The translations under genes were made by a program, and so were the position numbers. DNA of 64,000 nt from Alkalibacillus aidingensis (GTDB taxonomy: Bacteria > Bacillota > Bacilli > Bacillales > Alkalibacillaceae): assembly GCF_014595945.1 (NCBI RefSeq), contig NZ_JABXWU010000004.1, positions 1 through 64,000 on the forward strand, read 5' to 3'. Under the pieces are notes generated by a model. That model did not search any database. It had not been told where the DNA came from and saw only the letters and a program-made list of their open reading frames with translations. Shown here in pieces: positions 1 to 64,000 of the stretch (the stretch's first letter is position 1; every line of letters starts with the position of its first letter).

Positions 1-83
1 CCATGCCGAACACAGCAGTTAAGCTCTCTAGCGCCGATGGTAGTTGGGGTTTTTCCCCTGCGAGAGTAGGATGCTGCCGGGCT
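1..83 (+). rRNA. rrf: 5S ribosomal RNA, 3' part
   Basis: The sequence matches the conserved 3' half of Firmicute 5S rRNA: CCATGCCGAACAC, then GTTAAGCTCT, then GCGCCGATGGTAGT, ending near GCTGCCGGGC. The 5' part lies outside the window. It is followed directly by tRNA-fMet and tRNA-Asp, the same order as at the end of one B. subtilis rRNA operon just upstream of thiL. The exact 3' end is uncertain by a few bases. Confidence 0.93.
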
Positions 84-97
84 TATGATTTTAATAT

Positions 98-174
<77 letters not shown>

Positions 175-208
175 AATTATTTTAAAAATAAAGTTTCAAA
201 TATATGTT

Positions 209-285
209 GGTCCGGTAGTTCAGTTGGTTAGAATGCCTGCCTGTCACGCAGGAGGTCGCGGGTTCGAGTCCCGTCCGGACCGCCA
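209..285 (+). tRNA. tRNA-Asp (GTC)
   Basis: A 77-nt cloverleaf with acceptor stem GGTCCGG/CCGGACC, anticodon GTC in the loop CTGTCAC, T-arm GGTTCGAGTCC and encoded GCCA end. It is the second tRNA after the rRNA operon and is followed by a terminator. Confidence 0.97.
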
Positions 286-307
286 TTTTTATTTCAGACC
301 ATTCAGT

Positions 308-338
308 ACCTTGTGAATAATATTCGCAAGGTTTTTTT
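308..338 (+). terminator. Intrinsic terminator of rRNA-tRNA operon
   Basis: The hairpin ACCTTGTGAATA / TATTCGCAAGGT is followed by seven T residues. It ends the rRNA-tRNA transcription unit. The 180 bases between it and thiL are AT-rich and must hold the thiL promoter; no single promoter stands out. Confidence 0.85.
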
Positions 339-516
339 AGTACTTTTAAAATGTAAATCGTAATTGAGGTGTTGAACGGAAGAATCGTAAGTATACATAA
401 AAGGTGTATTCTGTATCAATCATCGTTTGTTATTTTCATTTTATATGATTGTTTGCTATGATAAGCTTGACCTATTATTCATCAGAACTTAAAGAAAATC
501 TATAAGAGGTATTTGT

Positions 517-1482
517 ATGGATGAGTTTGAGTTAATTAATAAAATTAAACCTACATTTTATCAACAGCCCTCAGTTATGAAGGGGATTGGTGATGATGGT
601 GCTGTTATCAGACCTGCTGATGGCCACGAATTGGTTGTTGTTTCCGATACGATGGTTGAGGATGTTCATTTTTCGTTAGACTATATGAGTTTTGAGGATA
701 TTGGACATAGGGTATTAGCAGCTAACATTAGTGACCTCGTGGCCATGGGCAGTACTCCTTTGTATTTCCTAGTAAATATAGCTGTATCAGGGTCTATTCA
801 AAATGAACAAATTTATGCAATTTATAATGGTATGAGTAGTTTGGCAACAACCTACCGTATGGATTTAATTGGTGGTGACACTGTCTCGGCAAAGCAGTTA
901 ATGATATCTATAACCGCTTTTGGTTCAGTTCTACCTTGGAAGAAAAGACTGCGTTCACAGGCTGAACCCAATGATGTTGTATTTGTGACGGGAAATTTGG
1001 GTGAGGCAGGTTATGGATTCTATGTGTTGAAGGAAAATAGTGTTTCTGTTAATAGTACTTATTTTGCTAATCGTCATAAACGTCCGATACCTAGAGTTGA
1101 TTTTATTTCTGCGAGTAGACATATCAGACGGTTAAGTTTAAATGATCTTAGTGATGGTTTATCTAGTGAGTTGAATGAGATTGCAGAAGCTTCAAATGTT
1201 AACATTGAAGTGGACTTCTCTCATATCCCGATTCATGAACAAATGCGCTATTTGGGACGAGATAAACTAAAGAAGTTAACGCTCTCAGCCGGGGAAGATT
1301 TTGAGCTTGTGGGGACTTGTTCACCAGAAGAATGGAAAGTACTAAAGAGTGAATGTGAAAAAGTGAATATTCCTATCAAAGCTATTGGACATGTCACTTC
1401 TAAAGGTGAACAGGCTCAAGTTTGGTTAAAAGAAGATAATCTATCTTTCCCTTTGAAAAGAAATGGCTATAAGCACAGTTGA
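517..1482 (+). CDS. thiL: Thiamine-monophosphate kinase ThiL
   Basis: ThiL phosphorylates thiamine monophosphate to thiamine diphosphate with ATP in the cytoplasm. At 321 residues it has normal family length. Visible motifs are GIGDDGAV (23-30), SDTMVEDVHF (43-52), NISDLVAMG (70-78) and GGDTV (119-123), the metal/ATP sites of the PurM/ThiL fold, plus DLSDGLSSEL near 208. The ATG follows AAGAGGT. It heads a tight cluster with tsaE, tsaB, rimI and tsaD, as in B. subtilis (ydiA to ydiE). The gap to tsaE is only 18 bases, so co-transcription is likely. Confidence 0.95.
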   Translation: MDEFELINKIKPTFYQQPSVMKGIGDDGAVIRPADGHELVVVSDTMVEDVHFSLDYMSFEDIGHRVLAANISDLVAMGSTPLYFLVNIAVSGSIQNEQIYAIYNGMSSLATTYRMDLIGGDTVSAKQLMISITAFGSVLPWKKRLRSQAEPNDVVFVTGNLGEAGYGFYVLKENSVSVNSTYFANRHKRPIPRVDFISASRHIRRLSLNDLSDGLSSELNEIAEASNVNIEVDFSHIPIHEQMRYLGRDKLKKLTLSAGEDFELVGTCSPEEWKVLKSECEKVNIPIKAIGHVTSKGEQAQVWLKEDNLSFPLKRNGYKHS

Positions 1483-1500
1483 AGATACGGGTGATTATAT

Positions 1501-1950
1501 ATGTTGATTTTTAAAACCATTAATGAAAACGAGACTAAATCTTTAGCAAAACAGATTGCTGAGAAACTTCAACCTAATGATGTTGTTACTTTAGACGGTG
1601 ATTTAGGTGCAGGTAAAACGACTTTTACTAAGGGTCTTGCAGAAGGTTTGGGGGTAAAACGGACGGTAAATAGCCCCACGTTTACGATCGTCAAGGAGTA
1701 TAAAGGACGGTTGCCTCTATATCATATGGATGTTTACCGTTTAGAGGATAACGATGAGGATATTGGATTTGACGAGTACTTTAACGGTGAAGGAGTAACT
1801 ATTATTGAGTGGTCACTTTTTATCGAAGAGTTTTTACCTAATAAGCGTTTAGCAATTAGTATTGAGAAAATTAATGATCATGAGCGTCATATTACATTAA
1901 AGCCTTATGGCGATCATTTTGAAGAAGTTTGTAAGGAGATTACATTATGA
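1501..1950 (+). CDS. tsaE: tRNA t6A biosynthesis ATPase TsaE
   Basis: TsaE is the ATPase that works with TsaB and TsaD to make N6-threonylcarbamoyladenosine at position 37 of ANN-decoding tRNAs. The 149-residue protein shows the Walker A motif GDLGAGKTT (33-41), SPTF (58-61), HMDVYRL (75-81) and the EW pair (103-104) typical of the family. Its stop codon overlaps the tsaB start (ATGA), indicating translational coupling. Confidence 0.95.
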   Translation: MLIFKTINENETKSLAKQIAEKLQPNDVVTLDGDLGAGKTTFTKGLAEGLGVKRTVNSPTFTIVKEYKGRLPLYHMDVYRLEDNDEDIGFDEYFNGEGVTIIEWSLFIEEFLPNKRLAISIEKINDHERHITLKPYGDHFEEVCKEITL

Positions 1951-2645
1951 ATGTGTTAGCAATTGATACATCCAATCAGCCAATGAGTGTTAGCATCATT
2001 AAGGAGTCTACACTTGCAGCTGAATTAACAGTTAATGTTAAGCGCAACCACTCGCTTCAGCTGATGCCAGCCATTGATCATTTATTTAACCAAACAGGCT
2101 TACAACCTAATCAGTTAGATAAGATTGCGATTGCAGCTGGTCCGGGCTCTTATACAGGGTTACGAATCGGCATGACGACTGCCAAAACAATGGCTTGGGG
2201 ATTAAATATTCCCATCGTTAGTTTATCGAGCCTAGAATTATTAGCTTCTAATTTACTTTATGATTCTTGTTTGGTTTCTCCATTTTTTGATGCAAGGCGT
2301 GGCAATGTGTATACAGGGTTATACCGTGTTCATCATGGTGACATAGACCAAGTGGAACCAGATCAAAATATTGATATGACTAGTTGGTTGGAGTATCTAA
2401 AATCCCTAGGTGAATATGTGAAATTGATAAGCTCCACAGAACATGGATTTCAGTCTATGGTTTCAGAAAAGCTTGGAGACCAAGGTATATTAGTTGGTCA
2501 TTCGCTACAGCTACCACGCGCTGGTTTGTTAGGTTCTTTGGCTATAAATAAAGAGGATGAGGATGTTCATGGCTTGAAGCCTAACTATCACCGATTGGTC
2601 GAAGCAGAGGCTAAGTGGATGGAACAGCAACAAAAGGATTCTTAA
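1947..2645 (+). CDS. tsaB: tRNA t6A biosynthesis protein TsaB
   Basis: TsaB is the non-catalytic ASKHA-fold partner that dimerises with TsaD in the t6A complex. The 232-residue sequence starts with the ASKHA signature NVLAIDTSN and contains GPGSYTGLRIG (65-75), diagnostic of TsaB. It overlaps tsaE by 4 bases and is separated from rimI by 1 base. Confidence 0.95.
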   Translation: MNVLAIDTSNQPMSVSIIKESTLAAELTVNVKRNHSLQLMPAIDHLFNQTGLQPNQLDKIAIAAGPGSYTGLRIGMTTAKTMAWGLNIPIVSLSSLELLASNLLYDSCLVSPFFDARRGNVYTGLYRVHHGDIDQVEPDQNIDMTSWLEYLKSLGEYVKLISSTEHGFQSMVSEKLGDQGILVGHSLQLPRAGLLGSLAINKEDEDVHGLKPNYHRLVEAEAKWMEQQQKDS

Positions 2646-2646
2646 G

Positions 2647-3090
2647 ATGAGTGAGATTAAAGTTCGTCCTATGGTTATTGGGGATATTGAAGATGTTATG
2701 GTCGTCGAGCTTACCTCTTTTAAATCACCATGGCAAAAGCAAGACTTTATATTTGATTTACTGAAAAATAAATTTTCTTATTATCTAGTGTTGGAAAACA
2801 ATCAAAAGGTGGTAGGTTATTGTGGGGTTTGGATTGTTGTGGATTCAGCACAAATCACGAATATCGCAATCCATCCTGACGAACGTGGCCATAAATATGG
2901 AGAGTATTTATTTAAGGAAACTCTTAAGTTAGCTAAATTTGAAGGTGCTCAAGAATTGACTTTAGAAGTGCGTGAGTCGAACCAGGTTGCACAGAAAATG
3001 TATCAAAAGTTTGGTTTAGAAGTTGTAGGCCGAAGAGAAAAATATTATAAAGATCAAGAGGACGCGTTAGTAATGTGGGTGAAATTATGA
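2647..3090 (+). CDS. rimI: Ribosomal protein S18-alanine N-acetyltransferase RimI
   Basis: A 147-residue GNAT-fold acetyltransferase. The acetyl-CoA binding stretch around [13 protein letters not shown] (73-85) and the C-terminal [21 protein letters not shown] fit RimI. By family it acetylates the N-terminal alanine of ribosomal protein S18, although its substrate in Firmicutes is less well established. It is the fourth gene of the cluster, and its stop codon overlaps the tsaD start. Confidence 0.9.
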
Positions 3091-4103
3091 GTAGTGAACA
3101 GAATGAAATAATATTGGCTATTGAAACAAGTTGTGATGAAACAGCAGCAGCTGTTGTAAAAGGTGGTAAAAAACTGCTTTCTAATGTGGTTGCAACTCAA
3201 ATGGATATCCACAAGAAGTTCGGTGGTGTCGTTCCAGAAGTTGCCTCAAGACATCATATTGAGCAAATTACAATGGTTATTGAACAAGCGTTAGATGAAG
3301 CAGGTATGACGATTAACGAAGTGGATGCCGTCGCAGTTACTGAAGGTCCAGGCTTAGTGGGCGCCTTGCTAGTAGGCGTTAACGCTGCTAAAGCGTTAGC
3401 CTATGCACACCATAAGCCTGTAATTGGGGTTCACCATATTGCAGGACATATTTATGCCAATCGCTTAGAGAAGGATTTTGAATTCCCATTAATGTCGTTA
3501 GTTGTATCAGGTGGGCATACGGAATTAATTTACATGGAGCAACACGGTGAGTACGAAGTGATTGGAGAAACACGTGATGATGCAGCAGGTGAGGCTTATG
3601 ATAAAGTTGCTAAAGCATTAGGCTTGCCATATCCAGGTGGTCCAGAAATTGATCGCTTAGCACAGATTGGTAAAGATACTTACCAATTTCCACGTTCCTA
3701 TTTGGAGGAAGGGTCTTATGATTTTAGTTTTAGCGGTTTAAAGACAGCAGTAATCAACAAGCTTCATCATTTAAAACAAAAAGGAGCAGAGGTTGATACT
3801 GAGAATATAGCTACTTCATTTCAAGCCAGTGTCATTGACGTGCTTGTAGATAAAACGTATCAGGCTGCTATAGATTATGGAGTTAAACAACTGATTATTG
3901 CTGGTGGAGTATCTGCTAATCGCACATTGAGAGACCGAATGAGTGAACGTTTTAAAGACACAAATATAGATCTGATGATCCCTCCACTATATTTATGTAC
4001 GGATAATGCAGCAATGATCGGCGCTGCTGCCTCGGTTGAATATCATAAACAAAATTTTGCGAGTTTAAATTTAAACGCTAATCCTGGTTTAACCATTGAG
4101 TAA
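3087..4103 (+). CDS. tsaD: tRNA threonylcarbamoyltransferase TsaD
   Basis: TsaD (Gcp/Kae1 family) transfers the threonylcarbamoyl group to A37 of tRNA. With the start at 3087 the protein has 338 residues and begins MSSEQNE like other Bacillus TsaD proteins. That ATG overlaps the rimI stop (ATGA) and follows GGGTGA; an in-frame ATG at 3075 is less well placed. AIETSCDET (11-19) and the metal-binding HHIAGH (116-121) are intact, and SGGHTEL and the C-terminal NAAMIGAA are also seen. It is the last gene of the operon and is followed by a strong terminator. Confidence 0.95.
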
Positions 4104-4145
4104 AATGTTCCACAGCTTTTCCACAAAGCTGTGGAACATTTTTTT
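4104..4145 (+). terminator. Intrinsic terminator after tsaD
   Basis: A long perfect stem AATGTTCCACAGCTTT / AAAGCTGTGGAACATT follows the tsaD stop immediately and runs into seven T residues. The stem also carries DnaA-box-like TTCCACA / TGTGGAA sequences. Confidence 0.92.
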
Positions 4146-4269
4146 AGATAGTTGTAGTTATGGGCTTGTGTGTATGTTGATAAAAATGTGGATAAGTTAT
4201 CGAAAATCTGTGGATTTTGTGAGTAAGTTAATTAAAACTTGTGAATATGGGGATTGTTGTTGTGGATAG
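4106..4269. promoter_or_regulatory. Cluster of DnaA-box-like sites
   Basis: The gap between the convergent genes tsaD and the ABC-F gene holds a perfect DnaA box in reverse orientation, TGTGGATAA at 4187-4195. Near matches are TGTGGATAG (4261-4269, one mismatch), TTTTCCACA (4117-4125, one mismatch), and TGTGGATTT (4209-4217), TGTGAGTAA (4218-4226) and TGTGAATAT (4240-4248) with two mismatches each. Four of the six lie within about 60 bases. In B. subtilis, DnaA binds a few box clusters away from oriC, and to my recollection one is next to gcp (tsaD). DnaA binding here is inferred. Confidence 0.6.
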
Positions 4270-4288
4270 AATGTCGAGAAATTAACCT

Positions 4289-4319
4289 AAAAAAAACATA
4301 ACCACACATAGTGGTTATG
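4289..4319 (-). terminator. Intrinsic terminator of the ABC-F gene
   Basis: Read on the minus strand, CATAACCAC-tatgt-GTGGTTATG is followed by eight T residues. The upstream arm overlaps the stop codon of the ABC-F gene. Confidence 0.88.
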
Positions 4320-6267
4320 AATCGGATTCAAGCCCTTCAATTTTTTCTTGTAATTCTGTCCATTCTTCCATTAGCTGATCTAAGGATTGTTGAGCATCTT
4401 TAATTGTTTGATTGATTTCCTGTAAGGTAGAGTAGTCACCAGTGATTTCTGGATCATTCATTTTTTCCTCTTGCTCTTCAATCAATAACTCATACTCAGA
4501 TATTTGCTCTTCGATAGAACTGATCCGTCTTTCAATCTTGCGTCGTTCTCGTTTAGCCACTTTATCTTGTTGAAATTGTTGTTTTGAAGATGGATCATCC
4601 TCTTGCTTCTCTGATTGTGCTTCTTGAATCGCTAGAAGTTCTTCTTCTTCTTTAATCTTCTCTAGATAATAATCATAATTGCCGAGGAAGGTGCGAATCC
4701 CGTCTTGTTTCATTTCAAAGACTTGTGTCGCGATCCGGTTAATAAAGTAACGGTCGTGTGACACGAAGATAATCGTACCTGGAAAGTCAGCTAAAGCAGC
4801 TTCGAGAACTTCCTTACTATCTAAATCTAAGTGGTTAGTTGGCTCGTCCATGATTAGGACGTTAGCCTTTTGGAGCATTAATTTAGCAAGCAGTAATCGT
4901 GCTTTTTCGCCACCACTTAACATGCCAACTGTTTTTAGAACATCATCTCCGGTAAATAAAAAGTTGCCTAAAACCGTACGTATATCCTTTTCTGGCATTA
5001 ACGGGTAGTCATCCCAGAGCTCATTTAACGCCGTTTTTGAACGTGTTAATGTTGATTGTTCTTGGTCATAGTAACCGAACTCAACATTAGTCCCTACTTG
5101 AACTTTTCCTTCCACAAAAGGCATTCTTTTAAGCAAAGCTTTTAACAAAGTAGTTTTTCCGACTCCGTTTGGACCTACTATAGCTATGCGATCTCCACGG
5201 TTGACGCTAAAAGAGACATTACGAAAAATCGGCTGATCAATCGCACCATACTTCGCTTCTAGATTTTCTACTTTTAAGACATCATTTCCACTTTTTTGTT
5301 GTATATTAAAGGAAAATTTAGCAGAGGCATCATCCAGATCAGGTCGGTCCAATCGCTCCATCTTTTCTAATTGTTTACGTCTAGCCTTTGCTCGATTACT
5401 AGTTGAATCGCGAGCAATATTTTTTTGAACAAACTCTTCAAGTTTTTTTATTTCGCTTTGTTGTTTTTCAAAACGCTTCATTTGTAATTCGTAATCTTCA
5501 GCACGCTTTTGTAAGAAGTAACTATAGTTACCGTGGTACTTTTTAGAAGATTGAAAGGCAATCTCATAGACGACATTTACAGTCTGATCGAGAAAGTACC
5601 TATCGTGTGAAACGATCACAACTGCTCCACTATAATTACTTAAATAGTTCTCTAACCAATTCAGTGTGCGAATATCTAAGTGGTTAGTGGGTTCATCCAA
5701 AATAAGAATATCGGGTTTAGCGAGAAGAAGTTTCCCTAATGCTAATCTAGTTTTTTGACCGCCACTTAAACCATTGATAGACGTATTGAAATCAAATGTA
5801 CCAAAATCAAGGCCGTGAAGAACGGATTCTATTTCAGCCTCATATTGAAACCCATCCATGGCTTGGAATTGGTTCTGTTTGTGGTCGTAACTATTTAAAA
5901 TTTGTTCGTAAACCTGTTCATTACTGATGACTTCAGGATCTGACATTTGTTCTTCTAGTTCTCTTAGTTCAGCTTCAAGTTTTCTCGTTTCTTTAAATAC
6001 TTCAAGCATTTCATCCCAAATGGAGTTACTTGAATTAAGACCAGAATGTTGTGCTAGGTAGCCAATCGTGACATCCTTAGGCTTAAACAAATCACCTTCA
6101 TCGTGTGAAAGTTGGCCAGCCATAATCTGCAATAGTGTCGATTTACCTGCACCGTTTCTACCAACTATAGCAATTCGGTCTTGGTGATGTACTTCTAATT
6201 TAATTTTCGATAAAATGGTATCAGCACCAAATGATTTACCTATATCATTTAATTGCATTACAATCAT
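4315..6267 (-). CDS. ydiF: ABC-F family ATP-binding protein (YdiF-like)
   Basis: A cytoplasmic ABC-F protein of 650 residues with two nucleotide-binding domains and no membrane segments. The first domain has GRNGAGKST (36-44), LSGGQKTR and LILDEPTNHLD; the second has GPNGVGKTT, LSGGEKAR and LIMDEPTNHLD. A charged linker lies between them, and a C-terminal coiled coil rich in Glu/Lys covers the last 90 residues. ABC-F proteins act on the ribosome, some as translation factors and some as antibiotic resistance factors; the YdiF branch is housekeeping with unclear function. The start follows GAGGTGAA. It is monocistronic and convergent with tsaD. Confidence 0.9.
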   Translation of the reverse strand: MIVMQLNDIGKSFGADTILSKIKLEVHHQDRIAIVGRNGAGKSTLLQIMAGQLSHDEGDLFKPKDVTIGYLAQHSGLNSSNSIWDEMLEVFKETRKLEAELRELEEQMSDPEVISNEQVYEQILNSYDHKQNQFQAMDGFQYEAEIESVLHGLDFGTFDFNTSINGLSGGQKTRLALGKLLLAKPDILILDEPTNHLDIRTLNWLENYLSNYSGAVVIVSHDRYFLDQTVNVVYEIAFQSSKKYHGNYSYFLQKRAEDYELQMKRFEKQQSEIKKLEEFVQKNIARDSTSNRAKARRKQLEKMERLDRPDLDDASAKFSFNIQQKSGNDVLKVENLEAKYGAIDQPIFRNVSFSVNRGDRIAIVGPNGVGKTTLLKALLKRMPFVEGKVQVGTNVEFGYYDQEQSTLTRSKTALNELWDDYPLMPEKDIRTVLGNFLFTGDDVLKTVGMLSGGEKARLLLAKLMLQKANVLIMDEPTNHLDLDSKEVLEAALADFPGTIIFVSHDRYFINRIATQVFEMKQDGIRTFLGNYDYYLEKIKEEEELLAIQEAQSEKQEDDPSSKQQFQQDKVAKRERRKIERRISSIEEQISEYELLIEEQEEKMNDPEITGDYSTLQEINQTIKDAQQSLDQLMEEWTELQEKIEGLESDS

Positions 6268-6368
6268 AAAATTTCACCTCAACGTGAACTAGTTTATCTT
6301 ATATTAGCTAGATAAAGCAATTATTAGTGACATGATCTAAGGAAAAATATAAAGGGTGGCAAAAACAC

Positions 6369-6992
6369 ATGGAAGAAAATAAAATACCACAAGCAACAGC
6401 AAGACGATTACCACTTTACTATAGACATTTAAATAATTTACATCACCAAGGAAAACAACGAATTTCGTCAAAAGAGTTAAGTGAGGCTGTTAAAGTTGAC
6501 CCGACGACGATTCGTAAAGATTTTTCTTACTTTGGTGAGTTAGGTAGAAAGGGTTACGGGTATGATATTCAGCATTTGATTCATTTCTTTCGTAAGACCC
6601 TTGATCAAGATGAATTAGCTAAAGTGGCTTTAGTAGGTGTTGGTAATTTAGGCACCGCTTTACTTCATTATAATTTTATTAAAAATAACAATACCAAAAT
6701 AGAAATAGCCTTTGATACAAACAAAGGGAAAATTGGAACTAAAATTGGTGGTATACCTGTTCATGATATCAAGGAGTTAGAGACCGAACTTAAACGAACT
6801 GGAATCAATGTTGCCATTCTCACAGTCCCGGCAACTGTTGCTCAGCAAGTAGCTGAACAACTCGTCGAAGCTGGTATAGAGGGAATTCTAAACTTTACAC
6901 CCGCTCGGTTAACCGTACCTGATTCAGTTCGAGTACATCATATTGATTTATCAGTAGAGTTACAGTCGTTGATATATTTTCTTAAAAATTAA
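6369..6992 (+). CDS. rex: Redox-sensing transcriptional repressor Rex
   Basis: Rex senses the NADH/NAD+ ratio and represses fermentation and respiration genes when NAD+ is high. The 207-residue protein has an N-terminal winged helix (about 1-75, with [20 protein letters not shown]) and a C-terminal Rossmann domain with GVGNLGTAL (90-98). The position after the tsaD-ABC-F genes matches B. subtilis. In B. subtilis rex is followed by tat genes; here an MFS gene follows. Confidence 0.95.
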
Positions 6993-7016
6993 AGAGAGGA
7001 GATCCTCTCTTTTTTA
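6991..7016 (+). terminator. Intrinsic terminator after rex
   Basis: The self-complementary stem AAAGAGAGGA / TCCTCTCTTT, with a 2-base centre, overlaps the rex stop codon and runs into a T tract. Confidence 0.8.
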
Positions 7017-7109
7017 TTATATCATCCAATCTAAATAAACCCTTCCCATCATCCTATAAAAGGAGTACAATAGTTCGTGAGACGAATTAATTTAAGGAGA
7101 AACGATAAC

Positions 7110-8513
7110 ATGAGTAACGTCGCACACAAATGGCTAGTAGTATTATCTGTTTTATTCGGTACGTTTACCGTTATTTTAAATAATAGTATGTTGAATCCTG
7201 TTTTACCTGAGTTTATGTACATATTTGATTCCGATGCTGTTGGTGTAAGTTGGATCCTCACGATCTTTATGATTGCGATGGGGATGACGATGCCACTAAC
7301 AGGCTATCTTGGTGATCGTTTTGGTAAGAAGTCGGTATACATCATAGGTTTATGCCTATTTATGACGGGATCTATACTGGGAGCATTGTCACAGACTTTA
7401 AGTATGGTCATCATCGCGCGGGCGATTCAAGGTATTGCAGGTGGTTTAATGATGCCCAATGCAATGGCTTTAATATTTAACGCATTTCCTAAAAATGAAC
7501 GAGGTTTTGCTGTTGGGATTTACGGGATCTCTGTGATGATTGCACCTGCAATTGGTCCAACCATTGGTGGGATCATAGCAGAAGGGTTTAATTGGGTTTT
7601 CCTATTCCTTGTTAACATCCCGTTTGCCTTATTGAGCTTGATGTTCTCTATTAAATATTTAAAACCGACTCAAGCAAACCCTGATCTTAAATTTGATTTT
7701 ATAGGATTTATTATGGTGACGATTGGCGTGGGATCGGTATTGTATGTCCTAGGTCAAGGACGAGAAATTGATGCATTTATGAATTTTAATAACGCTGTAA
7801 TTTTCTTAGTCGGCTTCACAATGATCTTAGTATTTATTAGATATGAGCTGAAGAAAGAGCAACCCCTATTAAATTTAAGAATCTTTAAAATCAAAACCTA
7901 TCGCTATTCGATTTTAGTGACATCTGCTGCTTCTATTGGGTTATTTTCTGCATTGTTTTTGTTACCTTACCTTATTCAAGAGGCATTTGAAATGGGAATG
8001 GTAGCGACTGGATTAGTATTCCTTCCTAGTGCATTAGCTAGTGGCTTATTTATGAGTATTGGTGGTAAGTTACTAGATAAGAAGGGACCTAAAGTCGTTA
8101 TTCCAACTGGGTTAGCTCTTCTATCGGCTGCTAGTTTAGCTTTTGGATTTGTGGAATTAACAACAGCTTTTTGGGTGATTATAGTGATTAATATTGTTCA
8201 CGGTCTAGGGTTAGGGTTTGGTAATATGCCAGCAACAACGGCAGGTATGAATTCGATACCAGATCATTTGGTTGCTCAAGGTTCAGCTATGAACAATTTA
8301 ATTAGACAATTTGCCTCATCACTAGGAATTGTCTTTTTCTCAGTTTATTATGAAATAAGAAGAGGAAATATGATGCTACTAAATGAGATGTCAACACAAG
8401 AAGCTACCCTACAAGCACTTAATGAAGCATTTATCATAGCTGCGATTATAATTGCTTTAGCCATTCCAGCTGCACTGAGGATGAAAGGGGTTCAAGATGA
8501 GCCTTCTAACTAA
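7110..8513 (+). CDS. MFS transporter, DHA2-type drug:H+ antiporter family
   Basis: A polytopic membrane protein of 467 residues. Features typical of the DHA2 branch are the N-terminal LNNSMLNPVLPEF, the loop 2-3 motif GYLGDRFGKK and the motif-C-like GISVMIAPAIGPTIGG. The length suggests 12 to 14 transmembrane helices. The ATG at 7110 follows AAGGAGA; a GTG at 7077 would add 11 residues and also has a nearby AAGGAG. Substrate unknown. It is not found here in B. subtilis, so it is a lineage-specific insertion. Confidence 0.85.
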   Translation: MSNVAHKWLVVLSVLFGTFTVILNNSMLNPVLPEFMYIFDSDAVGVSWILTIFMIAMGMTMPLTGYLGDRFGKKSVYIIGLCLFMTGSILGALSQTLSMVIIARAIQGIAGGLMMPNAMALIFNAFPKNERGFAVGIYGISVMIAPAIGPTIGGIIAEGFNWVFLFLVNIPFALLSLMFSIKYLKPTQANPDLKFDFIGFIMVTIGVGSVLYVLGQGREIDAFMNFNNAVIFLVGFTMILVFIRYELKKEQPLLNLRIFKIKTYRYSILVTSAASIGLFSALFLLPYLIQEAFEMGMVATGLVFLPSALASGLFMSIGGKLLDKKGPKVVIPTGLALLSAASLAFGFVELTTAFWVIIVINIVHGLGLGFGNMPATTAGMNSIPDHLVAQGSAMNNLIRQFASSLGIVFFSVYYEIRRGNMMLLNEMSTQEATLQALNEAFIIAAIIIALAIPAALRMKGVQDEPSN

Positions 8514-8529
8514 TAGAGGTGATTAAACG

Positions 8530-9192
8530 ATGTGTGGGCGTTTTACCTTAACGATCGGTGAATCATTTTTAAAGGAACGTTTTGCAGTAACTTCTGATGT
8601 TAATTGGGACCCAAGTTATAACATTGCTCCAACGCAAAATGTATTAGCTGTCGTAAATGATGGTGAAAATAATCGTTTAGGTCAAATGAGTTGGGGGCTG
8701 ATTCCTGCTTGGGCCAAAGATACCAGTATGCGATCTAAAATGATCAATGCACGTCTAGAAACAGCAGATGAGAAACCAAGTTTTAAAAGGTTGTTATCAC
8801 GAAGACGCTGTTTAATCCTAGCAGATAGCTTTTATGAATGGAAAAAGGAAGATGGTAAAAAGCAACCAGTGCGAATCTTTTCAGCAGATCAGGACTTATT
8901 TTCATTTGCAGGATTATGGGATCGTTGGCAAGGTCCAGAAGGTGAATTAGTTACTTGCACGATCTTGACGAAAGAAGCGAATCAAGATATGGCCTCGGTT
9001 CATCATAGGATGCCAGTTATTCTTCCTAAAGATTATGAACAAGAATGGATGGTTCAAGAATCTAAAGAACCTGCTGAAATAAAAAGTTGGGTACAAGGAT
9101 TACCTGATCTTAAATTAAACCATTATGAGGTCAGTACGTATGTTAACAGTCCGAGAAATAATGATGAGAAGTGTATTGAAAACGTATTTTAA
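8530..9192 (+). CDS. SRAP family protein (YedK/HMCES-like)
   Basis: SRAP proteins crosslink covalently to abasic sites in single-stranded DNA through the cysteine exposed after Met removal. The 220-residue sequence begins MCGRFT and keeps the catalytic set: Cys2, Asn73 in INARLET, Glu103 in FYEW and His158 in VHHRMP, at spacings equivalent to E. coli YedK. The start is 17 bases after the MFS stop, so the two may share a transcript. The stop codon TAA is part of the target duplication of the adjacent MITE, so the ancestral 3' end may have been retained by chance. Confidence 0.9.
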   Translation: MCGRFTLTIGESFLKERFAVTSDVNWDPSYNIAPTQNVLAVVNDGENNRLGQMSWGLIPAWAKDTSMRSKMINARLETADEKPSFKRLLSRRRCLILADSFYEWKKEDGKKQPVRIFSADQDLFSFAGLWDRWQGPEGELVTCTILTKEANQDMASVHHRMPVILPKDYEQEWMVQESKEPAEIKSWVQGLPDLKLNHYEVSTYVNSPRNNDEKCIENVF

Positions 9193-9197
9193 TTAAA

Positions 9198-9462
9198 TGC
9201 TCTGTTAAAGTCCGTTGTTGTTATGGTGCTTCGCTTTCGGTGGACGCTTCCCGCGGGCACGGCTTCAGCTAACTTGGGAAGAAAAGCACTTCCCAAGTGG
9301 ATCTTCAGCTCGCGCTTTTCCCGCGACGCACAGGACGTGCTAGTGTCGGTGATGCCACAGGACGTGGCGTTTTCACCGACCTGGAGTCGCCACCTTCGCT
9401 TTTCACCATACAACAACTAAGAACTATTCCTTAGATTATCAACACTAAACTTTAACAGAGCC
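9198..9462 (+). mobile_element. MITE-like element, copy 1 (265 bp)
   Basis: A non-coding element bounded by 13-base inverted ends, GCTCTGTTAAAGT at the left and ACTTTAACAGAGC at the right. It is flanked by an exact 8-bp direct repeat TAATTAAA (9190-9197 and 9463-9470). The interior is more GC-rich than its surroundings and has several internal complementary segments. A second, inverted copy lies at 18328-18593. No transposase is encoded, so mobilisation would need one in trans. The short frames crossing it on both strands are not genes. Confidence 0.88.
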
Positions 9463-9467
9463 TAATT

Positions 9468-9500
9468 AAAAAGTGGCTGTCTTTAAGACAGCCACTTTTC
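9468..9500 (-). terminator. Terminator of the AGCS symporter gene
   Basis: AAAGTGGCTGTC / GACAGCCACTTT forms a perfect stem with a short loop and T/A tracts on both sides. It lies just after the minus-strand symporter stop and could also stop plus-strand read-through from the SRAP gene. Confidence 0.85.
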
Positions 9501-9501
9501 T

Positions 9502-10878
9502 TTAGGACTCAGTTGGTGGAGTACCATTCGCTTCCGCTTGCTTTTCTTCCTCTCGTACTTTGAGGAATTTCCGTGTTTCATTGACAACTACACCAGAGAG
9601 TAAGAGGAGTCCGATTAAGTTTGGTACAGCCATTAAGCCGTTAAAGACATCAGCAAATGCCCAAACCATTTCTAATTCAACTACAGCACCTGTTAAGACG
9701 AACAGAAGGAATAAAACTTTGTAGTAATTTAAACCACGGTGCTTAGTTAAGTAGCCGAAACATTTCTCTCCGTAGTAAGACCAACCCAGAATAGTTGAGA
9801 AAGCAAAGAAGACTAGACCAATTGAGACGATGTATGAACCAGTTGGTCCTAAGAAGAATTCAAATGACTGAGAGGTTAAGCTAGCACCTTCCTCACCGGA
9901 AGTATACATATCAGCCATGACAATGGTAATACCCGTGATGGAACAGACGACAATTGTGTCAATAAATACTTGTGTCATCGAAACAAGCGCCTGGCGCCCA
10001 GGGTAGTCGGTACGAGCAGCAGCAGCGGCAATAGGAGCAGAACCTAAACCAGCCTCGTTCGAGAATACTCCTCGAGCGACACCCCATCGGATCACTGCAC
10101 CGATCGCACCACCGGCAACTGCTTGACCAGTAAAGGCATCCGTAAAGATTAAGCCAACAGCTGCACCTACCATATCAAGGTTGGTAAGTAAAATGATTAG
10201 ACCACCGACAACATAGAATAAGGCCATAAATGGTACGATGTATGCGGTAACCTTACCAATACTCTTAATCCCACCTAAAATAACTAGGCCTGCTAAGACC
10301 ATTAGAATGACCCCTGTAATCCAAAAAGGAACACCAAAAGTATCATCCATAACGTCTGATACAGAGTTTGACTGAACCATGTTACCAATACCAAAGGCAG
10401 CTACAGCACCGAAGATTGCAAATAGGACCGCTAACCACTTAAGCTTTAGACCTTTCTCTATGTAGTACATCGGTCCACCAGCCATACGGCCACTAGGTTC
10501 TTGGACACGGTATTTAACAGCTAGGATCGCCTCTGCGTACTTAGTTGCCATACCGAATAATGCAGAAATCCACATCCATAACACAGCTCCAGGACCACCA
10601 AGAACAACGGCTGTTGCGACACCAGCAATGTTACCAGTACCAATCGTTGCAGCTAGGGCTGTCGTTAAAGCCTGGAAGTGTGAAATATCACCTTTTGACT
10701 TTTCATCTTGTCTTTTAGGACTAAATGATAGTTTAAGTGCATAAGGTAATGTTTTAAATTGTAAAAAGGTTAAACGAAGTGTTAAGAATATACCTGTACC
10801 AACAAGTAAGATTAAAAGCCAAGGACCCCAGACAATGTCACTGACATCCCATAGAAAATCTGTAATCTGATCTAACAT
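9502..10878 (-). CDS. Sodium:alanine/glycine symporter (AGCS family)
   Basis: An integral membrane amino acid carrier of 458 residues. The AGCS hallmarks are present: LTTALAATIGTGNIAGVATA, GGPGAVLWMWISALFGMATKYAE, GGPMYYIEKGL and GVFSNEAGLGSAPIAAAAA. It would couple Na+ influx to uptake of alanine or glycine, as in AlsT-type proteins. The ATG at 10878 is 9 bases after AGGAGG; an ATG 6 bases further upstream is too close to it. Monocistronic and convergent with the SRAP gene. Na+ coupling suits a saline or alkaline habitat (inference). Confidence 0.92.
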   Translation of the reverse strand: MLDQITDFLWDVSDIVWGPWLLILLVGTGIFLTLRLTFLQFKTLPYALKLSFSPKRQDEKSKGDISHFQALTTALAATIGTGNIAGVATAVVLGGPGAVLWMWISALFGMATKYAEAILAVKYRVQEPSGRMAGGPMYYIEKGLKLKWLAVLFAIFGAVAAFGIGNMVQSNSVSDVMDDTFGVPFWITGVILMVLAGLVILGGIKSIGKVTAYIVPFMALFYVVGGLIILLTNLDMVGAAVGLIFTDAFTGQAVAGGAIGAVIRWGVARGVFSNEAGLGSAPIAAAAARTDYPGRQALVSMTQVFIDTIVVCSITGITIVMADMYTSGEEGASLTSQSFEFFLGPTGSYIVSIGLVFFAFSTILGWSYYGEKCFGYLTKHRGLNYYKVLFLLFVLTGAVVELEMVWAFADVFNGLMAVPNLIGLLLLSGVVVNETRKFLKVREEEKQAEANGTPPTES

Positions 10879-11187
10879 TCTCATATTCCTCCTTTGTCAA
10901 AATTTGTTCAAATTCCCCACAATTTCATGATAATGCAGAATGAAGCATAACACAATATTAATTCTGAAAATTACAACTACTTTTACTAGGAAACGGTTGT
11001 ATAAAATTAATATTCTTCTAGTGACTCAGATATTCTTGTACAACTAAATTTAAACCGTATTATTTTGGAAGATGGTAACTAAAGAAAATGCATTCGTCTT
11101 TTATATGAACACATTTTCATTTAAAACTAATAAAACCAACCGAGACACATATCTCAATTGGTTTTATTAAATATATAGGTCTTTAAT
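10879..11187. other. Intergenic region with terminator of ydiK
   Basis: About 309 bases without a gene. Near its right end, AATAAAACCAA / TTGGTTTTATT (11129-11169) with an inner GAGA/TCTC pair forms a hairpin that probably ends the minus-strand ydiK transcript. The rest is AT-rich and should contain the symporter promoter on the minus strand; no clear promoter was identified. Confidence 0.55.
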
Positions 11188-11382
11188 TTATTTCGATTTT
11201 TTCATTGCTTGATGGACACCGACTAGACGAATCGCCACGCCAAAGTCAAAAGTTGCGATTAAGGCAAAGATGATCGTAGCAAAGTTCCAAATAGTTTCAT
11301 CGGCACTCTGGATTGCCAAATACATGAAAAGAATGCCCATAAGAATGTAAATCCAAGCTAAAAACATAGGTGATACTTTCAT
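11188..11382 (-). CDS. ydiK: Small membrane protein YdiK (DUF4305)
   Basis: A 64-residue protein with two predicted transmembrane segments (about 5-25 and 33-53) and a basic C-terminus. It matches YdiK by size, hydrophobic pattern and location next to the CPBP protease gene and groES-groEL. The ATG at 11382 lies 8 bases after GGAGG and 4 bases after the upstream gene's stop, so the two genes form an operon. Function unknown. Confidence 0.75.
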   Translation of the reverse strand: MKVSPMFLAWIYILMGILFMYLAIQSADETIWNFATIIFALIATFDFGVAIRLVGVHQAMKKSK

Positions 11383-11386
11383 AAAA

Positions 11387-12103
11387 TTATCCTCCAAAGA
11401 AAATCGTCATTGAGTTTTCAAGATCTTGTAGTTGCCTTTCTAATTCTTCAATATCGACATTTAATTGTATTAGAACGGCAATGGTGTTAATACTCATGTG
11501 TGCAATGATTGGAACAATGATTCTTTTCGTTCTAACATATAGATAAGCAAAGACGATCCCCATTGCTGTATAAGTCAGAATAAACGTGAAATCCCAATGT
11601 AATGCAGCAAACACAAATGCAGATATAATCGCAGCCAATAAAAAGTTCATCCGTTTATAGAGTTCACCGAATATCACTTTTCGAAACACAACTTCCTCTA
11701 AAATCGGTGCAAATAAAATAGGATAGATAATAAACCAAATATTTTCATCTATAACGCCCATGATCTCAGCGGTATTTTCTGAGCCTTCCTCAATTCCGAT
11801 CAGTTCAATATTAATTAAATTGACAAAGATTTGGGTAGCATAAGCAATTGGTATTCCTAAAAGCGACCATTTCACAACCTCTCCAGTTGATGGCTCGTTT
11901 CTTAGGTTAATGTTTTCAATGTCAGGCCTCAATAAAAATAAAACGATTAATGTTGCGACCCCCATACTAAAAATAATCCAATAAACAAATTGATCAATAG
12001 GTGAAAGATTAGGAAATAGAATCTGTAATATTGGAAATCCTAGAGCAGGTGATAGTTGGGCTGCAATAAATACAATCAAAATTCCCCAATATCTATTAGG
12101 CAA
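11387..12103 (-). CDS. ydiL: CPBP family intramembrane metalloprotease (YdiL-like)
   Basis: A polytopic protein of 238 residues with the CPBP/Abi motifs: EEVVFR (motif 1), FAALHWD (motif 2) and HMSIN (motif 3), the Glu and His residues expected to bind the catalytic metal. Members cut substrates in the membrane or process peptides. Translation appears to start at a TTG preceded by AAAGGA at 8 bases. It lies divergent from groES as in B. subtilis and shares a transcript with ydiK. Confidence 0.85.
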   Translation of the reverse strand: MPNRYWGILIVFIAAQLSPALGFPILQILFPNLSPIDQFVYWIIFSMGVATLIVLFLLRPDIENINLRNEPSTGEVVKWSLLGIPIAYATQIFVNLINIELIGIEEGSENTAEIMGVIDENIWFIIYPILFAPILEEVVFRKVIFGELYKRMNFLLAAIISAFVFAALHWDFTFILTYTAMGIVFAYLYVRTKRIIVPIIAHMSINTIAVLIQLNVDIEELERQLQDLENSMTIFFGG

Positions 12104-12208
12104 TGCAATCGTCCTTTCTCTTTATATAGTTGATGTCTAAGTCGAAACTCCCTTAGAAGCTATTCTATACTATTTATAAGACGGAAACAAAATTTTTATG
12201 GTTAATAC

Positions 12209-12237
12209 TTGCAAAAAAAAATGATTTTAATTATTAT
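12209..12237 (+). promoter_or_regulatory. SigA-type promoter of groES-groEL
   Basis: A -35 TTGCAA (12209-12214) and a -10 TATTAT (12232-12237) are separated by 17 bases. They lie immediately upstream of the CIRCE operator, as at other HrcA-controlled groE operons. Confidence 0.7.
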
Positions 12238-12248
12238 AATAATTGGAA

Positions 12249-12275
12249 TTAGCACTCACCGATATTGAGTGCTAA
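12249..12275 (+). promoter_or_regulatory. CIRCE operator (HrcA binding site)
   Basis: The inverted repeat TTAGCACTC - 9 bases - GAGTGCTAA is a perfect CIRCE element. HrcA binds it and represses groES-groEL at normal temperature; heat stress titrates GroEL away from HrcA and relieves repression. It lies just after the -10 box. Confidence 0.98.
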
Positions 12276-12314
12276 TAATTCAGCTTCAACATATATTTGA
12301 AGGAGGTTTCTATC

Positions 12315-12599
12315 GTGTTAAAACCACTAGGAGATCGTGTAATTGTAGAGGTTGTAGAACAAGAAGAAACAACATCAAGTGGAATTGTCCTACCTGATTC
12401 TGCAAAGGAAAAACCACAAGAAGGTCAGGTGGTCGCTGTCGGTTCAGGACGCGTGACTGAAAATGGCGAGAAGGTGACACTAGAAGTAAACGAAGGAGAT
12501 CGTGTCATCTATTCTAAATTTGCAGGTACAGAGGTAGAAAAAGACGGAAAAGAATACTTAGTACTACGTGAGAACGACATTTTAGCTGTTGTTCAATAA
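12315..12599 (+). CDS. groES: Co-chaperonin GroES
   Basis: GroES is the seven-subunit lid of the chaperonin cage. The 94-residue sequence begins [18 protein letters not shown], the usual GroES N-terminus, and has the mobile-loop region [19 protein letters not shown]. The start is a GTG at 12315, 8 bases after AAGGAGG; an upstream TTG would overlap the ribosome binding site. It is transcribed with groEL from the CIRCE-controlled promoter. Confidence 0.97.
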
Positions 12600-12643
12600 G
12601 TTAACTGATTAAACATACGAAAATAATCGAGGAGGGTATCTAA

Positions 12644-14278
<1,635 letters not shown>

Positions 14279-14317
14279 TAATCTGCTTTTTTAGCCCTTA
14301 TCAACTAGAAATCAAGG

Positions 14318-14349
14318 AGTCTTCTCAATTGATGAGAAGACTTCTTTTT
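14318..14349 (+). terminator. Intrinsic terminator of groES-groEL
   Basis: AGTCTTCTCA - ATTGA - TGAGAAGACT is a perfect stem followed by TCTTTTT. Confidence 0.88.
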
Positions 14350-14391
14350 AATAGAACATAGAATATTACCTTTCTTTATTTTCCATTCATC

Positions 14392-15138
14392 TTACAAAAT
14401 TTTATGATGATTGGAGATTCCTCTTATGACATCTACACTTGTACAATATTTTGAAACACCCTGTCTTTTGCACTTAAATTCACTTAATGATTTTGTTAAC
14501 CAAAACGGAGTGGCTCCAGATACTTTCACTTCTAAAATAATTAAGTCATGATGAACCAACGGGGTGCCCTTAAGGTCGTTTTCTATTCTCAAGTCATCGT
14601 TACGACACTTAAGGTTATAATCAAAAGTTACTCTTAGGGTGGGGTTGTCAATACTTAAAAATGCTTGTCGGTCATAGCTAACAATAACGGTTGGTTTTAA
14701 CCCATATACTGATTGAAAACAATGAATTTCATTTAAGACCTTTTGATCCGATGCTTCGTATTGGGAGTAGTCTAATTCCCTCCTTCCTCTCATATGGTCT
14801 ACAAAATCGTAAGCTTTTGTAAGGGGAAGATTGGTTCGTCGTTTATTTATCACATTTTTGTATTTTTGCTTAAGCTCAAAAAAAGAAAGACTTTCTAACT
14901 CTCCATGGTTATAGATGCGTAAGCGAAGCTTTTGCCGACGCCGAACGTTTTGGCGTGTTTCTTGATAGAGCTTATAATCGTCAGAGTCAAAATAAAGGCT
15001 CGAGATATGATAGCGACCTAATTCATCTCCATATGGATCGTATGTCAATTTGGATTTAATCTCTTCCCGAAATTGGTGGTATTGTTCTGATGTGATTAAG
15101 TACTTGAACTCGTAACGATTAAATAATGTATGGTCCAT
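14392..15138 (-). CDS. VTC-domain protein, candidate polyphosphate polymerase
   Basis: A 248-residue soluble protein matching the bacterial VTC/CYTH-like polymerase domain. Clues are the N-terminal RYEFKYLI, SSLYFDSDDYKLYQE, the basic RRRQKLRLRIYN, FELKQKY, VIVSYDRQAF, RVTFDYNL and IILEVKV, which supply the Arg, Lys and Glu residues of the tunnel active site. By analogy with yeast Vtc4 it may make inorganic polyphosphate from ATP. In many bacteria this gene sits beside CotH and DUF4956 genes; here it stands alone, convergent with groEL. The start follows GGGTGA. Confidence 0.8.
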   Translation of the reverse strand: MDHTLFNRYEFKYLITSEQYHQFREEIKSKLTYDPYGDELGRYHISSLYFDSDDYKLYQETRQNVRRRQKLRLRIYNHGELESLSFFELKQKYKNVINKRRTNLPLTKAYDFVDHMRGRRELDYSQYEASDQKVLNEIHCFQSVYGLKPTVIVSYDRQAFLSIDNPTLRVTFDYNLKCRNDDLRIENDLKGTPLVHHDLIILEVKVSGATPFWLTKSLSEFKCKRQGVSKYCTSVDVIRGISNHHKIL

Positions 15139-15327
15139 ATTCTCACCCTAATAATCAATAATTTTCTTCCAGCAAATATATTATGTGAATTTAACGAAAA
15201 TCAATGTAAGAATAATGTTGCAAGGGTGATTCTTTATTACTAATTAGACCAAAGAAAAAGGAACGCGTTCTCAATAAACTGCCTCCCTTTTCTATTTGGT
15301 GTCTATATTTCATTAAGAAAATGCCGT

Positions 15328-16197
15328 TTAGTCGGACTGCTTCACACTAAGTACAGTAATTGTAACTAGGATGAGTACCATTCCAAGAAGTTGAGTGATG
15401 GTCAGATGATCTCCGATAAGCAGGACACCAAATAATGAAGCTGTCACCGGCTCTACCATAGCAACCATAGAAGCGGTTGTTGGGGTAGTCAACCGAATGC
15501 CAATCACATAAAATATAAATGAAATTCCTGCCCCCAAGATCCCTAATAAAAGAAACCATCCTATGTCGCTTGACATCACCACACTAGATACCTCTTTATT
15601 GTCTGTTAAAAGAAAAAGAATGAGACAAAATGAAAAAAAGGCGATCGTCAAAGTAGTCTGCGGATTACCGATAGAAGAGGCATTTTTAAACCCAAAAATA
15701 AACAATGCATAGGAAAGGCCGGCAGCAAGCCCCGTGGCAGCTCCTAGAAAACTTACTGAAATGGAATCAGTATTGTAGGCACCTGTTAGAAGGAAAATCC
15801 CCAAAAGCACACCGGAAATGCATCCCCATTTAAACCAAGTCGAACGTTCTATTCGTAATAAAAAGGAAATTAAAAGGACGAACACAGGAGCCGTGTACAT
15901 TAAAGTAGCGGCAACAGCAATGCTTGATGCTTGGATACTGAGGAAATAAAAAGTGAAATTTCCGGCAACACCAACACCTGCCAATAGCGACCATATGTAT
16001 AAACGTAGAGAGGAGATCCAATTTTGTCTAAGGCGAAAGAGAAACCAAGCAGAAAAACATATCAATCCGACAGCTCCTCGGTAAAGTGAAATGACAACAG
16101 GATCCCAGCCTTTGGTCATTAATATATCGGCAATTCCTCCACTAATGCCCCAACATATAGCGGCTAGCATAACTAATCCTACACCGGTGAACCTCAT
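15328..16197 (-). CDS. EamA family (DMT superfamily) transporter
   Basis: A polytopic membrane protein of 289 residues with about ten transmembrane helices and two EamA repeats. The first has AAICWGISGGIADILM, and the second ends TTPTTASMVAMVEPVTASLFGVLLIGD, a typical EamA signature. These carriers export amino acids or other small metabolites; the substrate cannot be read here. The ATG at 16197 follows AGGAGGGG at a good distance; a start 27 bases upstream is less likely. Confidence 0.88.
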   Translation of the reverse strand: MRFTGVGLVMLAAICWGISGGIADILMTKGWDPVVISLYRGAVGLICFSAWFLFRLRQNWISSLRLYIWSLLAGVGVAGNFTFYFLSIQASSIAVAATLMYTAPVFVLLISFLLRIERSTWFKWGCISGVLLGIFLLTGAYNTDSISVSFLGAATGLAAGLSYALFIFGFKNASSIGNPQTTLTIAFFSFCLILFLLTDNKEVSSVVMSSDIGWFLLLGILGAGISFIFYVIGIRLTTPTTASMVAMVEPVTASLFGVLLIGDHLTITQLLGMVLILVTITVLSVKQSD

Positions 16198-16513
16198 CGT
16201 TCCCCTCCTTAAAATAAGTACCATAAGAATTTTATATTATAGATCATAGACATCTGACGTGAACTTGTATTATTTGCTTGCTAGATTAATTCTAAAGGGT
16301 CATTACACTCGGTTCAATACGGAGCTGAGGAATTATTATGACACGACGTCAGAGAAGAACTTATTTGATAAATAAAAATAGGACAGTTTTTGGTCAATGT
16401 TATAACTATTCATAGTATGATGGTATTCGCCATCTATCAATATAGGACACTAAAAAATAATACATATTTATGCGATAACTTAATGAGCTGAAAAGCTAGT
16501 TATGAGAACCTTA

Positions 16514-16557
16514 TTACCACCTAATTATATAGAATAAATACAAAAATTAGGTGGTAA
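16514..16557 (+). promoter_or_regulatory. Inverted repeat upstream of catalase
   Basis: A perfect 13-base inverted repeat, TTACCACCTAATT (16514-16526) and AATTAGGTGGTAA (16545-16557), with an 18-base AT-rich spacer. It ends 34 bases before the catalase ATG. It could be an operator for a stress regulator or a hairpin in the mRNA leader; there is no T tract, so it is not a normal terminator. The remaining 394 bases between the EamA and catalase genes hold no convincing gene; only weak promoter-like sequences are visible. Confidence 0.6.
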
Positions 16558-16591
16558 AGTAAGGGAGACTAATCCTTAGGAGGTTTTCTAG

Positions 16592-18241
16592 ATGGCAGAT
16601 AACAAAGATAACAATGCCTCAAATGAACAAGATGTTAAACGAGATACGTTGACGACACGCCAAGGTCGACCAGTAACTGATAATCAAAATATCCGTACAA
16701 TTGGTAATCGTGGTCCAGCCACCCTTGAGAATTATCATTTTATTGAAAAGATATCCCATTTCGATCGTGAAGAGGTCCCTGAGCGAGTTGTACATGCGCG
16801 AGGTGCTGGGGCGTTTGGGTATTTTGAAACTTATGGAAAAGTAGGAGATGAGCCAGTAGAGAAATATACGCGTGCTAAAGTGTTTTCAGGAGCAGGTAAG
16901 AAAACTCCACTAATGGTTCGGTTCTCTACGGTAGCAGGAGCTAAAGATGCTCCAGAGACAGATCGTGATCCTCGAGGGTTTGCGGTGAAAATGTACACTG
17001 AAGACGGAAACTGGGATTTAGTAGGGAACAATTTAAAGATTTTCTTTATTCGTGATGCGATGAAGTTTCCTGATATGATTCATGCTTTTAAAGCAGATCC
17101 TGCGTCGAATATTAAAAATCCTGAGCGGATGTTTGACTTTGTTTCTCGCACTCCAGAAGCTACCCATATGATTACCTTTCTCTTCTCGCCATGGGGTATT
17201 CCAGCTACATACCGCCATATGCAGGGGTCTGGGGTAAACACGTATAAGTGGGTCAATGACAAAGGGGAAGCAGTATTGGTTAAATACCACTGGGAACCGA
17301 AACAAGGGATCCGTAACTTAACTCAAGAAGAAGCGAACGAAATTCAAGCAAAGAATGTGAGTCATGCTACTCAGGACTTATATGAGGCGATTGAGCGTGG
17401 TGATTATCCAGAATGGGAATTGTTTGTACAAATTATGGATGACGATTATCACCCTGATCTTGATTTCGATCCACTTGATGATACAAAACTTTGGCCGGAA
17501 GATAAGTTTCCTTGGCTTCCAGTTGGACGGATGGTGCTTGACCGAAATCCTGAGGACTTCCACGCGGAGATTGAGCAAGCTGCTTTTGGAACAGGAGTGC
17601 TTGTCGATGGAATGGACTTTTCTGATGATAAAATGTTACAGGGACGTACTTTCTCCTACTCCGACACGCAGCGCTACCGTGTGGGTGCAAATTATTTAAA
17701 GTTACCTGTTAATGCTCCAAAGACGGGAATCCGGACCAATCAACAACGTGGCCAAATGGATACACGTGATCCACGAGAGTCCGGGGATAACCCACATATC
17801 AACTATGAACCTTCAATGAAGGGTGGTTTTCAGGAAGCAGATGGGTCGGAAACTCCACAACATGAACCTACTTATAACGCTGCTGCTATGAGCGCACCCA
17901 TTGATCGCCCTAATAATTATGGTCAAGCAGGTGACACTTATCGTAGCTTTAAGGATTGGGAGCGAGACGAGTTAATCAAGAACCTTTCAGATGCACTTGC
18001 GATCTGTGATAAACGAATTCAAGATGCGATGGTAGAGCATTTTACTAAAGCCGATGAAGACTACGGTCGTCGAGTAAAAGAAGGAATTGAGGCGAAAATG
18101 AAAGAGATGCAAGAAATGGAAGATGACAATAAAGTCCCAGGCCGTGAAGCCGCAAAATCTAAATTTGATCAAGGGTCAACAGCTCAAAACGAAGCGACTG
18201 AAGATGCAGTGAAGAAAAGCCACGAAGCAGACCCATATTAA
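16592..18241 (+). CDS. Heme catalase
   Basis: A monofunctional heme catalase of 549 residues that converts hydrogen peroxide to water and oxygen. Key elements are His68 in VVHARGAGA, the Asn of VGNN near 146, [11 protein letters not shown] (151-161) and the heme-ligating Tyr in [14 protein letters not shown] near 355. About 20 polar residues precede the core, and the C-terminal extension (about 490-549) is charged. Length and tail resemble the KatX/KatB group of B. subtilis rather than KatA. The ribosome binding site is TTAGGAGG. Monocistronic, with its own terminator; control may involve the inverted repeat upstream. Confidence 0.95.
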
Positions 18242-18266
18242 ATTTAAAATTCATTATTCAAAGAAA

Positions 18267-18310
18267 GGCTGTCCAGTATTTCAGTTTTAAACTGACTGGC
18301 AGCTTTTTTT
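18267..18310 (+). terminator. Intrinsic terminator of catalase gene
   Basis: GGCTGTCCAGT and ACTGGCAGC pair with one bulge, followed by eight T residues. MITE copy 2 begins 18 bases later. Confidence 0.8.
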
Positions 18311-18327
18311 ACTCTTTTTAAAAGATA

Positions 18328-18593
18328 GGCTCTGTTAAAGTTTAATGTTGATAAATATAAGTTTTCCTCTTAGTTGTTGTATGGTGACAAGCGAAGGTGG
18401 TGACTCCAGGTCGGTGAAAACGCCACGTCCTGTGGCATCACCGACACTAGCACGTCCTGTGCGTCGTGGGAATAGCGCGAGCTGAAGATCCACTTGGGAA
18501 ACGCTTTTCTTCCCAAGTTAGCTGAAGCCGTGCCCCACGGAAAGCGTCCACCGAAAGCAGATCACCATAACAACAACGGACTTTAACAGAGCG
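18328..18593 (-). mobile_element. MITE-like element, copy 2 (266 bp, inverted)
   Basis: This is the reverse complement of the element at 9198-9462, with small differences. Its ends are GGCTCTGTTAAAGT and ACTTTAACAGAGC, and it is flanked by a 9-bp direct repeat TAAAAGATA (18319-18327 and 18594-18602). It lies between the catalase terminator and a lipoprotein gene. No transposase is present. Confidence 0.88.
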
Positions 18594-18683
18594 TAAAAGA
18601 TAAAGAAGAACTTGGTTTAAAATATTGAAACTTATGATAAGGTAAAGTTATGAATAACATGATGAATTCAAGGGGGGGATCCA

Positions 18684-19088
18684 TTGAGGTTATTACTTTT
18701 GAGTTTTGTTTCAGTGATCATCTTGGCAGCATGTAATCAAACCATATCAAAAGATGAAATGATTAGTGACATGACAGCACCAGAACCACCTAAGTACTTC
18801 ACTCTGTATGCAGTTTCTGAAGGTGAGAACTTTACAGATTATTATGATGTAGACGCAATTAATCGGTCATTAAGCGAAGAAAGTAGAGAGTATCTTTATG
18901 ATGGAGGGATTATTTGGACTTGGGATCGACTTGCTGATAATACGACCTGGGATTATACAGGAAACTTTGGTATAGAAAGCTTTCCTACCTTTTTAGTATT
19001 TGATACGGATGAATTAATTCTTAAAACAACTGATATTAATGAAGTTGATACATTTTTAACGACAAATAAACCTGACTGGAGAGAGTGA
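18684..19088 (+). CDS. Small lipoprotein, thioredoxin-like fold without CXXC
   Basis: A 134-residue predicted lipoprotein: the signal peptide LLLSFVSVIILAAC has the lipobox LAAC with Cys17. The C-terminal part, FGIESFPTFLVFDTDELIL, looks like the cis-Pro and last strands of a thioredoxin fold, but no CXXC redox motif is present. It is related to the lipoprotein at 54042-54410, which shares FGI-x-x-(F/Y)-PTF and the following strand/helix pattern. The start is TTG after a run of seven G residues. Function unknown; it probably sits on the outer face of the membrane. Confidence 0.7.
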   Translation: MRLLLLSFVSVIILAACNQTISKDEMISDMTAPEPPKYFTLYAVSEGENFTDYYDVDAINRSLSEESREYLYDGGIIWTWDRLADNTTWDYTGNFGIESFPTFLVFDTDELILKTTDINEVDTFLTTNKPDWRE

Positions 19089-19258
19089 ACCAGGTGAGCT
19101 GAAGTCATTTCATAATTGTAGGTGAAAACAAAAAACACGATCATTCTACAAACTTCCAGTGGGATTGATAATATTCCTGAGTTATAATAGTAGTACCTAG
19201 TTTTCGACAACTTGATTCATAGCGTCAAGGTAAAATATCGAAAAAGGGAGATTATGAG

Positions 19259-19744
19259 ATGACTGAAGATCAAATGAGTATCATTATGCAGGCCCTTCGC
19301 GAACTATCTGTTGGTCAAAAAGAACTCTCTTCACAGCAAAAGCAACTTGCATCAAAGCAAGAAGAGCTTGCATCAAAGCAGGAAGAGCTTGGATCAAAGC
19401 AAGAAGAGCTTGCATCAAACCAGGAAATACTTGCATCAAAGCAAGAAGAGCTTGCATCAAAGCAGGAAGAGCTTGGATCAAAGCAAGAAGAGCTTGCATC
19501 AAACCAGGAAATACTTGCATCAAAGCAAGAAGAACTTGCATCAAGGCAGGATGAGTTTGGGGCAAAGCAAAATGAGCTTGGTGCAAGACAGGATGAGTTT
19601 TCGTCACGTTTGGATGAGCTTTTCGCTAATCAGAAGGAAACGAATGAACGTTTAGAACGAGTAGAAGAGAAAATGGATTACGTCATCCACAAAGTGAACG
19701 AACATGATCAAGAGATTTATCAGTTGAAGAAAAAGGCATGGTAA
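19259..19744 (+). CDS. Heptad-repeat coiled-coil protein
   Basis: A 161-residue protein dominated by tandem heptads of the type SKQEELA/G from about residue 20 to 110, followed by a second coiled coil (RLERVEEKMDYVIHKVNEHD) and a basic end. It has no signal peptide or membrane segment, so it is probably a cytoplasmic extended coiled coil. Not assigned to a known family; function unknown. The ATG follows AAAGGGAG. The gene carries nested DNA repeats, so copy number may vary between strains. Confidence 0.75.
   Translation: MTEDQMSIIMQALRELSVGQKELSSQQKQLASKQEELASKQEELGSKQEELASNQEILASKQEELASKQEELGSKQEELASNQEILASKQEELASRQDEFGAKQNELGARQDEFSSRLDELFANQKETNERLERVEEKMDYVIHKVNEHDQEIYQLKKKAW
19346..19513 (+). 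repeat. Two perfect 84-bp tandem repeats inside the coiled-coil gene
   Basis: Positions 19346-19429 and 19430-19513 are identical 84-bp units, each made of four 21-bp sub-repeats that encode four heptads (LASKQEELASKQEEL and so on). Further degenerate 21-bp units lie on both sides. The perfect identity suggests recent duplication. Confidence 0.92.
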
Positions 19745-19781
19745 CAAGAATTAAATAAATTTTGATGGTGGGTTAACGTTT

Positions 19782-19815
19782 AGGCAGTTGCTATTAGTAA
19801 GCAATTGTCTTTTTT
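19782..19815 (+). terminator. Intrinsic terminator after coiled-coil gene
   Basis: AGGCAGTTGC and GCAATTGTCT pair with G-U wobbles across an 8-9 base loop and are followed by a T tract. Confidence 0.75.
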
Positions 19816-19979
19816 ATATTAAAGGAAAGAGAAACCATTAGGAGGATACGGAGTCATTCACATTAAGCAGCTTTTTCTGAACCAATTGTCCTTTAACAGG
19901 TGATGACTTAAAAATTTGGAAATATACTAATAGTGTAGTATTCAGTTTAAATCTCTTATAAAATGGGAGGGGTAGGATC

Positions 19980-20111
19980 ATGTTTAAACGGCGTTGTTTT
20001 TGTTATGAAAACTTAAGAAGTCAGCTGCCAAAGGATTTTGAGTATAAATGCAATGGAGCTGAGTGTCGTAGTTATCGTGAAAACATGCAGGTTTTAGAGA
20101 AGGAACATAAG
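19980..20111 (+). CDS. Small Cys-rich protein of unknown function
   Basis: A 43-codon frame preceded by a strong ribosome binding site (GGGAGGGG). The product begins MFKRRCFCYENLRS and contains KCNGAECRSYREN, so four cysteines are arranged CXC and CX4C about 15 residues apart. This could bind a metal such as zinc (inference). It lies alone between the coiled-coil gene and the MoxR operon. Not recognised; shown as a gene because of the ribosome binding site and the cysteine pattern. Confidence 0.5.
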
Positions 20112-20240
20112 GATTCGCCAAATATAGACGAGTAGAATCGTATTTTGTAAATAATGTATAAATTCGTTTACTTTTAGCTAGAATTTTATAGTATGATAAT
20201 GTTAACGAAAATTTCCGGCAATTTAGGAGGTAATCCATTA

Positions 20241-21197
20241 ATGACCCAACAGATCACTAATCATCAAACTAAAATCAATCTATTATTTGATAATATGGAA
20301 AAAGTAATGGTAGGAAAGCGAGAAGCGATCGAGTTAACCATCGTTGCCTTATTAGCACAAGGTCATGTCTTATTAGAAGACGTTCCTGGTGTCGGTAAGA
20401 CGATGCTTGTTAGAGCACTAGCTAGATCAGTAGACTTAGACTTTAAACGTGTTCAGTTCACACCAGACTTATTGCCATCAGATGTCACAGGTGTTTCTGT
20501 ATATAACCAAAAGGAAATGAACTTTGAATTTCGTCCTGGTCCAATTATGGGGAACATTGTTTTGGCTGATGAAATTAACCGTACCTCACCTAAAACGCAG
20601 TCAGCTCTTTTGGAAAGTATGGAGGAAAGCCATATAACAGTGGATGGTGTGACCATGGAACTGAAGAACCCTTTCTTTGTTATGGCCACACAGAATCCAA
20701 TTGAATATGAAGGAACATATCCTTTACCAGAAGCACAATTGGACCGTTTTCTTATTAAGTTGAACATGGGATACCCAGCCAAACAAGAAGAGATGATGAT
20801 GTTAGATCGAACCGTCAATGAACACCCAATTGACTCAATCACCCCTGTGATGACAAGAGAAGAATTAATTGAACAACAACAATTAACTCAAAACCTTTAC
20901 GTCAGTGAATCGGTTAAAAAGTACATTGTTGAACTTGTGTCTAATACGAGAAAGAATCCGTTAATCGAATTAGGCGCTAGTCCACGTGCTTCAATTGCAT
21001 TGATGAAAGCCGCTCAAGCTTATGCATTTATCCAAGAACGTGATTATGTCATTCCTGATGATGTTAAATATATGGCGCCGCATGTATTGTCACACCGTCT
21101 ATTATTGACTTCAGAAGCGAAGTTCGAAGGTAAAACGCCTAAATATGTATTAGATGATTTAATTAAAAAGACGATGATACCGATTGATCGAGGTTAA
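20241..21197 (+). CDS. yeaC: MoxR family AAA+ ATPase (YeaC-like)
   Basis: A 318-residue AAA+ ATPase of the MoxR group: Walker A EDVPGVGKTMLVRALA, Walker B ILADEINR, sensor MATQNPIEYEGTYPLPEAQLDRF and the C-terminal helical lid. MoxR ATPases act as chaperones with VWA or DUF58 partners. The start at 20241 follows TTAGGAGGT; an upstream in-frame start would place the ribosome binding site inside the gene. Only 3 bases separate it from the DUF58 gene, giving a MoxR-DUF58-transglutaminase operon as in B. subtilis (yeaC-yeaD-yebA). Confidence 0.92.
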   Translation: MTQQITNHQTKINLLFDNMEKVMVGKREAIELTIVALLAQGHVLLEDVPGVGKTMLVRALARSVDLDFKRVQFTPDLLPSDVTGVSVYNQKEMNFEFRPGPIMGNIVLADEINRTSPKTQSALLESMEESHITVDGVTMELKNPFFVMATQNPIEYEGTYPLPEAQLDRFLIKLNMGYPAKQEEMMMLDRTVNEHPIDSITPVMTREELIEQQQLTQNLYVSESVKKYIVELVSNTRKNPLIELGASPRASIALMKAAQAYAFIQERDYVIPDDVKYMAPHVLSHRLLLTSEAKFEGKTPKYVLDDLIKKTMIPIDRG

Positions 21198-21200
21198 TCT

Positions 21201-22466
21201 ATGTTGAAGTCATTTTTCTCTATCTTTAGGTTGATCTTTGTCATCGTTTTACTTGCGGCGTTATTTGCTTATGGGATGTTCCAAGGAGGATTTGTCAGTT
21301 GGTTCTTATTCTTTAGTTTTCTCCCTGTTTTAATGTACTCATTAATGATGATCTTATATCCGATGAAATGGGTTAGAATTGAACGTCATATAGCTAAGAG
21401 GTATTTAAAGGCTGGTCAAACACTAACGGTTACTCTTAAAGTTAAACGACACTTACCCATTCCAGTCTTTTATATGATCATAGAGGACCAACTTCCTACA
21501 TTATTATCGTGGAAAGATACGAGACATTTAAAATATCAATTTCTTTCAAAACCTAGTAAGCTATTAAATCGTGAAGGGAATAAGACGATTGTTTTTCCGT
21601 GGTTAAAAAGAGAGATCACCTATCAGTATGAGCTCCCTTCTGTACCTAGAGGTAGGCATGAGTTTAATCAGGTGAAACTAGCAACGGGTGATTTTCTAGG
21701 ATTGGTGAGAAAGGAACAGGAATTTAATGTTGAAACAATTATTTTTGTCGAACCAGGAGAAATTTCGCTACAGTTGGACCATGAACGTTCAACATTTGAA
21801 GAAGGTCAGCAAACTGCCTATTCAATTAAGGCTAATCATACCAATTTAGTCGCTGGTATAAGAGATTATGAACCTGGTGATCAAGTAACGAGAATTGATT
21901 GGAAAACGACGGCTAGAACTCAAAACTTGGTGACAAAAGAATTTGAAGAAGAAAAGCATAAGGACTTAACGATTATTTTAAATGGTATGAGCCAAGACCG
22001 ACAGCAATGGCTTGCATTTGAAGCGTGTGTCGAGTTAACTCATGCGATTGCTAATCATTCCATTCATGATCATGGTAACGTATCCGTTGTGGCACTAGGT
22101 CATGGACGTGAAGCGATAAATTTATCTCATGGGAAGCAATCTTTTGAGCAACTGACACGTCTTTTAGGAAATATTAACTTAGTAGATGACCATTCTTTTC
22201 ATTTTCAGTTGAAAAAAGAAGGATGGCAGCTATCTAAGGATCGTAATTTGGTTATTATCACTCATGAACTCAGTAGTTCGATCAATCAAACTATCTTTCA
22301 TTTAAGTCAACAAAATATTGATATTGACGTTTTTTATGTGAAAAGTAAACATTTGATTTCAACTGAGGAACGAAACGGAATCAATCAATTACATCATGCT
22401 GGAATTAATGTCACATGGTTCAATGAAGATAATCTAGTAAGAAGGCATATTGAGGTGAACGCATAA
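21201..22466 (+). CDS. yeaD: DUF58 domain protein (YeaD-like)
   Basis: A 421-residue protein with two hydrophobic segments at the N-terminus (about 5-28 and 31-50), followed by a cytoplasmic or surface region. The DUF58 core appears as GIRDYEPGDQVTRIDWKTTART around residues 217-238, and the C-terminal part has a VWA-like layout. Its usual partner is the MoxR ATPase encoded directly upstream. It overlaps the transglutaminase gene by 1 base. Biochemical role unknown. Confidence 0.9.
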   Translation: MLKSFFSIFRLIFVIVLLAALFAYGMFQGGFVSWFLFFSFLPVLMYSLMMILYPMKWVRIERHIAKRYLKAGQTLTVTLKVKRHLPIPVFYMIIEDQLPTLLSWKDTRHLKYQFLSKPSKLLNREGNKTIVFPWLKREITYQYELPSVPRGRHEFNQVKLATGDFLGLVRKEQEFNVETIIFVEPGEISLQLDHERSTFEEGQQTAYSIKANHTNLVAGIRDYEPGDQVTRIDWKTTARTQNLVTKEFEEEKHKDLTIILNGMSQDRQQWLAFEACVELTHAIANHSIHDHGNVSVVALGHGREAINLSHGKQSFEQLTRLLGNINLVDDHSFHFQLKKEGWQLSKDRNLVIITHELSSSINQTIFHLSQQNIDIDVFYVKSKHLISTEERNGINQLHHAGINVTWFNEDNLVRRHIEVNA

Positions 22467-24733
22467 TGCGTTTAAAAGAACAAGATCATCATTATTTTAT
22501 AAATATATTGTTGTATGTGGGTAGTATGCTGTTGTTGATGGAATGGATCTATCCTTTAGATCAGGTTACAGACACCGGTCAGACATATGCGTTTTTCACC
22601 TATGTCTTGTTGTGCTTTATGATTACAAGCATGCATAAACTTCCTACTTGGTTAGCCTCAGCGTTTAAGTTTTTAGGGTTAATGTTTTTGGTTCACTATC
22701 TATTCTATGAGACAAGATTCTTTTCATTCGAGTGGATTCAAAGTTTGTTGATAGATTTACAGATGAATTTATCAGCGATAGTCTCACAAAATTGGATGAA
22801 TTTAACTCCTGTATTTAGAACGCTACTATTTTTAATCTTATTGTGGATGATGAGTTATTTGTTATATTACTGGTTTGTTGTAGCTAAACGGCCATTTGCT
22901 TTTATTCTATTTACATTTATTTATATCACTGTTTTGGATACTTTTACTGTCTATGACTCAGAAGTTGCTATCGTCCGAGTTTTTGTAATTAGTTTGGCAA
23001 TCCTAGGATTAGCGAACTTAAACCGGGTGTTAAGTCGTGAGCAACTCAAACTGCCTCATGCCAGAACCATGTTTAAATGGGTAAGCCCGATCGTTTTCGT
23101 TATTTTATTTAGTGCTGTTATGGGTTATGCAGCACCTAAGCTAGAACCTCAGTGGCCAGATCCTGTACCGTTTTTACAGGGGGCTGCAGAAAATGGGTTT
23201 GGAAACGGAAATGGAAGTGGTGTTGGTGTTAACCGAGTTGGTTATGGGGAAAATGATGAGCGACTAGGTGGCGGCTTTATTATGGATAATTCGACTGTCT
23301 TCTATGCCACGACAAATACTAGCCAATACTGGAAGGTTGAGACTAAGGATATCTATACGGGACATGGATGGGTGAATTCAGACAACGACCAAATGATTAG
23401 CCAACCAAATGGTTCAATTCCTGATATGTCACAGTATGGTGACGTGGTTGAACGAGTCGACATCTCATCTGAATTGCGATTTGTCGAACCAGGGAATTTA
23501 AATAAAATCCCATATTTATATGGGACAGAAAACATTAGTGCTAACGAGGTAGTTGATGATTTGAATTATCGCTTTAATTTGGATAATGGAGTATTAGAAT
23601 CATTAGTTGATCATGAAGCTACGTTGTTGGATAGTGGCTATGAAATTGCGGGAAGAAAACCAGATTTCCCGATTAATTCAATGAAAGAAGTTCCTTCAAG
23701 TAGTGAAGAGGTCCCTAAAGAAACCTATCTTCAGTTACCTGAAAGTTTGCCAGATCGGGTTGGTGAATTAGCTGAAGACATCATAGCCGATGTTGATGAT
23801 AATCGGTACGATCAGGCTAAAGCGATTGAAGAGTACTTTTCAGACGAAGGTTTCGTCTATGAAACCTCAGATGTAGCTGTACCAAGTGATGATGAAGATT
23901 ATGTTGACCAATTTTTATTTGATACGCAGCGTGGTTATTGTGATAACTTCTCAACAGCGATGGTTGTCATGCTTCGTTCATTGGATATTCCAGCGCGCTG
24001 GGCGAAAGGTTTCACAGGTGGTGACCGAGCTTACAATCAGGATGTATTTCCGGATGCTGGTGCTAATGTGTATGAAATCCAAAATAATAACGCTCACTCA
24101 TGGGTAGAGGTTTATTTTGACGATATTGGCTGGGTGCCGTTTGAGCCGACCGTCGGGTTCCAAAACCAGGCGGACTTTGCGACCGGTGAATCGATTGAAG
24201 ATATTTTAGACCGTAACGAAGAGGATTATCTTGAAGCACCTGATGCTAATGTACCTGATGAAGAGTCAAATGATTCTCAAAGCAATGATGAAGAGACCGA
24301 AGATGATGAAGTTGCAGGTACTGGCTCCAATTTTTGGACCAACTTAAGTAATCAGATGACGTGGTTTAATTGGTTGATTGTAACAGTGATTGTCGGTTTA
24401 TCTATTTGGTTAATAAATAGTTATCGTGATCAAATCATTGCTCATTTGAAGAAGCAAAAGTTAAAAAGGAAACATGACGCCGATACGATTTCGGGTTCCT
24501 ATCAATATATCCTTAAACTATTAGCTAAGGAAGGATATGTCTTACAAGAAGGTCAGACTTTACGAGAGTTCGCTGATGATATTGATCGTTTCTTAGGTAG
24601 TCGCGAGATGAGTAAACTAACCAATATTTATGAGAGGTTTGTTTACCGGGGAGAGGATCTTGAAACTAAGCATGATGAAGTGTATGGATTGTGGAATCAA
24701 TTAATTCAGCGATTATTGTCGAATCGTACTTGA
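22466..24733 (+). CDS. yebA: Membrane transglutaminase-like protein (YebA-like)
   Basis: A 755-residue membrane protein. The N-terminal third has six or so transmembrane helices (DUF3488-like), then an extracytoplasmic region with a transglutaminase core: Cys in QRGYCDNFSTAMVVMLRS near residue 490, His in NNAHSWVEVYF near 545, and GWVPFEPT, where Glu replaces the usual Asp. A very acidic linker precedes a final membrane helix and a cytoplasmic C-terminal domain like DUF4129. It forms an operon with the MoxR and DUF58 genes. It may modify or crosslink surface proteins (inference). guaA, which follows in B. subtilis, is absent. Confidence 0.9.
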   Translation: MRLKEQDHHYFINILLYVGSMLLLMEWIYPLDQVTDTGQTYAFFTYVLLCFMITSMHKLPTWLASAFKFLGLMFLVHYLFYETRFFSFEWIQSLLIDLQMNLSAIVSQNWMNLTPVFRTLLFLILLWMMSYLLYYWFVVAKRPFAFILFTFIYITVLDTFTVYDSEVAIVRVFVISLAILGLANLNRVLSREQLKLPHARTMFKWVSPIVFVILFSAVMGYAAPKLEPQWPDPVPFLQGAAENGFGNGNGSGVGVNRVGYGENDERLGGGFIMDNSTVFYATTNTSQYWKVETKDIYTGHGWVNSDNDQMISQPNGSIPDMSQYGDVVERVDISSELRFVEPGNLNKIPYLYGTENISANEVVDDLNYRFNLDNGVLESLVDHEATLLDSGYEIAGRKPDFPINSMKEVPSSSEEVPKETYLQLPESLPDRVGELAEDIIADVDDNRYDQAKAIEEYFSDEGFVYETSDVAVPSDDEDYVDQFLFDTQRGYCDNFSTAMVVMLRSLDIPARWAKGFTGGDRAYNQDVFPDAGANVYEIQNNNAHSWVEVYFDDIGWVPFEPTVGFQNQADFATGESIEDILDRNEEDYLEAPDANVPDEESNDSQSNDEETEDDEVAGTGSNFWTNLSNQMTWFNWLIVTVIVGLSIWLINSYRDQIIAHLKKQKLKRKHDADTISGSYQYILKLLAKEGYVLQEGQTLREFADDIDRFLGSREMSKLTNIYERFVYRGEDLETKHDEVYGLWNQLIQRLLSNRT

Positions 24734-24788
24734 CTAATAGATTCATAGTGTGTAAAGTTATTGTATAAAATAAAAATATAATATGAAA

Positions 24789-24860
24789 CACTTCGTATAA
24801 TGTTGGGGATATGGCCCAAGAGTTTCTACCGGACTACCGTAAATAGTCTGACTACGAGTG
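24789..24860 (+). ncRNA. Purine riboswitch aptamer (guanine type)
   Basis: The sequence matches the G-box consensus: P1 CACTTCGTA / TACGAGTG, GGATATGGCCC, GAGTTTCTACC, CCGTAAATAGTC and GACTACGAG. The base expected at position 74 is C (GAC-TA), which gives guanine/hypoxanthine specificity. A -10 TATAAT at 24777-24782 places the transcription start at the edge of P1. The downstream plus-strand gene is the purine permease gene pbuG. Confidence 0.96.
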
Positions 24861-24882
24861 ATTGCATGATTAATATATATAG

Positions 24883-24920
24883 AGGACCTAACTATCTGCT
24901 TAGTTAGGTGTCCTTTATGT
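24883..24920 (+). terminator. First hairpin after the purine aptamer
   Basis: AGGACCTAACTA pairs with TAGTTAGGTGTCCT with one bulged G, followed by TTATGTTTT. It is the nearest candidate for the riboswitch-controlled terminator, although its T tract is interrupted. Confidence 0.55.
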
Positions 24921-24939
24921 TTTGCAATTGTCCTCGTAT

Positions 24940-24971
24940 GCACTCTTGGTTAAAGCCAAGGGTGCTTTTTT
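24940..24971 (+). terminator. Second hairpin, strong intrinsic terminator in pbuG leader
   Basis: GCACTCTTGG / CCAAGGGTGC with a 6-base loop is followed by six T residues. It is the better terminator of the two in this leader, so it may be the one that must be read through for pbuG expression. Confidence 0.8.
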
Positions 24972-25036
24972 AGTTTTATGATGTTGTTTTTATCGCAAAG
25001 GATAGGATGTGCAGTACCTTTTGATGTTGGTCAGTG

Positions 25037-25242
25037 TGCTTCTAATTGACGGTAAAAGCTTCGAGAGGTGGTTAAACGTGAATTAGACTGCTTCTAATTG
25101 ACGGTAAAAGCTTCGAGAGGTGGTGGAACGTGAATTAGACTACTTCTAATTGACGGTAAAAGCTTCGAGAGGTGGTTAAACGTGAATTAGACTGCTTCTA
25201 ATTAACAGAAAAATCCTCATGGAGCGATTAAATGTTAATTAT
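25037..25242. repeat. Tandem array A, 52-bp units (family 1)
   Basis: Three nearly identical 52-bp units (25037-25088, 25089-25140, 25141-25192) and a degenerate fourth. Each starts TGCTTCTAATTGACGGT and ends ACGTGAATTAGAC, so its ends are inversely complementary (TCTAATT / AATTAGA) and one unit can fold as an imperfect hairpin. The same unit length and the same end sequences recur in the array at 46923-47410. The array fills most of the space between the riboswitch terminator and pbuG. There are no unique spacers, so it is not CRISPR. Confidence 0.9.
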
Positions 25243-25325
25243 AGTGTCATCCATCAACCGCAAAGTACAAAAACAACATTAACAGCGAAAAACTAGTGTT
25301 TCATTTAAAAAGGGGAGGACAAATC

Positions 25326-26663
25326 ATGAAGAACTTCTTTCAGTTTGAAGAACTCGGAACTAATTACCGCCGTGAAATTATTGGTGGTGTGACGACGTTC
25401 TTAGCAATGGCTTATATTTTATTTGTAAACCCGTCTGTACTATCTTTAGAAAGTGTAGAGCAGTTACCTGATGGTGTAACGAGAATGGATGCGGATGCAA
25501 TCTTCGTAGCCACTGCATTAGCTGCTGCTGTTGGTACTTTAATAATGGGGCTGGTTGCTAGATATCCGATCGCATTAGCTCCGGGAATGGGCTTAAATGC
25601 TTTCTTTGCTTATACGGTTGTTTTACAATGGGGAATCCCTTGGGAAACTGCTCTTGCAGGGGTTTTAGCTTCAGGTTTAATTTTTATTGTTCTAACTTTA
25701 ACAGGAGTCAGAGAGAAAGTTATTAATGCGATTCCGAATAACTTAAAGTTAGCGGTTGGTGCAGGTATTGGTTTGTTTATTGCATTTATTGGTTTTACGA
25801 ATGTTGGAATCATTGAATCTGACCCTGATACATTTTTAACGCTAGGTGATGTATCTAATCCATATACGTTATTAGCTATTTTTGGTGTTGTGGCAACAGT
25901 TATCTTATTAACGCTTGGTTTAAGAGGTGGCGTCTTTTACGGTATGATCGTCACAGCTGTTGCGGGTATGTTAGTTGGTTTAATCGACCCACCAACTGGA
26001 ATGGGGGATGTGGTCAGCTCTGTACCAAGTATGGAACCGACTTTTGGTGCAGCATTCCAAGACTTCGGTGAAATCTTTACCTTACAGATGTTAATTGTTA
26101 TTATGACATTCTTGTTTGTCGACTTCTTTGATACAGGAGGTACGCTAGTTGCTGTTGCAACACAGGGTGGAATGATGAAGGATGGTAAGTTACCACGTGC
26201 GAATCGCGCATTGTTCTCTGACTCAGCTGCAACGGTTGCTGGTTCAGTGTTTGGTACTTCCACAACAACATCATTTATTGAATCTACAACAGGGGTAAGT
26301 GCTGGTGCGAGAACAGGTTTTGCTTCAATTATTACGGCAATCTTATTCCTATTAGCCTTATTCTTCTCACCATTATTAGGGATTGTTACAGCAGAAGTGA
26401 CGGCACCAGCATTAATTATAGTTGGTATTTTAATGGCTGCTAATTTAAGACATGTTGAATGGGATAAATTTGAAATCGCAGTTCCAGCATTCATGACCTT
26501 AATCTCTATGCCATTAACATATAGTATTGCAACAGGTATTGCAGTTGGCTTTATTTTCTATCCAATTACGATGCTGGTTAAAGGGCGAGGAAAAGAAATT
26601 CACCCAGTGATGTATGTTCTATTTGTGATCTTTATTTTATATTTCATTTTTATTCCTGAATAA
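25326..26663 (+). CDS. pbuG: NCS2 purine permease (PbuG/AzgA type)
   Basis: A 445-residue membrane permease for hypoxanthine/guanine. Characteristic segments are FLAMAYILFVNPSVL, the PGMGLNAFFAY motif, FVDFFDTGGTLVAVATQGG and the GTSTTTSFIESTTGVSAGARTG stretch of the AzgA branch. The ATG at 25326 follows GGGGAGGA. It is the expected target of the guanine riboswitch 470 bases upstream, with a repeat array in the leader. When guanine is scarce, transcription would read through to make the importer (known for the family; inferred here). Confidence 0.93.
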   Translation: MKNFFQFEELGTNYRREIIGGVTTFLAMAYILFVNPSVLSLESVEQLPDGVTRMDADAIFVATALAAAVGTLIMGLVARYPIALAPGMGLNAFFAYTVVLQWGIPWETALAGVLASGLIFIVLTLTGVREKVINAIPNNLKLAVGAGIGLFIAFIGFTNVGIIESDPDTFLTLGDVSNPYTLLAIFGVVATVILLTLGLRGGVFYGMIVTAVAGMLVGLIDPPTGMGDVVSSVPSMEPTFGAAFQDFGEIFTLQMLIVIMTFLFVDFFDTGGTLVAVATQGGMMKDGKLPRANRALFSDSAATVAGSVFGTSTTTSFIESTTGVSAGARTGFASIITAILFLLALFFSPLLGIVTAEVTAPALIIVGILMAANLRHVEWDKFEIAVPAFMTLISMPLTYSIATGIAVGFIFYPITMLVKGRGKEIHPVMYVLFVIFILYFIFIPE

Positions 26664-26666
26664 GGT

Positions 26667-27098
26667 TTACTTCTCACCTTGTTGGATATCGATTGCGTGA
26701 CCTTGTTCATCATGTTGAACATCTTTATACAATTTAACCCAAACAAGTCCATGTTCGTAGCGAGCACTGACTTTATCTTTTCTAACCTTACAGGGGAGCT
26801 CAATGACACGATCAAAGCTCCCTTGTGCTATTTCCTCTTGTATGGTTTCATAGCCCTTCACACCTAAATTTATATTTCCTTTTATGACAAGCGAATAATC
26901 TTTAACTTGCAGGTCAATCTGTTTAATATTACTGATTCCGGGAATATTGATGACGCATAGAATATCATATTCTTTGCGAAAGATATTCACTTGAGGTATG
27001 TTCGGTTTTAAAACACCTTCAAATTCATCCCAAAAAGATTGACCAAAAAAACGATCCATATTTTCTTTCCAATCATGCATGTGAGTAAATGGGTTCAT
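26667..27098 (-). CDS. Hsp20/alpha-crystallin family small heat-shock protein
   Basis: A 143-residue protein with a short N-terminal arm (MNPFTHMHDWKENMDRFFG) and an alpha-crystallin-like beta-sandwich: VNIFRKEYDILCVINIPGI, IDLQVKDYSLVIKGN, FDRVIELPCKVRKDKVSARYEHGLVWVKL. The family acts as an ATP-independent holdase. The start at 27098 follows AAGGTG at 6 bases. It is convergent with pbuG with only a 3-base gap and no obvious terminator. The C-terminal I-x-I/V motif is weak (AIDI). Confidence 0.8.
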   Translation of the reverse strand: MNPFTHMHDWKENMDRFFGQSFWDEFEGVLKPNIPQVNIFRKEYDILCVINIPGISNIKQIDLQVKDYSLVIKGNINLGVKGYETIQEEIAQGSFDRVIELPCKVRKDKVSARYEHGLVWVKLYKDVQHDEQGHAIDIQQGEK

Positions 27099-27195
27099 AG
27101 ACAACACCTTTCTTTTCACGTTAAGATATGCATAATTGCGTTAAAATGTGCCTATTATGGTGAGGATAAGTAGTGTGTGTGATTAAGGGGGCTAA

Positions 27196-27765
27196 ATGAT
27201 GTTAGAGTCAGGAATCGTCATGTTACTAATTATTTTATGTGTTAATATTGTTTACGTTTCATTACTAACTGTTCGTATGATCTTTACATTAAAAGGTAAA
27301 CGGTATATTGCAGCGTCAGTTGGTGTTTTTGAAATTACGGTATATACGCTTGGTTTAGGGCTAGTATTAGATAACCTTGAGCAGATTCAAAACTTAATTG
27401 CTTATGCATTAGGCTTTGGAATAGGGGTTATAAGTGGGATGAAGATTGAAGAGAAGTTAGCGATCGGCTACATTACCGTTAATGTTATTTCTTCAGACCC
27501 AAGTATTCCTTTTACTGAGAGGTTAAGGGAGAAAGGTTATGGTGTCACAAGCTGGTATGCATATGGGATGGAAGGTGATCGCCTGGCAATTCAAGTATTA
27601 ACACCTCGAAAATATGAATTACTATTATATGAAACGATTAAGGAGATTGATCCGAAAGCCTTTATCATTGCTTACGAACCTAGACAAATATTTGGTGGCT
27701 TTTGGGTTAAAAAGGTTAAAGGGAGTCGGTTAAGACGTGAAGAAAAGAAAGTACAGAGTCAGTGA
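27196..27765 (+). CDS. yebE: DUF2179/DUF5698 membrane protein (YebE-like)
   Basis: A 189-residue protein of the UPF0316 family, with three N-terminal transmembrane helices (DUF5698) and a cytoplasmic DUF2179 domain (about 100-180), where [27 protein letters not shown] and [18 protein letters not shown] are typical. Possibly binds a small ligand; role unknown. The next gene overlaps its 3' end. Located after pbuG as in B. subtilis. Confidence 0.85.
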
Positions 27766-27919
27766 TTACGCTTCTATAAGTGAATGTTTAGACCAAATTG
27801 ACCAAGATGGTTTTAAACCGGTCAAACGTTTTGAGAAACCTATTTTTCAAGAATCAGAAGATCATCAAGAACCGGTACCCATTAAGCAAGAAATTATCTT
27901 TGAAGCAGTAGAAAAATAA
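27737..27919 (+). CDS. yebG: NETI motif-containing protein (YebG-like)
   Basis: A 60-residue acidic protein starting at a GTG inside the end of yeb[21 protein letters not shown] fits the YebG/NETI-motif family; the middle ([18 protein letters not shown]) also fits. Function unknown; it is translated with yebE. In B. subtilis the pur operon follows, but not here. Confidence 0.7.
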
Positions 27920-27929
27920 TGATAAACAA

Positions 27930-27958
27930 GATCAACCCCGTCTGATGGCGGGGTTGAT
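27930..27958. terminator. Bidirectional terminator between yebG and the DUF2892 gene
   Basis: ATCAACCCCGTC / GGCGGGGTTGAT forms a GC-rich stem between convergent genes. T tracts are poor on both sides, so it may act together with other factors. Confidence 0.6.
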
Positions 27959-27986
27959 TGTCATCTGCATAAAGTTATTTATTAAG

Positions 27987-28337
27987 TTATTGTTCATTAC
28001 CACGAGTGGCTTCTTCAAGGAAGTCAGCTGTTGTTGTTTGTTTTGAATCTGAATTTGAACTTGAACTTGTTTTTGAATTGGAGTTTGATCCCGAATTTGT
28101 ATTGGTATCAAACAAGTTAAATGGGATGCGTGCATCAATCTGTTGTTTAACCATATCGGTTACAGGGCAGTAACGTACAATTCCCTCAGCAATTTTCATA
28201 GCAGAAGCCATGATGATGAGCCAATATCTTTGACTCCATGGTCTTCTAGTCGCGCGTACAGATCCATAAGCTAAAAAGAAAAAGCCTAAAGTGATTCTTA
28301 CGAGAGCATTTATGGTACCAATGTTTTGTTTTCCCAT
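27987..28337 (-). CDS. DUF2892 (YgaP-like) membrane protein with Ser/Asn-rich tail
   Basis: A 116-residue protein. The N-terminal 65 residues (MGKQNIGTINALVRITLGFF, then a second helix ending VRYCPV) match the DUF2892 family of two-helix membrane proteins. After residue 75 comes a low-complexity tail rich in Ser, Asn and Lys (SGSNSNSKTSSSSNSDSK). The ribosome binding site is AAGGGAAGGGT. It lies where the purine biosynthesis operon lies in B. subtilis. Function unknown. Confidence 0.75.
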   Translation of the reverse strand: MGKQNIGTINALVRITLGFFFLAYGSVRATRRPWSQRYWLIIMASAMKIAEGIVRYCPVTDMVKQQIDARIPFNLFDTNTNSGSNSNSKTSSSSNSDSKQTTTADFLEEATRGNEQ

Positions 28338-28451
28338 TTTACCCTTCCCTTCAGAAATTTAATGTATTAAAATTTAGATTAAAGCAATTTTTCTAGAATA
28401 GAGGCGAATTAATCTGATGAGCCTATTTCTTTCAAAATGGAGGCAATTTTA

Positions 28452-30203
28452 ATGAAAGAGCATTTGTATAGATGGCGTAACAAACAGTTAAGAGAGCACA
28501 CGGCTGTAATTGACGGTGAAGTGAGCCCTACTATGGTTTTAACAAATGCCACATATTTGAACGTTTTTCTAAAAAGGTGGATGACAGCTAATATTTGGAT
28601 TTATGATGACCGTATTGTCTATGTGGGACAAGATTTACCAAATATGAGTGGTCAAGCAGAAATAATTGATTGTAAAAATCAATATTTAGTACCAGGTTAT
28701 ATTGAGCCACATGCACATCCATTTCAGTTATATAATCCCCACTCATTAGCTGAATATTCATCGAAAAAAGGGACGACAACATTTATTAATGATAATTTAA
28801 TGTTGTTATTATTATTAAATAAAAAGAAAGCGTTTTCTTTATTGGATGACATGCAAAGGTTACCTGTCTCTATGTTTTGGTGGGCCCGTTTTGATCTGCA
28901 GTCTGAAATCCGTGATGAAGATGATTTGTTGACTGATGATGACGTGATGGAGTGGCTAAATCATGAAGCGGTTATTCAAGGTGGCGAGTTAACAAACTGG
29001 CCAGATATCTTAGATGATGATGACCGTGCGCTTTATTGGATTCAAGAGGCCAAACGATTAAGGAAAATTGTGGAGGGTCATTTCCCAGGCGCGTCCGAGC
29101 GCACTTTAATTAAAATGAAATTACTTGGCACAGATGGAGATCATGAGTCAATATCAGGTGAAGAATTATATAATCGTGTAAAGCTAGGTTACTACGCGGG
29201 AATGCGTTATTCGTCAATTCGCCCTGACTTGCCAAACATTCTTAAAGATTTGCATGATTACGACGGGGAATTTTGGGATTACCTATTTTATACAACAGAT
29301 GGTTCAACACCTTCTTTTTATGAACAAGGGGTAATAGACCGTTGTATTAAGATAGCCATTGAGCAAGGAGTTCCACTAGAAGATGCTTATGCGATGGCTA
29401 CCATTAATGCAGCAAGGTACTTTTCATTAGATCACCGTTTAGGGAGTATTTCTCCGGGACGGACAGCACACATTAACTTTTTAAAGGCTAAAGACGATCC
29501 GACCCCTACAGCAGTTTTAGGAAGAGGGGAATGGATAGAAACCGGGTCTGAAGGCTACTCATTCAAAAATAGAGATCGTAATATCAAATGGGAGAAGTAT
29601 GGCTTCGGATCATTAAATTTATCTTGGGATCTTAAACAAGAAGATTTATTATTCTCGTCTCCAATTGGAATAGGAATGGTTAATGATGTCATCATGAAAC
29701 CATATCCTGTGAAATTAGATTCACAGTCAGATCAATTATCAAAGGATCATAATGAGTCTTATCTTGTATTAGTTGACCGAGAAGGAAAATGGAAAATCTC
29801 CTCTTTTCTAAAAGGATTCACTTCTTCCTTAGGTGGATTAGTTAGTTCTTATTCCAATACAGGTGACATTGTCTTGATTGGGAAGAACAAAGAAGATATT
29901 CGAAAGGCTTTTGATCGGATGAAAGAGTTAGGAGGAGGGATTGTCCTTGTCAATGATGGTGAAATCATTTTTGAACTACCATTACCGTTAAATGGTGTCA
30001 TGACGAACTTACCCATGCACAAATTAATTGACAAGGAGAAGCAGCTGAAGGATATATTAATGTCACATGGTTATCAGTTTAATGATCCGATTTATACTTT
30101 ACTTTTCTTGTCATCAACACATTTACCTTATATAAGGATTACACCACAAGGAATTATTGATATAAAGAAAAAAGAGATACTCTTTCCTTCTGTTATGCGA
30201 TAA
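28452..30203 (+). CDS. yerA: Adenine deaminase-like amidohydrolase (YerA)
   Basis: A 583-residue member of the Ade/YerA group of the amidohydrolase superfamily. It has YLVPGYIEPHAHPFQLY with the metal-binding HxH, the region VEGHFPGAS, and the C-terminal domain with FDRMKELGGGIVLV and FLSSTHLPYIRIT of adenine deaminases. Adenine deaminases convert adenine to hypoxanthine, but the YerA subgroup is a divergent paralogue and its substrate is not proven. The ATG at 28452 follows TGGAGG. Located before yerB-yerC as in B. subtilis. Confidence 0.85.
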   Translation: MKEHLYRWRNKQLREHTAVIDGEVSPTMVLTNATYLNVFLKRWMTANIWIYDDRIVYVGQDLPNMSGQAEIIDCKNQYLVPGYIEPHAHPFQLYNPHSLAEYSSKKGTTTFINDNLMLLLLLNKKKAFSLLDDMQRLPVSMFWWARFDLQSEIRDEDDLLTDDDVMEWLNHEAVIQGGELTNWPDILDDDDRALYWIQEAKRLRKIVEGHFPGASERTLIKMKLLGTDGDHESISGEELYNRVKLGYYAGMRYSSIRPDLPNILKDLHDYDGEFWDYLFYTTDGSTPSFYEQGVIDRCIKIAIEQGVPLEDAYAMATINAARYFSLDHRLGSISPGRTAHINFLKAKDDPTPTAVLGRGEWIETGSEGYSFKNRDRNIKWEKYGFGSLNLSWDLKQEDLLFSSPIGIGMVNDVIMKPYPVKLDSQSDQLSKDHNESYLVLVDREGKWKISSFLKGFTSSLGGLVSSYSNTGDIVLIGKNKEDIRKAFDRMKELGGGIVLVNDGEIIFELPLPLNGVMTNLPMHKLIDKEKQLKDILMSHGYQFNDPIYTLLFLSSTHLPYIRITPQGIIDIKKKEILFPSVMR

Positions 30204-30237
30204 AATATAAATAATATAAAATAAAAGGGTGTTGAGG

Positions 30238-31317
30238 ATGCAAAAATGGTTCGTAGCAATCGTTGCCTCGTCCTTATTATTTTTAGGGGCTTGTAACGAG
30301 GAAGAAGGCCAATTAGATCCGGATGAACCGGAAGAGGTTGATGAAGAAGAAATTGAATCTGTTTTTGAGGAAACTGAAGATACTGAGGATGAAGAAGAGG
30401 AGATCACGGAATCGGAATTCACTTATCCTTTAACAGGTGAAGACGCAGATCAAGAGTATGATCGTCGCACATTAGCTGTACAAATTAATAATCATCCAAG
30501 TGCAAGACCACAAACTGGCCTTGTTCATGCGGATTATGTTTACGAGTTTTTAGCAGAAGGAGATATTACTCGTTTGGTTGCTTTATATCACAGTAACATT
30601 CCAGAAGTTGTAGGCCCTGTAAGAAGTGCACGCTCTTATTATATTGAAACGGCTAAATCACACGGAGCGATTTATATTTATCATGGCGCAGCTTCATTTA
30701 TCGAAGAAGAGTTGAGAGCGGGTTGGGTGACTAATTTAAACGGCGCCTATTATGATGATGATCAGTTTTTGTTTAAACGTGAATCATTTAGAAGCGCACC
30801 ACATAACTCTTATGTTATGCTAGAGAATGCTTATGATGTTGCTAATCGAAATGGGATTGAAATTGAGCAAGATCATAAACCACTGTCTTTTATGTCTAAG
30901 TCAGATGTTGAAAAAGTAACAGGTGATCAAGCGAAAAAAATTGATATTGAATACTATAGCCATCGAAATGTATCTTATGACTATGATGAAGAGCTAGGTG
31001 GATATTACCGTTATAGTGATGGGGAACAAACAGTTGATTTAGATACAGAAGAACCAATGGTTGTGGAAAATATTTTAGTTTTCGAGGCACCTCATGATGT
31101 GGTTGATGAAGTGGGTCGTCGCGATATTGATATTGAGTCAGGTGGCAGTGGATACTTAATTCAACAAGGGAATTTAAAAGAAGTTGATTGGCAGACAGTC
31201 AATGGGATTATGACACCTCATATTGATGGTGAAGTGGTTGATTTAGTTCCTGGACAAACTTGGGTTAATGTCGTTCCAACTTCACCAGGTTTGGAACAAA
31301 CTGTTACATACCAGTGA
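30238..31317 (+). CDS. yerB: DUF3048 lipoprotein YerB
   Basis: A 359-residue lipoprotein: the signal peptide ends LLFLGAC (lipobox), followed by an extremely acidic spacer (about residues 20-60, almost all Glu/Asp). The DUF3048 core includes YDRRTLAVQINNHPSARPQ, GLVHADYVYEFLAEGDITRL and VGPVRSARSYYIE. It may act on the cell wall or be a surface protein; its biochemical role is not established. The acidic spacer is in line with a halophilic lifestyle (inference). Start chosen at ATG 30238, though GTG/TTG starts 6-9 bases upstream are possible. Confidence 0.88.
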   Translation: MQKWFVAIVASSLLFLGACNEEEGQLDPDEPEEVDEEEIESVFEETEDTEDEEEEITESEFTYPLTGEDADQEYDRRTLAVQINNHPSARPQTGLVHADYVYEFLAEGDITRLVALYHSNIPEVVGPVRSARSYYIETAKSHGAIYIYHGAASFIEEELRAGWVTNLNGAYYDDDQFLFKRESFRSAPHNSYVMLENAYDVANRNGIEIEQDHKPLSFMSKSDVEKVTGDQAKKIDIEYYSHRNVSYDYDEELGGYYRYSDGEQTVDLDTEEPMVVENILVFEAPHDVVDEVGRRDIDIESGGSGYLIQQGNLKEVDWQTVNGIMTPHIDGEVVDLVPGQTWVNVVPTSPGLEQTVTYQ

Positions 31318-31330
31318 TAAGGAGGAATGA

Positions 31331-31636
31331 ATGGAAATGCAAATTGATAAATTAAGAGGAAAAGAGTTAGATCAGCTTTTCGAGGCGATCTTGTCCTTAA
31401 AAGATGTAGAAGAATGTTATCGATTTTTTGATGATGTGGCGACAGTTAATGAGACGCAAGCACTTGCACAACGTTTAGATGTGGCTCGTATGCTTCGCGA
31501 AGGTCACACATATCAGCGTATAGAAGAAGAAACAAGTGCATCAACCGCAACGATCTCACGAGTAAAACGCGCTCTAAATTATGGAAGTGACGCCTATGAC
31601 TTGGTGCTAGATCGGATCAAAGAAAAAGAGAAGTAA
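31331..31636 (+). CDS. yerC: YerC/YecD family TrpR-like DNA-binding protein
   Basis: A 101-residue protein of the TrpR-like YerC/YecD family. Its helix-turn-helix region is ALAQRLDVARMLREGHTYQR followed by ETSASTATISRVKRAL. It probably regulates transcription, but targets are not known in most species. AAGGAGG precedes the ATG by 5 bases. It follows yerB by 13 bases, likely in the same operon. Confidence 0.9.
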   Translation: MEMQIDKLRGKELDQLFEAILSLKDVEECYRFFDDVATVNETQALAQRLDVARMLREGHTYQRIEEETSASTATISRVKRALNYGSDAYDLVLDRIKEKEK

Positions 31637-31647
31637 ACTTATTTGAG

Positions 31648-31676
31648 AAACTAGGCAGTTTTTGCCTAGTTTTTTT
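31648..31676 (+). terminator. Intrinsic terminator after yerC
   Basis: AAACTAGGCA - gttttt - TGCCTAGTTT is a perfect stem followed by T residues. Confidence 0.92.
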
Positions 31677-31767
31677 ATTGAATTGATTTGTTATGGTAAG
31701 TTCAAGCAGTTCTAGAAACGATCACTAACCTAATTTACTTAATATATAAAAAATCACTATTTACTCC

Positions 31768-31791
31768 AAACGATTTTTCGTTATTTGCGTC
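31768..31791 (+). promoter_or_regulatory. Candidate ECF-type autoregulatory promoter
   Basis: AAAC (31768-31771) and CGTC (31788-31791) are separated by 16 bases, the classic layout for ECF sigma factors of the SigV/SigW/SigX type. They lie about 37 bases before the start codon of an ECF sigma gene, so positive autoregulation is likely. Confidence 0.65.
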
Positions 31792-31827
31792 TAATGGGTG
31801 ATGATGTTTTTGAGAGGAGGTACGATC

Positions 31828-32340
31828 TTGTGGCTAAGGAAGAAGCAAGAAGATGACGCATTCGTTGAACAAATCCAATCTTATCAAGCGGATCTGTACC
31901 GGACAGCTTATGCTTTTCTAAAGAATAAAGATGAGGCTTTGGATGCTGTTCAGGAAGTAATATACCGTGCTTATAGAAAGAGAAAGCAACTGAAACAGCA
32001 AAAATACACGAAGACCTGGGTTATTCGCATTATGATTAATTATTGCCAAGATTTACTTCGTAAACAAAAAAGAGTCATTTACATGGAAAATGTTGACTCT
32101 ACAAGTAATCAGGCAAACATCATTCAGCACTTATCATTAGAAATGGCGATTGAAAAATTATCAAATAGCGAGCAGGAACTTATTTTTCTAAAATATTTTC
32201 ATGGTTTAACTTACCCAGAGTTATCGGAGTATTTTCAAGTTCCACAAGGTACGTTAAAGACGCGTGTTCATACCACGTTAAAAAAACTTAGATATGAGCT
32301 CATGGAAGATGAAAGGGGTGAATCCAATGGGGCAAAATGA
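31828..32340 (+). CDS. ECF-type RNA polymerase sigma factor
   Basis: A 170-residue sigma factor. Region 2 includes IQSYQADLYRTAYAFLKN and DAVQEVIYRAYRKRKQL; region 4 includes LIFLKYFHGLTYPELSEYF and PQGTLKTRVHTTLKKLRY with the helix-turn-helix. The start is a TTG 6 bases after GAGAGGAGGT; an ATG 30 bases upstream would place the ribosome binding site within the gene. It resembles SigV/SigX-like ECF factors. The 3' end overlaps the DUF4179 gene by 14 bases. Confidence 0.9.
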   Translation: MWLRKKQEDDAFVEQIQSYQADLYRTAYAFLKNKDEALDAVQEVIYRAYRKRKQLKQQKYTKTWVIRIMINYCQDLLRKQKRVIYMENVDSTSNQANIIQHLSLEMAIEKLSNSEQELIFLKYFHGLTYPELSEYFQVPQGTLKTRVHTTLKKLRYELMEDERGESNGAK

Positions 32341-33613
32341 AGAAGGTAAACTTGAGAAGTGGAGAGAGGACTATCAAGATTTACCGATCCCTGATCAGGA
32401 CTTAAGTGATTCAGTTAGAAAAGCGACTCACCAAGTTGAACTACGGCAGAGAAGACAAAGAAAAAGCCTCTTAAGTGTTGCTGTAGTGGCGATCGTTTGC
32501 ATGATATTTGTAACAACCATCAATGTTTCACCTACATTCGCCCAGCAAATCGGTAAAATTCCAGGGATGAGCCATTTAGTCGAATTGGTTAAGTTTAATA
32601 AAGGTCACCAATTGGCGATTGAGCATGATTATTTTGAAGAGATAAATGAAACAGTATCTCAAGGTGACGTTTCATTTACTATTGATGGTGTGATTCGTGA
32701 TCAATATGGAATGGCTATTTTTTACACGGTAGAATTGGAGGAGGATGATCTGTTTCGCACACCAACTCTAAATGAAGCTAAAATTTTCAAGAGTGATCAG
32801 TCAGAATTACAATATACCAGTTATTCATTCGGTGGATTGAATGAAAGTAGTAATGGAAGTTACAGTGGAACGGCTGAGATTTTTACTGACGAACCGATTG
32901 AGGAGACGGAATTTGTATTTGAGACGGAGATTAGAGATGAAAAGTTCGAAGTTCCATTCGTAGCAGAGAATCAAGCGGAACCGGTCACTTATCATTTGCA
33001 AGAGAGTATTTCAATTAATGATGATGAGATGATCATTGAAGAAATTGCGATTACACCACTTCGAACAGAAATTATTATTGATTATGCTACCGATAATGAT
33101 TGGGAGTATTTAAATATTGAGGATCTTAGGTTAGTTAATGAACACGGAGAAACATGGGCAAGCATTACCAATGGCATCTCCGGTAGTGGAACGACGGATG
33201 GCAAGGACATTCATTATTTGCAAAGTCATTACTTCGATGAACCCGAATCGTTAACGTTAGAGTTTTCTAAATTTCAAGCAGTCCCTAAAGGTCTGGATTA
33301 CCTGGAATTAGATTTAGAAAATGATGAAATCCTACACGATCCTTTAGATAAATTTTCAGATTTCACTTTTAGAAATGGTGGGATTGAAATTTATTTAGAC
33401 ACAGAAGATTTTCATTATTATCCGTTGGGTAGAGCTTATGATTCAGAAGGAGAAGAGATTGATGACCATTATTCATCTAGTATGAGTCCAGAAAATGGAA
33501 GGTCGCGTCTGTATTACTCATTGAATGCTGAAAGTTCTGATTTGCCTATAACAGTTGAATTGAATGCTTACCCACATTGGATCGATGACTTTAATCAAGT
33601 TACCATAGAATAA
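32327..33613 (+). CDS. DUF4179 membrane protein, putative anti-sigma/sensor
   Basis: A 428-residue protein with a short cytoplasmic N-terminus (about 1-55, acidic then basic), a single membrane helix (about 56-75, LLSVAVVAIVCMIFVTT) and a large extracytoplasmic DUF4179 domain plus a C-terminal beta-rich region. Overlap with the sigma gene indicates translational coupling. By position and topology it is probably the anti-sigma partner or a membrane sensor (inference). ATG 32327 follows AAAGGGGTG. Confidence 0.82.
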   Translation: MGQNEEGKLEKWREDYQDLPIPDQDLSDSVRKATHQVELRQRRQRKSLLSVAVVAIVCMIFVTTINVSPTFAQQIGKIPGMSHLVELVKFNKGHQLAIEHDYFEEINETVSQGDVSFTIDGVIRDQYGMAIFYTVELEEDDLFRTPTLNEAKIFKSDQSELQYTSYSFGGLNESSNGSYSGTAEIFTDEPIEETEFVFETEIRDEKFEVPFVAENQAEPVTYHLQESISINDDEMIIEEIAITPLRTEIIIDYATDNDWEYLNIEDLRLVNEHGETWASITNGISGSGTTDGKDIHYLQSHYFDEPESLTLEFSKFQAVPKGLDYLELDLENDEILHDPLDKFSDFTFRNGGIEIYLDTEDFHYYPLGRAYDSEGEEIDDHYSSSMSPENGRSRLYYSLNAESSDLPITVELNAYPHWIDDFNQVTIE

Positions 33614-33615
33614 TC

Positions 33616-33660
33616 AAGCAATCCCTTCGCTTGATTGAAAACGAGGGGATTGCTTATTTT
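33616..33660. terminator. Bidirectional terminator between DUF4179 and crcB genes
   Basis: AAGCAATCCC(C) / GGGGATTGCTT pair around a long loop that includes further complementary bases. It is followed by TATTTTAT on the plus strand and lies at the end of the minus-strand crcB pair. Confidence 0.7.
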
Positions 33661-34031
33661 ATGAAGATTAAACTTGCCGAAAATAGTAGGATCGATCCCA
33701 GGACGGTAACTAAGACATAAGTCCAAAAGTACTTCCACTGCCTTTTTTGCATTAACTCCATTGCTTCTATGCTAAAAGTCGAAAACGTGGTGAAGGCACC
33801 GAAGAATCCTAGACTGACCATCAAGTACAGAGAATCAGTGATTGCCTCTTTAGGTGTGTAGAAACTGAGGAAAGTCCCCAATCCAAGTGCGCCTAATAAA
33901 TTTACTACAAGCATTGCAATAGGTAAATTGTGTTGAGAGCGAAATTGCATGATTAACTGACCAATTAAATATCTAGATACAGCCCCAACTGCTCCACCAA
34001 TCGCGACTAAAATAGTATTCATATTACTCAC
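33654..34031 (-). CDS. crcB: Fluoride exporter CrcB/FluC, subunit 1
   Basis: A 125-residue, four-helix membrane protein. GGAVGAVSRYLIGQL, the conserved Asn in NLLGALGLGTFL and LGFFGAFTTFSTFSIEAMEL are the Fluc signature, including the Phe-box and the TTFSTF polar track. It overlaps the second crcB gene by 8 bases. Many Bacillaceae encode such pairs; they may act as homo- or heterodimers to export fluoride. Confidence 0.93.
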   Translation of the reverse strand: MSNMNTILVAIGGAVGAVSRYLIGQLIMQFRSQHNLPIAMLVVNLLGALGLGTFLSFYTPKEAITDSLYLMVSLGFFGAFTTFSTFSIEAMELMQKRQWKYFWTYVLVTVLGSILLFSASLIFIK

Positions 34032-34422
34032 TTCTTTCCTGATTTGACTGCCATCTCCATACCCTCTGATAGCCTAATGAAGTCAATCCAATTCCACCAA
34101 TAACAGAGACTAAGATATAACATAAGAATAAAAAATAGTCTTCATTCATTATCAACATCGTTGCATCATTGGCTAACGTCGACATGGTGGTAAATCCACC
34201 ACATACCCCGATACCAAGCCCGGCTGTTAACCATTCTGAGGGCTTTTTAAAAGTAAAATAGGCTGTTATCATGCCTAAAACTAGACTACCTATTAAATTA
34301 ACCAAAATTGTATTTACAGGAAAATAAATATCAAAAAAGGATAGGTCAACAGAATACCTTAATAGGGTGCCAATGACAGCCCCCATTGCGATAGAGATGA
34401 TCACATTTATATTTGGTTTCAT
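34024..34422 (-). CDS. crcB: Fluoride exporter CrcB/FluC, subunit 2
   Basis: A 132-residue membrane protein with MGAVIGTLLRYSVDL, NLIGSLVLGMITAYF and GIGVCGGFTTMSTLANDATML, the Fluc signature. The start at 34422 follows GAGGG at 7 bases; earlier in-frame codons lack a ribosome binding site. It is the first gene of the pair. No fluoride riboswitch is seen upstream. Confidence 0.92.
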   Translation of the reverse strand: MKPNINVIISIAMGAVIGTLLRYSVDLSFFDIYFPVNTILVNLIGSLVLGMITAYFTFKKPSEWLTAGLGIGVCGGFTTMSTLANDATMLIMNEDYFLFLCYILVSVIGGIGLTSLGYQRVWRWQSNQERSE

Positions 34423-34634
34423 TAACATTCCCTCAATCTTTATTGACATGGTTCAACTGAATTTACAATACATGAAAATAAATCATTTTTTTATAGGAGC
34501 GAATCAATGGAATCGATTACGACTTTACTTTATTCATTATATCATTTCATAAATTAGTCAAGGGAGTTCTTTAAATAGTATTTTTATTATTGCTTTTATA
34601 TATCCATTATTCTATTAATCTTTGCAAAAATGGT

Positions 34635-34663
34635 TTGACGGTGACAGTCTTATCATGTATTCT
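34635..34663 (+). promoter_or_regulatory. SigA-type promoter of the M-box mgtE unit
   Basis: The -35 TTGACG (34635-34640) and the -10 TATTCT (34658-34663) are separated by exactly 17 bases, about 20 bases before the M-box begins. Confidence 0.75.
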
Positions 34664-34683
34664 AAAAAAGGAAAATTTGATAT

Positions 34684-34836
34684 TCCTCGTTAGGTGAGGC
34701 TCCTGTTCGGAGATACGCTACTGCCCAAAAACGTCCAAAGACGCCAATGGGTCAACAGGAACTATCGACATAAGGTAGTTCTTAATGTAGCTGGACATTT
34801 CCTATGCCGTACAGTGCTAAAGCTCAGACGAATGGA
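34684..34836 (+). ncRNA. M-box (ykoK) magnesium riboswitch
   Basis: The sequence matches the M-box consensus closely: CGTTAGGTGAGGCTCC, GAGATACGCTACTGCCC, AACGTCCAAAGACGCCAATG, GGTCAACAGGAA, CATAAGGTAG, TATGCCGTACAGTGCTAAAG. M-boxes fold when Mg2+ is high and promote termination. The next gene is mgtE, a magnesium transporter gene. Confidence 0.98.
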
Positions 34837-34875
34837 GGAAAGGTCAATTCAATCTGATATGTTGACGTTTTCATT

Positions 34876-34917
34876 AAGCTTTCTTTTCTCCATTTTGAGA
34901 AAAGGAAGCTTTTTTTG
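34876..34917 (+). terminator. M-box-controlled intrinsic terminator
   Basis: AAGCTTTCTTTTCTC pairs with GAGAAAAGGAAGCTT around a 6-base loop, followed by seven T residues. It is the expected Mg2+-dependent terminator. Confidence 0.92.
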
Positions 34918-34966
34918 AAAGACCTTTTCTGTAAGACCCTACGAGATTCAGGAGGTGATGGGGGAT

Positions 34967-35041
34967 ATGGATCCCGATTCGAGTTTACGTTTAGTAGAAA
35001 ATATAATCACCCCCTATCACTGCGTTAGGATAGGGGCTTAA
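34967..35041 (+). CDS. Possible leader peptide gene upstream of mgtE (24 codons)
   Basis: After the riboswitch terminator an ATG at 34967 is preceded, 8 bases away, by AGGAGGTGA, the best Shine-Dalgarno sequence in this part of the window. The frame has 24 codons and ends 16 bases before the mgtE ATG. The peptide begins MDPDSSLRLVEN and contains TPYHC. Its acidic/Pro start resembles Salmonella MgtL (MEPDP...), whose translation is destabilised at low Mg2+. A hairpin CCCCTATC / GATAGGGG (35011-35036) lies in its second half, near the mgtE ribosome binding site. Translation and role are inferred. Confidence 0.55.
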   Translation: MDPDSSLRLVENIITPYHCVRIGA

Positions 35042-35057
35042 AAGGGAGGTCTCTAGG

Positions 35058-36422
35058 ATGATGATGCGTCGAATCAACAAGAATGCATTATTTCAACAAT
35101 TGAATGATTATCTAAAGAATGAAAAAAGAGAACTGTTCCAGCAAACTTTAATGACCTTACACATCCAAGATCAAGTAGACTGGTTTCAGAAATTAGAAGA
35201 AAAACCTTTACATCAAAAGGTCTATAAATATTTAACTGCTGAGCAATTAGCTGATATATTCCAAGGGTTAGATGTTGAAGATCAGCACGAGATGATGGAA
35301 GAGATGAATCGTGTACAGTGGATTGCGACGTTAAATGAAATGGCATCAGATGATGTGGTTGATTATTTAACTGAATTAGATGAAGAACAAGTAGCACCAG
35401 TACTTGATGAGATGGATCAAGAAGTGGCTTCAAGAGTTCAGCAAATTTTAGAGTACCAGGATGAAACAGCTGGTGCGATTATGGCAACGGAATACATCTC
35501 GATTAAGACGACTGATACGGTCAAACAGGTGATGAATCGATTGCGTAACGAAGCACCTGATGCCGAGACGATTTACTATATCTATGTAGTAGATACTAAT
35601 AATGAGTTAGTAGGAGTGTTATCTTTACGAGATTTAATTACCAGTGACCCGGATGTACTCATTAAGGAAGTGATGAGTACACGAGTTGTTTCGGTGAAAA
35701 CGAGTCAGGACCAAGAAGAAGTTGCTAGATTAATGCAAAAATACGATTTCTTGGCCGTACCAGTTATAACTGAAGCTCATAAACTGGTTGGTATTATTAC
35801 AGTCGATGATATATTAGATATTATTGAGGAAGAAGCTACAGAAGATATCGGAGAAATTTCAGCGGTAAGGGGCGCCACAGGAACTGATGTGACGGCATTT
35901 GAGGCGGCTAAAAAACGTGCGCCGTGGATTATTATGTTAATGTTTTTAGGTTTAATAACGGCAGAAGTGATTGGCCAATTTGAGGAGACATTAGAAGCTA
36001 TAGTTATTCTTGCTGCATTTATCCCTCTGATCATGGACTCAGCTGGTAACACTGGAACTCAATCATTAGCTGTTATGGTACGTAACCTCGCGATTGGTAC
36101 ATTTGATAAAAAGAATGTATGGCGAGTGATTAGACGTGAGTTGATGACAGGGATGATGATTGGATTGGGAAGTGCCATGACACTAGCAATCTTAATTATG
36201 ATCTTCTATGACCAAGATTTAGTACTTGCAGGTGTTGTAGGCTTATCGATTTTAATTACATTGAGTATTTCCACCGTAACGGGGACAACTATTCCGTTAT
36301 TAATCAATAAGTTAAAAATTGACCCAGCAGTAGCATCTGGGCCATTTATTACAACATTAAATGATATCTTCGGTTTATTAATCTACTTTTCAATTGCGAC
36401 GTCCATGTTGCATCATTTTTAA
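35058..36422 (+). CDS. mgtE: Magnesium transporter MgtE
   Basis: A 454-residue MgtE. It contains an N-terminal superhelical domain (about 10-130), two CBS domains (about 135-255, including VVDTNNELVGVLSLRDLI and HKLVGIITVDDIL) and a C-terminal membrane domain of five helices with FIPLIMDSAGNTGTQSLAVMVRNLAI. The N and CBS domains sense cytoplasmic Mg2+ and gate the channel. The ribosome binding site AAGGGAGGT lies 7 bases before the first of three ATGs. Expression is controlled by the M-box and perhaps by the leader peptide. Confidence 0.96.
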   Translation: MMMRRINKNALFQQLNDYLKNEKRELFQQTLMTLHIQDQVDWFQKLEEKPLHQKVYKYLTAEQLADIFQGLDVEDQHEMMEEMNRVQWIATLNEMASDDVVDYLTELDEEQVAPVLDEMDQEVASRVQQILEYQDETAGAIMATEYISIKTTDTVKQVMNRLRNEAPDAETIYYIYVVDTNNELVGVLSLRDLITSDPDVLIKEVMSTRVVSVKTSQDQEEVARLMQKYDFLAVPVITEAHKLVGIITVDDILDIIEEEATEDIGEISAVRGATGTDVTAFEAAKKRAPWIIMLMFLGLITAEVIGQFEETLEAIVILAAFIPLIMDSAGNTGTQSLAVMVRNLAIGTFDKKNVWRVIRRELMTGMMIGLGSAMTLAILIMIFYDQDLVLAGVVGLSILITLSISTVTGTTIPLLINKLKIDPAVASGPFITTLNDIFGLLIYFSIATSMLHHF

Positions 36423-36429
36423 GTCAAAA

Positions 36430-36463
36430 AAACCCTTCAGCTTCAGCTGGAGGGTTTCTTTTA
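36430..36463 (+). terminator. Intrinsic terminator after mgtE
   Basis: AAACCCTTCAGC - ttca - GCTGGAGGGTTT with one G-U pair, followed by CTTTT. Confidence 0.85.
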
Positions 36464-36520
36464 GTCTTGTGATAAGCGATAGATCTCAATATCAATAGAC
36501 AATATTTTTATTTATCAAGC

Positions 36521-37066
36521 TAGAGAGCGTCTCTTTTCCCGGAGCGAGTCAAACAAGCATGTGACCGGTCAAAGAGAGAGCGTCTCTCTTCCCGGAGCGA
36601 GCCAAATAAGCATGTGACCGGTCAAAGAGAGGGCGTCTCTCTTCCCGGAGTGAGTCAAACAAGCGTGCGACCGGTCAAAGAGAGGGCGTCTCAATTCCCG
36701 GAGCGAGTCAAATAAGCATACGACCGGTCAAAGAGAGAACGTCTCTCTTCCCGGAGTGAGTCAAACAAGCATGCGACCGGTCAAAGAGAGGGTCTCTCTT
36801 CCCGGAGCGAGCCAAATAAGCATGCGACCGGTCAAGAGAGAGCGTCTCTTTTCCCGGAGCGAGCCAAATAAGCATGTGACCGGTCAAAGAAAGAACGTCT
36901 CTCTTCCCGGATCCAGTCAAACAAGCATGTGACCGGTCAAAGAGAGGGCGTCTCTTTTCCCGGAGCGAGTCAAACAAGCATGTGACCGGTCAAAGAGAGA
37001 GCGTCTCTCTTTCCGGAGCGAGCCAAATAAGCATGCGACCGGTCAAAGAGAGAGCGTCTCTTTTCC
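36521..37066. repeat. Tandem array B, 53-bp units (family 2)
   Basis: About ten copies of a 53-bp unit fill the space between the convergent genes mgtE and glyS. Successive GACCGGTCAA motifs are at 36563, 36616, 36669, 36722 and 36775, exactly 53 bases apart; a few later units are 1-2 bases shorter. Each unit carries the palindrome GACCGGTC, AGAGAG(A/G)GCGTCTCTCTTCCC (self-complementary GAGAG/CTCTC), CGGAGCGAGTC and AAGCATG. The same motifs occur in array D (49721-50151). No unique spacers; the long frame across it is not a gene. Confidence 0.93.
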
Positions 37067-37148
37067 AAAAAGGTCTTTGCCAACTGACCGACCTGGAGAA
37101 TAGGTCGCCTATACTCCAAAAGGAATCCTTATAACCGAATAGTCGCCA

Positions 37149-38531
37149 TTAATAGCTCATTTTTTCTTGTAAGAATGATTTTAGTTCAGAGATTGGCATG
37201 CGGTGTTGTTCCATAGTATCACGATCACGAACGGTTACTTGTTCGTCTTCTTTTGAGTCAAAATCGTATGTGATGCAGAATGGTGTACCAATTTCATCAT
37301 GACGACGGTACCTTTTACCAATTGAACCTGATTCATCGTAGTCAACCATAAAGTCATTAGCTAAGTCTTGGAAGACCGCTTGAGCTTCTTCAGACAATTT
37401 CTTTGATAATGGGAAAACAGCTGCTTTAAAAGGTGCTACAGCTGGATGGAAGCGCATGACGGTACGTGTTGAGCCATCTTCAAGTTCTTCTTCCTCATAA
37501 GCATCAGTTAAAAAGGACAATGCAAGACGGTCTGCTCCTAATGCAGGCTCGATGACATATGGGATATAACGTTCATTTGTTTGTTGATCAATATATTGAA
37601 AGTCTTCACCAGAATGTTCAGCATGCTGTTTTAAGTCATAGTCTGTACGGGATGCGATACCCCAAAGCTCACCCCAGCCAAATGGGAATTGATATTCTAA
37701 GTCAGTTGTTGCATTACTGTAGTGTGATAGTTCATCCTCATCGTGATCACGACGACGGACTTTAGTCGAATCAAGTCCTAAATTCGTCAACCAGTTATGA
37801 CAGAAGTCTAACCAGTAATCAAACCACTCTTTCTCTTCACCAGGCTTACAGAAAAATTCCATCTCCATTTGTTCAAATTCACGCGTACGGAAAATAAAGT
37901 TACCAGGTGTAATCTCGTTACGAAAGCTCTTACCGATTTGTGCAATACCGAATGGTAGCTTTTTGCGCATAGAACGCTGAACATTTTTAAAGTTAACGAA
38001 GATTCCTTGAGCGGTCTCTGGACGCATATAAATTTCATCAGAAGAATCTTCAGTTACGCCTTGATAGGTTTTAAACATTAAGTTGAACTGACGAATCTCT
38101 GTGAAATTATTTGACTCACAGTTTGGACAGACAATGCTTTCTTCTTCAATAATCTTGGCTAATTCGTCGAATGGTAAGCCGTCAACGACACGCTCTTCCC
38201 CTTTTGCTTCAAAATGATTTTCGATTAAATGGTCTGCACGATGACGTGATTTACAGTCTTTGCAGTCAATCATTGGGTCATTAAAGTTGCCTAAGTGACC
38301 ACTTGCTTCCCATGTTTTTGGGTTCATTAAGATCGCTGCATCTAAACCGACGTTATAAGGAGATTCTTGGACGAATTTTTTCCACCATGCATCTTTTAAA
38401 TTTTTCTTTAGTTCGACACCTAAAGGGCCGTAATCCCATGTGTTGGCTAAGCCACCGTAAATTTCCGATCCTTGGAAGACAAAACCTCTGTGTTTACAAT
38501 GGTTAACAATGTGCTCCATGTCTTTTGCCAT
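37149..38531 (-). CDS. glyS: Glycyl-tRNA synthetase, single-chain type
   Basis: A class II glycyl-tRNA synthetase of the alpha-2 (eukaryote/archaea-like) type with 460 residues. Visible motifs are the N-terminal [20 protein letters not shown] and [12 protein letters not shown], a zinc-binding CKDC / CPNC pair, motif 2 around [25 protein letters not shown], and motif 3 [13 protein letters not shown]. subtilis instead has the two-subunit GlyQ/GlyS enzyme. The start at 38531 follows GGAGG; an upstream in-frame ATG is less suitable. Expression is controlled by the T-box leader. Confidence 0.95.
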
Positions 38532-38585
38532 GATATTGGCCTCCTTTTTCATGATCATTTCTAGTTTTAGTTATCTCTAAATCTC

Positions 38586-38822
38586 AATAAAAAACTCCCG
38601 TCCTTGGGCTAATGGTTATCATAGCCCAGGGACGAGAGTGTATTTCCCGCGGTTCCACCCTGATTGAAGTGCTTAAAAATTTAGCACAACCACTTTCAGC
38701 ATGAATTACTCCAGATTGCCGTTTCACTTAACCTTACTTCAGGCTTGCACCATCCCTGAATCGCTGCAAAGTAGAGGGTTCAGCTACTATAGATCCTTCA
38801 TTGTAATCTTGTTTAGATTTTC
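38586..38822 (-). ncRNA. T-box riboswitch leader (tRNA-Gly)
   Basis: On the minus strand the T-box AGGGTGGAACCGCGGG (38646-38661) is followed by the terminator CTCTCGTCCCTGGGCTA / TAGCCCAAGGACGGGAG and a T run (38589-38638). Upstream are the stem I features: an AGTA...GAA loop E pattern and GATGGTGCAAG distal loop. A GGC codon (38718-38720) after GAAAC in the proposed specifier loop fits tRNA-Gly. Uncharged tRNA-Gly would bind and favour the antiterminator, turning on glyS. Confidence 0.95.
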
Positions 38823-38828
38823 CTATTT

Positions 38829-38857
38829 ATCTTAGCATACCACAATTTGATTCTCAA
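38829..38857 (-). promoter_or_regulatory. SigA-type promoter of glyS
   Basis: On the minus strand TTGAGA (38852-38857) and TAAGAT (38829-38834) are separated by 17 bases, just upstream of the T-box leader. Opposite it, a -10-like TATAAT (38916-38921) on the plus strand probably serves pcrB. Confidence 0.7.
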
Positions 38858-38955
38858 CTTCCAACTATAAGAGGAATCGTGTGGATTAACGGTGAAAGTT
38901 GTCCTCTATTTTTGATATAATGGATAACGTTAGAACAATAAACGGAGGAATCATT

Positions 38956-39651
38956 GTGATAGAAGACTATCGTCAGTGGCGACATATATTTAAGCTAGAT
39001 CCAAATAAGGAAATCAATGACGAGGAACTAGGTCAGCTTTGTGAATCGGGTACAGATGCGATCATTGTTGGGGGAACGGATGGTGTCACATTAGATGATG
39101 TGCTAAACCTTTTAGCTCGCGTTAGACGCTATTCGGTACCAGTTGTATTAGAGGTGTCTAATATTCCATCGGTTACACCAGGTTTTGATTTTTACTTTAT
39201 TCCGACTGTATTAAATAGTCAGGATAAGAAGTGGATGATCGATCTTCACCACGAAGCTATTAAGGAATATGGTGACTTGATCGAATGGGAAGAGTTAATG
39301 ATGGAAGGTTATATCATGCTAAATCCTGATTCTAAAGCATTTCAATATACGAATTCAAAAGAAGTAACTAATGAAGATGTCGTTGCTTACGCTCAACTTG
39401 TCGAGAATTTAATGCACTTACCACTGATCTATTTAGAATACAGTGGCACTTATGGTGATATCGAACTCGTTAAACAGGTTAAACAAGAGTTAAAACGTAC
39501 AGTCCTCATTTATGGTGGTGGAATACGGAGTAAGCAACAAGCCAGCGAAATGGCTACATATGCCGATATTGTTGTCGTAGGTGATGTAATTTATGAAGAT
39601 TTCAAGGCGGCATTAAGAACGGTACATGCTGTGAAAAAGGTAGAAAAATAA
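38956..39651 (+). CDS. pcrB: Heptaprenylglyceryl phosphate synthase PcrB
   Basis: PcrB joins heptaprenyl diphosphate to sn-glycerol-1-phosphate, giving an archaea-like ether lipid. The 231-residue TIM-barrel protein has FKLDPNKEI near the start, [17 protein letters not shown] and [17 protein letters not shown] (phosphate binding), all typical. The GTG start at 38956 is preceded by ACGGAGGA; an ATG 57 bases upstream has no ribosome binding site. First gene of pcrB-pcrA-ligA-camS. Confidence 0.95.
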
Positions 39652-39665
39652 GAAGGTGGTATATC

Positions 39666-41909
39666 ATGAGTTTGACGATGGATGAAATAATCAACACGAT
39701 GAATGACCAGCAGAAGAAAGCTGTTAAACATACAGAAGGCCCACTATTAGTCATGGCAGGCGCAGGCAGTGGGAAAACACGCGTATTAACACACCGTATT
39801 GCTTATCTACTAGCCGAAAAAGGGGTCAGGCCTTATAATATTTTGGCGATTACTTTTACCAATAAGGCTGCGCGTGAGATGAAAGAGCGTGTTGAGAAGT
39901 TAGTTGGTGAAGACGCTAAAGATATTATTATGTCGACATTCCACTCATTGTGTGTAAGAATCTTGCGTCGTGATGGAGACCGAATTGGAATTGATCGGAA
40001 TTTTGCTATTTATGATGCAACAGATCAGAAAACAGCTATTAAAGAAGCACTTCGAATTCAAGATATCGACCCGAAGCAATTTGATCCACGCTCTGTTCAA
40101 TTTGCAATTAGCCAAGCGAAGAACCAACTCATTACCCCAAAAGTTATGAAACAACAAGCGAATAACTACTATGAGGAACAAATTGCGTCGCTTTATGAAA
40201 GCTATGAAACGATTTTAAGAAAAAATGGTGCACTGGATTTCGATAGCTTGATTATGGAAACTTACTTTCTATTTGAGCGTGTCCCAGAGGTATTACATTT
40301 TTACCAAAATCGCTTTCAATATATTCATGTTGATGAGTATCAGGATACGAACAAAGCACAGTATCAGCTCGTTCAAAAATTAGCCGAGCGTTTCCAAAAT
40401 CTTTGTGTTGTCGGAGACTCAGATCAATCTATTTACAAATGGCGTGGTGCTGACATATATAACATTCTTTCATTTGAAAATGATTATCCGAATGCTAAAA
40501 CGATTTTACTTGAGCAAAATTATCGTTCAACGAAGACAATTTTACAAGCAGCTAACGATGTAATAGAAAATAATATTTCGAGAAAGCCCAAGGAGTTATG
40601 GACCGATAATGATCCAGGAGCAAAAGTCAGGTTATTTGAAGCACGTGATGAACGACAAGAAGCACGTTATGTGATTGATCAGATTCAAGAGTTGAAGGAA
40701 GAAAATAGCTGTAATTATGAAGATATTGCCATCTTATATCGGACGAATGCGCAATCACGTGCGATGGAGGATGTCTTTGTTAAGTCGAATATTCCATATC
40801 AAATTGTTGGTGGGACCAAGTTCTACGATCGAAAAGAGATTAAAGACTTACTTGCCTATCTTCGTTTGATTACCAATCCGAATGATGACATTAGCTTCAT
40901 GCGAGTTGTGAATGTACCGAAACGAGGAATTGGTAAGACGTCGATCGAAAAACTCCAATTACATGCTGAGATGCATGATTTATCATTATTTGAGGCAGTT
41001 CAGGATATAGCTTTAATTGGGGTTAGTAAGAAGGCTGGACAACAGTTGCAGACATTTAGGAGTATGATTGAAAACTGGCAGAAACAACAAGAGTTTCTAT
41101 CAGTTACTGAGATTGTCGGAGAGGTTTTGACACACTCAGGTTATGAGGAAATGTTGAAAAAAGACAAATCACTAGAATCACAAAGTCGACTCGAAAACTT
41201 AGATGAGTTTAAGACGGTAACTAAGCAATTTGAAGAATCAAGTGAGGACACCTCTTTACTTGCTTTTTTAACAGACTTGGCATTAGTTTCGGATTTAGAT
41301 GACACAGACGAGGAATCTAATGATAAAGTGACGCTGATGACTCTACACGCTGCTAAAGGTTTGGAATTTCCAGTAGTCTTTCTAATCGGACTAGAGGAAA
41401 ACATCTTCCCACACAGTCGCTCGCTCTTTGATGAAGAGGAAATGGAAGAAGAACGCCGACTGGCTTATGTGGGAATAACTAGAGCAGAACAACAGCTATA
41501 TTTGACTTATGCTTCGATGCGCACAATTTTTGGGCGGTCTCAGTTCAATGAGAAGAGTCGTTTTATTGATGAGATTCCAAGTGAGCTAATAGAGAGAGAA
41601 GGAGACCTTTCTATAGGAACATCTAATGAAAGTTTTGAAGATGCAATTAGCCATTTATCAAATCAGGCTAAATCTAGTTCAGTTAATACAACCCAAGAGC
41701 CAAAGCGTAAAGCCCAAACGATCCGTAAGCAACCCCCTACTCCACAAAGTTTCCAAGTTGGAGATAAGGTCAAGCATAAGAAGTGGGGAGAAGGCACCGT
41801 TGTTAAAGTAGAAGGAAGTGGTGATGATATGGAAGTGGATATCGCTTTTCCATCACCAACTGGAATCAAACGTTTACTTGCTCAATTTGCACCAGTTGAA
41901 AAAATATAG
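39666..41909 (+). CDS. pcrA: ATP-dependent 3'-5' DNA helicase PcrA
   Basis: A superfamily 1A helicase of 747 residues used in repair and rolling-circle replication. Helicase motifs in order: Walker A AGAGSGKT (motif I), [10 protein letters not shown] (Ia), HVDEYQDTN (II), [15 protein letters not shown] (III), LLEQNYRST (IV), [18 protein letters not shown] (V), [13 protein letters not shown] (VI). The C-terminus ends in a Tudor-like domain, [20 protein letters not shown]. Second gene of the operon. Confidence 0.97.
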
Positions 41910-43928
<2,019 letters not shown>

Positions 43929-43940
43929 GGAGTGGGATTG

Positions 43941-45122
43941 ATGAAGAAATTAATAAGCATCGCCGTCATGATGATCGTCATTATGACCGGCTGCGCACCA
44001 ACCTATAACACTGAAGAGGAAGTTGTTCAGGAAACGACTGAGGAAACTGAGGAAGAACAGCGTTTTATTGTACCTTCTAATAGTCTTTCAAGCGATTTAT
44101 ATCAAACAATCTTACCTTTTCAACCCAGTGCTGCTAGAGGAGTTATCTCACGGCAAGTAGCAAACCGAAATGACATTGATGAGTTAGAGGAAGGTTTAAC
44201 AAGGTTGGCTACTCAAGTGTTTGACCCTGAAGAGTATTTATTTCAAGAGGGGCAACATTTAACTAGTAGTATGGTTGATCGATGGATTGATGAATTTAAT
44301 CCTCCAAAACCGACAGACATTGAGGGTGAGTTAAGAGATGCAGATGAAGAAGGCGAAGATGAAGTCGTTGAGGAGTTAGAGGAGGAGTTAGAAGAATATC
44401 AGAGCGAGAATCCAAGGGTGTTATCTCATATACTAGAGCAAAACTTTTTAATCAGGGAAGATGAAAATCGAGTGGAATTAGGAGGAGTAGCCATTGGGCT
44501 AGCCTTAAAATCAGAGTATACATTTAGCGTAAACTATGGTCCTACACAAGAAGAAGCGATTGATGAGGATGTTATGTATGAAGAAGGTCAAGAAGTAGCT
44601 AATTCCCTCTTAGAAAAATTAAGAAATATTGAAGATTTACAAGACGTGCCGATATTAATAGCTTTATATCGGGAAAATGACCGGAATGCTATTATTCCTG
44701 GGAATTATGTGGCAATGACTGTGTCTGAGCCGAATGATATGCTCATTGATAGTTGGGAATCCATTAATGAGGAATATGTTTTATTTCCATCCAACTATGC
44801 CGAAGAAACATACTACGAAGATACAGAGATGATGACACAGTTCAGACGAGATGTTGCTGAGTACTTCCCAAATTATATTGGAGTCATTGGTCAGGGCTTT
44901 TATGAGGATGAGGAACTTCGTGAGCTCTCAATAAATATCCAAATAGAGTTTCAAGGTAAACAAGAAATTATCGGTTTTACCCAACACGTCTCAGGGTTAA
45001 TGATGGAACACTTTCCTCCCTTCTTTGATTTAGAAGTAACCGTAGAATCGCCATCTCAACAAGAAAGCCTATTGTTTAGAAAATCTGGGGAAGAAGAAAT
45101 TACTCATCATATTTATCAGTAA
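43941..45122 (+). CDS. camS: CamS family sex pheromone lipoprotein
   Basis: A 393-residue lipoprotein with signal peptide MKKLISIAVMMIVIMTGC (lipobox MTGC) and a very acidic mature N-terminus. The CamS core includes YQTILPFQPSAARGV and FSVNYGPTQ. In staphylococci and enterococci the processed signal peptide acts as a plasmid-related pheromone; the role of the mature protein is unclear. Operon position after ligA is conserved. The start at ATG 43941 follows GGGAGTGGG. Confidence 0.9.
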   Translation: MKKLISIAVMMIVIMTGCAPTYNTEEEVVQETTEETEEEQRFIVPSNSLSSDLYQTILPFQPSAARGVISRQVANRNDIDELEEGLTRLATQVFDPEEYLFQEGQHLTSSMVDRWIDEFNPPKPTDIEGELRDADEEGEDEVVEELEEELEEYQSENPRVLSHILEQNFLIREDENRVELGGVAIGLALKSEYTFSVNYGPTQEEAIDEDVMYEEGQEVANSLLEKLRNIEDLQDVPILIALYRENDRNAIIPGNYVAMTVSEPNDMLIDSWESINEEYVLFPSNYAEETYYEDTEMMTQFRRDVAEYFPNYIGVIGQGFYEDEELRELSINIQIEFQGKQEIIGFTQHVSGLMMEHFPPFFDLEVTVESPSQQESLLFRKSGEEEITHHIYQ

Positions 45123-45128
45123 GTATTA

Positions 45129-45162
45129 AGCGTTCTCCTATCATTCAGGAGTGCGCTTTTTG
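45129..45162 (+). terminator. Intrinsic terminator after camS
   Basis: AGCGTTCTCCT and AGGAGTGCGCT pair with a small internal mismatch, followed by TTTTT. Ends the pcrB-pcrA-ligA-camS unit. Confidence 0.72.
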
Positions 45163-45205
45163 ATATTGTGATCAACCATTTCTCAGAATTGAATGAGATT
45201 TATAT

Positions 45206-45259
45206 TTGATAAGGTCGTCATGTTCGTTTAAAATATAAAATGGAAGCGCTATAGTAGCG
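45206..45259 (+). promoter_or_regulatory. Promoter and inverted repeat upstream of rocA-like gene
   Basis: -35 TTGATA (45206-45211) and -10 TAAAAT (45229-45234) with 17 bases between. Immediately after the expected start, CGCTA-TAG-TAGCG (45247-45259) is an inverted repeat at about +6 to +18, a position where a repressor would block transcription. The regulator is unknown. Confidence 0.6.
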
Positions 45260-45289
45260 TTAAAATCGTATTAGAGGAGGCTTTTATTC

Positions 45290-46837
45290 ATGGTACAACC
45301 GTATCGTCATGAACCATTTACGGATTTTTCAATTGAGGAAAATGCCAAAGACCTAGAAGCAGCACTTCGCCAGGTGGAAAAAGAACTTGGTCAAGAATAT
45401 CCACTTATTATTGGTGGGGAGAGAATTTACACAGATAAAAAGATCACTTCAATTAATCCAGCCAAGAAAGATGAAGTGGTTGGTTATGTATCAAAAGCTG
45501 ATCAAGAGCTAGCTGAAAAAGCAATGCAAGTAGCTGATGAGACTTTTGAATGGTGGAGAAAGTCAACTCCTGAAATGCGAGCAGACATTCTTTTCCGTGC
45601 AGCGGCTATCGTACGTCGTCGTAAACATGAATTTAATGCATGGATCATAAAAGAAGGCGGTAAGCCATGGAAAGAAGCAGACGCAGATATTGCAGAAGGT
45701 ATTGACTTCTTAGAATATTATGGTCGTCAAATGCTAGAGATTGCAGAAGGCAAAGAGATTAATAGCCGTCCGGTTGAAAATAACCGTTTCACTTATATCC
45801 CATTAGGTGTAGGTTTAGTTGTTTCTCCTTGGAACTTCTTATTTGCCATTATGTGTGGTACTGCTGTATCGCCAATGGTGACTGGTAACACGGTTCTTCT
45901 AAAACCAGCTTCAGCAACTCCAGTTATTGCATATAAACTTATGGAAGTGCTTGAAGAAGCAGGTATGCCAGCAGGTGTTATTAACTACATACCTGGTAGT
46001 GGTGGTGAAATTGGTGACTACTTAGTAGAACACCCAAGAACACGTTTTGTTAGCTTCACAGGCTCACGTGAAGTCGGTACGAATATTTATGAAAAAGCGG
46101 CAAAAATTCAAGATGGCCAAAAGTGGCTTAAGCGCGTTGTTGCAGAAATGGGTGGTAAAGACACCATTGTAGTTGATAACGAGGCTGACTTAGAGTTAGC
46201 AGCTGAATCAATTGTACAATCAGCATTTGGATTCCAAGGCCAGAAATGTTCTGCATGTTCTCGTGCCGTTATCCATGAAGATGTGTATGATCAGGTTCTT
46301 GAGCGTGCGGTTGAACTTACGAAAGAGCTTGATATTGGTAACACTTCAGAGAAGAACTATTATAACGGACCAGTTGTTGACCAAGGTGCTTATGACAAGA
46401 TCATGGGCTATATCGAGACTGGTAAAAAAGAAGGTAAGCTAATGGTTGGTGGTGAAGGAGACGATTCTGAAGGCTACTTCATTAAACCAACAATCTTTGC
46501 TGATTTAGATCCTGAAGCAACTATTATGCAAGAAGAAATCTTCGGCCCAGTTGTGGCGTTCACAAAAGCGAAGAACTTTGATGAAGCAATTGATATTGCT
46601 AATAACACCGACTATGGTTTAACAGGTGCTGTTATTTCTAATAACCGTAACCATTTAGAAATTGCTCGTGAAGACTTCCACGTTGGTAACCTATACTTTA
46701 ACCGTGGTTGTACAGCAGCAATCGTTGGCTATCATCCATTTGGTGGCTTCAACATGTCAGGAACAGACTCCAAAGCAGGTGGCCCAGACTACCTATACAA
46801 CTTCCTACAAGGTAAAACAGTTTCTGAAATGCTATAA
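45290..46837 (+). CDS. rocA: L-glutamate gamma-semialdehyde dehydrogenase (RocA/PutC type)
   Basis: A 515-residue aldehyde dehydrogenase that oxidises glutamate semialdehyde (delta-1-pyrroline-5-carboxylate) to glutamate with NAD+ in proline/arginine use. Length and start match B. subtilis RocA/PutC. Landmarks are [33 protein letters not shown] with the general-base Glu, [13 protein letters not shown] with the catalytic Cys near residue 320 and [10 protein letters not shown]. No proline dehydrogenase gene is adjacent. The ribosome binding site is AGAGGAGG. Confidence 0.93.
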
Positions 46838-46847
46838 ATTGAATTAT

Positions 46848-46880
46848 AAAACCTCCGGGCTATTGGCTCGGAGGTTTTTT
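46848..46880 (+). terminator. Intrinsic terminator after rocA-like gene
   Basis: AAACCTCCG / CGGAGGTTT with an 11-13 base loop, followed by T residues. Confidence 0.88.
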
Positions 46881-46922
46881 AAAAAGGTAAGAATTGAATC
46901 ACCAAACGGCTGAACAAAATGG

Positions 46923-47410
46923 ATCTAGCTAACTAAACCCGGTCGTCGCGGGGGCGAACCGTCAATTAGAGTTGTTCTCATTAACGAAATCCACTCGTCG
47001 TGGGGGTGAACTGTCAATTAGGGTTGTTCTAATTAACGGAAACGCCTCATCACGAGGGTGAATTGTGAATTAGGGTTGTTCTAATTAACGGAAACGCCTC
47101 ATCACGAGGGTGAATTGTGAATTAGGGTTGTTCTAATTAACGGAAACGCCTCATCACGAGGGTGAACCGTCAATTAGAGTTGTTCTAATTAACGGAAACG
47201 CCTCGTCACGAGGGTGAACCGTCAATTAGGGTTGTTCTAATTAACGGAAACGCCTCATCACGAGGGTGAACTGTCAATTAGAGTTGTTCTAATTAACGGA
47301 AACGCCTCATCACGAGGGTGAACCGTCAATTAGAGTTGCTCTAATTAACGAAATCCCACTCGTCGCGAGTGAACCGTCAATTAGCCACGTTCTAATTAAC
47401 AAAATCCCTC
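46923..47410. repeat. Tandem array C, 52-bp units (family 1)
   Basis: About nine units of 52 bp. Units start TTCTAATTAACGGAAACGCC at 47027, 47079, 47131, 47183, 47235 and 47287, exactly 52 bases apart, with more diverged units at both edges. Each contains ATCACGAGGGTGAACCGT and ends CAATTAGAGTTG, so TCTAATTAACGG and CCGTCAATTAGA are inverted. Length and ends match array A. Together with 260 further bases that hold only a terminator, it fills the 836-base gap between rocA and the SLAP gene. Confidence 0.93.
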
Positions 47411-47483
47411 TCACCATGATCCGAAATCGTCCAATACAATCGCAATCAAATTTGTTATCCCCGTCTCTCCCATCTATTCCAAC

Positions 47484-47511
47484 AAAAAAGTTGAATTGCG
47501 TCCAGCAATTC
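47484..47511 (-). terminator. Minus-strand terminator downstream of the SLAP gene
   Basis: On the minus strand GAATTGC - tggac - GCAATTC is followed by AACTTTTTT. It lies 163 bases after the SLAP gene stop and may end that transcript. Confidence 0.65.
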
Positions 47512-47673
47512 AGCCTCCTTCTTTGATGTTTTACAAAACCGTTTAGTGTTTTAGTAATTGGCTGTACCACGTATTTACTAGCTTTGTTTTCGGCATCTGA
47601 GTTATAATTTGTGTTGGTATTAACATCATAAGTGAAAAGAGTACCGGCTTATAAAAAGAGCAATTAATCGGCT

Positions 47674-48024
47674 TTACTCGACGATTTTTAGCTGGCCCAA
47701 TTTTTCTGGCATAGGGTGTTCAGGGAAAATAAACGTCCAGGGCATGCTTGTCTGTGGATCAATAGATATTGGTAATGTGAACAATGCCTCAACACGATTA
47801 TCATATTGAACTTTCGTGTTGTTAAAGCTTAACGATTGATTAGTTGAGTTATGAATTAATGTTGTCACTAATAATTCTCCTTTATGATTAACTGCTTGCC
47901 AGAGTGGGGTGAGACGGACTTGATGATTGGGTATGTTGATTTTATTAAATGTACTCTCGATTTTTTGACGGTCTTGCTCCGAAATCGTTTGCTCCCATTT
48001 CGATTCAAAAACAAGTTTTTGCAT
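47674..48024 (-). CDS. SLAP domain-containing protein
   Basis: A 116-residue protein that looks like one isolated SLAP (S-layer accessory) domain: QKLVFESKWEQTISEQDRQ, LTPLWQAVNHKGELLVTTLIHNS, VEALFTLPISIDPQTSMPWTFIFP. It has no signal peptide. The ATG at 48024 follows GAGGTG. The start region is close to the divergent DUF2269 gene. SLAP domains occur in an accessory Sec/S-layer system; the function of stand-alone copies is not known. Confidence 0.75.
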   Translation of the reverse strand: MQKLVFESKWEQTISEQDRQKIESTFNKINIPNHQVRLTPLWQAVNHKGELLVTTLIHNSTNQSLSFNNTKVQYDNRVEALFTLPISIDPQTSMPWTFIFPEHPMPEKLGQLKIVE

Positions 48025-48124
48025 GGTAATCACCTCATTATCTTTAATTGTACGAGTTCGTGCCAAAAATGTCACAGCTTGCGATTTAAAATCACGTTAT
48101 AATGACATAAAAGGTGGGATTAAG

Positions 48125-48577
48125 ATGACGCTATATTCATGGTTAGTCGTTGTTCATATATTCTCTGCAATAATCGGGATGGGACCCGGATTCATTTTAA
48201 CGCGTGTGACGAAATCAGCTAAAACAATGGAAGAGCTACGTCATGGATTTGAGATTAAAAGACAATTACATATATTTGTCATGGTTGGAGGAACCCTCTT
48301 ACTCATAACAGGTCTTTGGATGGGCTTTATTAATCCTAGCTTGTTTAATCAAGGCTGGTATCTAATCAGTCTAATCCTGTTTGTCTTAGCATTAGGTATG
48401 GGGCCAACCTTCTTAAAATGGAGTTCTAATCCAATCAAAGAACTACTAAAGACGTATGAGGGCGAGGTCATTCCCAACTCCTATTACCCAATGGCTCAAA
48501 AACTATATCGTGTAGAGTATTTTGAGAATACGATTTTTATTATTATTATTGCCCTAATGATTATTAAACCGTTTTAG
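48125..48577 (+). CDS. DUF2269 family integral membrane protein
   Basis: A 150-residue protein with four predicted transmembrane helices. WLVVVHIFSAIIGMGPGFILTR at the start, a helix around GGTLLLITGLWMGF, and NSYYPMAQKLYRVEYFEN then a last helix are typical for DUF2269. Role unknown. The ATG at 48125 follows AAAGGTGGGA. It is 15 bases upstream of the oxidoreductase gene, so they are probably co-transcribed. Confidence 0.8.
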   Translation: MTLYSWLVVVHIFSAIIGMGPGFILTRVTKSAKTMEELRHGFEIKRQLHIFVMVGGTLLLITGLWMGFINPSLFNQGWYLISLILFVLALGMGPTFLKWSSNPIKELLKTYEGEVIPNSYYPMAQKLYRVEYFENTIFIIIIALMIIKPF

Positions 48578-48592
48578 AAAGTGGTGAAAGAG

Positions 48593-49705
48593 ATGACATA
48601 TATTATTATAGGTGGAGGAATCCTAGGTGCCTCAACCGCATATCACTTAGCAAAAAGGAACGAAAAAGTGACTATAATCGATCGCTTTGATGAAGGACAA
48701 GCAACCGAGGCAGCAGCAGGTATTGTTTGTCCATGGCTATCACAACGACGGAATAAAGATTGGTACCAGCTAGTCAAACATGGTGCTCGCTATTATCCTG
48801 ATTTAGTAGAACAGCTTGAAGCAGACGGAGAAACGGAAACAGGGTATCGAAAAGTGGGTACGATCAGTTTGAATACCGATTTAAGTAAATTAGAAAAAAT
48901 GGTGGAAAGAGTTAAGAAAAGACGTGAAGATGCACCGGAAATAGGTGAAATAAAACTACTTAACCCTGAGGAAACCAAATCAATGTTTCCACCGCTATCT
49001 GAAGAATATCATTCCGTTTATGTGAGTGGTGGTGCTAGAGTAGATGGTCGCGCCATTCGTGATGCGATGATCCGAGCGTCACAAAAGCATGGGGCAACCT
49101 TTATTAAAGGCAGTGCTGAACTAGTCAAAAAAGATAAACGAGTAATTGGTGTTCAAGTAGATGGGCAGTTTTTACAAGCTGATCAAGTAATTGACACAGC
49201 TGGAGCCTGGTCAAAACAACTACAAGAACCAATAGGTATTGACTATGATGTGTCAAACCAACGCGCTCAAATCATTCATTTAGATATGCAGGGTGAAAAT
49301 ACAGATGACTGGCCTGTGGTGATGCCACCTAATAATTCGTACTTGTTATCCTTCTCAGGTGGAAAGGTGGTTGTCGGAGCAACTCGAACTGACCCTGCTG
49401 AATTTGATTCCCGACCAACAGCAGGTGGAGTAAGTGAGATCTTAGGGAAGGCTATAGTAGTGGCTCCGGGGTTAGAGGATGCCACATTTCAAGAAGTTCG
49501 TGTGGGCTTCAGACCCTATACACCAGGGTTCCTGCCAATTATCGGACCGATGCCCGGTTATAAAGGTCTCTTAGTTTCAAATGGATTAGGTGCAACAGGA
49601 CTAACAGCGGGGCCATATTTAGGAACAGTTTTAGCCGACCTCGCGACGGGTCAAGATATCGATCTTGATTTAAGTGCATATGATGTTAGTTTAGCCGTTA
49701 AATAA
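48593..49705 (+). CDS. FAD-dependent amine/amino acid oxidoreductase (DadA-like)
   Basis: A 370-residue flavoprotein of the DAO family. It opens with the dinucleotide-binding TYIIIGGGILGASTAYHLAKR, followed by VTIIDRFDEGQATEAAAGIVCPWLS, and ends with VGFRPYTPGFLPIIGPMPG and SNGLGATGLTAGPYLG. Such enzymes deaminate D-amino acids, glycine or sarcosine; the exact substrate cannot be read from sequence. The ATG at 48593 is preferred over a GTG 12 bases upstream. Confidence 0.87.
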   Translation: MTYIIIGGGILGASTAYHLAKRNEKVTIIDRFDEGQATEAAAGIVCPWLSQRRNKDWYQLVKHGARYYPDLVEQLEADGETETGYRKVGTISLNTDLSKLEKMVERVKKRREDAPEIGEIKLLNPEETKSMFPPLSEEYHSVYVSGGARVDGRAIRDAMIRASQKHGATFIKGSAELVKKDKRVIGVQVDGQFLQADQVIDTAGAWSKQLQEPIGIDYDVSNQRAQIIHLDMQGENTDDWPVVMPPNNSYLLSFSGGKVVVGATRTDPAEFDSRPTAGGVSEILGKAIVVAPGLEDATFQEVRVGFRPYTPGFLPIIGPMPGYKGLLVSNGLGATGLTAGPYLGTVLADLATGQDIDLDLSAYDVSLAVK

Positions 49706-49720
49706 TCAGCAATCGCTATG

Positions 49721-50151
49721 TCTACGCCTGGAGCCAGCTTGTAAGTGGTGTGCGTGGTCAAAGAGACGAGCCCTCTACGCCCGGAACTGGCTTGTAAGTG
49801 GTGTGCGCGGTCAAAGAGACGAGTCCTCTACGCCCGGAGCCGGCTTGAAAGTGGTGTGCGCGGTCAAAGAGGTGGGTCCTCTACACCCGGAGCTGGCTTG
49901 TAAGTGGTGTGCGCGGTCAAAGAGACGAGCTATCTACGCCCGAAGCTGGCTTGTAAGTGGTGTGCGTGGTCAAAGAGACGAGCTCTCTACGCCCGGAACT
50001 GGCTTGTAAGTGGTGTGTCCGGTCAAAGAGACGAGCCCTCTACGCCCAGAACTGGCTTGTAAGTGGTGTGTCCGGTCAAAGAGACGAGCTCTCTACGCCC
50101 GAAGCTGGTATAAAGGAGCACACCCGGTCAAAGAGAGACAGTCTCTTTTCC
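49721..50151. repeat. Tandem array D, 53-bp units (family 2)
   Basis: Eight units with GGTCAAAGAG at 49756, 49809, 49862, 49915, 49968, 50021 and 50074 (53 bases apart) and a last at 50126. Each contains GGTCAAAGAGACGAG, CTCTACGCCCGGAGC, and TGGCTTGTAAGTGGTGTG. Period and core (GGTCAAAGAGA, CCCGGAGC) agree with array B. Translations across the array have no homologous look and are not genes. Confidence 0.92.
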
Positions 50152-50202
50152 TAGATTAAGCACTTAACTATGCAATTCGGGAAAAGACCCCCTTCCCAAT
50201 AC

Positions 50203-50240
50203 AAAAAAATGAATCCACCTATCCCAAAGGTAGGTGGATT
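50203..50240 (-). terminator. Terminator of the Dph6-like gene
   Basis: On the minus strand AATCCACCTA / TAGGTGGATT is followed by CATTTTTTT. Confidence 0.85.
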
Positions 50241-50279
50241 ATATTATCTTAATGCAACAAGCACCCCAGAGACTTCCAA

Positions 50280-50951
50280 TTATTCCTTAACTCTCACCAC
50301 ATCTTGATACTTGTAAAACTCTTCTTCGACGACTTTTGTACCGAATTTCACGGGTAAACGTTTGTTGAAAAGAGGCCCATTCACAACAAATGTATGAAAT
50401 TCTCCATTTTCCCCACATGGATCCACTTCTTCTGGTAATTTTTTATACATATTGTGATCTAGATTAGCTCCCAAAAACTCATCAGGAACTCGTTTTGGGT
50501 CAATGGTTGTGATCAAAGTTTCGTAACCCAACTCAATAAACTCATGGATTAACTCATGGGTTGGTTCATTCCACAACGGAAAAATAGCCTCTAAATTAAT
50601 TCCTTCTAACTGTTTTTCACGAAATTCTCGAACATCTAATAAATTAATATCACCAAAGACAATATGCGAAATACCGTCTTGCTCAATTTCTCTAAATGCA
50701 TCACTCATCAACCGTTCATACTCTTCATTAGTAGTAATTTTAGGAAGATAGACCTTCTGCAATGGAATACCTATGTACTCTGCTTGTAGTTCAAGGAGTT
50801 CTTCTCGAATCCCATGAATACTTGATCTTTGAAAATTTTCGTTCACAGTTGTCAAAATTCGAACGACTTCAACATCGTCTTGTTCTATCATTCTATGTAA
50901 CGCTAACATAGAATCTTTACCACCACTATGTGAGACAACGACTTTTTTCAT
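50280..50951 (-). CDS. Dph6-related ATP-pyrophosphatase
   Basis: A 223-residue protein of the diphthine-ammonia ligase-like PP-loop ATPase family. It has the PP-loop SHSGGKDSMLALHRM (8-22), IHGIREELL, HIVFGDINLLDVREFRE and the CGENGEFHTFVVNGPLF motif typical of the family. Diphthamide is not found in bacteria, so the bacterial role is something else, perhaps amidation of a small molecule. ATG at 50951 follows GGGTGA. Confidence 0.88.
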   Translation of the reverse strand: MKKVVVSHSGGKDSMLALHRMIEQDDVEVVRILTTVNENFQRSSIHGIREELLELQAEYIGIPLQKVYLPKITTNEEYERLMSDAFREIEQDGISHIVFGDINLLDVREFREKQLEGINLEAIFPLWNEPTHELIHEFIELGYETLITTIDPKRVPDEFLGANLDHNMYKKLPEEVDPCGENGEFHTFVVNGPLFNKRLPVKFGTKVVEEEFYKYQDVVRVKE

Positions 50952-51118
50952 ATTTAGGTCACCCTTTGAATAATAATTCATAATTTTATCATAAATCATA
51001 TAGGAAGAAAATAAAATATCATCACCACAGATAATCTCTTGTCTGTTTTCAAAGATTTATGTAGAAGTGTAGAGACATAAGTTGTAAAGGTTATATTTTG
51101 GGGGAAGGAGGATGTATG

Positions 51119-51451
51119 ATGGATTTTTGGTCAGTCCTCATCGTTGTCTGTTTAGCAGTTATTGTTAGTTTATCCGTTAGAGAGCATATGAAATGGAAAT
51201 CTTTTTATGAATCAGCTGGTCATAAACCAAAGGATGTAACCATTCGCTATTTATTTTTAAGATCTAATGGTGTTCGTTGTCGATTGAAAAGTATTAATCA
51301 TCGAATAGGCTTAGGTGTAAGTGGAGGATCAGATTTAGACACAACCGTTAAATTACTCGTTCATAAACACGATCTTCATAAAGCACATGATGCTATGACA
51401 GAATTTAATAAAGAAGAAGCACGCCCCTATTATATTAATTTAATCAAGTGA
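51119..51451 (+). CDS. Small membrane-anchored DUF2007-like protein A
   Basis: A 110-residue protein with one N-terminal membrane helix (about 3-20) and a compact domain with RYLFLRSNGVRCRLKSIN, followed by TTVKLLVHKHDLHKAHDAM. This resembles DUF2007 (signal-transducing-type, PII-like) domains. It is a paralogue of the protein at 54459-54758. The second of two ATGs is preferred because it lies 7 bases after GGAGG. Function unknown. Confidence 0.68.
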   Translation: MDFWSVLIVVCLAVIVSLSVREHMKWKSFYESAGHKPKDVTIRYLFLRSNGVRCRLKSINHRIGLGVSGGSDLDTTVKLLVHKHDLHKAHDAMTEFNKEEARPYYINLIK

Positions 51452-51473
51452 ATTAAAAAGACTTGCTTCTTAC

Positions 51474-51508
51474 TGGGTGCCCCCTCTTAATCGGTGGGCT
51501 CTTTTTTT
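51474..51508 (+). terminator. Candidate terminator after DUF2007-like gene A
   Basis: A GGGTGCCC / GGTGGGC region can pair around TCTTAATC and is followed by seven T residues. The stem is imperfect. Confidence 0.5.
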
Positions 51509-51584
51509 GGTCAAATGTGCTAAAATATGTAGGAAGATTTGTAGTATTTTGATAAATAGATGAACACAGTAAAGGGTGGTCATA

Positions 51585-52523
51585 ATGTTACTGAAAAAAA
51601 GTTGGAGTTTAGGGATCGCACTTATCTTAATATTTATAGTAACAGGATGTGAAGAGGAAGCTATAAGTCTTGAAAATGTAGAAATTCCGGAGAAAAGTGA
51701 AGGGTTTTTTTGGGAAGCAGAGCATAATAATAAAACCATTTATTTCTTAGGGACTGTGCACATTGGAAGCGAAGATATGTATCCTATGCGCGATGAAATT
51801 GAAGAAGCTATGGCTGAAACAGAGCTGTTGTTAAGTGAGTACGATGAATCTAATGAAACCATTCAAAATGAATATGAAGACATTAGAATGGAGTACACGT
51901 ATTTGCCTAGTGGTGAGCAATTATCAGATTACTTGTCTGATGATCATATGGATTTGGTTAGAAATATAGAGGAAGAATTAAATATTCCTTACTATATATT
52001 AAATTCATTTAAACCTTGGAGAGTTCAATCACTCTATGAATCTATGATCCTTTCAAATTATGACTACTCATATGAACAAGGGGTCGAGGCGTATTTGTAT
52101 AGTCAAGTTCTAGAACATGCTGAAGGTATGGCGTTGGAAGACTTGGAAACGAATATACAATCGGTGCGCGATCGGGATCTGGACTATCAGCTCTATTTAC
52201 TCGAAGAGGTATTGGAAGCTTCAGAGGAAGAAGTTGAAGAGGAAATAGAGAGTACAGTCGTTGCTTGGCGTACAGGTAAAGAATCGTTGGTTGATCTTTC
52301 AAGGGCCGTTGGTGACGAGGAACAAATACCAGAAATCAAAGAAACGCATATTGAGGAATTGTTATTTAATCGTGATCGACAAATGGCGGAAAAGATAGAC
52401 GAAGTCGTTCATAGTCACGAGGCTGAAACGATCATGATCGCTGCTGGCTATGCCCATTTCTTCGGTCCTGATAATATGATCGTATTATTAGAAGACGAAG
52501 GATATGAGATTGAAAGGAAGTAG
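51585..52523 (+). CDS. TraB/GumN (ChaN/PrgY-like) family lipoprotein
   Basis: A 312-residue lipoprotein, lipobox VTGC with signal peptide SWSLGIALILIFIVTGC. The GumN/TraB pattern is visible: IYFLGTVHIGSEDMYPMRDEI at about 50-70, LLSEYD, NSFKPWRVQS, and the C-terminal IMIAAGYAHFFGPDNMIVLLEDEGY. GTVH and GAGH-like motifs may bind a metal in proteins of this family. Members include pheromone-control protein PrgY. An acidic protein that presumably faces the outside. ATG at 51585 follows AAAGGGTGG. Confidence 0.85.
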   Translation: MLLKKSWSLGIALILIFIVTGCEEEAISLENVEIPEKSEGFFWEAEHNNKTIYFLGTVHIGSEDMYPMRDEIEEAMAETELLLSEYDESNETIQNEYEDIRMEYTYLPSGEQLSDYLSDDHMDLVRNIEEELNIPYYILNSFKPWRVQSLYESMILSNYDYSYEQGVEAYLYSQVLEHAEGMALEDLETNIQSVRDRDLDYQLYLLEEVLEASEEEVEEEIESTVVAWRTGKESLVDLSRAVGDEEQIPEIKETHIEELLFNRDRQMAEKIDEVVHSHEAETIMIAAGYAHFFGPDNMIVLLEDEGYEIERK

Positions 52524-52533
52524 CATACATAAA

Positions 52534-52569
52534 GAACCTTCCATTCCAAATTTGAGATGGAAGGTTTTA
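52534..52569. terminator. Bidirectional terminator between GumN and PlcR-like genes
   Basis: AACCTTCCAT / ATGGAAGGTT is a perfect 10-bp stem followed by TTAC on the plus strand. It lies between convergent genes. Confidence 0.75.
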
Positions 52570-52595
52570 CTTAATTAAAATAGCTAAGCGTAAGG

Positions 52596-53477
52596 TTATA
52601 GCGTTGTCGACTCTTGGAAGGTTTCGATATCATATTTGATGATTTGTGCCAGTTGTTCTTTACCTTCAAGCTCAAAAAGGAACTGGGATTTTTTCCAATA
52701 ATCAATTCCCTTTTCTTTATGTCCCTGTTTTAATAAGTTTCGCCCGATTTGGTAATGGAAGTCTGCGAATAAAAATAAATCTTCATATTCCCGGCAATAG
52801 GAAAGTCCTTGGTAGCATACTTTTAGTGATTGTTCAGTTTTACCTAAATCGGTATAAACTTTTGCTAAATTATACCGTACTTTGGCAATGATACGCTTGT
52901 CTTCTAGATTTGTGATGTCGTTGATTAAGTCATAAGCCTGTTCATGATAGTTTTGGGCTTCTAGTAACATACCTTCGTCTCTAAACATTATACCTAGGCT
53001 ATTTAATATATGAATGTTAATTTCTGCAGAAAAACGATCAAATGAAGACAAACGTAAACATTCTTTTAATTTACTGATAGCCGTTTTAAAATCATCGTGA
53101 TGATAATATTGTGCTAATGCACTATGCCACAACAGAAAACGATGTTCTTGTTGTGTTTGAAATAAAGGATTGCTTTTTTCAGCACTAACAATTTCATCGA
53201 TAGTTTCGTAATCTCTATTTCTTCTTGCTTTTTCTAATTGTGACCAAACCTCATTTAAATAATCTTCTCGTTCACTTTCAGAATCGGAAAGGAAATATGT
53301 AATATTGACACCTAATTTATCGGATATGCCTTTAAGTGTCATATAGGATGGTTGATGTTGATCGCGTTCAATACGACTTAACTCAGATTGTGAACAAATC
53401 CCATTCGCTAGGCCTTCTTGTGAGATGTTCAGGCGTTTTCGTAAATCTTTAATCTTCTCTCCGACAGATAAATTCAT
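52596..53477 (-). CDS. PlcR-like (RNPP family) transcriptional regulator
   Basis: A 293-residue cytoplasmic regulator. Residues 1-62 form a helix-turn-helix domain (GEKIKDLRKRLNISQEGLAN then GICSQSELSRIERDQHQPS), whose recognition helix is nearly the same as PlcR of the Bacillus cereus group as I recall it (QSEVSRIE). Residues 70-290 are TPR-like helices, e.g. NLAKVYTDLGKTEQSLKVC and GRNLLKQGHKEKGIDYWKKS. RNPP proteins bind a re-imported peptide. AGGGAG precedes the ATG. The divergent small gene at 53653 encodes a PapR-like pre-peptide, and the intergenic region holds a PlcR-box-like site. Confidence 0.85.
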   Translation of the reverse strand: MNLSVGEKIKDLRKRLNISQEGLANGICSQSELSRIERDQHQPSYMTLKGISDKLGVNITYFLSDSESEREDYLNEVWSQLEKARRNRDYETIDEIVSAEKSNPLFQTQQEHRFLLWHSALAQYYHHDDFKTAISKLKECLRLSSFDRFSAEINIHILNSLGIMFRDEGMLLEAQNYHEQAYDLINDITNLEDKRIIAKVRYNLAKVYTDLGKTEQSLKVCYQGLSYCREYEDLFLFADFHYQIGRNLLKQGHKEKGIDYWKKSQFLFELEGKEQLAQIIKYDIETFQESTTL

Positions 53478-53492
53478 TTTTCATCTCCCTTT

Positions 53493-53508
53493 TATGCATA
53501 AACGCATA
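53493..53508. promoter_or_regulatory. PlcR-box-like palindrome
   Basis: TATGCATAAACGCATA matches the PlcR consensus TATG-N-A-N4-T-N-CATA with one mismatch (C instead of T at position 11). It lies 15 bases upstream of the start codon of the PlcR-like regulator, an autoregulation position. Binding is inferred from similarity of the recognition helix. Confidence 0.6.
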
Positions 53509-53588
53509 AATTTCATAAAAAAGTGTGGAAATATACTAAATTATTGTTAAAATCGCTCTAAATCAATTATACGCAACAATTCTGAACT

Positions 53589-53617
53589 TTTACAACTCTA
53601 TTACATCCATAGATAAT
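53589..53617 (+). promoter_or_regulatory. Promoter of the PapR-like peptide gene
   Basis: TTTACA (53589-53594) and GATAAT (53612-53617) with 17 bases between, about 36 bases before the start codon. Confidence 0.55.
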
Positions 53618-53652
53618 AGATTTAGATTAATTAAGAGGGAGGTGTAGCAATT

Positions 53653-53778
53653 ATGAAAAAGTTACTAGTCTTAACTATCCTACTAGGAGCAATTTTAGGT
53701 TTTGCACCAACTCAAACAGCGGTTCAGGATTTAGATGACCGTACTGTAACGGTACTTGATCTACCGGGTCAGCACTAA
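53653..53778 (+). CDS. PapR-like secreted signalling pre-peptide (41 aa)
   Basis: A 41-codon gene with a strong ribosome binding site (AGAGGGAGGTG). The product has a Sec-type signal sequence (MKKLLVLTILLGAILGFAP), a short acidic linker (VQDLDD) and a C-terminal end TVLDLPGQH. PapR of the B. cereus group begins MKKLL and ends with DLPFEF, the active peptide; here DLP is in the same place. It is divergent from the PlcR-like gene instead of downstream. Processing and function are inferred. Confidence 0.75.
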   Translation: MKKLLVLTILLGAILGFAPTQTAVQDLDDRTVTVLDLPGQH

Positions 53779-53781
53779 TCG

Positions 53782-53821
53782 GGCATTTAAAGGATGACTT
53801 CAGCCCTCATCCTAAAATGCC
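53782..53821. other. Strong hairpin after the peptide gene
   Basis: GGCATTT-aa-AGGATGA - 9-base loop - TCATCCT-a-AAATGCC. It lies directly after the peptide stop. No T tract follows, so it may be an RNA stability element, part of a longer terminator, or a regulatory structure. The rest of the gap to 54042 shows no convincing gene. Confidence 0.6.
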
Positions 53822-54041
53822 TAGCCCAAACGATTTCGATTTTCAATTTTTTGATCAGTACAGCAAGAAGTTTATATCTATTCAAGTAATGATAAACTCA
53901 ATCACGCTCACAAAATGGTTTCACCTCAGCCACATCCTCCTTAATCTCACACATTAGGGAGGGTGACCCCTTATTTTTTCAATTCATACATATGAGAATT
54001 TCACCTTGGTTTTGATCAATCCTATCTATTAGGAGGAGGAA

Positions 54042-54410
54042 ATGAAAGCAACGAAGTATTATTTTTTTCTATTATTAATAGGTATATTAATTGGATGTAA
54101 TACACAATCAAAAGCTGAAATAATCGAGGATAGCAAACCAAGTGTCCCATTTTTTGATTATAATATTACGATAGTTGTTGAGGATGAGGAACAAATAAGT
54201 GAATTAAATGAAGAAATTGTTTCTGAATTTGAGTCCATTCAATTAAAGAGTGTGATGACAACCACATACGCATGGGATGATCAAAGTTATGACTATACAA
54301 CTATGTTTGGCATAACTGAATATCCAACGTTTATTGTCATTGGCCATGACGGGTTAATACTAAGTACGTCAGATCTTGAAGAATTAAAGAACTTTTTTGA
54401 AAACGTCTAA
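54042..54410 (+). CDS. Small lipoprotein, thioredoxin-like fold without CXXC (paralogue)
   Basis: A 122-residue lipoprotein (lipobox LIGC, Cys19). Acidic with a beta-alpha layout; FGITEYPTFIVIGHDGLIL near the C-terminus aligns with FGIESFPTFLVFDTDELIL of the protein at 18684-19088. No CXXC motif. The ribosome binding site is AGGAGGAGG. Followed after 48 bases by DUF2007-like gene B, so they may form a two-gene unit. Function unknown. Confidence 0.72.
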   Translation: MKATKYYFFLLLIGILIGCNTQSKAEIIEDSKPSVPFFDYNITIVVEDEEQISELNEEIVSEFESIQLKSVMTTTYAWDDQSYDYTTMFGITEYPTFIVIGHDGLILSTSDLEELKNFFENV

Positions 54411-54458
54411 CAACTGTTAAGTATTAAAGCACCATTTTCAAGACATAGGGGTGATCTA

Positions 54459-54758
54459 ATGGGAAAAACCATAACTTTATTAACTGTTATCTTAGTATCG
54501 TTGATTTTTATCAAGGTAAGAGACTTGCGTTTTTGGGAAACATTCTATGAAATTGAAGGCAGTAAAAGCAACGAGGCAAGTCATCGTTATACATATTTAA
54601 AGAGCAGAGGCATTCGTTGCCGTCTGCAACATGTTAATTCGAAAATTGGTGCATTTGTACATAGTGGGAATGAATTTGATACAACTGTCAGACTGCTAGT
54701 TCATAAGGAAGATTATAATCAGGCAGAGCATGTCATGGAGAATTTCGGACAATTTTAA
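54459..54758 (+). CDS. Small membrane-anchored DUF2007-like protein B
   Basis: A 99-residue protein with one N-terminal membrane helix (about 3-20). Core RYTYLKSRGIRCRLQHVN and TTVRLLVHKEDYNQAEHVM correspond closely to those of the protein at 51119-51451, so the two are paralogues. It follows the lipoprotein gene and precedes a bidirectional terminator. Function unknown. Confidence 0.7.
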   Translation: MGKTITLLTVILVSLIFIKVRDLRFWETFYEIEGSKSNEASHRYTYLKSRGIRCRLQHVNSKIGAFVHSGNEFDTTVRLLVHKEDYNQAEHVMENFGQF

Positions 54759-54812
54759 GAAAATCCTTGGTCACCCAATAAACCGTTAATACCCCCCAAA
54801 ATAATAGATTAG

Positions 54813-54848
54813 AAAAAGGACTTTCCGATGTGTTGGAAAGTCCTTTTT
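54813..54848. terminator. Bidirectional terminator
   Basis: AAAAAGGACTTTCC - gatgtgtt - GGAAAGTCCTTTTT is a perfect stem with A and T tracts, between the convergent DUF2007-like gene B and pepF. Confidence 0.93.
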
Positions 54849-54853
54849 GAATC

Positions 54854-56656
54854 CTATTGATAACTTTTTTCTAATTCATCTACTAGTGAACCAACGTAAG
54901 CTACTGCTTTTTTAATTGGGTCAGGTGTCGACATGTCTACACCGGCATATTTCAGTAGTTCTTGTGGTGTTTTCGTACCACCCATCTTCAGAACTTCTAA
55001 CCAACGATCAATTGTTGGTTGACCTTCTTCTTTAAATAACTGAGAAACAGCTGTTGAAGCGGTTAGGCCAGCAGAGTATGTGTACGGGTATAAGCCCATG
55101 TAATAGTGTGGTTGTCGCATCCAGGTTAGTTTAGCTCCTTCGTCGATTTCAACAGCGTCACCCCAGAAGTTTTTCAGGGCTTCACCTTTCTGTTCTGATA
55201 GTGTGTTTGCTGTTAGTGGCACACCTTTTTCAGCTAGATCATATACCCGGCGCTGATATTCACCTTCTAGTAAGTGCGTAACAAAATTGTGATAGTAAGT
55301 TCCTAATAGCTGTAAAATAACCCAACGGCGCATCCGAGGATCGTCAGTCGTTTCAAGTAAATGGTCAGCTAAAAGCATCTCATTCATGGTCGATGGTGCT
55401 TCAATAAAGTAAGTCGATGGTCGTGTATTAAACACGTGTTGGTTCTGGTTAGCTAAATGTAAGTGACCAGCATGACCTAATTCGTGAGCTAGAATAAAAG
55501 CACCTCGCATCTTACCTGTATAAGTTAACAAGATATAAGGGTGTGCTCCGTACGGGCTAGCGCAGAATGCTCCGGTAGATTTTCCAATATTATCAGCATA
55601 ATCTACCCAGCGATTAGAAAGCCCCTCTTCCATAATTTTCGTATATTCAGGTCCCATGACTTGAAGAGCCTCTAAAATCGTTTTAGATATATCTTCATAA
55701 GAAGACTCAGGGTCAAATTCTGGGTCTAATGGAGCCTTTAAGTCAACAAACTGAAGTTTGTCCAAGCCATAAACCTTCTGCTTAAGTTTAGCAAAACGAC
55801 GCATATGTGGTGCTAGTTCTTTTTGAATAACATCTAATTGGTTATGATACATCTCTTCTGTTACTTTTTGTGATTGCAACAGCATTTGGGTCACATTGTC
55901 ATAACCACGTGCACGGGATAAAGCGACTTCTTTCTTTACCTGTGTTGCATAAGCAGCAGCATATGTGTTCTGATATTGTTTTAATGTTTTAACAAATGAG
56001 TCATAGGCCTTCCTGCGAACTTCTGTATTAGAGGAAAGCTCATGCTCATCTTCAAATAACGCAAATGAGTTGGCATATTCTGTGCCATCACTTGTAGTAA
56101 ACGAATCGAATTCCATATCTGATGACTTACTACGCTGATAAATCATATATGGAGCCGAATGAACTTCGCTTAATGAAGCTAGTACTTCTTCTGTTTCAGG
56201 TGATAGAGTGTATGGCTTTCTTTCTAATAGATCTTCTAATTCGTTACGGTAGACTTCTAAATCTTGATTTTCCTTTAGATATTTTTCAATCGTACCGTCT
56301 GGAAGGGCAAGTACTTCAGAGTCGAAGAAAGATAATTCGGCACTGACTTTTGCAAACGTAGAGGCCACTTTCGCAGAATTGGCTTGGTTATCAGGGTTTG
56401 TCCCATCTTCTGATGAACGAAGGTTAGCGTATGTACCCACGAGAATTAATTTTTTATGAAGCTCAGCTTGTGCTTCTAAGCAAGCTTGTAAAACATCTGA
56501 ACCTTCATGTAAGCGACCTTTGTATTGGGTAACAGATGGTGTTAACGCTTCTAATTCATTTAATGCTTGTTCCCATTCTTCATTTGAATCAAATAAATCC
56601 TTCAAGTTCCATGTTTGTTCCTGGGGGACATCTTGTCGTTTTAGTCTTTGTGTCAT
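54854..56656 (-). CDS. pepF: Oligoendopeptidase F (M3B)
   Basis: A zinc metallopeptidase of 600 residues that cuts short peptides in the cytoplasm. The HEXXH motif is in LAHELGHAGHLHLA near residue 390, followed by FIEAPSTMNEMLLADHLL with the third ligand Glu. The N-terminal KRQDVPQEQTWNLKDLF is typical. The ATG at 56656 is 13 bases after GGAGG, a long spacing; a TTG 9 bases further upstream, closer to GGAGG, is an alternative. Could also degrade signalling peptides, which is interesting next to a quorum-sensing pair (inference). Confidence 0.94.
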   Translation of the reverse strand: MTQRLKRQDVPQEQTWNLKDLFDSNEEWEQALNELEALTPSVTQYKGRLHEGSDVLQACLEAQAELHKKLILVGTYANLRSSEDGTNPDNQANSAKVASTFAKVSAELSFFDSEVLALPDGTIEKYLKENQDLEVYRNELEDLLERKPYTLSPETEEVLASLSEVHSAPYMIYQRSKSSDMEFDSFTTSDGTEYANSFALFEDEHELSSNTEVRRKAYDSFVKTLKQYQNTYAAAYATQVKKEVALSRARGYDNVTQMLLQSQKVTEEMYHNQLDVIQKELAPHMRRFAKLKQKVYGLDKLQFVDLKAPLDPEFDPESSYEDISKTILEALQVMGPEYTKIMEEGLSNRWVDYADNIGKSTGAFCASPYGAHPYILLTYTGKMRGAFILAHELGHAGHLHLANQNQHVFNTRPSTYFIEAPSTMNEMLLADHLLETTDDPRMRRWVILQLLGTYYHNFVTHLLEGEYQRRVYDLAEKGVPLTANTLSEQKGEALKNFWGDAVEIDEGAKLTWMRQPHYYMGLYPYTYSAGLTASTAVSQLFKEEGQPTIDRWLEVLKMGGTKTPQELLKYAGVDMSTPDPIKKAVAYVGSLVDELEKSYQ

Positions 56657-56848
56657 AATTTTCAAAAAACCTCCTAAAATATATTTCGAATTCCTAAGTT
56701 TTATTATAAAATAAACATATGCTTATGTCACATAAATCTGAATTTTTTTATTTCAGCCTCTAGACGGATTTAACTTCCGACTCACTTAGGGTTCGGGTTG
56801 ATGTGAATTTAGTTAGTCTATAGTAAAGGGTGAAAGAGGAGGAGTTAG

Positions 56849-58240
56849 ATGTTAAACCAATCAATAGTGCAAGATGTCATTAGTCAAGCACTGTCTACTG
56901 GTGGCGACTTTGCAGAAGTCTTTGTCGAAGATCGCTTAAAGAACAGCATTACGCTTCAAAGTGGAATCATTGATAACAGTTTGTCGGGGCGTGATTTCGG
57001 TGTAGGTATTCGTGTTTACCATGGCTTTCGAAGTGCCTATACATACACGACAGACTTTTCAAAAGAGGGGTTATTAAAGACCGCACAAAATGCAGCAAAT
57101 GCTATCCAAGGTGAAAATAGACTTGAACCACAATCATTCAAATCGCAAACAATACAACCTATCCATCCGGTTACACAAATGCCTCAGTCAGTCGAAAAAA
57201 CACGTAAAGCCAACGTCTTAAAAAACGCATATGATATTGCCAAAAGACATCACCAAAGTATCTCGCAAGTTAAAGTGAATTATTTGGATGAAGAACAGAA
57301 CGTATTAATTGCTAATTCCAATGGTAAGTTTGTTGAGGATAAACGGGTTCATAGTCGTTTAGCTATTGCCGCCATTGCTTCAAATGAACACGATATGGAG
57401 ACCGGTTTTTATGGACCTGGAGCCGTACAAGGATTTGAATTTATGGAGAACCTTGATTTAGGTCATTATGCCACTGAAGCAGCACGCATCGCCGTTACCA
57501 ACTTAGGTGCAGACCCATGTCCGAGTGGCAAGTTCCCGGTCATTATCGATAATGAATTCGGAGGCGTTATTTTCCATGAAGCTTGTGGTCATGGACTAGA
57601 AGCGACTTCTGTAGCCAAAGGAAAATCGGCTTTTGCTAATAAGGTTGGAGAACGTGTTGCTCCAGATATCGTCACGTATATTGACGACGGAACACTACAG
57701 AATGAATGGGGCTCTATTAATATTGATGATGAAGGAAATCTACCACAGAAAAATGTCTTAATCGAGGATGGTATTTTAAAAGGTTACTTAGTTGATCAGT
57801 TAAATTCTCGGATTATGGATACAGCACCAACTGGATCAGGGCGTCGTGAATCGTATCGCTTTGCACCAACTTCAAGAATGACCAATACTTATATCGCTCC
57901 AGGCGATTCCTCACCAGAAGAGATTATTGCAGACACTGAGTATGGAATTTATGCCAAGTATATGGGTGGGGGTCAAGTGAACCCTGCAACAGGTGATTAT
58001 AACTTTGCCATCAATGAAGCTTATATGGTCAAAGACGGTAAAATTGATAAGCCAGTCCGTGGAGCGACATTAATTGGTAATGGACCTAAAACGCTACAAG
58101 CAGTTGACATGGTCGGTAATAATTTGGGTCACGGCGCAGGTATGTGTGGTTCTTTAAGTGGAAGTATTCCTGTTAATGTGGGACAACCGACACTAAGAGT
58201 TAGTGAAATGACTGTTGGTGGTAGAAAGGAGGAAGCGTAG
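56849..58240 (+). CDS. tldD: Metalloprotease TldD
   Basis: A 463-residue TldD subunit. The metal-binding HEACGH (from His243) is intact in IFHEACGHGLEATSVAKG. TldD/TldE form a heterodimeric zinc protease that cuts unfolded peptides and matures some modified peptides (for example microcin B17). GAGGAGG precedes the ATG. Only 1 base separates it from tldE. Confidence 0.95.
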   Translation: MLNQSIVQDVISQALSTGGDFAEVFVEDRLKNSITLQSGIIDNSLSGRDFGVGIRVYHGFRSAYTYTTDFSKEGLLKTAQNAANAIQGENRLEPQSFKSQTIQPIHPVTQMPQSVEKTRKANVLKNAYDIAKRHHQSISQVKVNYLDEEQNVLIANSNGKFVEDKRVHSRLAIAAIASNEHDMETGFYGPGAVQGFEFMENLDLGHYATEAARIAVTNLGADPCPSGKFPVIIDNEFGGVIFHEACGHGLEATSVAKGKSAFANKVGERVAPDIVTYIDDGTLQNEWGSINIDDEGNLPQKNVLIEDGILKGYLVDQLNSRIMDTAPTGSGRRESYRFAPTSRMTNTYIAPGDSSPEEIIADTEYGIYAKYMGGGQVNPATGDYNFAINEAYMVKDGKIDKPVRGATLIGNGPKTLQAVDMVGNNLGHGAGMCGSLSGSIPVNVGQPTLRVSEMTVGGRKEEA

Positions 58241-58241
58241 G

Positions 58242-59588
58242 ATGAATATTCAAGATTTTAAACAGCAGTTATTTGAACGTGGCGAAAATCAAGGCTTTAA
58301 TGATATGGAGCTCTATTATGAGAAGAGTGATAGTTTTAATTGTAAAATCGATCTTGGAGAGGTTGACCAGTTCACTACTGCTGAGGAAATAGGCGTTTCT
58401 TTTCGTGGTGTCTATAAAGGGAAAATGGGTTACGCCTATACGGAAAAGCTAGATGAATCGTCAATAGAGTTTCTGGTGGAAAATGCCCGTGAGAATGCGT
58501 TAATTCTAGAAGAGGAAGATCAGGAAGAAATCTATCAAGGTGATTCTGAGTATAAGGATGTTAACTTTTTATCGGAGGATCTCCAACAGGTATCAAATGA
58601 AGAGAAAATTAATTTTATGAAAGAGTTTGACCGTCATATTTATAAAATAGATGAGCGAGTCACGGGAACAGGGTTCTTTCAGTTGATGTCTAATAACATA
58701 GAGAAAGCTATGTATAACACCAAAGGATTAGCATTAGAAGATCAGAACAATTTTATAGCCTTTGGTGTCATGGTGATCGTTAAAGAAAATGATTTAACTA
58801 AGTCAGGGATGCATTTTAAGCACGTTCAGGATTGGGCGAGTTTAGATCCTGAAGAGGAAGCGAAGAAGGCTGTAGAAGAAGCAATTTCTTACCTTAATCC
58901 AATGGAAGTAGAAAGTAACGATTATCCCGTTTTGTTACGTCATGATGCAGCCTCAAGTTTATTAGCGACATTCCTTTCGATTTTCTCTGCAGAAACAGCA
59001 CAAAAAGGGATGTCAAAGCTGAAAGATAAGGTAGGTAAGAAGATCGCCGGAAATAACGTCACCTTTGTTGATGAACCATTTCGTCAGGATGCTATGAAGA
59101 GCCGGACATTCGATGCAGAAGGTGTGGCTTCTAAGGAACTCACAGTCGTAGAAAACGGGAAGTTAAATACACTTTTCCATAACCGAAAAACAGCGAAGAA
59201 AGATGGTGTGGAATCAACTGGACACGCCTATAAAGAATCGTATAAAGGGTCTTTGACAGTTTCACCATCTAATTTTTATTTAGTTCCAGGTGAGCCATCT
59301 TATGACGATATAGTAAGTAGTCTTAAAGAAGGCGTGGTGGTTACCAGTTTATCTGGGTTACACTCCGGCGTTAACCAAATTTCTGGAGATTTTTCAGTTG
59401 CCGCTAATGGTTATTATGTTAAGGATGGAGAGGTTCAGGCTGCGACGAACCTGATGACTATCGCTGGTAACTTCTTTGACCTATTAAACCATGTAGAATC
59501 TGTTGGATCTGATTTAGAATTCAGTCCATTTTCCGGAGTCGGCGCCCCTTCATTCTTAGTAGAAGGTTTATCAGTTACTTTTGAATAA
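58242..59588 (+). CDS. tldE: TldE/PmbA, partner of TldD
   Basis: A 448-residue TldE/PmbA homologue. It has the family pattern (ELYYEKSDSFNCKID, EEIGVSFRGVYKGKMGYAYTE, PVLLRHDAASSLLATFLS, GVVVTSLSGLHSGVNQISGDFSVAANGY) but no HEXXXH, as expected for the non-catalytic partner. The ATG at 58242 is 9 bases after AAAGGAGG, which lies in the end of tldD. Confidence 0.94.
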   Translation: MNIQDFKQQLFERGENQGFNDMELYYEKSDSFNCKIDLGEVDQFTTAEEIGVSFRGVYKGKMGYAYTEKLDESSIEFLVENARENALILEEEDQEEIYQGDSEYKDVNFLSEDLQQVSNEEKINFMKEFDRHIYKIDERVTGTGFFQLMSNNIEKAMYNTKGLALEDQNNFIAFGVMVIVKENDLTKSGMHFKHVQDWASLDPEEEAKKAVEEAISYLNPMEVESNDYPVLLRHDAASSLLATFLSIFSAETAQKGMSKLKDKVGKKIAGNNVTFVDEPFRQDAMKSRTFDAEGVASKELTVVENGKLNTLFHNRKTAKKDGVESTGHAYKESYKGSLTVSPSNFYLVPGEPSYDDIVSSLKEGVVVTSLSGLHSGVNQISGDFSVAANGYYVKDGEVQAATNLMTIAGNFFDLLNHVESVGSDLEFSPFSGVGAPSFLVEGLSVTFE

Positions 59589-59623
59589 ATGATGGTTAGT
59601 TTCAATTGAATATGGAAATCATG

Positions 59624-59655
59624 AAGAAGGCTCATTCTAGATGAGTCTTCTTTTT
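59624..59655 (+). terminator. Intrinsic terminator after tldE
   Basis: AAGAAGGCTCAT - tctag - ATGAGTCTTCTT with one mismatch, followed by TTT. Confidence 0.8.
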
Positions 59656-59746
59656 AATGAGATATGAATCGACATGATCAGATTAATTCTCTAACTATCC
59701 TGGGTATTTCCCGGGCAATAAATTGTCAACTCAGATAGATATATTA

Positions 59747-59776
59747 TTGTCATTTTGAAGAAAAATTTGCTATGAT
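59747..59776 (+). promoter_or_regulatory. SigA-type promoter of gatCAB
   Basis: TTGTCA (59747-59752) and TATGAT (59771-59776) with 18 bases between, about 43 bases before gatC. Confidence 0.65.
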
Positions 59777-59818
59777 TGATAGTATTGTGAAGTGTTAAAA
59801 CGTACGGAGGTGCAAGGG

Positions 59819-60109
59819 ATGTCAAAGATTTCGAAGGATCAAGTGAAACACGTTGCTAATTTAGCGCGACTAGCAATTACTGAAGAAGAAGCTGAGAAAT
59901 ATAGTGAGCAGTTAAGTGCGATTATCGATTTCTCAGAGCAATTAAATGAATTAGATACATCAAATGTTAAACCAACTACACACGTATTAGATATGAAAAA
60001 TGTCGTGCGTAAAGACGAGCCAAAAGAATGGATTTCTAAACAAGATGCACTCAAAAATGCACCAGATCAGGAAGGCGGACAGTTCCGTGTGCCGTCCATT
60101 TTAGACTAA
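59819..60109 (+). CDS. gatC: Asp-tRNA(Asn)/Glu-tRNA(Gln) amidotransferase subunit GatC
   Basis: The 96-residue subunit that holds GatA and GatB together. [36 protein letters not shown] and FRVPSILD are standard for GatC. The ATG at 59819 follows CGGAGGTG; 9 extra upstream codons are not needed. First gene of gatCAB. Confidence 0.96.
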
Positions 60110-60127
60110 TAAGGAGGGACAATCACG

Positions 60128-61603
60128 ATGTCAGTTTTAGATTTATCGATTAAAGAACTACAAGAAAAATTAAATAATAAAGAAATGACAGTGACAGATA
60201 TTGTACAAGCTTCCTATGATCGGATTAAAGCGACAGATGGTGACGTACAAGCTTTTCTAACCCTGAATGAAGAACAAGCTTTAGAACAAGCTAAGGCTTT
60301 AGATGAAGAAGGCATTGATGAAAATCAATTCCCACTATTCGGGATGCCAATCGGGATTAAAGACAATATCGTGACTAAAGGTCTTCGCACAACTTGCGCG
60401 AGTCAAATTTTATCTAATTTAGATGACCCGTTATATGACGCAACAGTGATACAAAAGTTGGATCAAGCTAAAGCTATCAATGTAGGGAAATTAAATATGG
60501 ATGAATTTGCGATGGGTTCCTCAACAGAGAACTCTAGTATGAAATTAACTCGTAATCCTTGGAATATAGACTATGTCCCAGGTGGCTCTAGTGGTGGTTC
60601 AGCAGCGGCAGTGGCAGCAGGACAAGTACCATTCGCCCTAGGTTCTGATACAGGGGGCTCAGTCCGTCAGCCAGCATCTTATTGTGGTGTCGTTGGTATG
60701 AAACCTACATATGGACGTGTGTCCCGTTTTGGCTTAGTAGCATTCGCATCATCATTAGATCAGATCGGACCACTAACTCGTACAGTTGAAGATAATGCTC
60801 GGATCCTAGAAGTAATCGCTGGTGAGGATACCATGGACTCAACAAGTGCTAACGTAGACGTACCAAAGTATTCTGAGGCACTAACAGGTGATGTTAGTGG
60901 TCTAAAGATTGCGGTACCGAAAGAATACTTCCGTGAGGGCGTTGATGAAAAAATTCAAGAAAGCGTACGCGAAGCATTGAAAGTTCTTGAAGACAAAGGT
61001 GCGATCTGTGAGGAAGTGTCACTTCCCCATTCAAAATATGCAGTTGCAACATATTACATGATTGCCTCATCTGAAGCATCAGCTAACTTAGCTCGTTTTG
61101 ATGGTGTTCGTTATGGTAAGCGTTCTGAGGAAGCGAATGACATGATGGAAATGTTTAAGTTGTCTCGTAGCGAAGGGTTCGGTGAAGAGGTTAAACGTCG
61201 GATTATGTTAGGTACATTTGCTTTAAGCTCAGGTTACTACGATGCCTATTACAAAAAGGCACAACAAGTACGTACGTTAATCAAACAGGATTTTGAGCAA
61301 ATTTTTGAAGAATATGATGTTGTCATTGGGCCAACTGCTCCAACAACAGCTTTTAAAGTGGGTGAGCAGATTGATGACCCATTAACGATGTATGCGAATG
61401 ATATTATTACCATCCCAGTTAACTTAGCTGGTGTCCCAGGAATCTCTGTTCCATGTGGATTCCACCCTGATAACGATATGCCGATCGGACTACAAATCAT
61501 TGGTAAACACTTTGATGAGAGCACAGTTTATCGTGTTGCACATGCCTATGAACAAGCGACAGATCACCATAAACAAAAACCACAGCTAGGAGGTGCCAAG
61601 TAA
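60128..61603 (+). CDS. gatA: Asp-tRNA(Asn)/Glu-tRNA(Gln) amidotransferase subunit GatA
   Basis: A 491-residue amidase that frees ammonia from glutamine. The Ser-cis-Ser-Lys triad is present: Lys in [11 protein letters not shown] (near 79), the cis-Ser in [15 protein letters not shown] (near 154), and the nucleophile Ser in [12 protein letters not shown] (near 178). It overlaps gatB by 1 base. Confidence 0.97.
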
Positions 61604-63033
61604 TGAACTTTGAAACGATTATTGGATTAGAAGTCCACGTTGAGTTAAAAACAAAATCAAAAATCTTTAGTCCAAGTCCAAACGCCTTTGGTGATGAACC
61701 AAATAGTAATGTTAATCCAATCGACCTTGGTTACCCTGGTGTCTTACCGGTATTGAATGAAGAAGCGGTTAACTATGCGATGCGTGCTGCTATGGCATTA
61801 AACTGTGAGATTGCAACAGACACTAAATTTGACCGTAAAAACTATTTCTATCCTGATAATCCGAAAGCCTATCAGATTTCACAATTTGACCAGCCAATTG
61901 GGGAGAATGGTTGGATTGAAATTGAAGTCAATGGTGAGAAGAAAAAGATCGGAATTACTCGCTTACATTTAGAAGAAGACGCAGGTAAATTAACACACGG
62001 TGATGACGGCCATTCTCTAGTGGATTACAACCGTCAAGGAACACCTTTAATTGAAATTGTATCAGAACCAGATATAAGAACACCTGAAGAAGCATATGCT
62101 TATTTAGAGAAGCTCCGTAATATCATTCAGTTCACCGGAGTTTCTGACGTAAAGATGCAGGAAGGGTCATTACGCTGTGATGCGAACCTATCTTTACGCC
62201 CATACGGACAAGAAGAATTCGGGGTAAAAACAGAGCTTAAAAACTTAAACTCATTCAACTTTGTTCAAAAAGGTCTTGAGTTCGAAGAGAAGCGCCAAGA
62301 GAAGGTGCTTCGTCAAGGTGGCGAGATCTTACAAGAGACACGCCGTTATGATGAGAAAACGAAGGAAACGATTTTAATGCGTGTTAAAGAAGGTTCTGAT
62401 GACTATCGTTACTTCCCGGAGCCAGATTTAATCCCACTTTATATTGATGAGGAATGGAAAGAACAAGTACGTCAGTCCATACCAGAACTACCTGACTCAC
62501 GTCGAACACGTTACGTTAATGAGCTAGGCTTGGATGAGTATGATGCAGGTGTATTAACCAATACGAAGGAAATGTCAGATTTCTTTGAAGCAACTATTGA
62601 GCATGGTGCAGACGCTAAACAGGTAACGAACTGGCTAATGGGTGACATTTCAGCGTATATGAACAAGCAGCAAATCGAACTTCAAGATCTTCCAATTACA
62701 CCAGAAGCCCTTGCTAAAATGGTCAAGCTTATTGAAGAAGGAACACTATCATCCAAATTAGCAAAGAAAGTCGTAACTGAATTGGTGAAAAATGGTGGAG
62801 ACCCTGAAAAAATAGTTAAAGAAAAAGGCCTTGTCCAAATTTCTGATGAAAAACAACTACGAGACATCATTACAGGTGTTTTAGATGAAAATGAGCAATC
62901 CATTGTTGATTATAAGAATGGAAAGGATCGCGCATTAGGTTTCTTAGTTGGACAAGTCATGAAGAAGACTAAAGGACAAGCAAATCCACCAATGGTTAAT
63001 AAGATTTTAGTTGAGGAAATTGATAAAAGGTAA
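61603..63033 (+). CDS. gatB: Asp-tRNA(Asn)/Glu-tRNA(Gln) amidotransferase subunit GatB
   Basis: The 476-residue subunit that binds misacylated tRNA and activates its side chain with [55 protein letters not shown] and the C-terminal YqeY-like domain ([18 protein letters not shown]) are as expected. Confidence 0.97.
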
Positions 63034-63061
63034 TAAATATTAGGTGAGAGGGGATGAAGTG

Positions 63062-63430
63062 ATGTCGTTTGCGATTAAACGTCTCGATCACGTTCAACTA
63101 GCCGCACCAAGAGATACAGAAGATGAAGCGAGACAATTTTTTAGTGATGTTCTTGGGTTTATTGAAATCGAAAAGCCAGATGAGTTAAAGAAGCGTGGTG
63201 GTGTGTGGTTTGAGTTTGGCGATAGCCAACTGCATATTGGTGTCGAAGAGCCTTTTTCACCTGCTAAAAAAGCTCATCCTGCATTCGAAGTGACAGATCT
63301 AGAAGCTTTAATGACACAACTAGATCAGCACCACGTTTCCTATCAGCACGATGATAAACTTCCTGGTGCCAAACGAATTTACACAACAGATCCTTTTGGA
63401 AATCGGTTAGAGATTTTAGAATGGTTATAA
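63062..63430 (+). CDS. VOC (glyoxalase) superfamily protein
   Basis: A 122-residue protein with a single VOC domain pattern: IKRLDHVQLAAP at the start, FFSDVLGF, WFEFGDSQLHIGVEEPF, HPAFEVTDLEALM, RIYTTDPFGNRLEILEW. His, Glu and similar residues (H11, H70-like, E119) could bind a metal. Substrate unknown. The start at 63062 follows AGGGG. It sits between gatB and dagK and is probably co-transcribed. Confidence 0.85.
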   Translation: MSFAIKRLDHVQLAAPRDTEDEARQFFSDVLGFIEIEKPDELKKRGGVWFEFGDSQLHIGVEEPFSPAKKAHPAFEVTDLEALMTQLDQHHVSYQHDDKLPGAKRIYTTDPFGNRLEILEWL

Positions 63431-63490
63431 GTTATTTGACCGTGGGAAAGAGTTGGTTGACTTATTAGGATTACGAACGAAGGTGAGAAA

Positions 63491-64000
63491 ATGAAAAGAG
63501 CACGTGTCATATATAATCCTACTTCCGGCCGTGAAGCCATGAGAAAAGTGCTCCCAGATGTCCTTAAACGGTTAGAAGAAGTGGGTTATGAAGCCTCAGC
63601 ACACGCAACGACGGGTGAAGGTTGTGCGACCGATGCTGCCACACTAGCATGTGAGCGTGAGCACGATATTATTATTGCTGCAGGTGGGGATGGAACTGTT
63701 AATGAAGTGATTAACGGGATGGCAGAGAAAGCTTATCGACCAAAGCTTGGAATCATTCCAATGGGGACAACCAATGACTTCGCAAGGGCAATTCGTGTGC
63801 CGCGCGATGTTGATCAAGCTATGGATATTATCATTAATGGTTATTCGAAAAAACTGGATATTGGTAAGGTGAATAACCACCATTTTATGAACATTGCTGG
63901 TGGAGGAAAATTGACCGAGTTGACCTACGATGTACCTAGTAAACTCAAAACGGTTCTCGGACAGCTTGCGTACTATTTAAAAGGAATTGAAATGTTACCG
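63491..64000 (+). CDS. dagK: Diacylglycerol kinase DagK, N-terminal part
   Basis: The first 170 codons of a lipid kinase; the rest is beyond the window edge. MKRARVIYNPTSGREAMRK, AAGGDGTVNEVINGMA with the GGDGT ATP-binding motif, and IPMGTTNDFARAI are the DAGK catalytic-domain signature. DagK recycles diacylglycerol to phosphatidic acid. AGGTGA precedes the ATG. Confidence 0.95.
   Translation, partial: MKRARVIYNPTSGREAMRKVLPDVLKRLEEVGYEASAHATTGEGCATDAATLACEREHDIIIAAGGDGTVNEVINGMAEKAYRPKLGIIPMGTTNDFARAIRVPRDVDQAMDIIINGYSKKLDIGKVNNHHFMNIAGGGKLTELTYDVPSKLKTVLGQLAYYLKGIEMLP

Follow-up and report, generated by a model that had tools for sequence, protein, structure and literature searches.

In the genome of the salt-loving bacterium Alkalibacillus aidingensis a regulator gene and a gene for a predicted secreted peptide stand back to back, and the question raised by this locus is whether the two form a signalling pair comparable to PlcR and PapR of the Bacillus cereus group, in which papR lies downstream of plcR. 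A sequence-only reading of the locus had proposed such a pair, in a variant form and a head-to-head arrangement. In the stretch of 64,000 nucleotides that was analysed (hereinafter the window), the coordinates, the helix string CSQSELSRIE of the regulator, the 41-codon gene with its strong ribosome-binding site and the tail TVLDLPGQH, and the box between the two genes are all confirmed (Table 1). Further, the comparative data support the reading that a receptor resembling PlcR is paired, outside the B. cereus group, with a divergent gene for a PapR-like peptide, and the sequence comparisons point to a system that looks and probably works like PlcR/PapR.

Table 1. Features of the regulator-peptide locus; positions are those of the 64-kb window.
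Feature	Position	Strand	Remarks
PlcR-like regulator, 293 aa	52596..53477	-	HTH (CSQSELSRIE, residues 28-37) and TPR peptide-binding domain
PlcR-box-like inverted repeat TATGCATAAACGCATA	53493..53508	no strand	Candidate operator; start codon of the regulator at a distance of 15 bp
Sigma-A-like promoter, regulator gene	53566..53595	-	TTGTAA-N18-TATAAT
Sigma-A-like promoter, peptide gene	53589..53617	+	TTTACA-N17-GATAAT, 10/12 consensus matches
Ribosome-binding site, peptide gene (AGGGAGGTG)	53636..53644	+	8 nt before ATG; read directly
41-codon propeptide gene	53653..53778	+	Sec-type leader by hydropathy; predicted mature signal C-terminal (about LDLPGQH)
C-rich stretch with a terminator-like stem and its T run	53880..53975	+	Between peptide and lipoprotein genes; conserved
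Thioredoxin-like lipoprotein, 122 aa	54042..54410	+	Part of present/absent cassette; Pfam Thioredoxin_8 weak, 0.091
DUF2007-like small protein, 99 aa, hydrophobic start	54459..54758	+	Cassette end; DUF2007 0.0079, below cut-off

With respect to the regulator, Pfam detects an RNPP_C domain (6.8e-18) and an HTH_3 domain (2.1e-11), both above cut-off, and the best sequence match in the PDB is PlcR (2qfc) at 1.3e-16, or 4.1e-22 with a five-sequence profile. An AF2 model computed from 31 rows (pLDDT 90.1, pTM 0.72) retrieves PlcR at all of the first five ranks of a Foldseek search, headed by 3u3w, the PlcR-PapR7-DNA complex (TM 0.75/0.78, 25% identity). A grouping of the regulator with non-peptide-binding HTH proteins, which would have spoken against the proposed pair, is not observed, its nearest solved kin being a peptide receptor. 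Both hallmarks of RRNPP systems are found at the locus, namely the N-terminal HTH with a C-terminal RNPP-type TPR domain, as seen by Pfam, AF2 and Foldseek, and the adjacent short Sec-exported propeptide gene, whose export signal is a hydropathy prediction.

The residue comparison with PlcR also bears on the peptide groove. In PlcR, the glutamate of PapR7 contacts K89, Q237 and Y275, as described in PMC6568020, and in the docking model of the paralogous PlcRa given in PMC3519770, N205 and K208 hold the main chain of the peptide; the latter two residues are equated here with PlcR N201 and K204 by their numbering offset. The window protein retains PlcR N201 as N203, K204 as K206 and N159 as N159 (Cys in locus L014), and carries R88 in place of K89, as do 8/8 aligned rows of the clade to which it belongs (see below). 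PlcR Q237 and Y275, on the other hand, are replaced by D239 and L276. Since these two residues are changed and the window peptide is devoid of the glutamate that they contact, side-chain recognition must differ from that in PlcR. The presumed backbone-holding part of the groove is thus kept, with part of the side-chain pocket differing, like the peptide end.

The 41-codon gene specifies a basic start followed by a hydrophobic stretch, with the Sec signal judged by hydropathy alone, and ends in the tail TVLDLPGQH. Homologues are present in genomes G002, G003 and G004 and also at loci of A. filiformis and A. haloalkaliphilus, which may be the same as numbered genomes and are counted once; the tails of these relatives read TVLDLPGLH (G002; A. 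filiformis L009) or TVLDLPDLH (G003, G004; A. haloalkaliphilus L010, L011). Coding constraint is evident against both G002 (pN 0.13, pS 0.58) and G004 (pN 0.16, pS 0.70), and by this measure the gene is evolving as coding sequence. Across an alignment of four sequences the ribosome-binding site AGGGAGGTG is invariant, all gaps within the gene are in frame, and the tail after the leader is well kept while the middle varies. The small gene had been liable to prove absent or unconserved beside orthologous regulators; instead, it is present, and divergent from the regulator, in 9/9 rows of the window's clade, in keeping with the proposed head-to-head arrangement. The peptides of these rows end in LDLPGQH, LDLPGLH, LDLPDLH, FDFPDQH, ADFPDQH, NDLPDQH or QDLPDQH, of which NDLPDQH (L074) was missed by the small-ORF finder and was read by eye in L184, and all nine conform to the pattern D[LF]P[GD][QL]H. 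As regards the DLPFEF-type end known from PapR, the D[LF]P core is hence retained in the clade, with the termini GQH, GLH, DLH or DQH instead. More distant relatives carry the tail in tandem, as in ELPGVYELPGVHELPGVHELPGVH (L127), AELPPMLTELPPML (L098) and TELPTLFGNVGTTELPTLF (L147), with repeats in L133 too; these repeated tails suggest that the mature peptide unit comprises 6-7 residues.

The sequence-only reading had also put forward a co-occurrence check among relatives, and here the regulator, the peptide gene and the box are found together in 4/6 Alkalibacillus-type genomes, the remaining 2/6 being without both genes. The orthologous regulators of the other three system-bearing genomes are 75-78% identical to that of the window. 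In the two negative genomes (G001, G005) the best regulator match is a 30-31% paralogue accompanied by a different peptide, ending in EDDLGxID, and a search with the window peptide yields no match at E up to 1; there the two genes bordering the cassette in the window, of the TraB family and the PepF type, adjoin each other, about 50 bp apart. The thioredoxin-like lipoprotein follows the same distribution, with a homologue (47-48%) beside the pair in G002, G003 and G004 and no match at 1e-5 in G001 and G005, as does the 99-aa DUF2007-like protein, a homologue of which occupies this position in L009 and L011 but not in the G001 and G005 stretches examined. One gain or loss event may account for the shared absence in G001 and G005, and the joint presence and absence has therefore to be counted as one piece of evidence and not as six.

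Several neighbouring features may be recorded at this point. The gene at 51576-52523, convergent with the regulator, encodes a lipoprotein of the TraB/PrgY/gumN family (Pfam 6.1e-42). PrgY acts on a pheromone in Enterococcus; as a member of the cassette, however, the TraB/PrgY-family gene is rejected, since G001 and G005 retain it despite having no such pair, and since in L009 and L011 some 3 kb separate it from the pair. Two DUF2007-like small proteins (51098-51451 and 54459-54758), matching the same relatives, flank the stretch from the TraB-family gene through regulator and peptide to the lipoprotein, and the lipoprotein has weak homologues (31-34% identity) at 18714-19058 of the window (G000:C20) and at G000:C19:155799-156137. 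The conserved C-rich stretch at 53880-53975 (GGTTTCACCTCAGCC.CATCCTCCTTAA), with its long terminator-like stem, might represent a small RNA or else a 3' UTR; the corresponding alignment columns, about 432-510, are largely invariant in four sequences, and the sole Rfam match is far below threshold and located elsewhere. A tandem array with a 53-bp unit (7.3 copies, 89% matches) occupies 49721-50108. In A. filiformis (L009 5005-5880) and G004 (L013 486-1367) an Rgg_C-family regulator (Pfam 4.7e-31 and 6.9e-33, respectively) adjoins the PlcR-like gene, thereby placing two peptide-receptor-type regulators side by side; the Rgg_C gene is absent at the corresponding place of the window. The same genome as the window encodes a second RRNPP pair (L006, G000:C1:881053-881868), a paralogue with a divergent propeptide ending in GEIEDDLGTLD, and similar pairs occur in G001 and G005. 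A mobile origin was considered and set aside, there being no sign of it at the window locus and the 47 plasmid and 7 phage records matched by the regulator all falling below 60% identity. The best of the plasmid relatives (44%) is encoded on a 628-kb Rossellomorea plasmid (L223, CP128836.1), in the divergent region of which a leader-like half and a half ending in ADYPDQH lie in different frames.

The wider affinities of the regulator were traced with 120 loci, consisting of the best matches listed together with the window and L006, and hence not a random sample. Matches at 1e-25 or better occur in 175/397 genomes of the order, and matches at 1e-30 in 23/398 genomes of the class. In a quick tree of 117 of these regulators (3 dropped) and PlcR, the window falls within a starred clade of nine rows, comprising four Alkalibacillus-type rows, L015 (G021), L072 and L073 (G236, G258), and L074 and L075 (G095, G126); eight rows of this clade are recovered with 100/100 support in a 41-row tree made of the operator-bearing rows and PlcR, minus seven named rows. 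PlcR forms a long branch outside the window clade in both free trees, and a topology constrained to unite PlcR with the rows bearing a TATG-type box is not rejected (p-AU 0.175). Strict membership in the PlcR subfamily is accordingly left undecided, on account of this test and of the peptide gene not lying downstream as papR does.

Recounting at less than 95%, 90% and 80% identity leaves 111, 104 and 96 rows, of which the 90% set is reported here. Within 450 bp of the 104 regulators, the best small secreted-type ORF is divergent in 61 cases, downstream in 12, convergent in 7 and upstream in the same direction in 2, with no candidate ORF in 22. Family tails are present in 54/61 divergent ORFs (LPxx in 40, DLG/PGP-type in 14), and 53/54 of these lie at 155-210 bp. 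The finder ranks its candidates with a bonus for the tail motif, and without the bonus the counts for the 117 rows are the same (63 divergent with tail). These sequence comparisons show the window pair as one branch of what appears to be a widespread, mostly head-to-head PlcR/PapR-like family: its description as a variant system therefore stands as to kind, whereas the impression of an isolated oddity does not.

The same counts help to evaluate a different role for the small gene, namely that it encodes some other secreted peptide, antimicrobial or a plain small exported protein, which is under the control of the regulator while the ligand comes from elsewhere. That the tail is the ligand is something we infer, and the 22/104 regulators for which the finder returns no peptide candidate indicate that orphan receptors may exist. 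However, the tail beyond the leader is preserved whereas the middle of the peptide varies and has in-frame gaps, which is not what such a role would lead one to expect; nor is this role readily squared with tail types that follow the regulator tree and are repeated in tandem in some relatives, or with the background of small secreted-type ORFs, of which 0/24 in 118.7 kb end in an LPxx, DLG or PGP-type tail. This alternative is consequently regarded as very improbable, and the tail as the likely signal.

Turning to the intergenic box, TATGCATAAACGCATA is indeed one mismatch from the PlcR consensus TATGNANNNNTNCATA, as had been claimed, with C for T at position 11, and it is the sole TATG-N8-CATA sequence of the 64-kb window. 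Sites within one mismatch of TATGNANNNNTNCATA number 3 in the window as against 4.2 expected, so the box by itself is not significant and the evidence is its conservation. A TATG-N8-CATA repeat lies directly upstream of the regulator in 9/9 rows of the clade, staying at one place while the flanks change, and two other lineages (L134/L143 and L198/L212) have the repeat at the same place. The match to TATGNANNNNTNCATA is exact in L015, L072, L073, L074, L134 and L143, has one mismatch in the window, L012, L013, L014 and L075, and two in L198 and L212.

The genome-wide site scan envisaged in the sequence-only reading does not, for its part, bring out a clear or large PlcR-like regulon. The exact consensus occurs at 6 places in G000 versus 2 for a reversed control, and the clade box with up to two mismatches gives 28 matches versus 28 for the reversed control in six genomes. 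With a broader clade pattern applied to 11 genomes, the four system-bearing genomes of the genus yield 22 strand matches versus 22 in the control, and the two genus genomes without the system 10 versus 8; in G021, G236, G258, G095 and G126 the pattern is commoner than the control, and of the sites in these five genomes those in L165-L184 were examined, several being inside genes or before spore genes. Sites before a coat-protein-like gene (L050, L056, L057, L063) and before a cwlD-like gene (L002 and L166, in G000 and G021) look, in our reading, like spore sigma-factor promoters. The one good additional site, which precedes the gene for a secreted-type protein in G004 (L052), was dropped as a target, the gene being found in 1/6 genomes. 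On these counts a local circuit with few targets appears more likely than a wide regulon. As separate observations, a second PlcR-like box directly follows the regulator gene in the two genomes of one genus, G236 (L175 4055) and G258 (L183 5284), in the latter case ahead of a YwhD-like gene, and in G095 (L184 2800) a PlcR-like box lies between two secreted-type protein genes and a lipoprotein-like gene, which are possible local targets.

The even box counts also favour the possibility that the TATG-N8-CATA repeat is no operator, being conserved instead as a promoter or RNA feature while the regulator binds another site. The similar sites before the cwlD-like gene in G000 and G021, the plasmid relative from Rossellomorea, which has Arg at the helix position discussed below and no box, and the mismatch at position 11, a position conserved in the PlcR consensus of PMC2464732, are all compatible with this possibility. 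Against it stand the fixed place of the inverted repeat amid changing flanks in 9/9 clade rows and its recurrence at that place in the L134/L143 and L198/L212 lineages, in view of which we consider it improbable and retain the box as the candidate operator.

Further, the predicted divergent promoters of the peptide and regulator genes of the window overlap in their -35 hexamers. Among 22 rows scanned, this overlapping pair is also present in L012 and L013, where the peptide promoter is of the same place and type, and in a looser form in L015; it was not found in L072-L075. Promoter-like matches in the region do not exceed those in shuffled sequences (10 found versus a mean of 7.3, sd 2.8), so the argument for the promoters is their conservation within the family.

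A further line of inquiry concerns the relationship between the recognition helix and the operator. Operators were sought in the 75 bp preceding the regulator gene, and their classes defined by eye, resulting in 13 rows with TATG-N8-CATA, 34 with ATATAA...GGnAT and 70 with neither among 117 rows. In the 118-row set, residue 35 is Arg in 13/13 rows of the first class and Lys in 34/34 rows of the second; in the set below 90% identity the figures are 12/12 and 27/27, with neither operator in 65/104 rows. PlcR likewise has Arg at the position of window R35. Helix positions 31 and 32 are also split (S/G versus A, 33/34; E/M/L versus Q/Y), and in the 70 rows that matched neither pattern, a number of which look on inspection like near-variants, residue 35 is K in 39, R in 19 and another residue in 12. 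The Arg/Lys split emerged from a scan of 22 columns for which the operator classes were already set, and on the tree of residue 35 and operator it requires three changes, with one contrast on well-supported branches; owing to these few independent changes, significance cannot be claimed for the link. Covariation of helix and operator is for these reasons, and in view of the many rows with neither operator, rejected as independent proof and kept as a lead, and the 44% Rossellomorea plasmid relative, with Arg and no TATG-N8-CATA box, speaks against a strict rule. It nonetheless seems possible, in a tentative reading that we would not yet favour, that the helix sets two DNA codes, Arg35 reading TATG-N8-CATA and Lys35 reading ATATAA...GGnAT, in compact insulated switches devoid of a wide regulon, the window being of the Arg35/TATG type with a peptide dialect of its own. 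The operator would then lie just upstream of the receptor gene, inside the divergent promoter region of about 155-210 bp; in the window the box would be altered, and in its genus the two promoters would compete through the overlapping -35 hexamers.

Taken with the predicted fold, what sequence comparison has established here is the conservation of the genes and their coding constraint, their joint presence and absence, the box, and the promoter-like sequences of the genus; export, cut site, uptake, peptide binding, the sign of regulation and the targets are what we infer. On this footing we regard it as likely that the locus is a self-contained, head-to-head RRNPP (PlcR/PapR-like) quorum-sensing pair operating as follows. 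The 41-codon gene would be transcribed from TTTACA-N17-GATAAT and its propeptide exported via Sec, after which the last 6-7 residues or so (near LDLPGQH) would be released from its C-terminus as a peptide. This peptide would be taken up by an oligopeptide permease, for which the seven SBP_bac_5 matches in the genome represent a possible route, and would occupy the regulator's TPR groove, whereupon the peptide-loaded dimer would bind at TATGCATAAACGCATA. This box precedes the -35 of the peptide promoter by 80 bp and is situated at about +50 to +67 from the predicted transcript start of the regulator, and because of this position relative to both promoters its binding would most likely activate the peptide gene, in a positive feedback, and limit transcription of the regulator itself. 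The overlapping -35 hexamers would additionally make the two promoters compete.

The same placement of the box, between the predicted promoter of the regulator gene and its start codon, 15 bp short of the latter, is that of a roadblock, and could also belong to a repressor, the free form of which blocks its own gene on the box until the peptide releases or re-aims it, amounting to autoregulation as opposed to PlcR-like activation. There are precedents among such receptors described in PMC6536502, in that taking up the peptide lowers the affinity of PrgX for DNA and inhibits DNA binding by AimR. However, the nearest solved relative, PlcR, is switched on by its peptide, and repression is consequently deemed unlikely, with activation by the loaded regulator kept as the preferred reading.

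Systems of the PlcR type, tables of gene orientation and extensive candidate catalogues have already been published. PMC9765709 counts 141 PlcR homologues and places Virgibacillus in its Table 1 with AimR and NprR, and the main text of PMC10075063 does not name Alkalibacillus, Halobacillus or Virgibacillus, and the present pairs may be contained in its figures, supplementary tables or propeptide set. In titles and abstract openings of the open-literature papers listed, nothing was found on this pair or on the two operator classes. The present system would extend PlcR/PapR-type signalling beyond the B. cereus group to relatives that favour salt and alkali, and its layout lends itself to tests in harmless strains. 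With its natural variants of receptor, peptide and operator, it could become possible to deduce from sequence both peptide specificity and DNA specificity, and one may ask whether the broad regulon of PlcR had its origin in a two-gene switch of this local kind.

Compared with PlcR/PapR of the B. cereus group, the window system shares the HTH and TPR fold, the groove residues N159, N201 and K204, the Arg at the position of window R35, the TATG-N8-CATA palindrome and, with PapR7 (ADLPFEF; PMC6568020), the DLP core of the peptide. It differs in the sequence of the regulator (about 25% identity, with Q237 and Y275 replaced), in a box that is off by one base, in a peptide ending in GQH and not FEF, in a peptide gene that is divergent in the window and in 9/9 clade rows and not downstream, and in that no large regulon is visible from box counts. 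The candidate subfamilies of RRNPP_detector in PMC10075063 are similar in being receptor-propeptide pairs catalogued by adjacency, with their orientation tabulated. PlcRa/PapRa of B. cereus, as presented in PMC3519770, resembles the window pair as a PlcR paralogue with its peptide gene upstream of the regulator gene; unlike the window peptide, PapRa is 93 aa long with an internal heptapeptide, CSIPYEY, and for the promoters of PlcRa-regulated genes the same source reports no palindrome. As for the Alo systems of Paenibacillus, the short ORF is given in PMC7425212 as immediately downstream in all but three homologues and AloR is placed with nine-TPR folds in PMC12700828, in both of which respects they differ from the window system, with which they share the combination of a TPR receptor and an adjacent short propeptide gene (PMC7425212).
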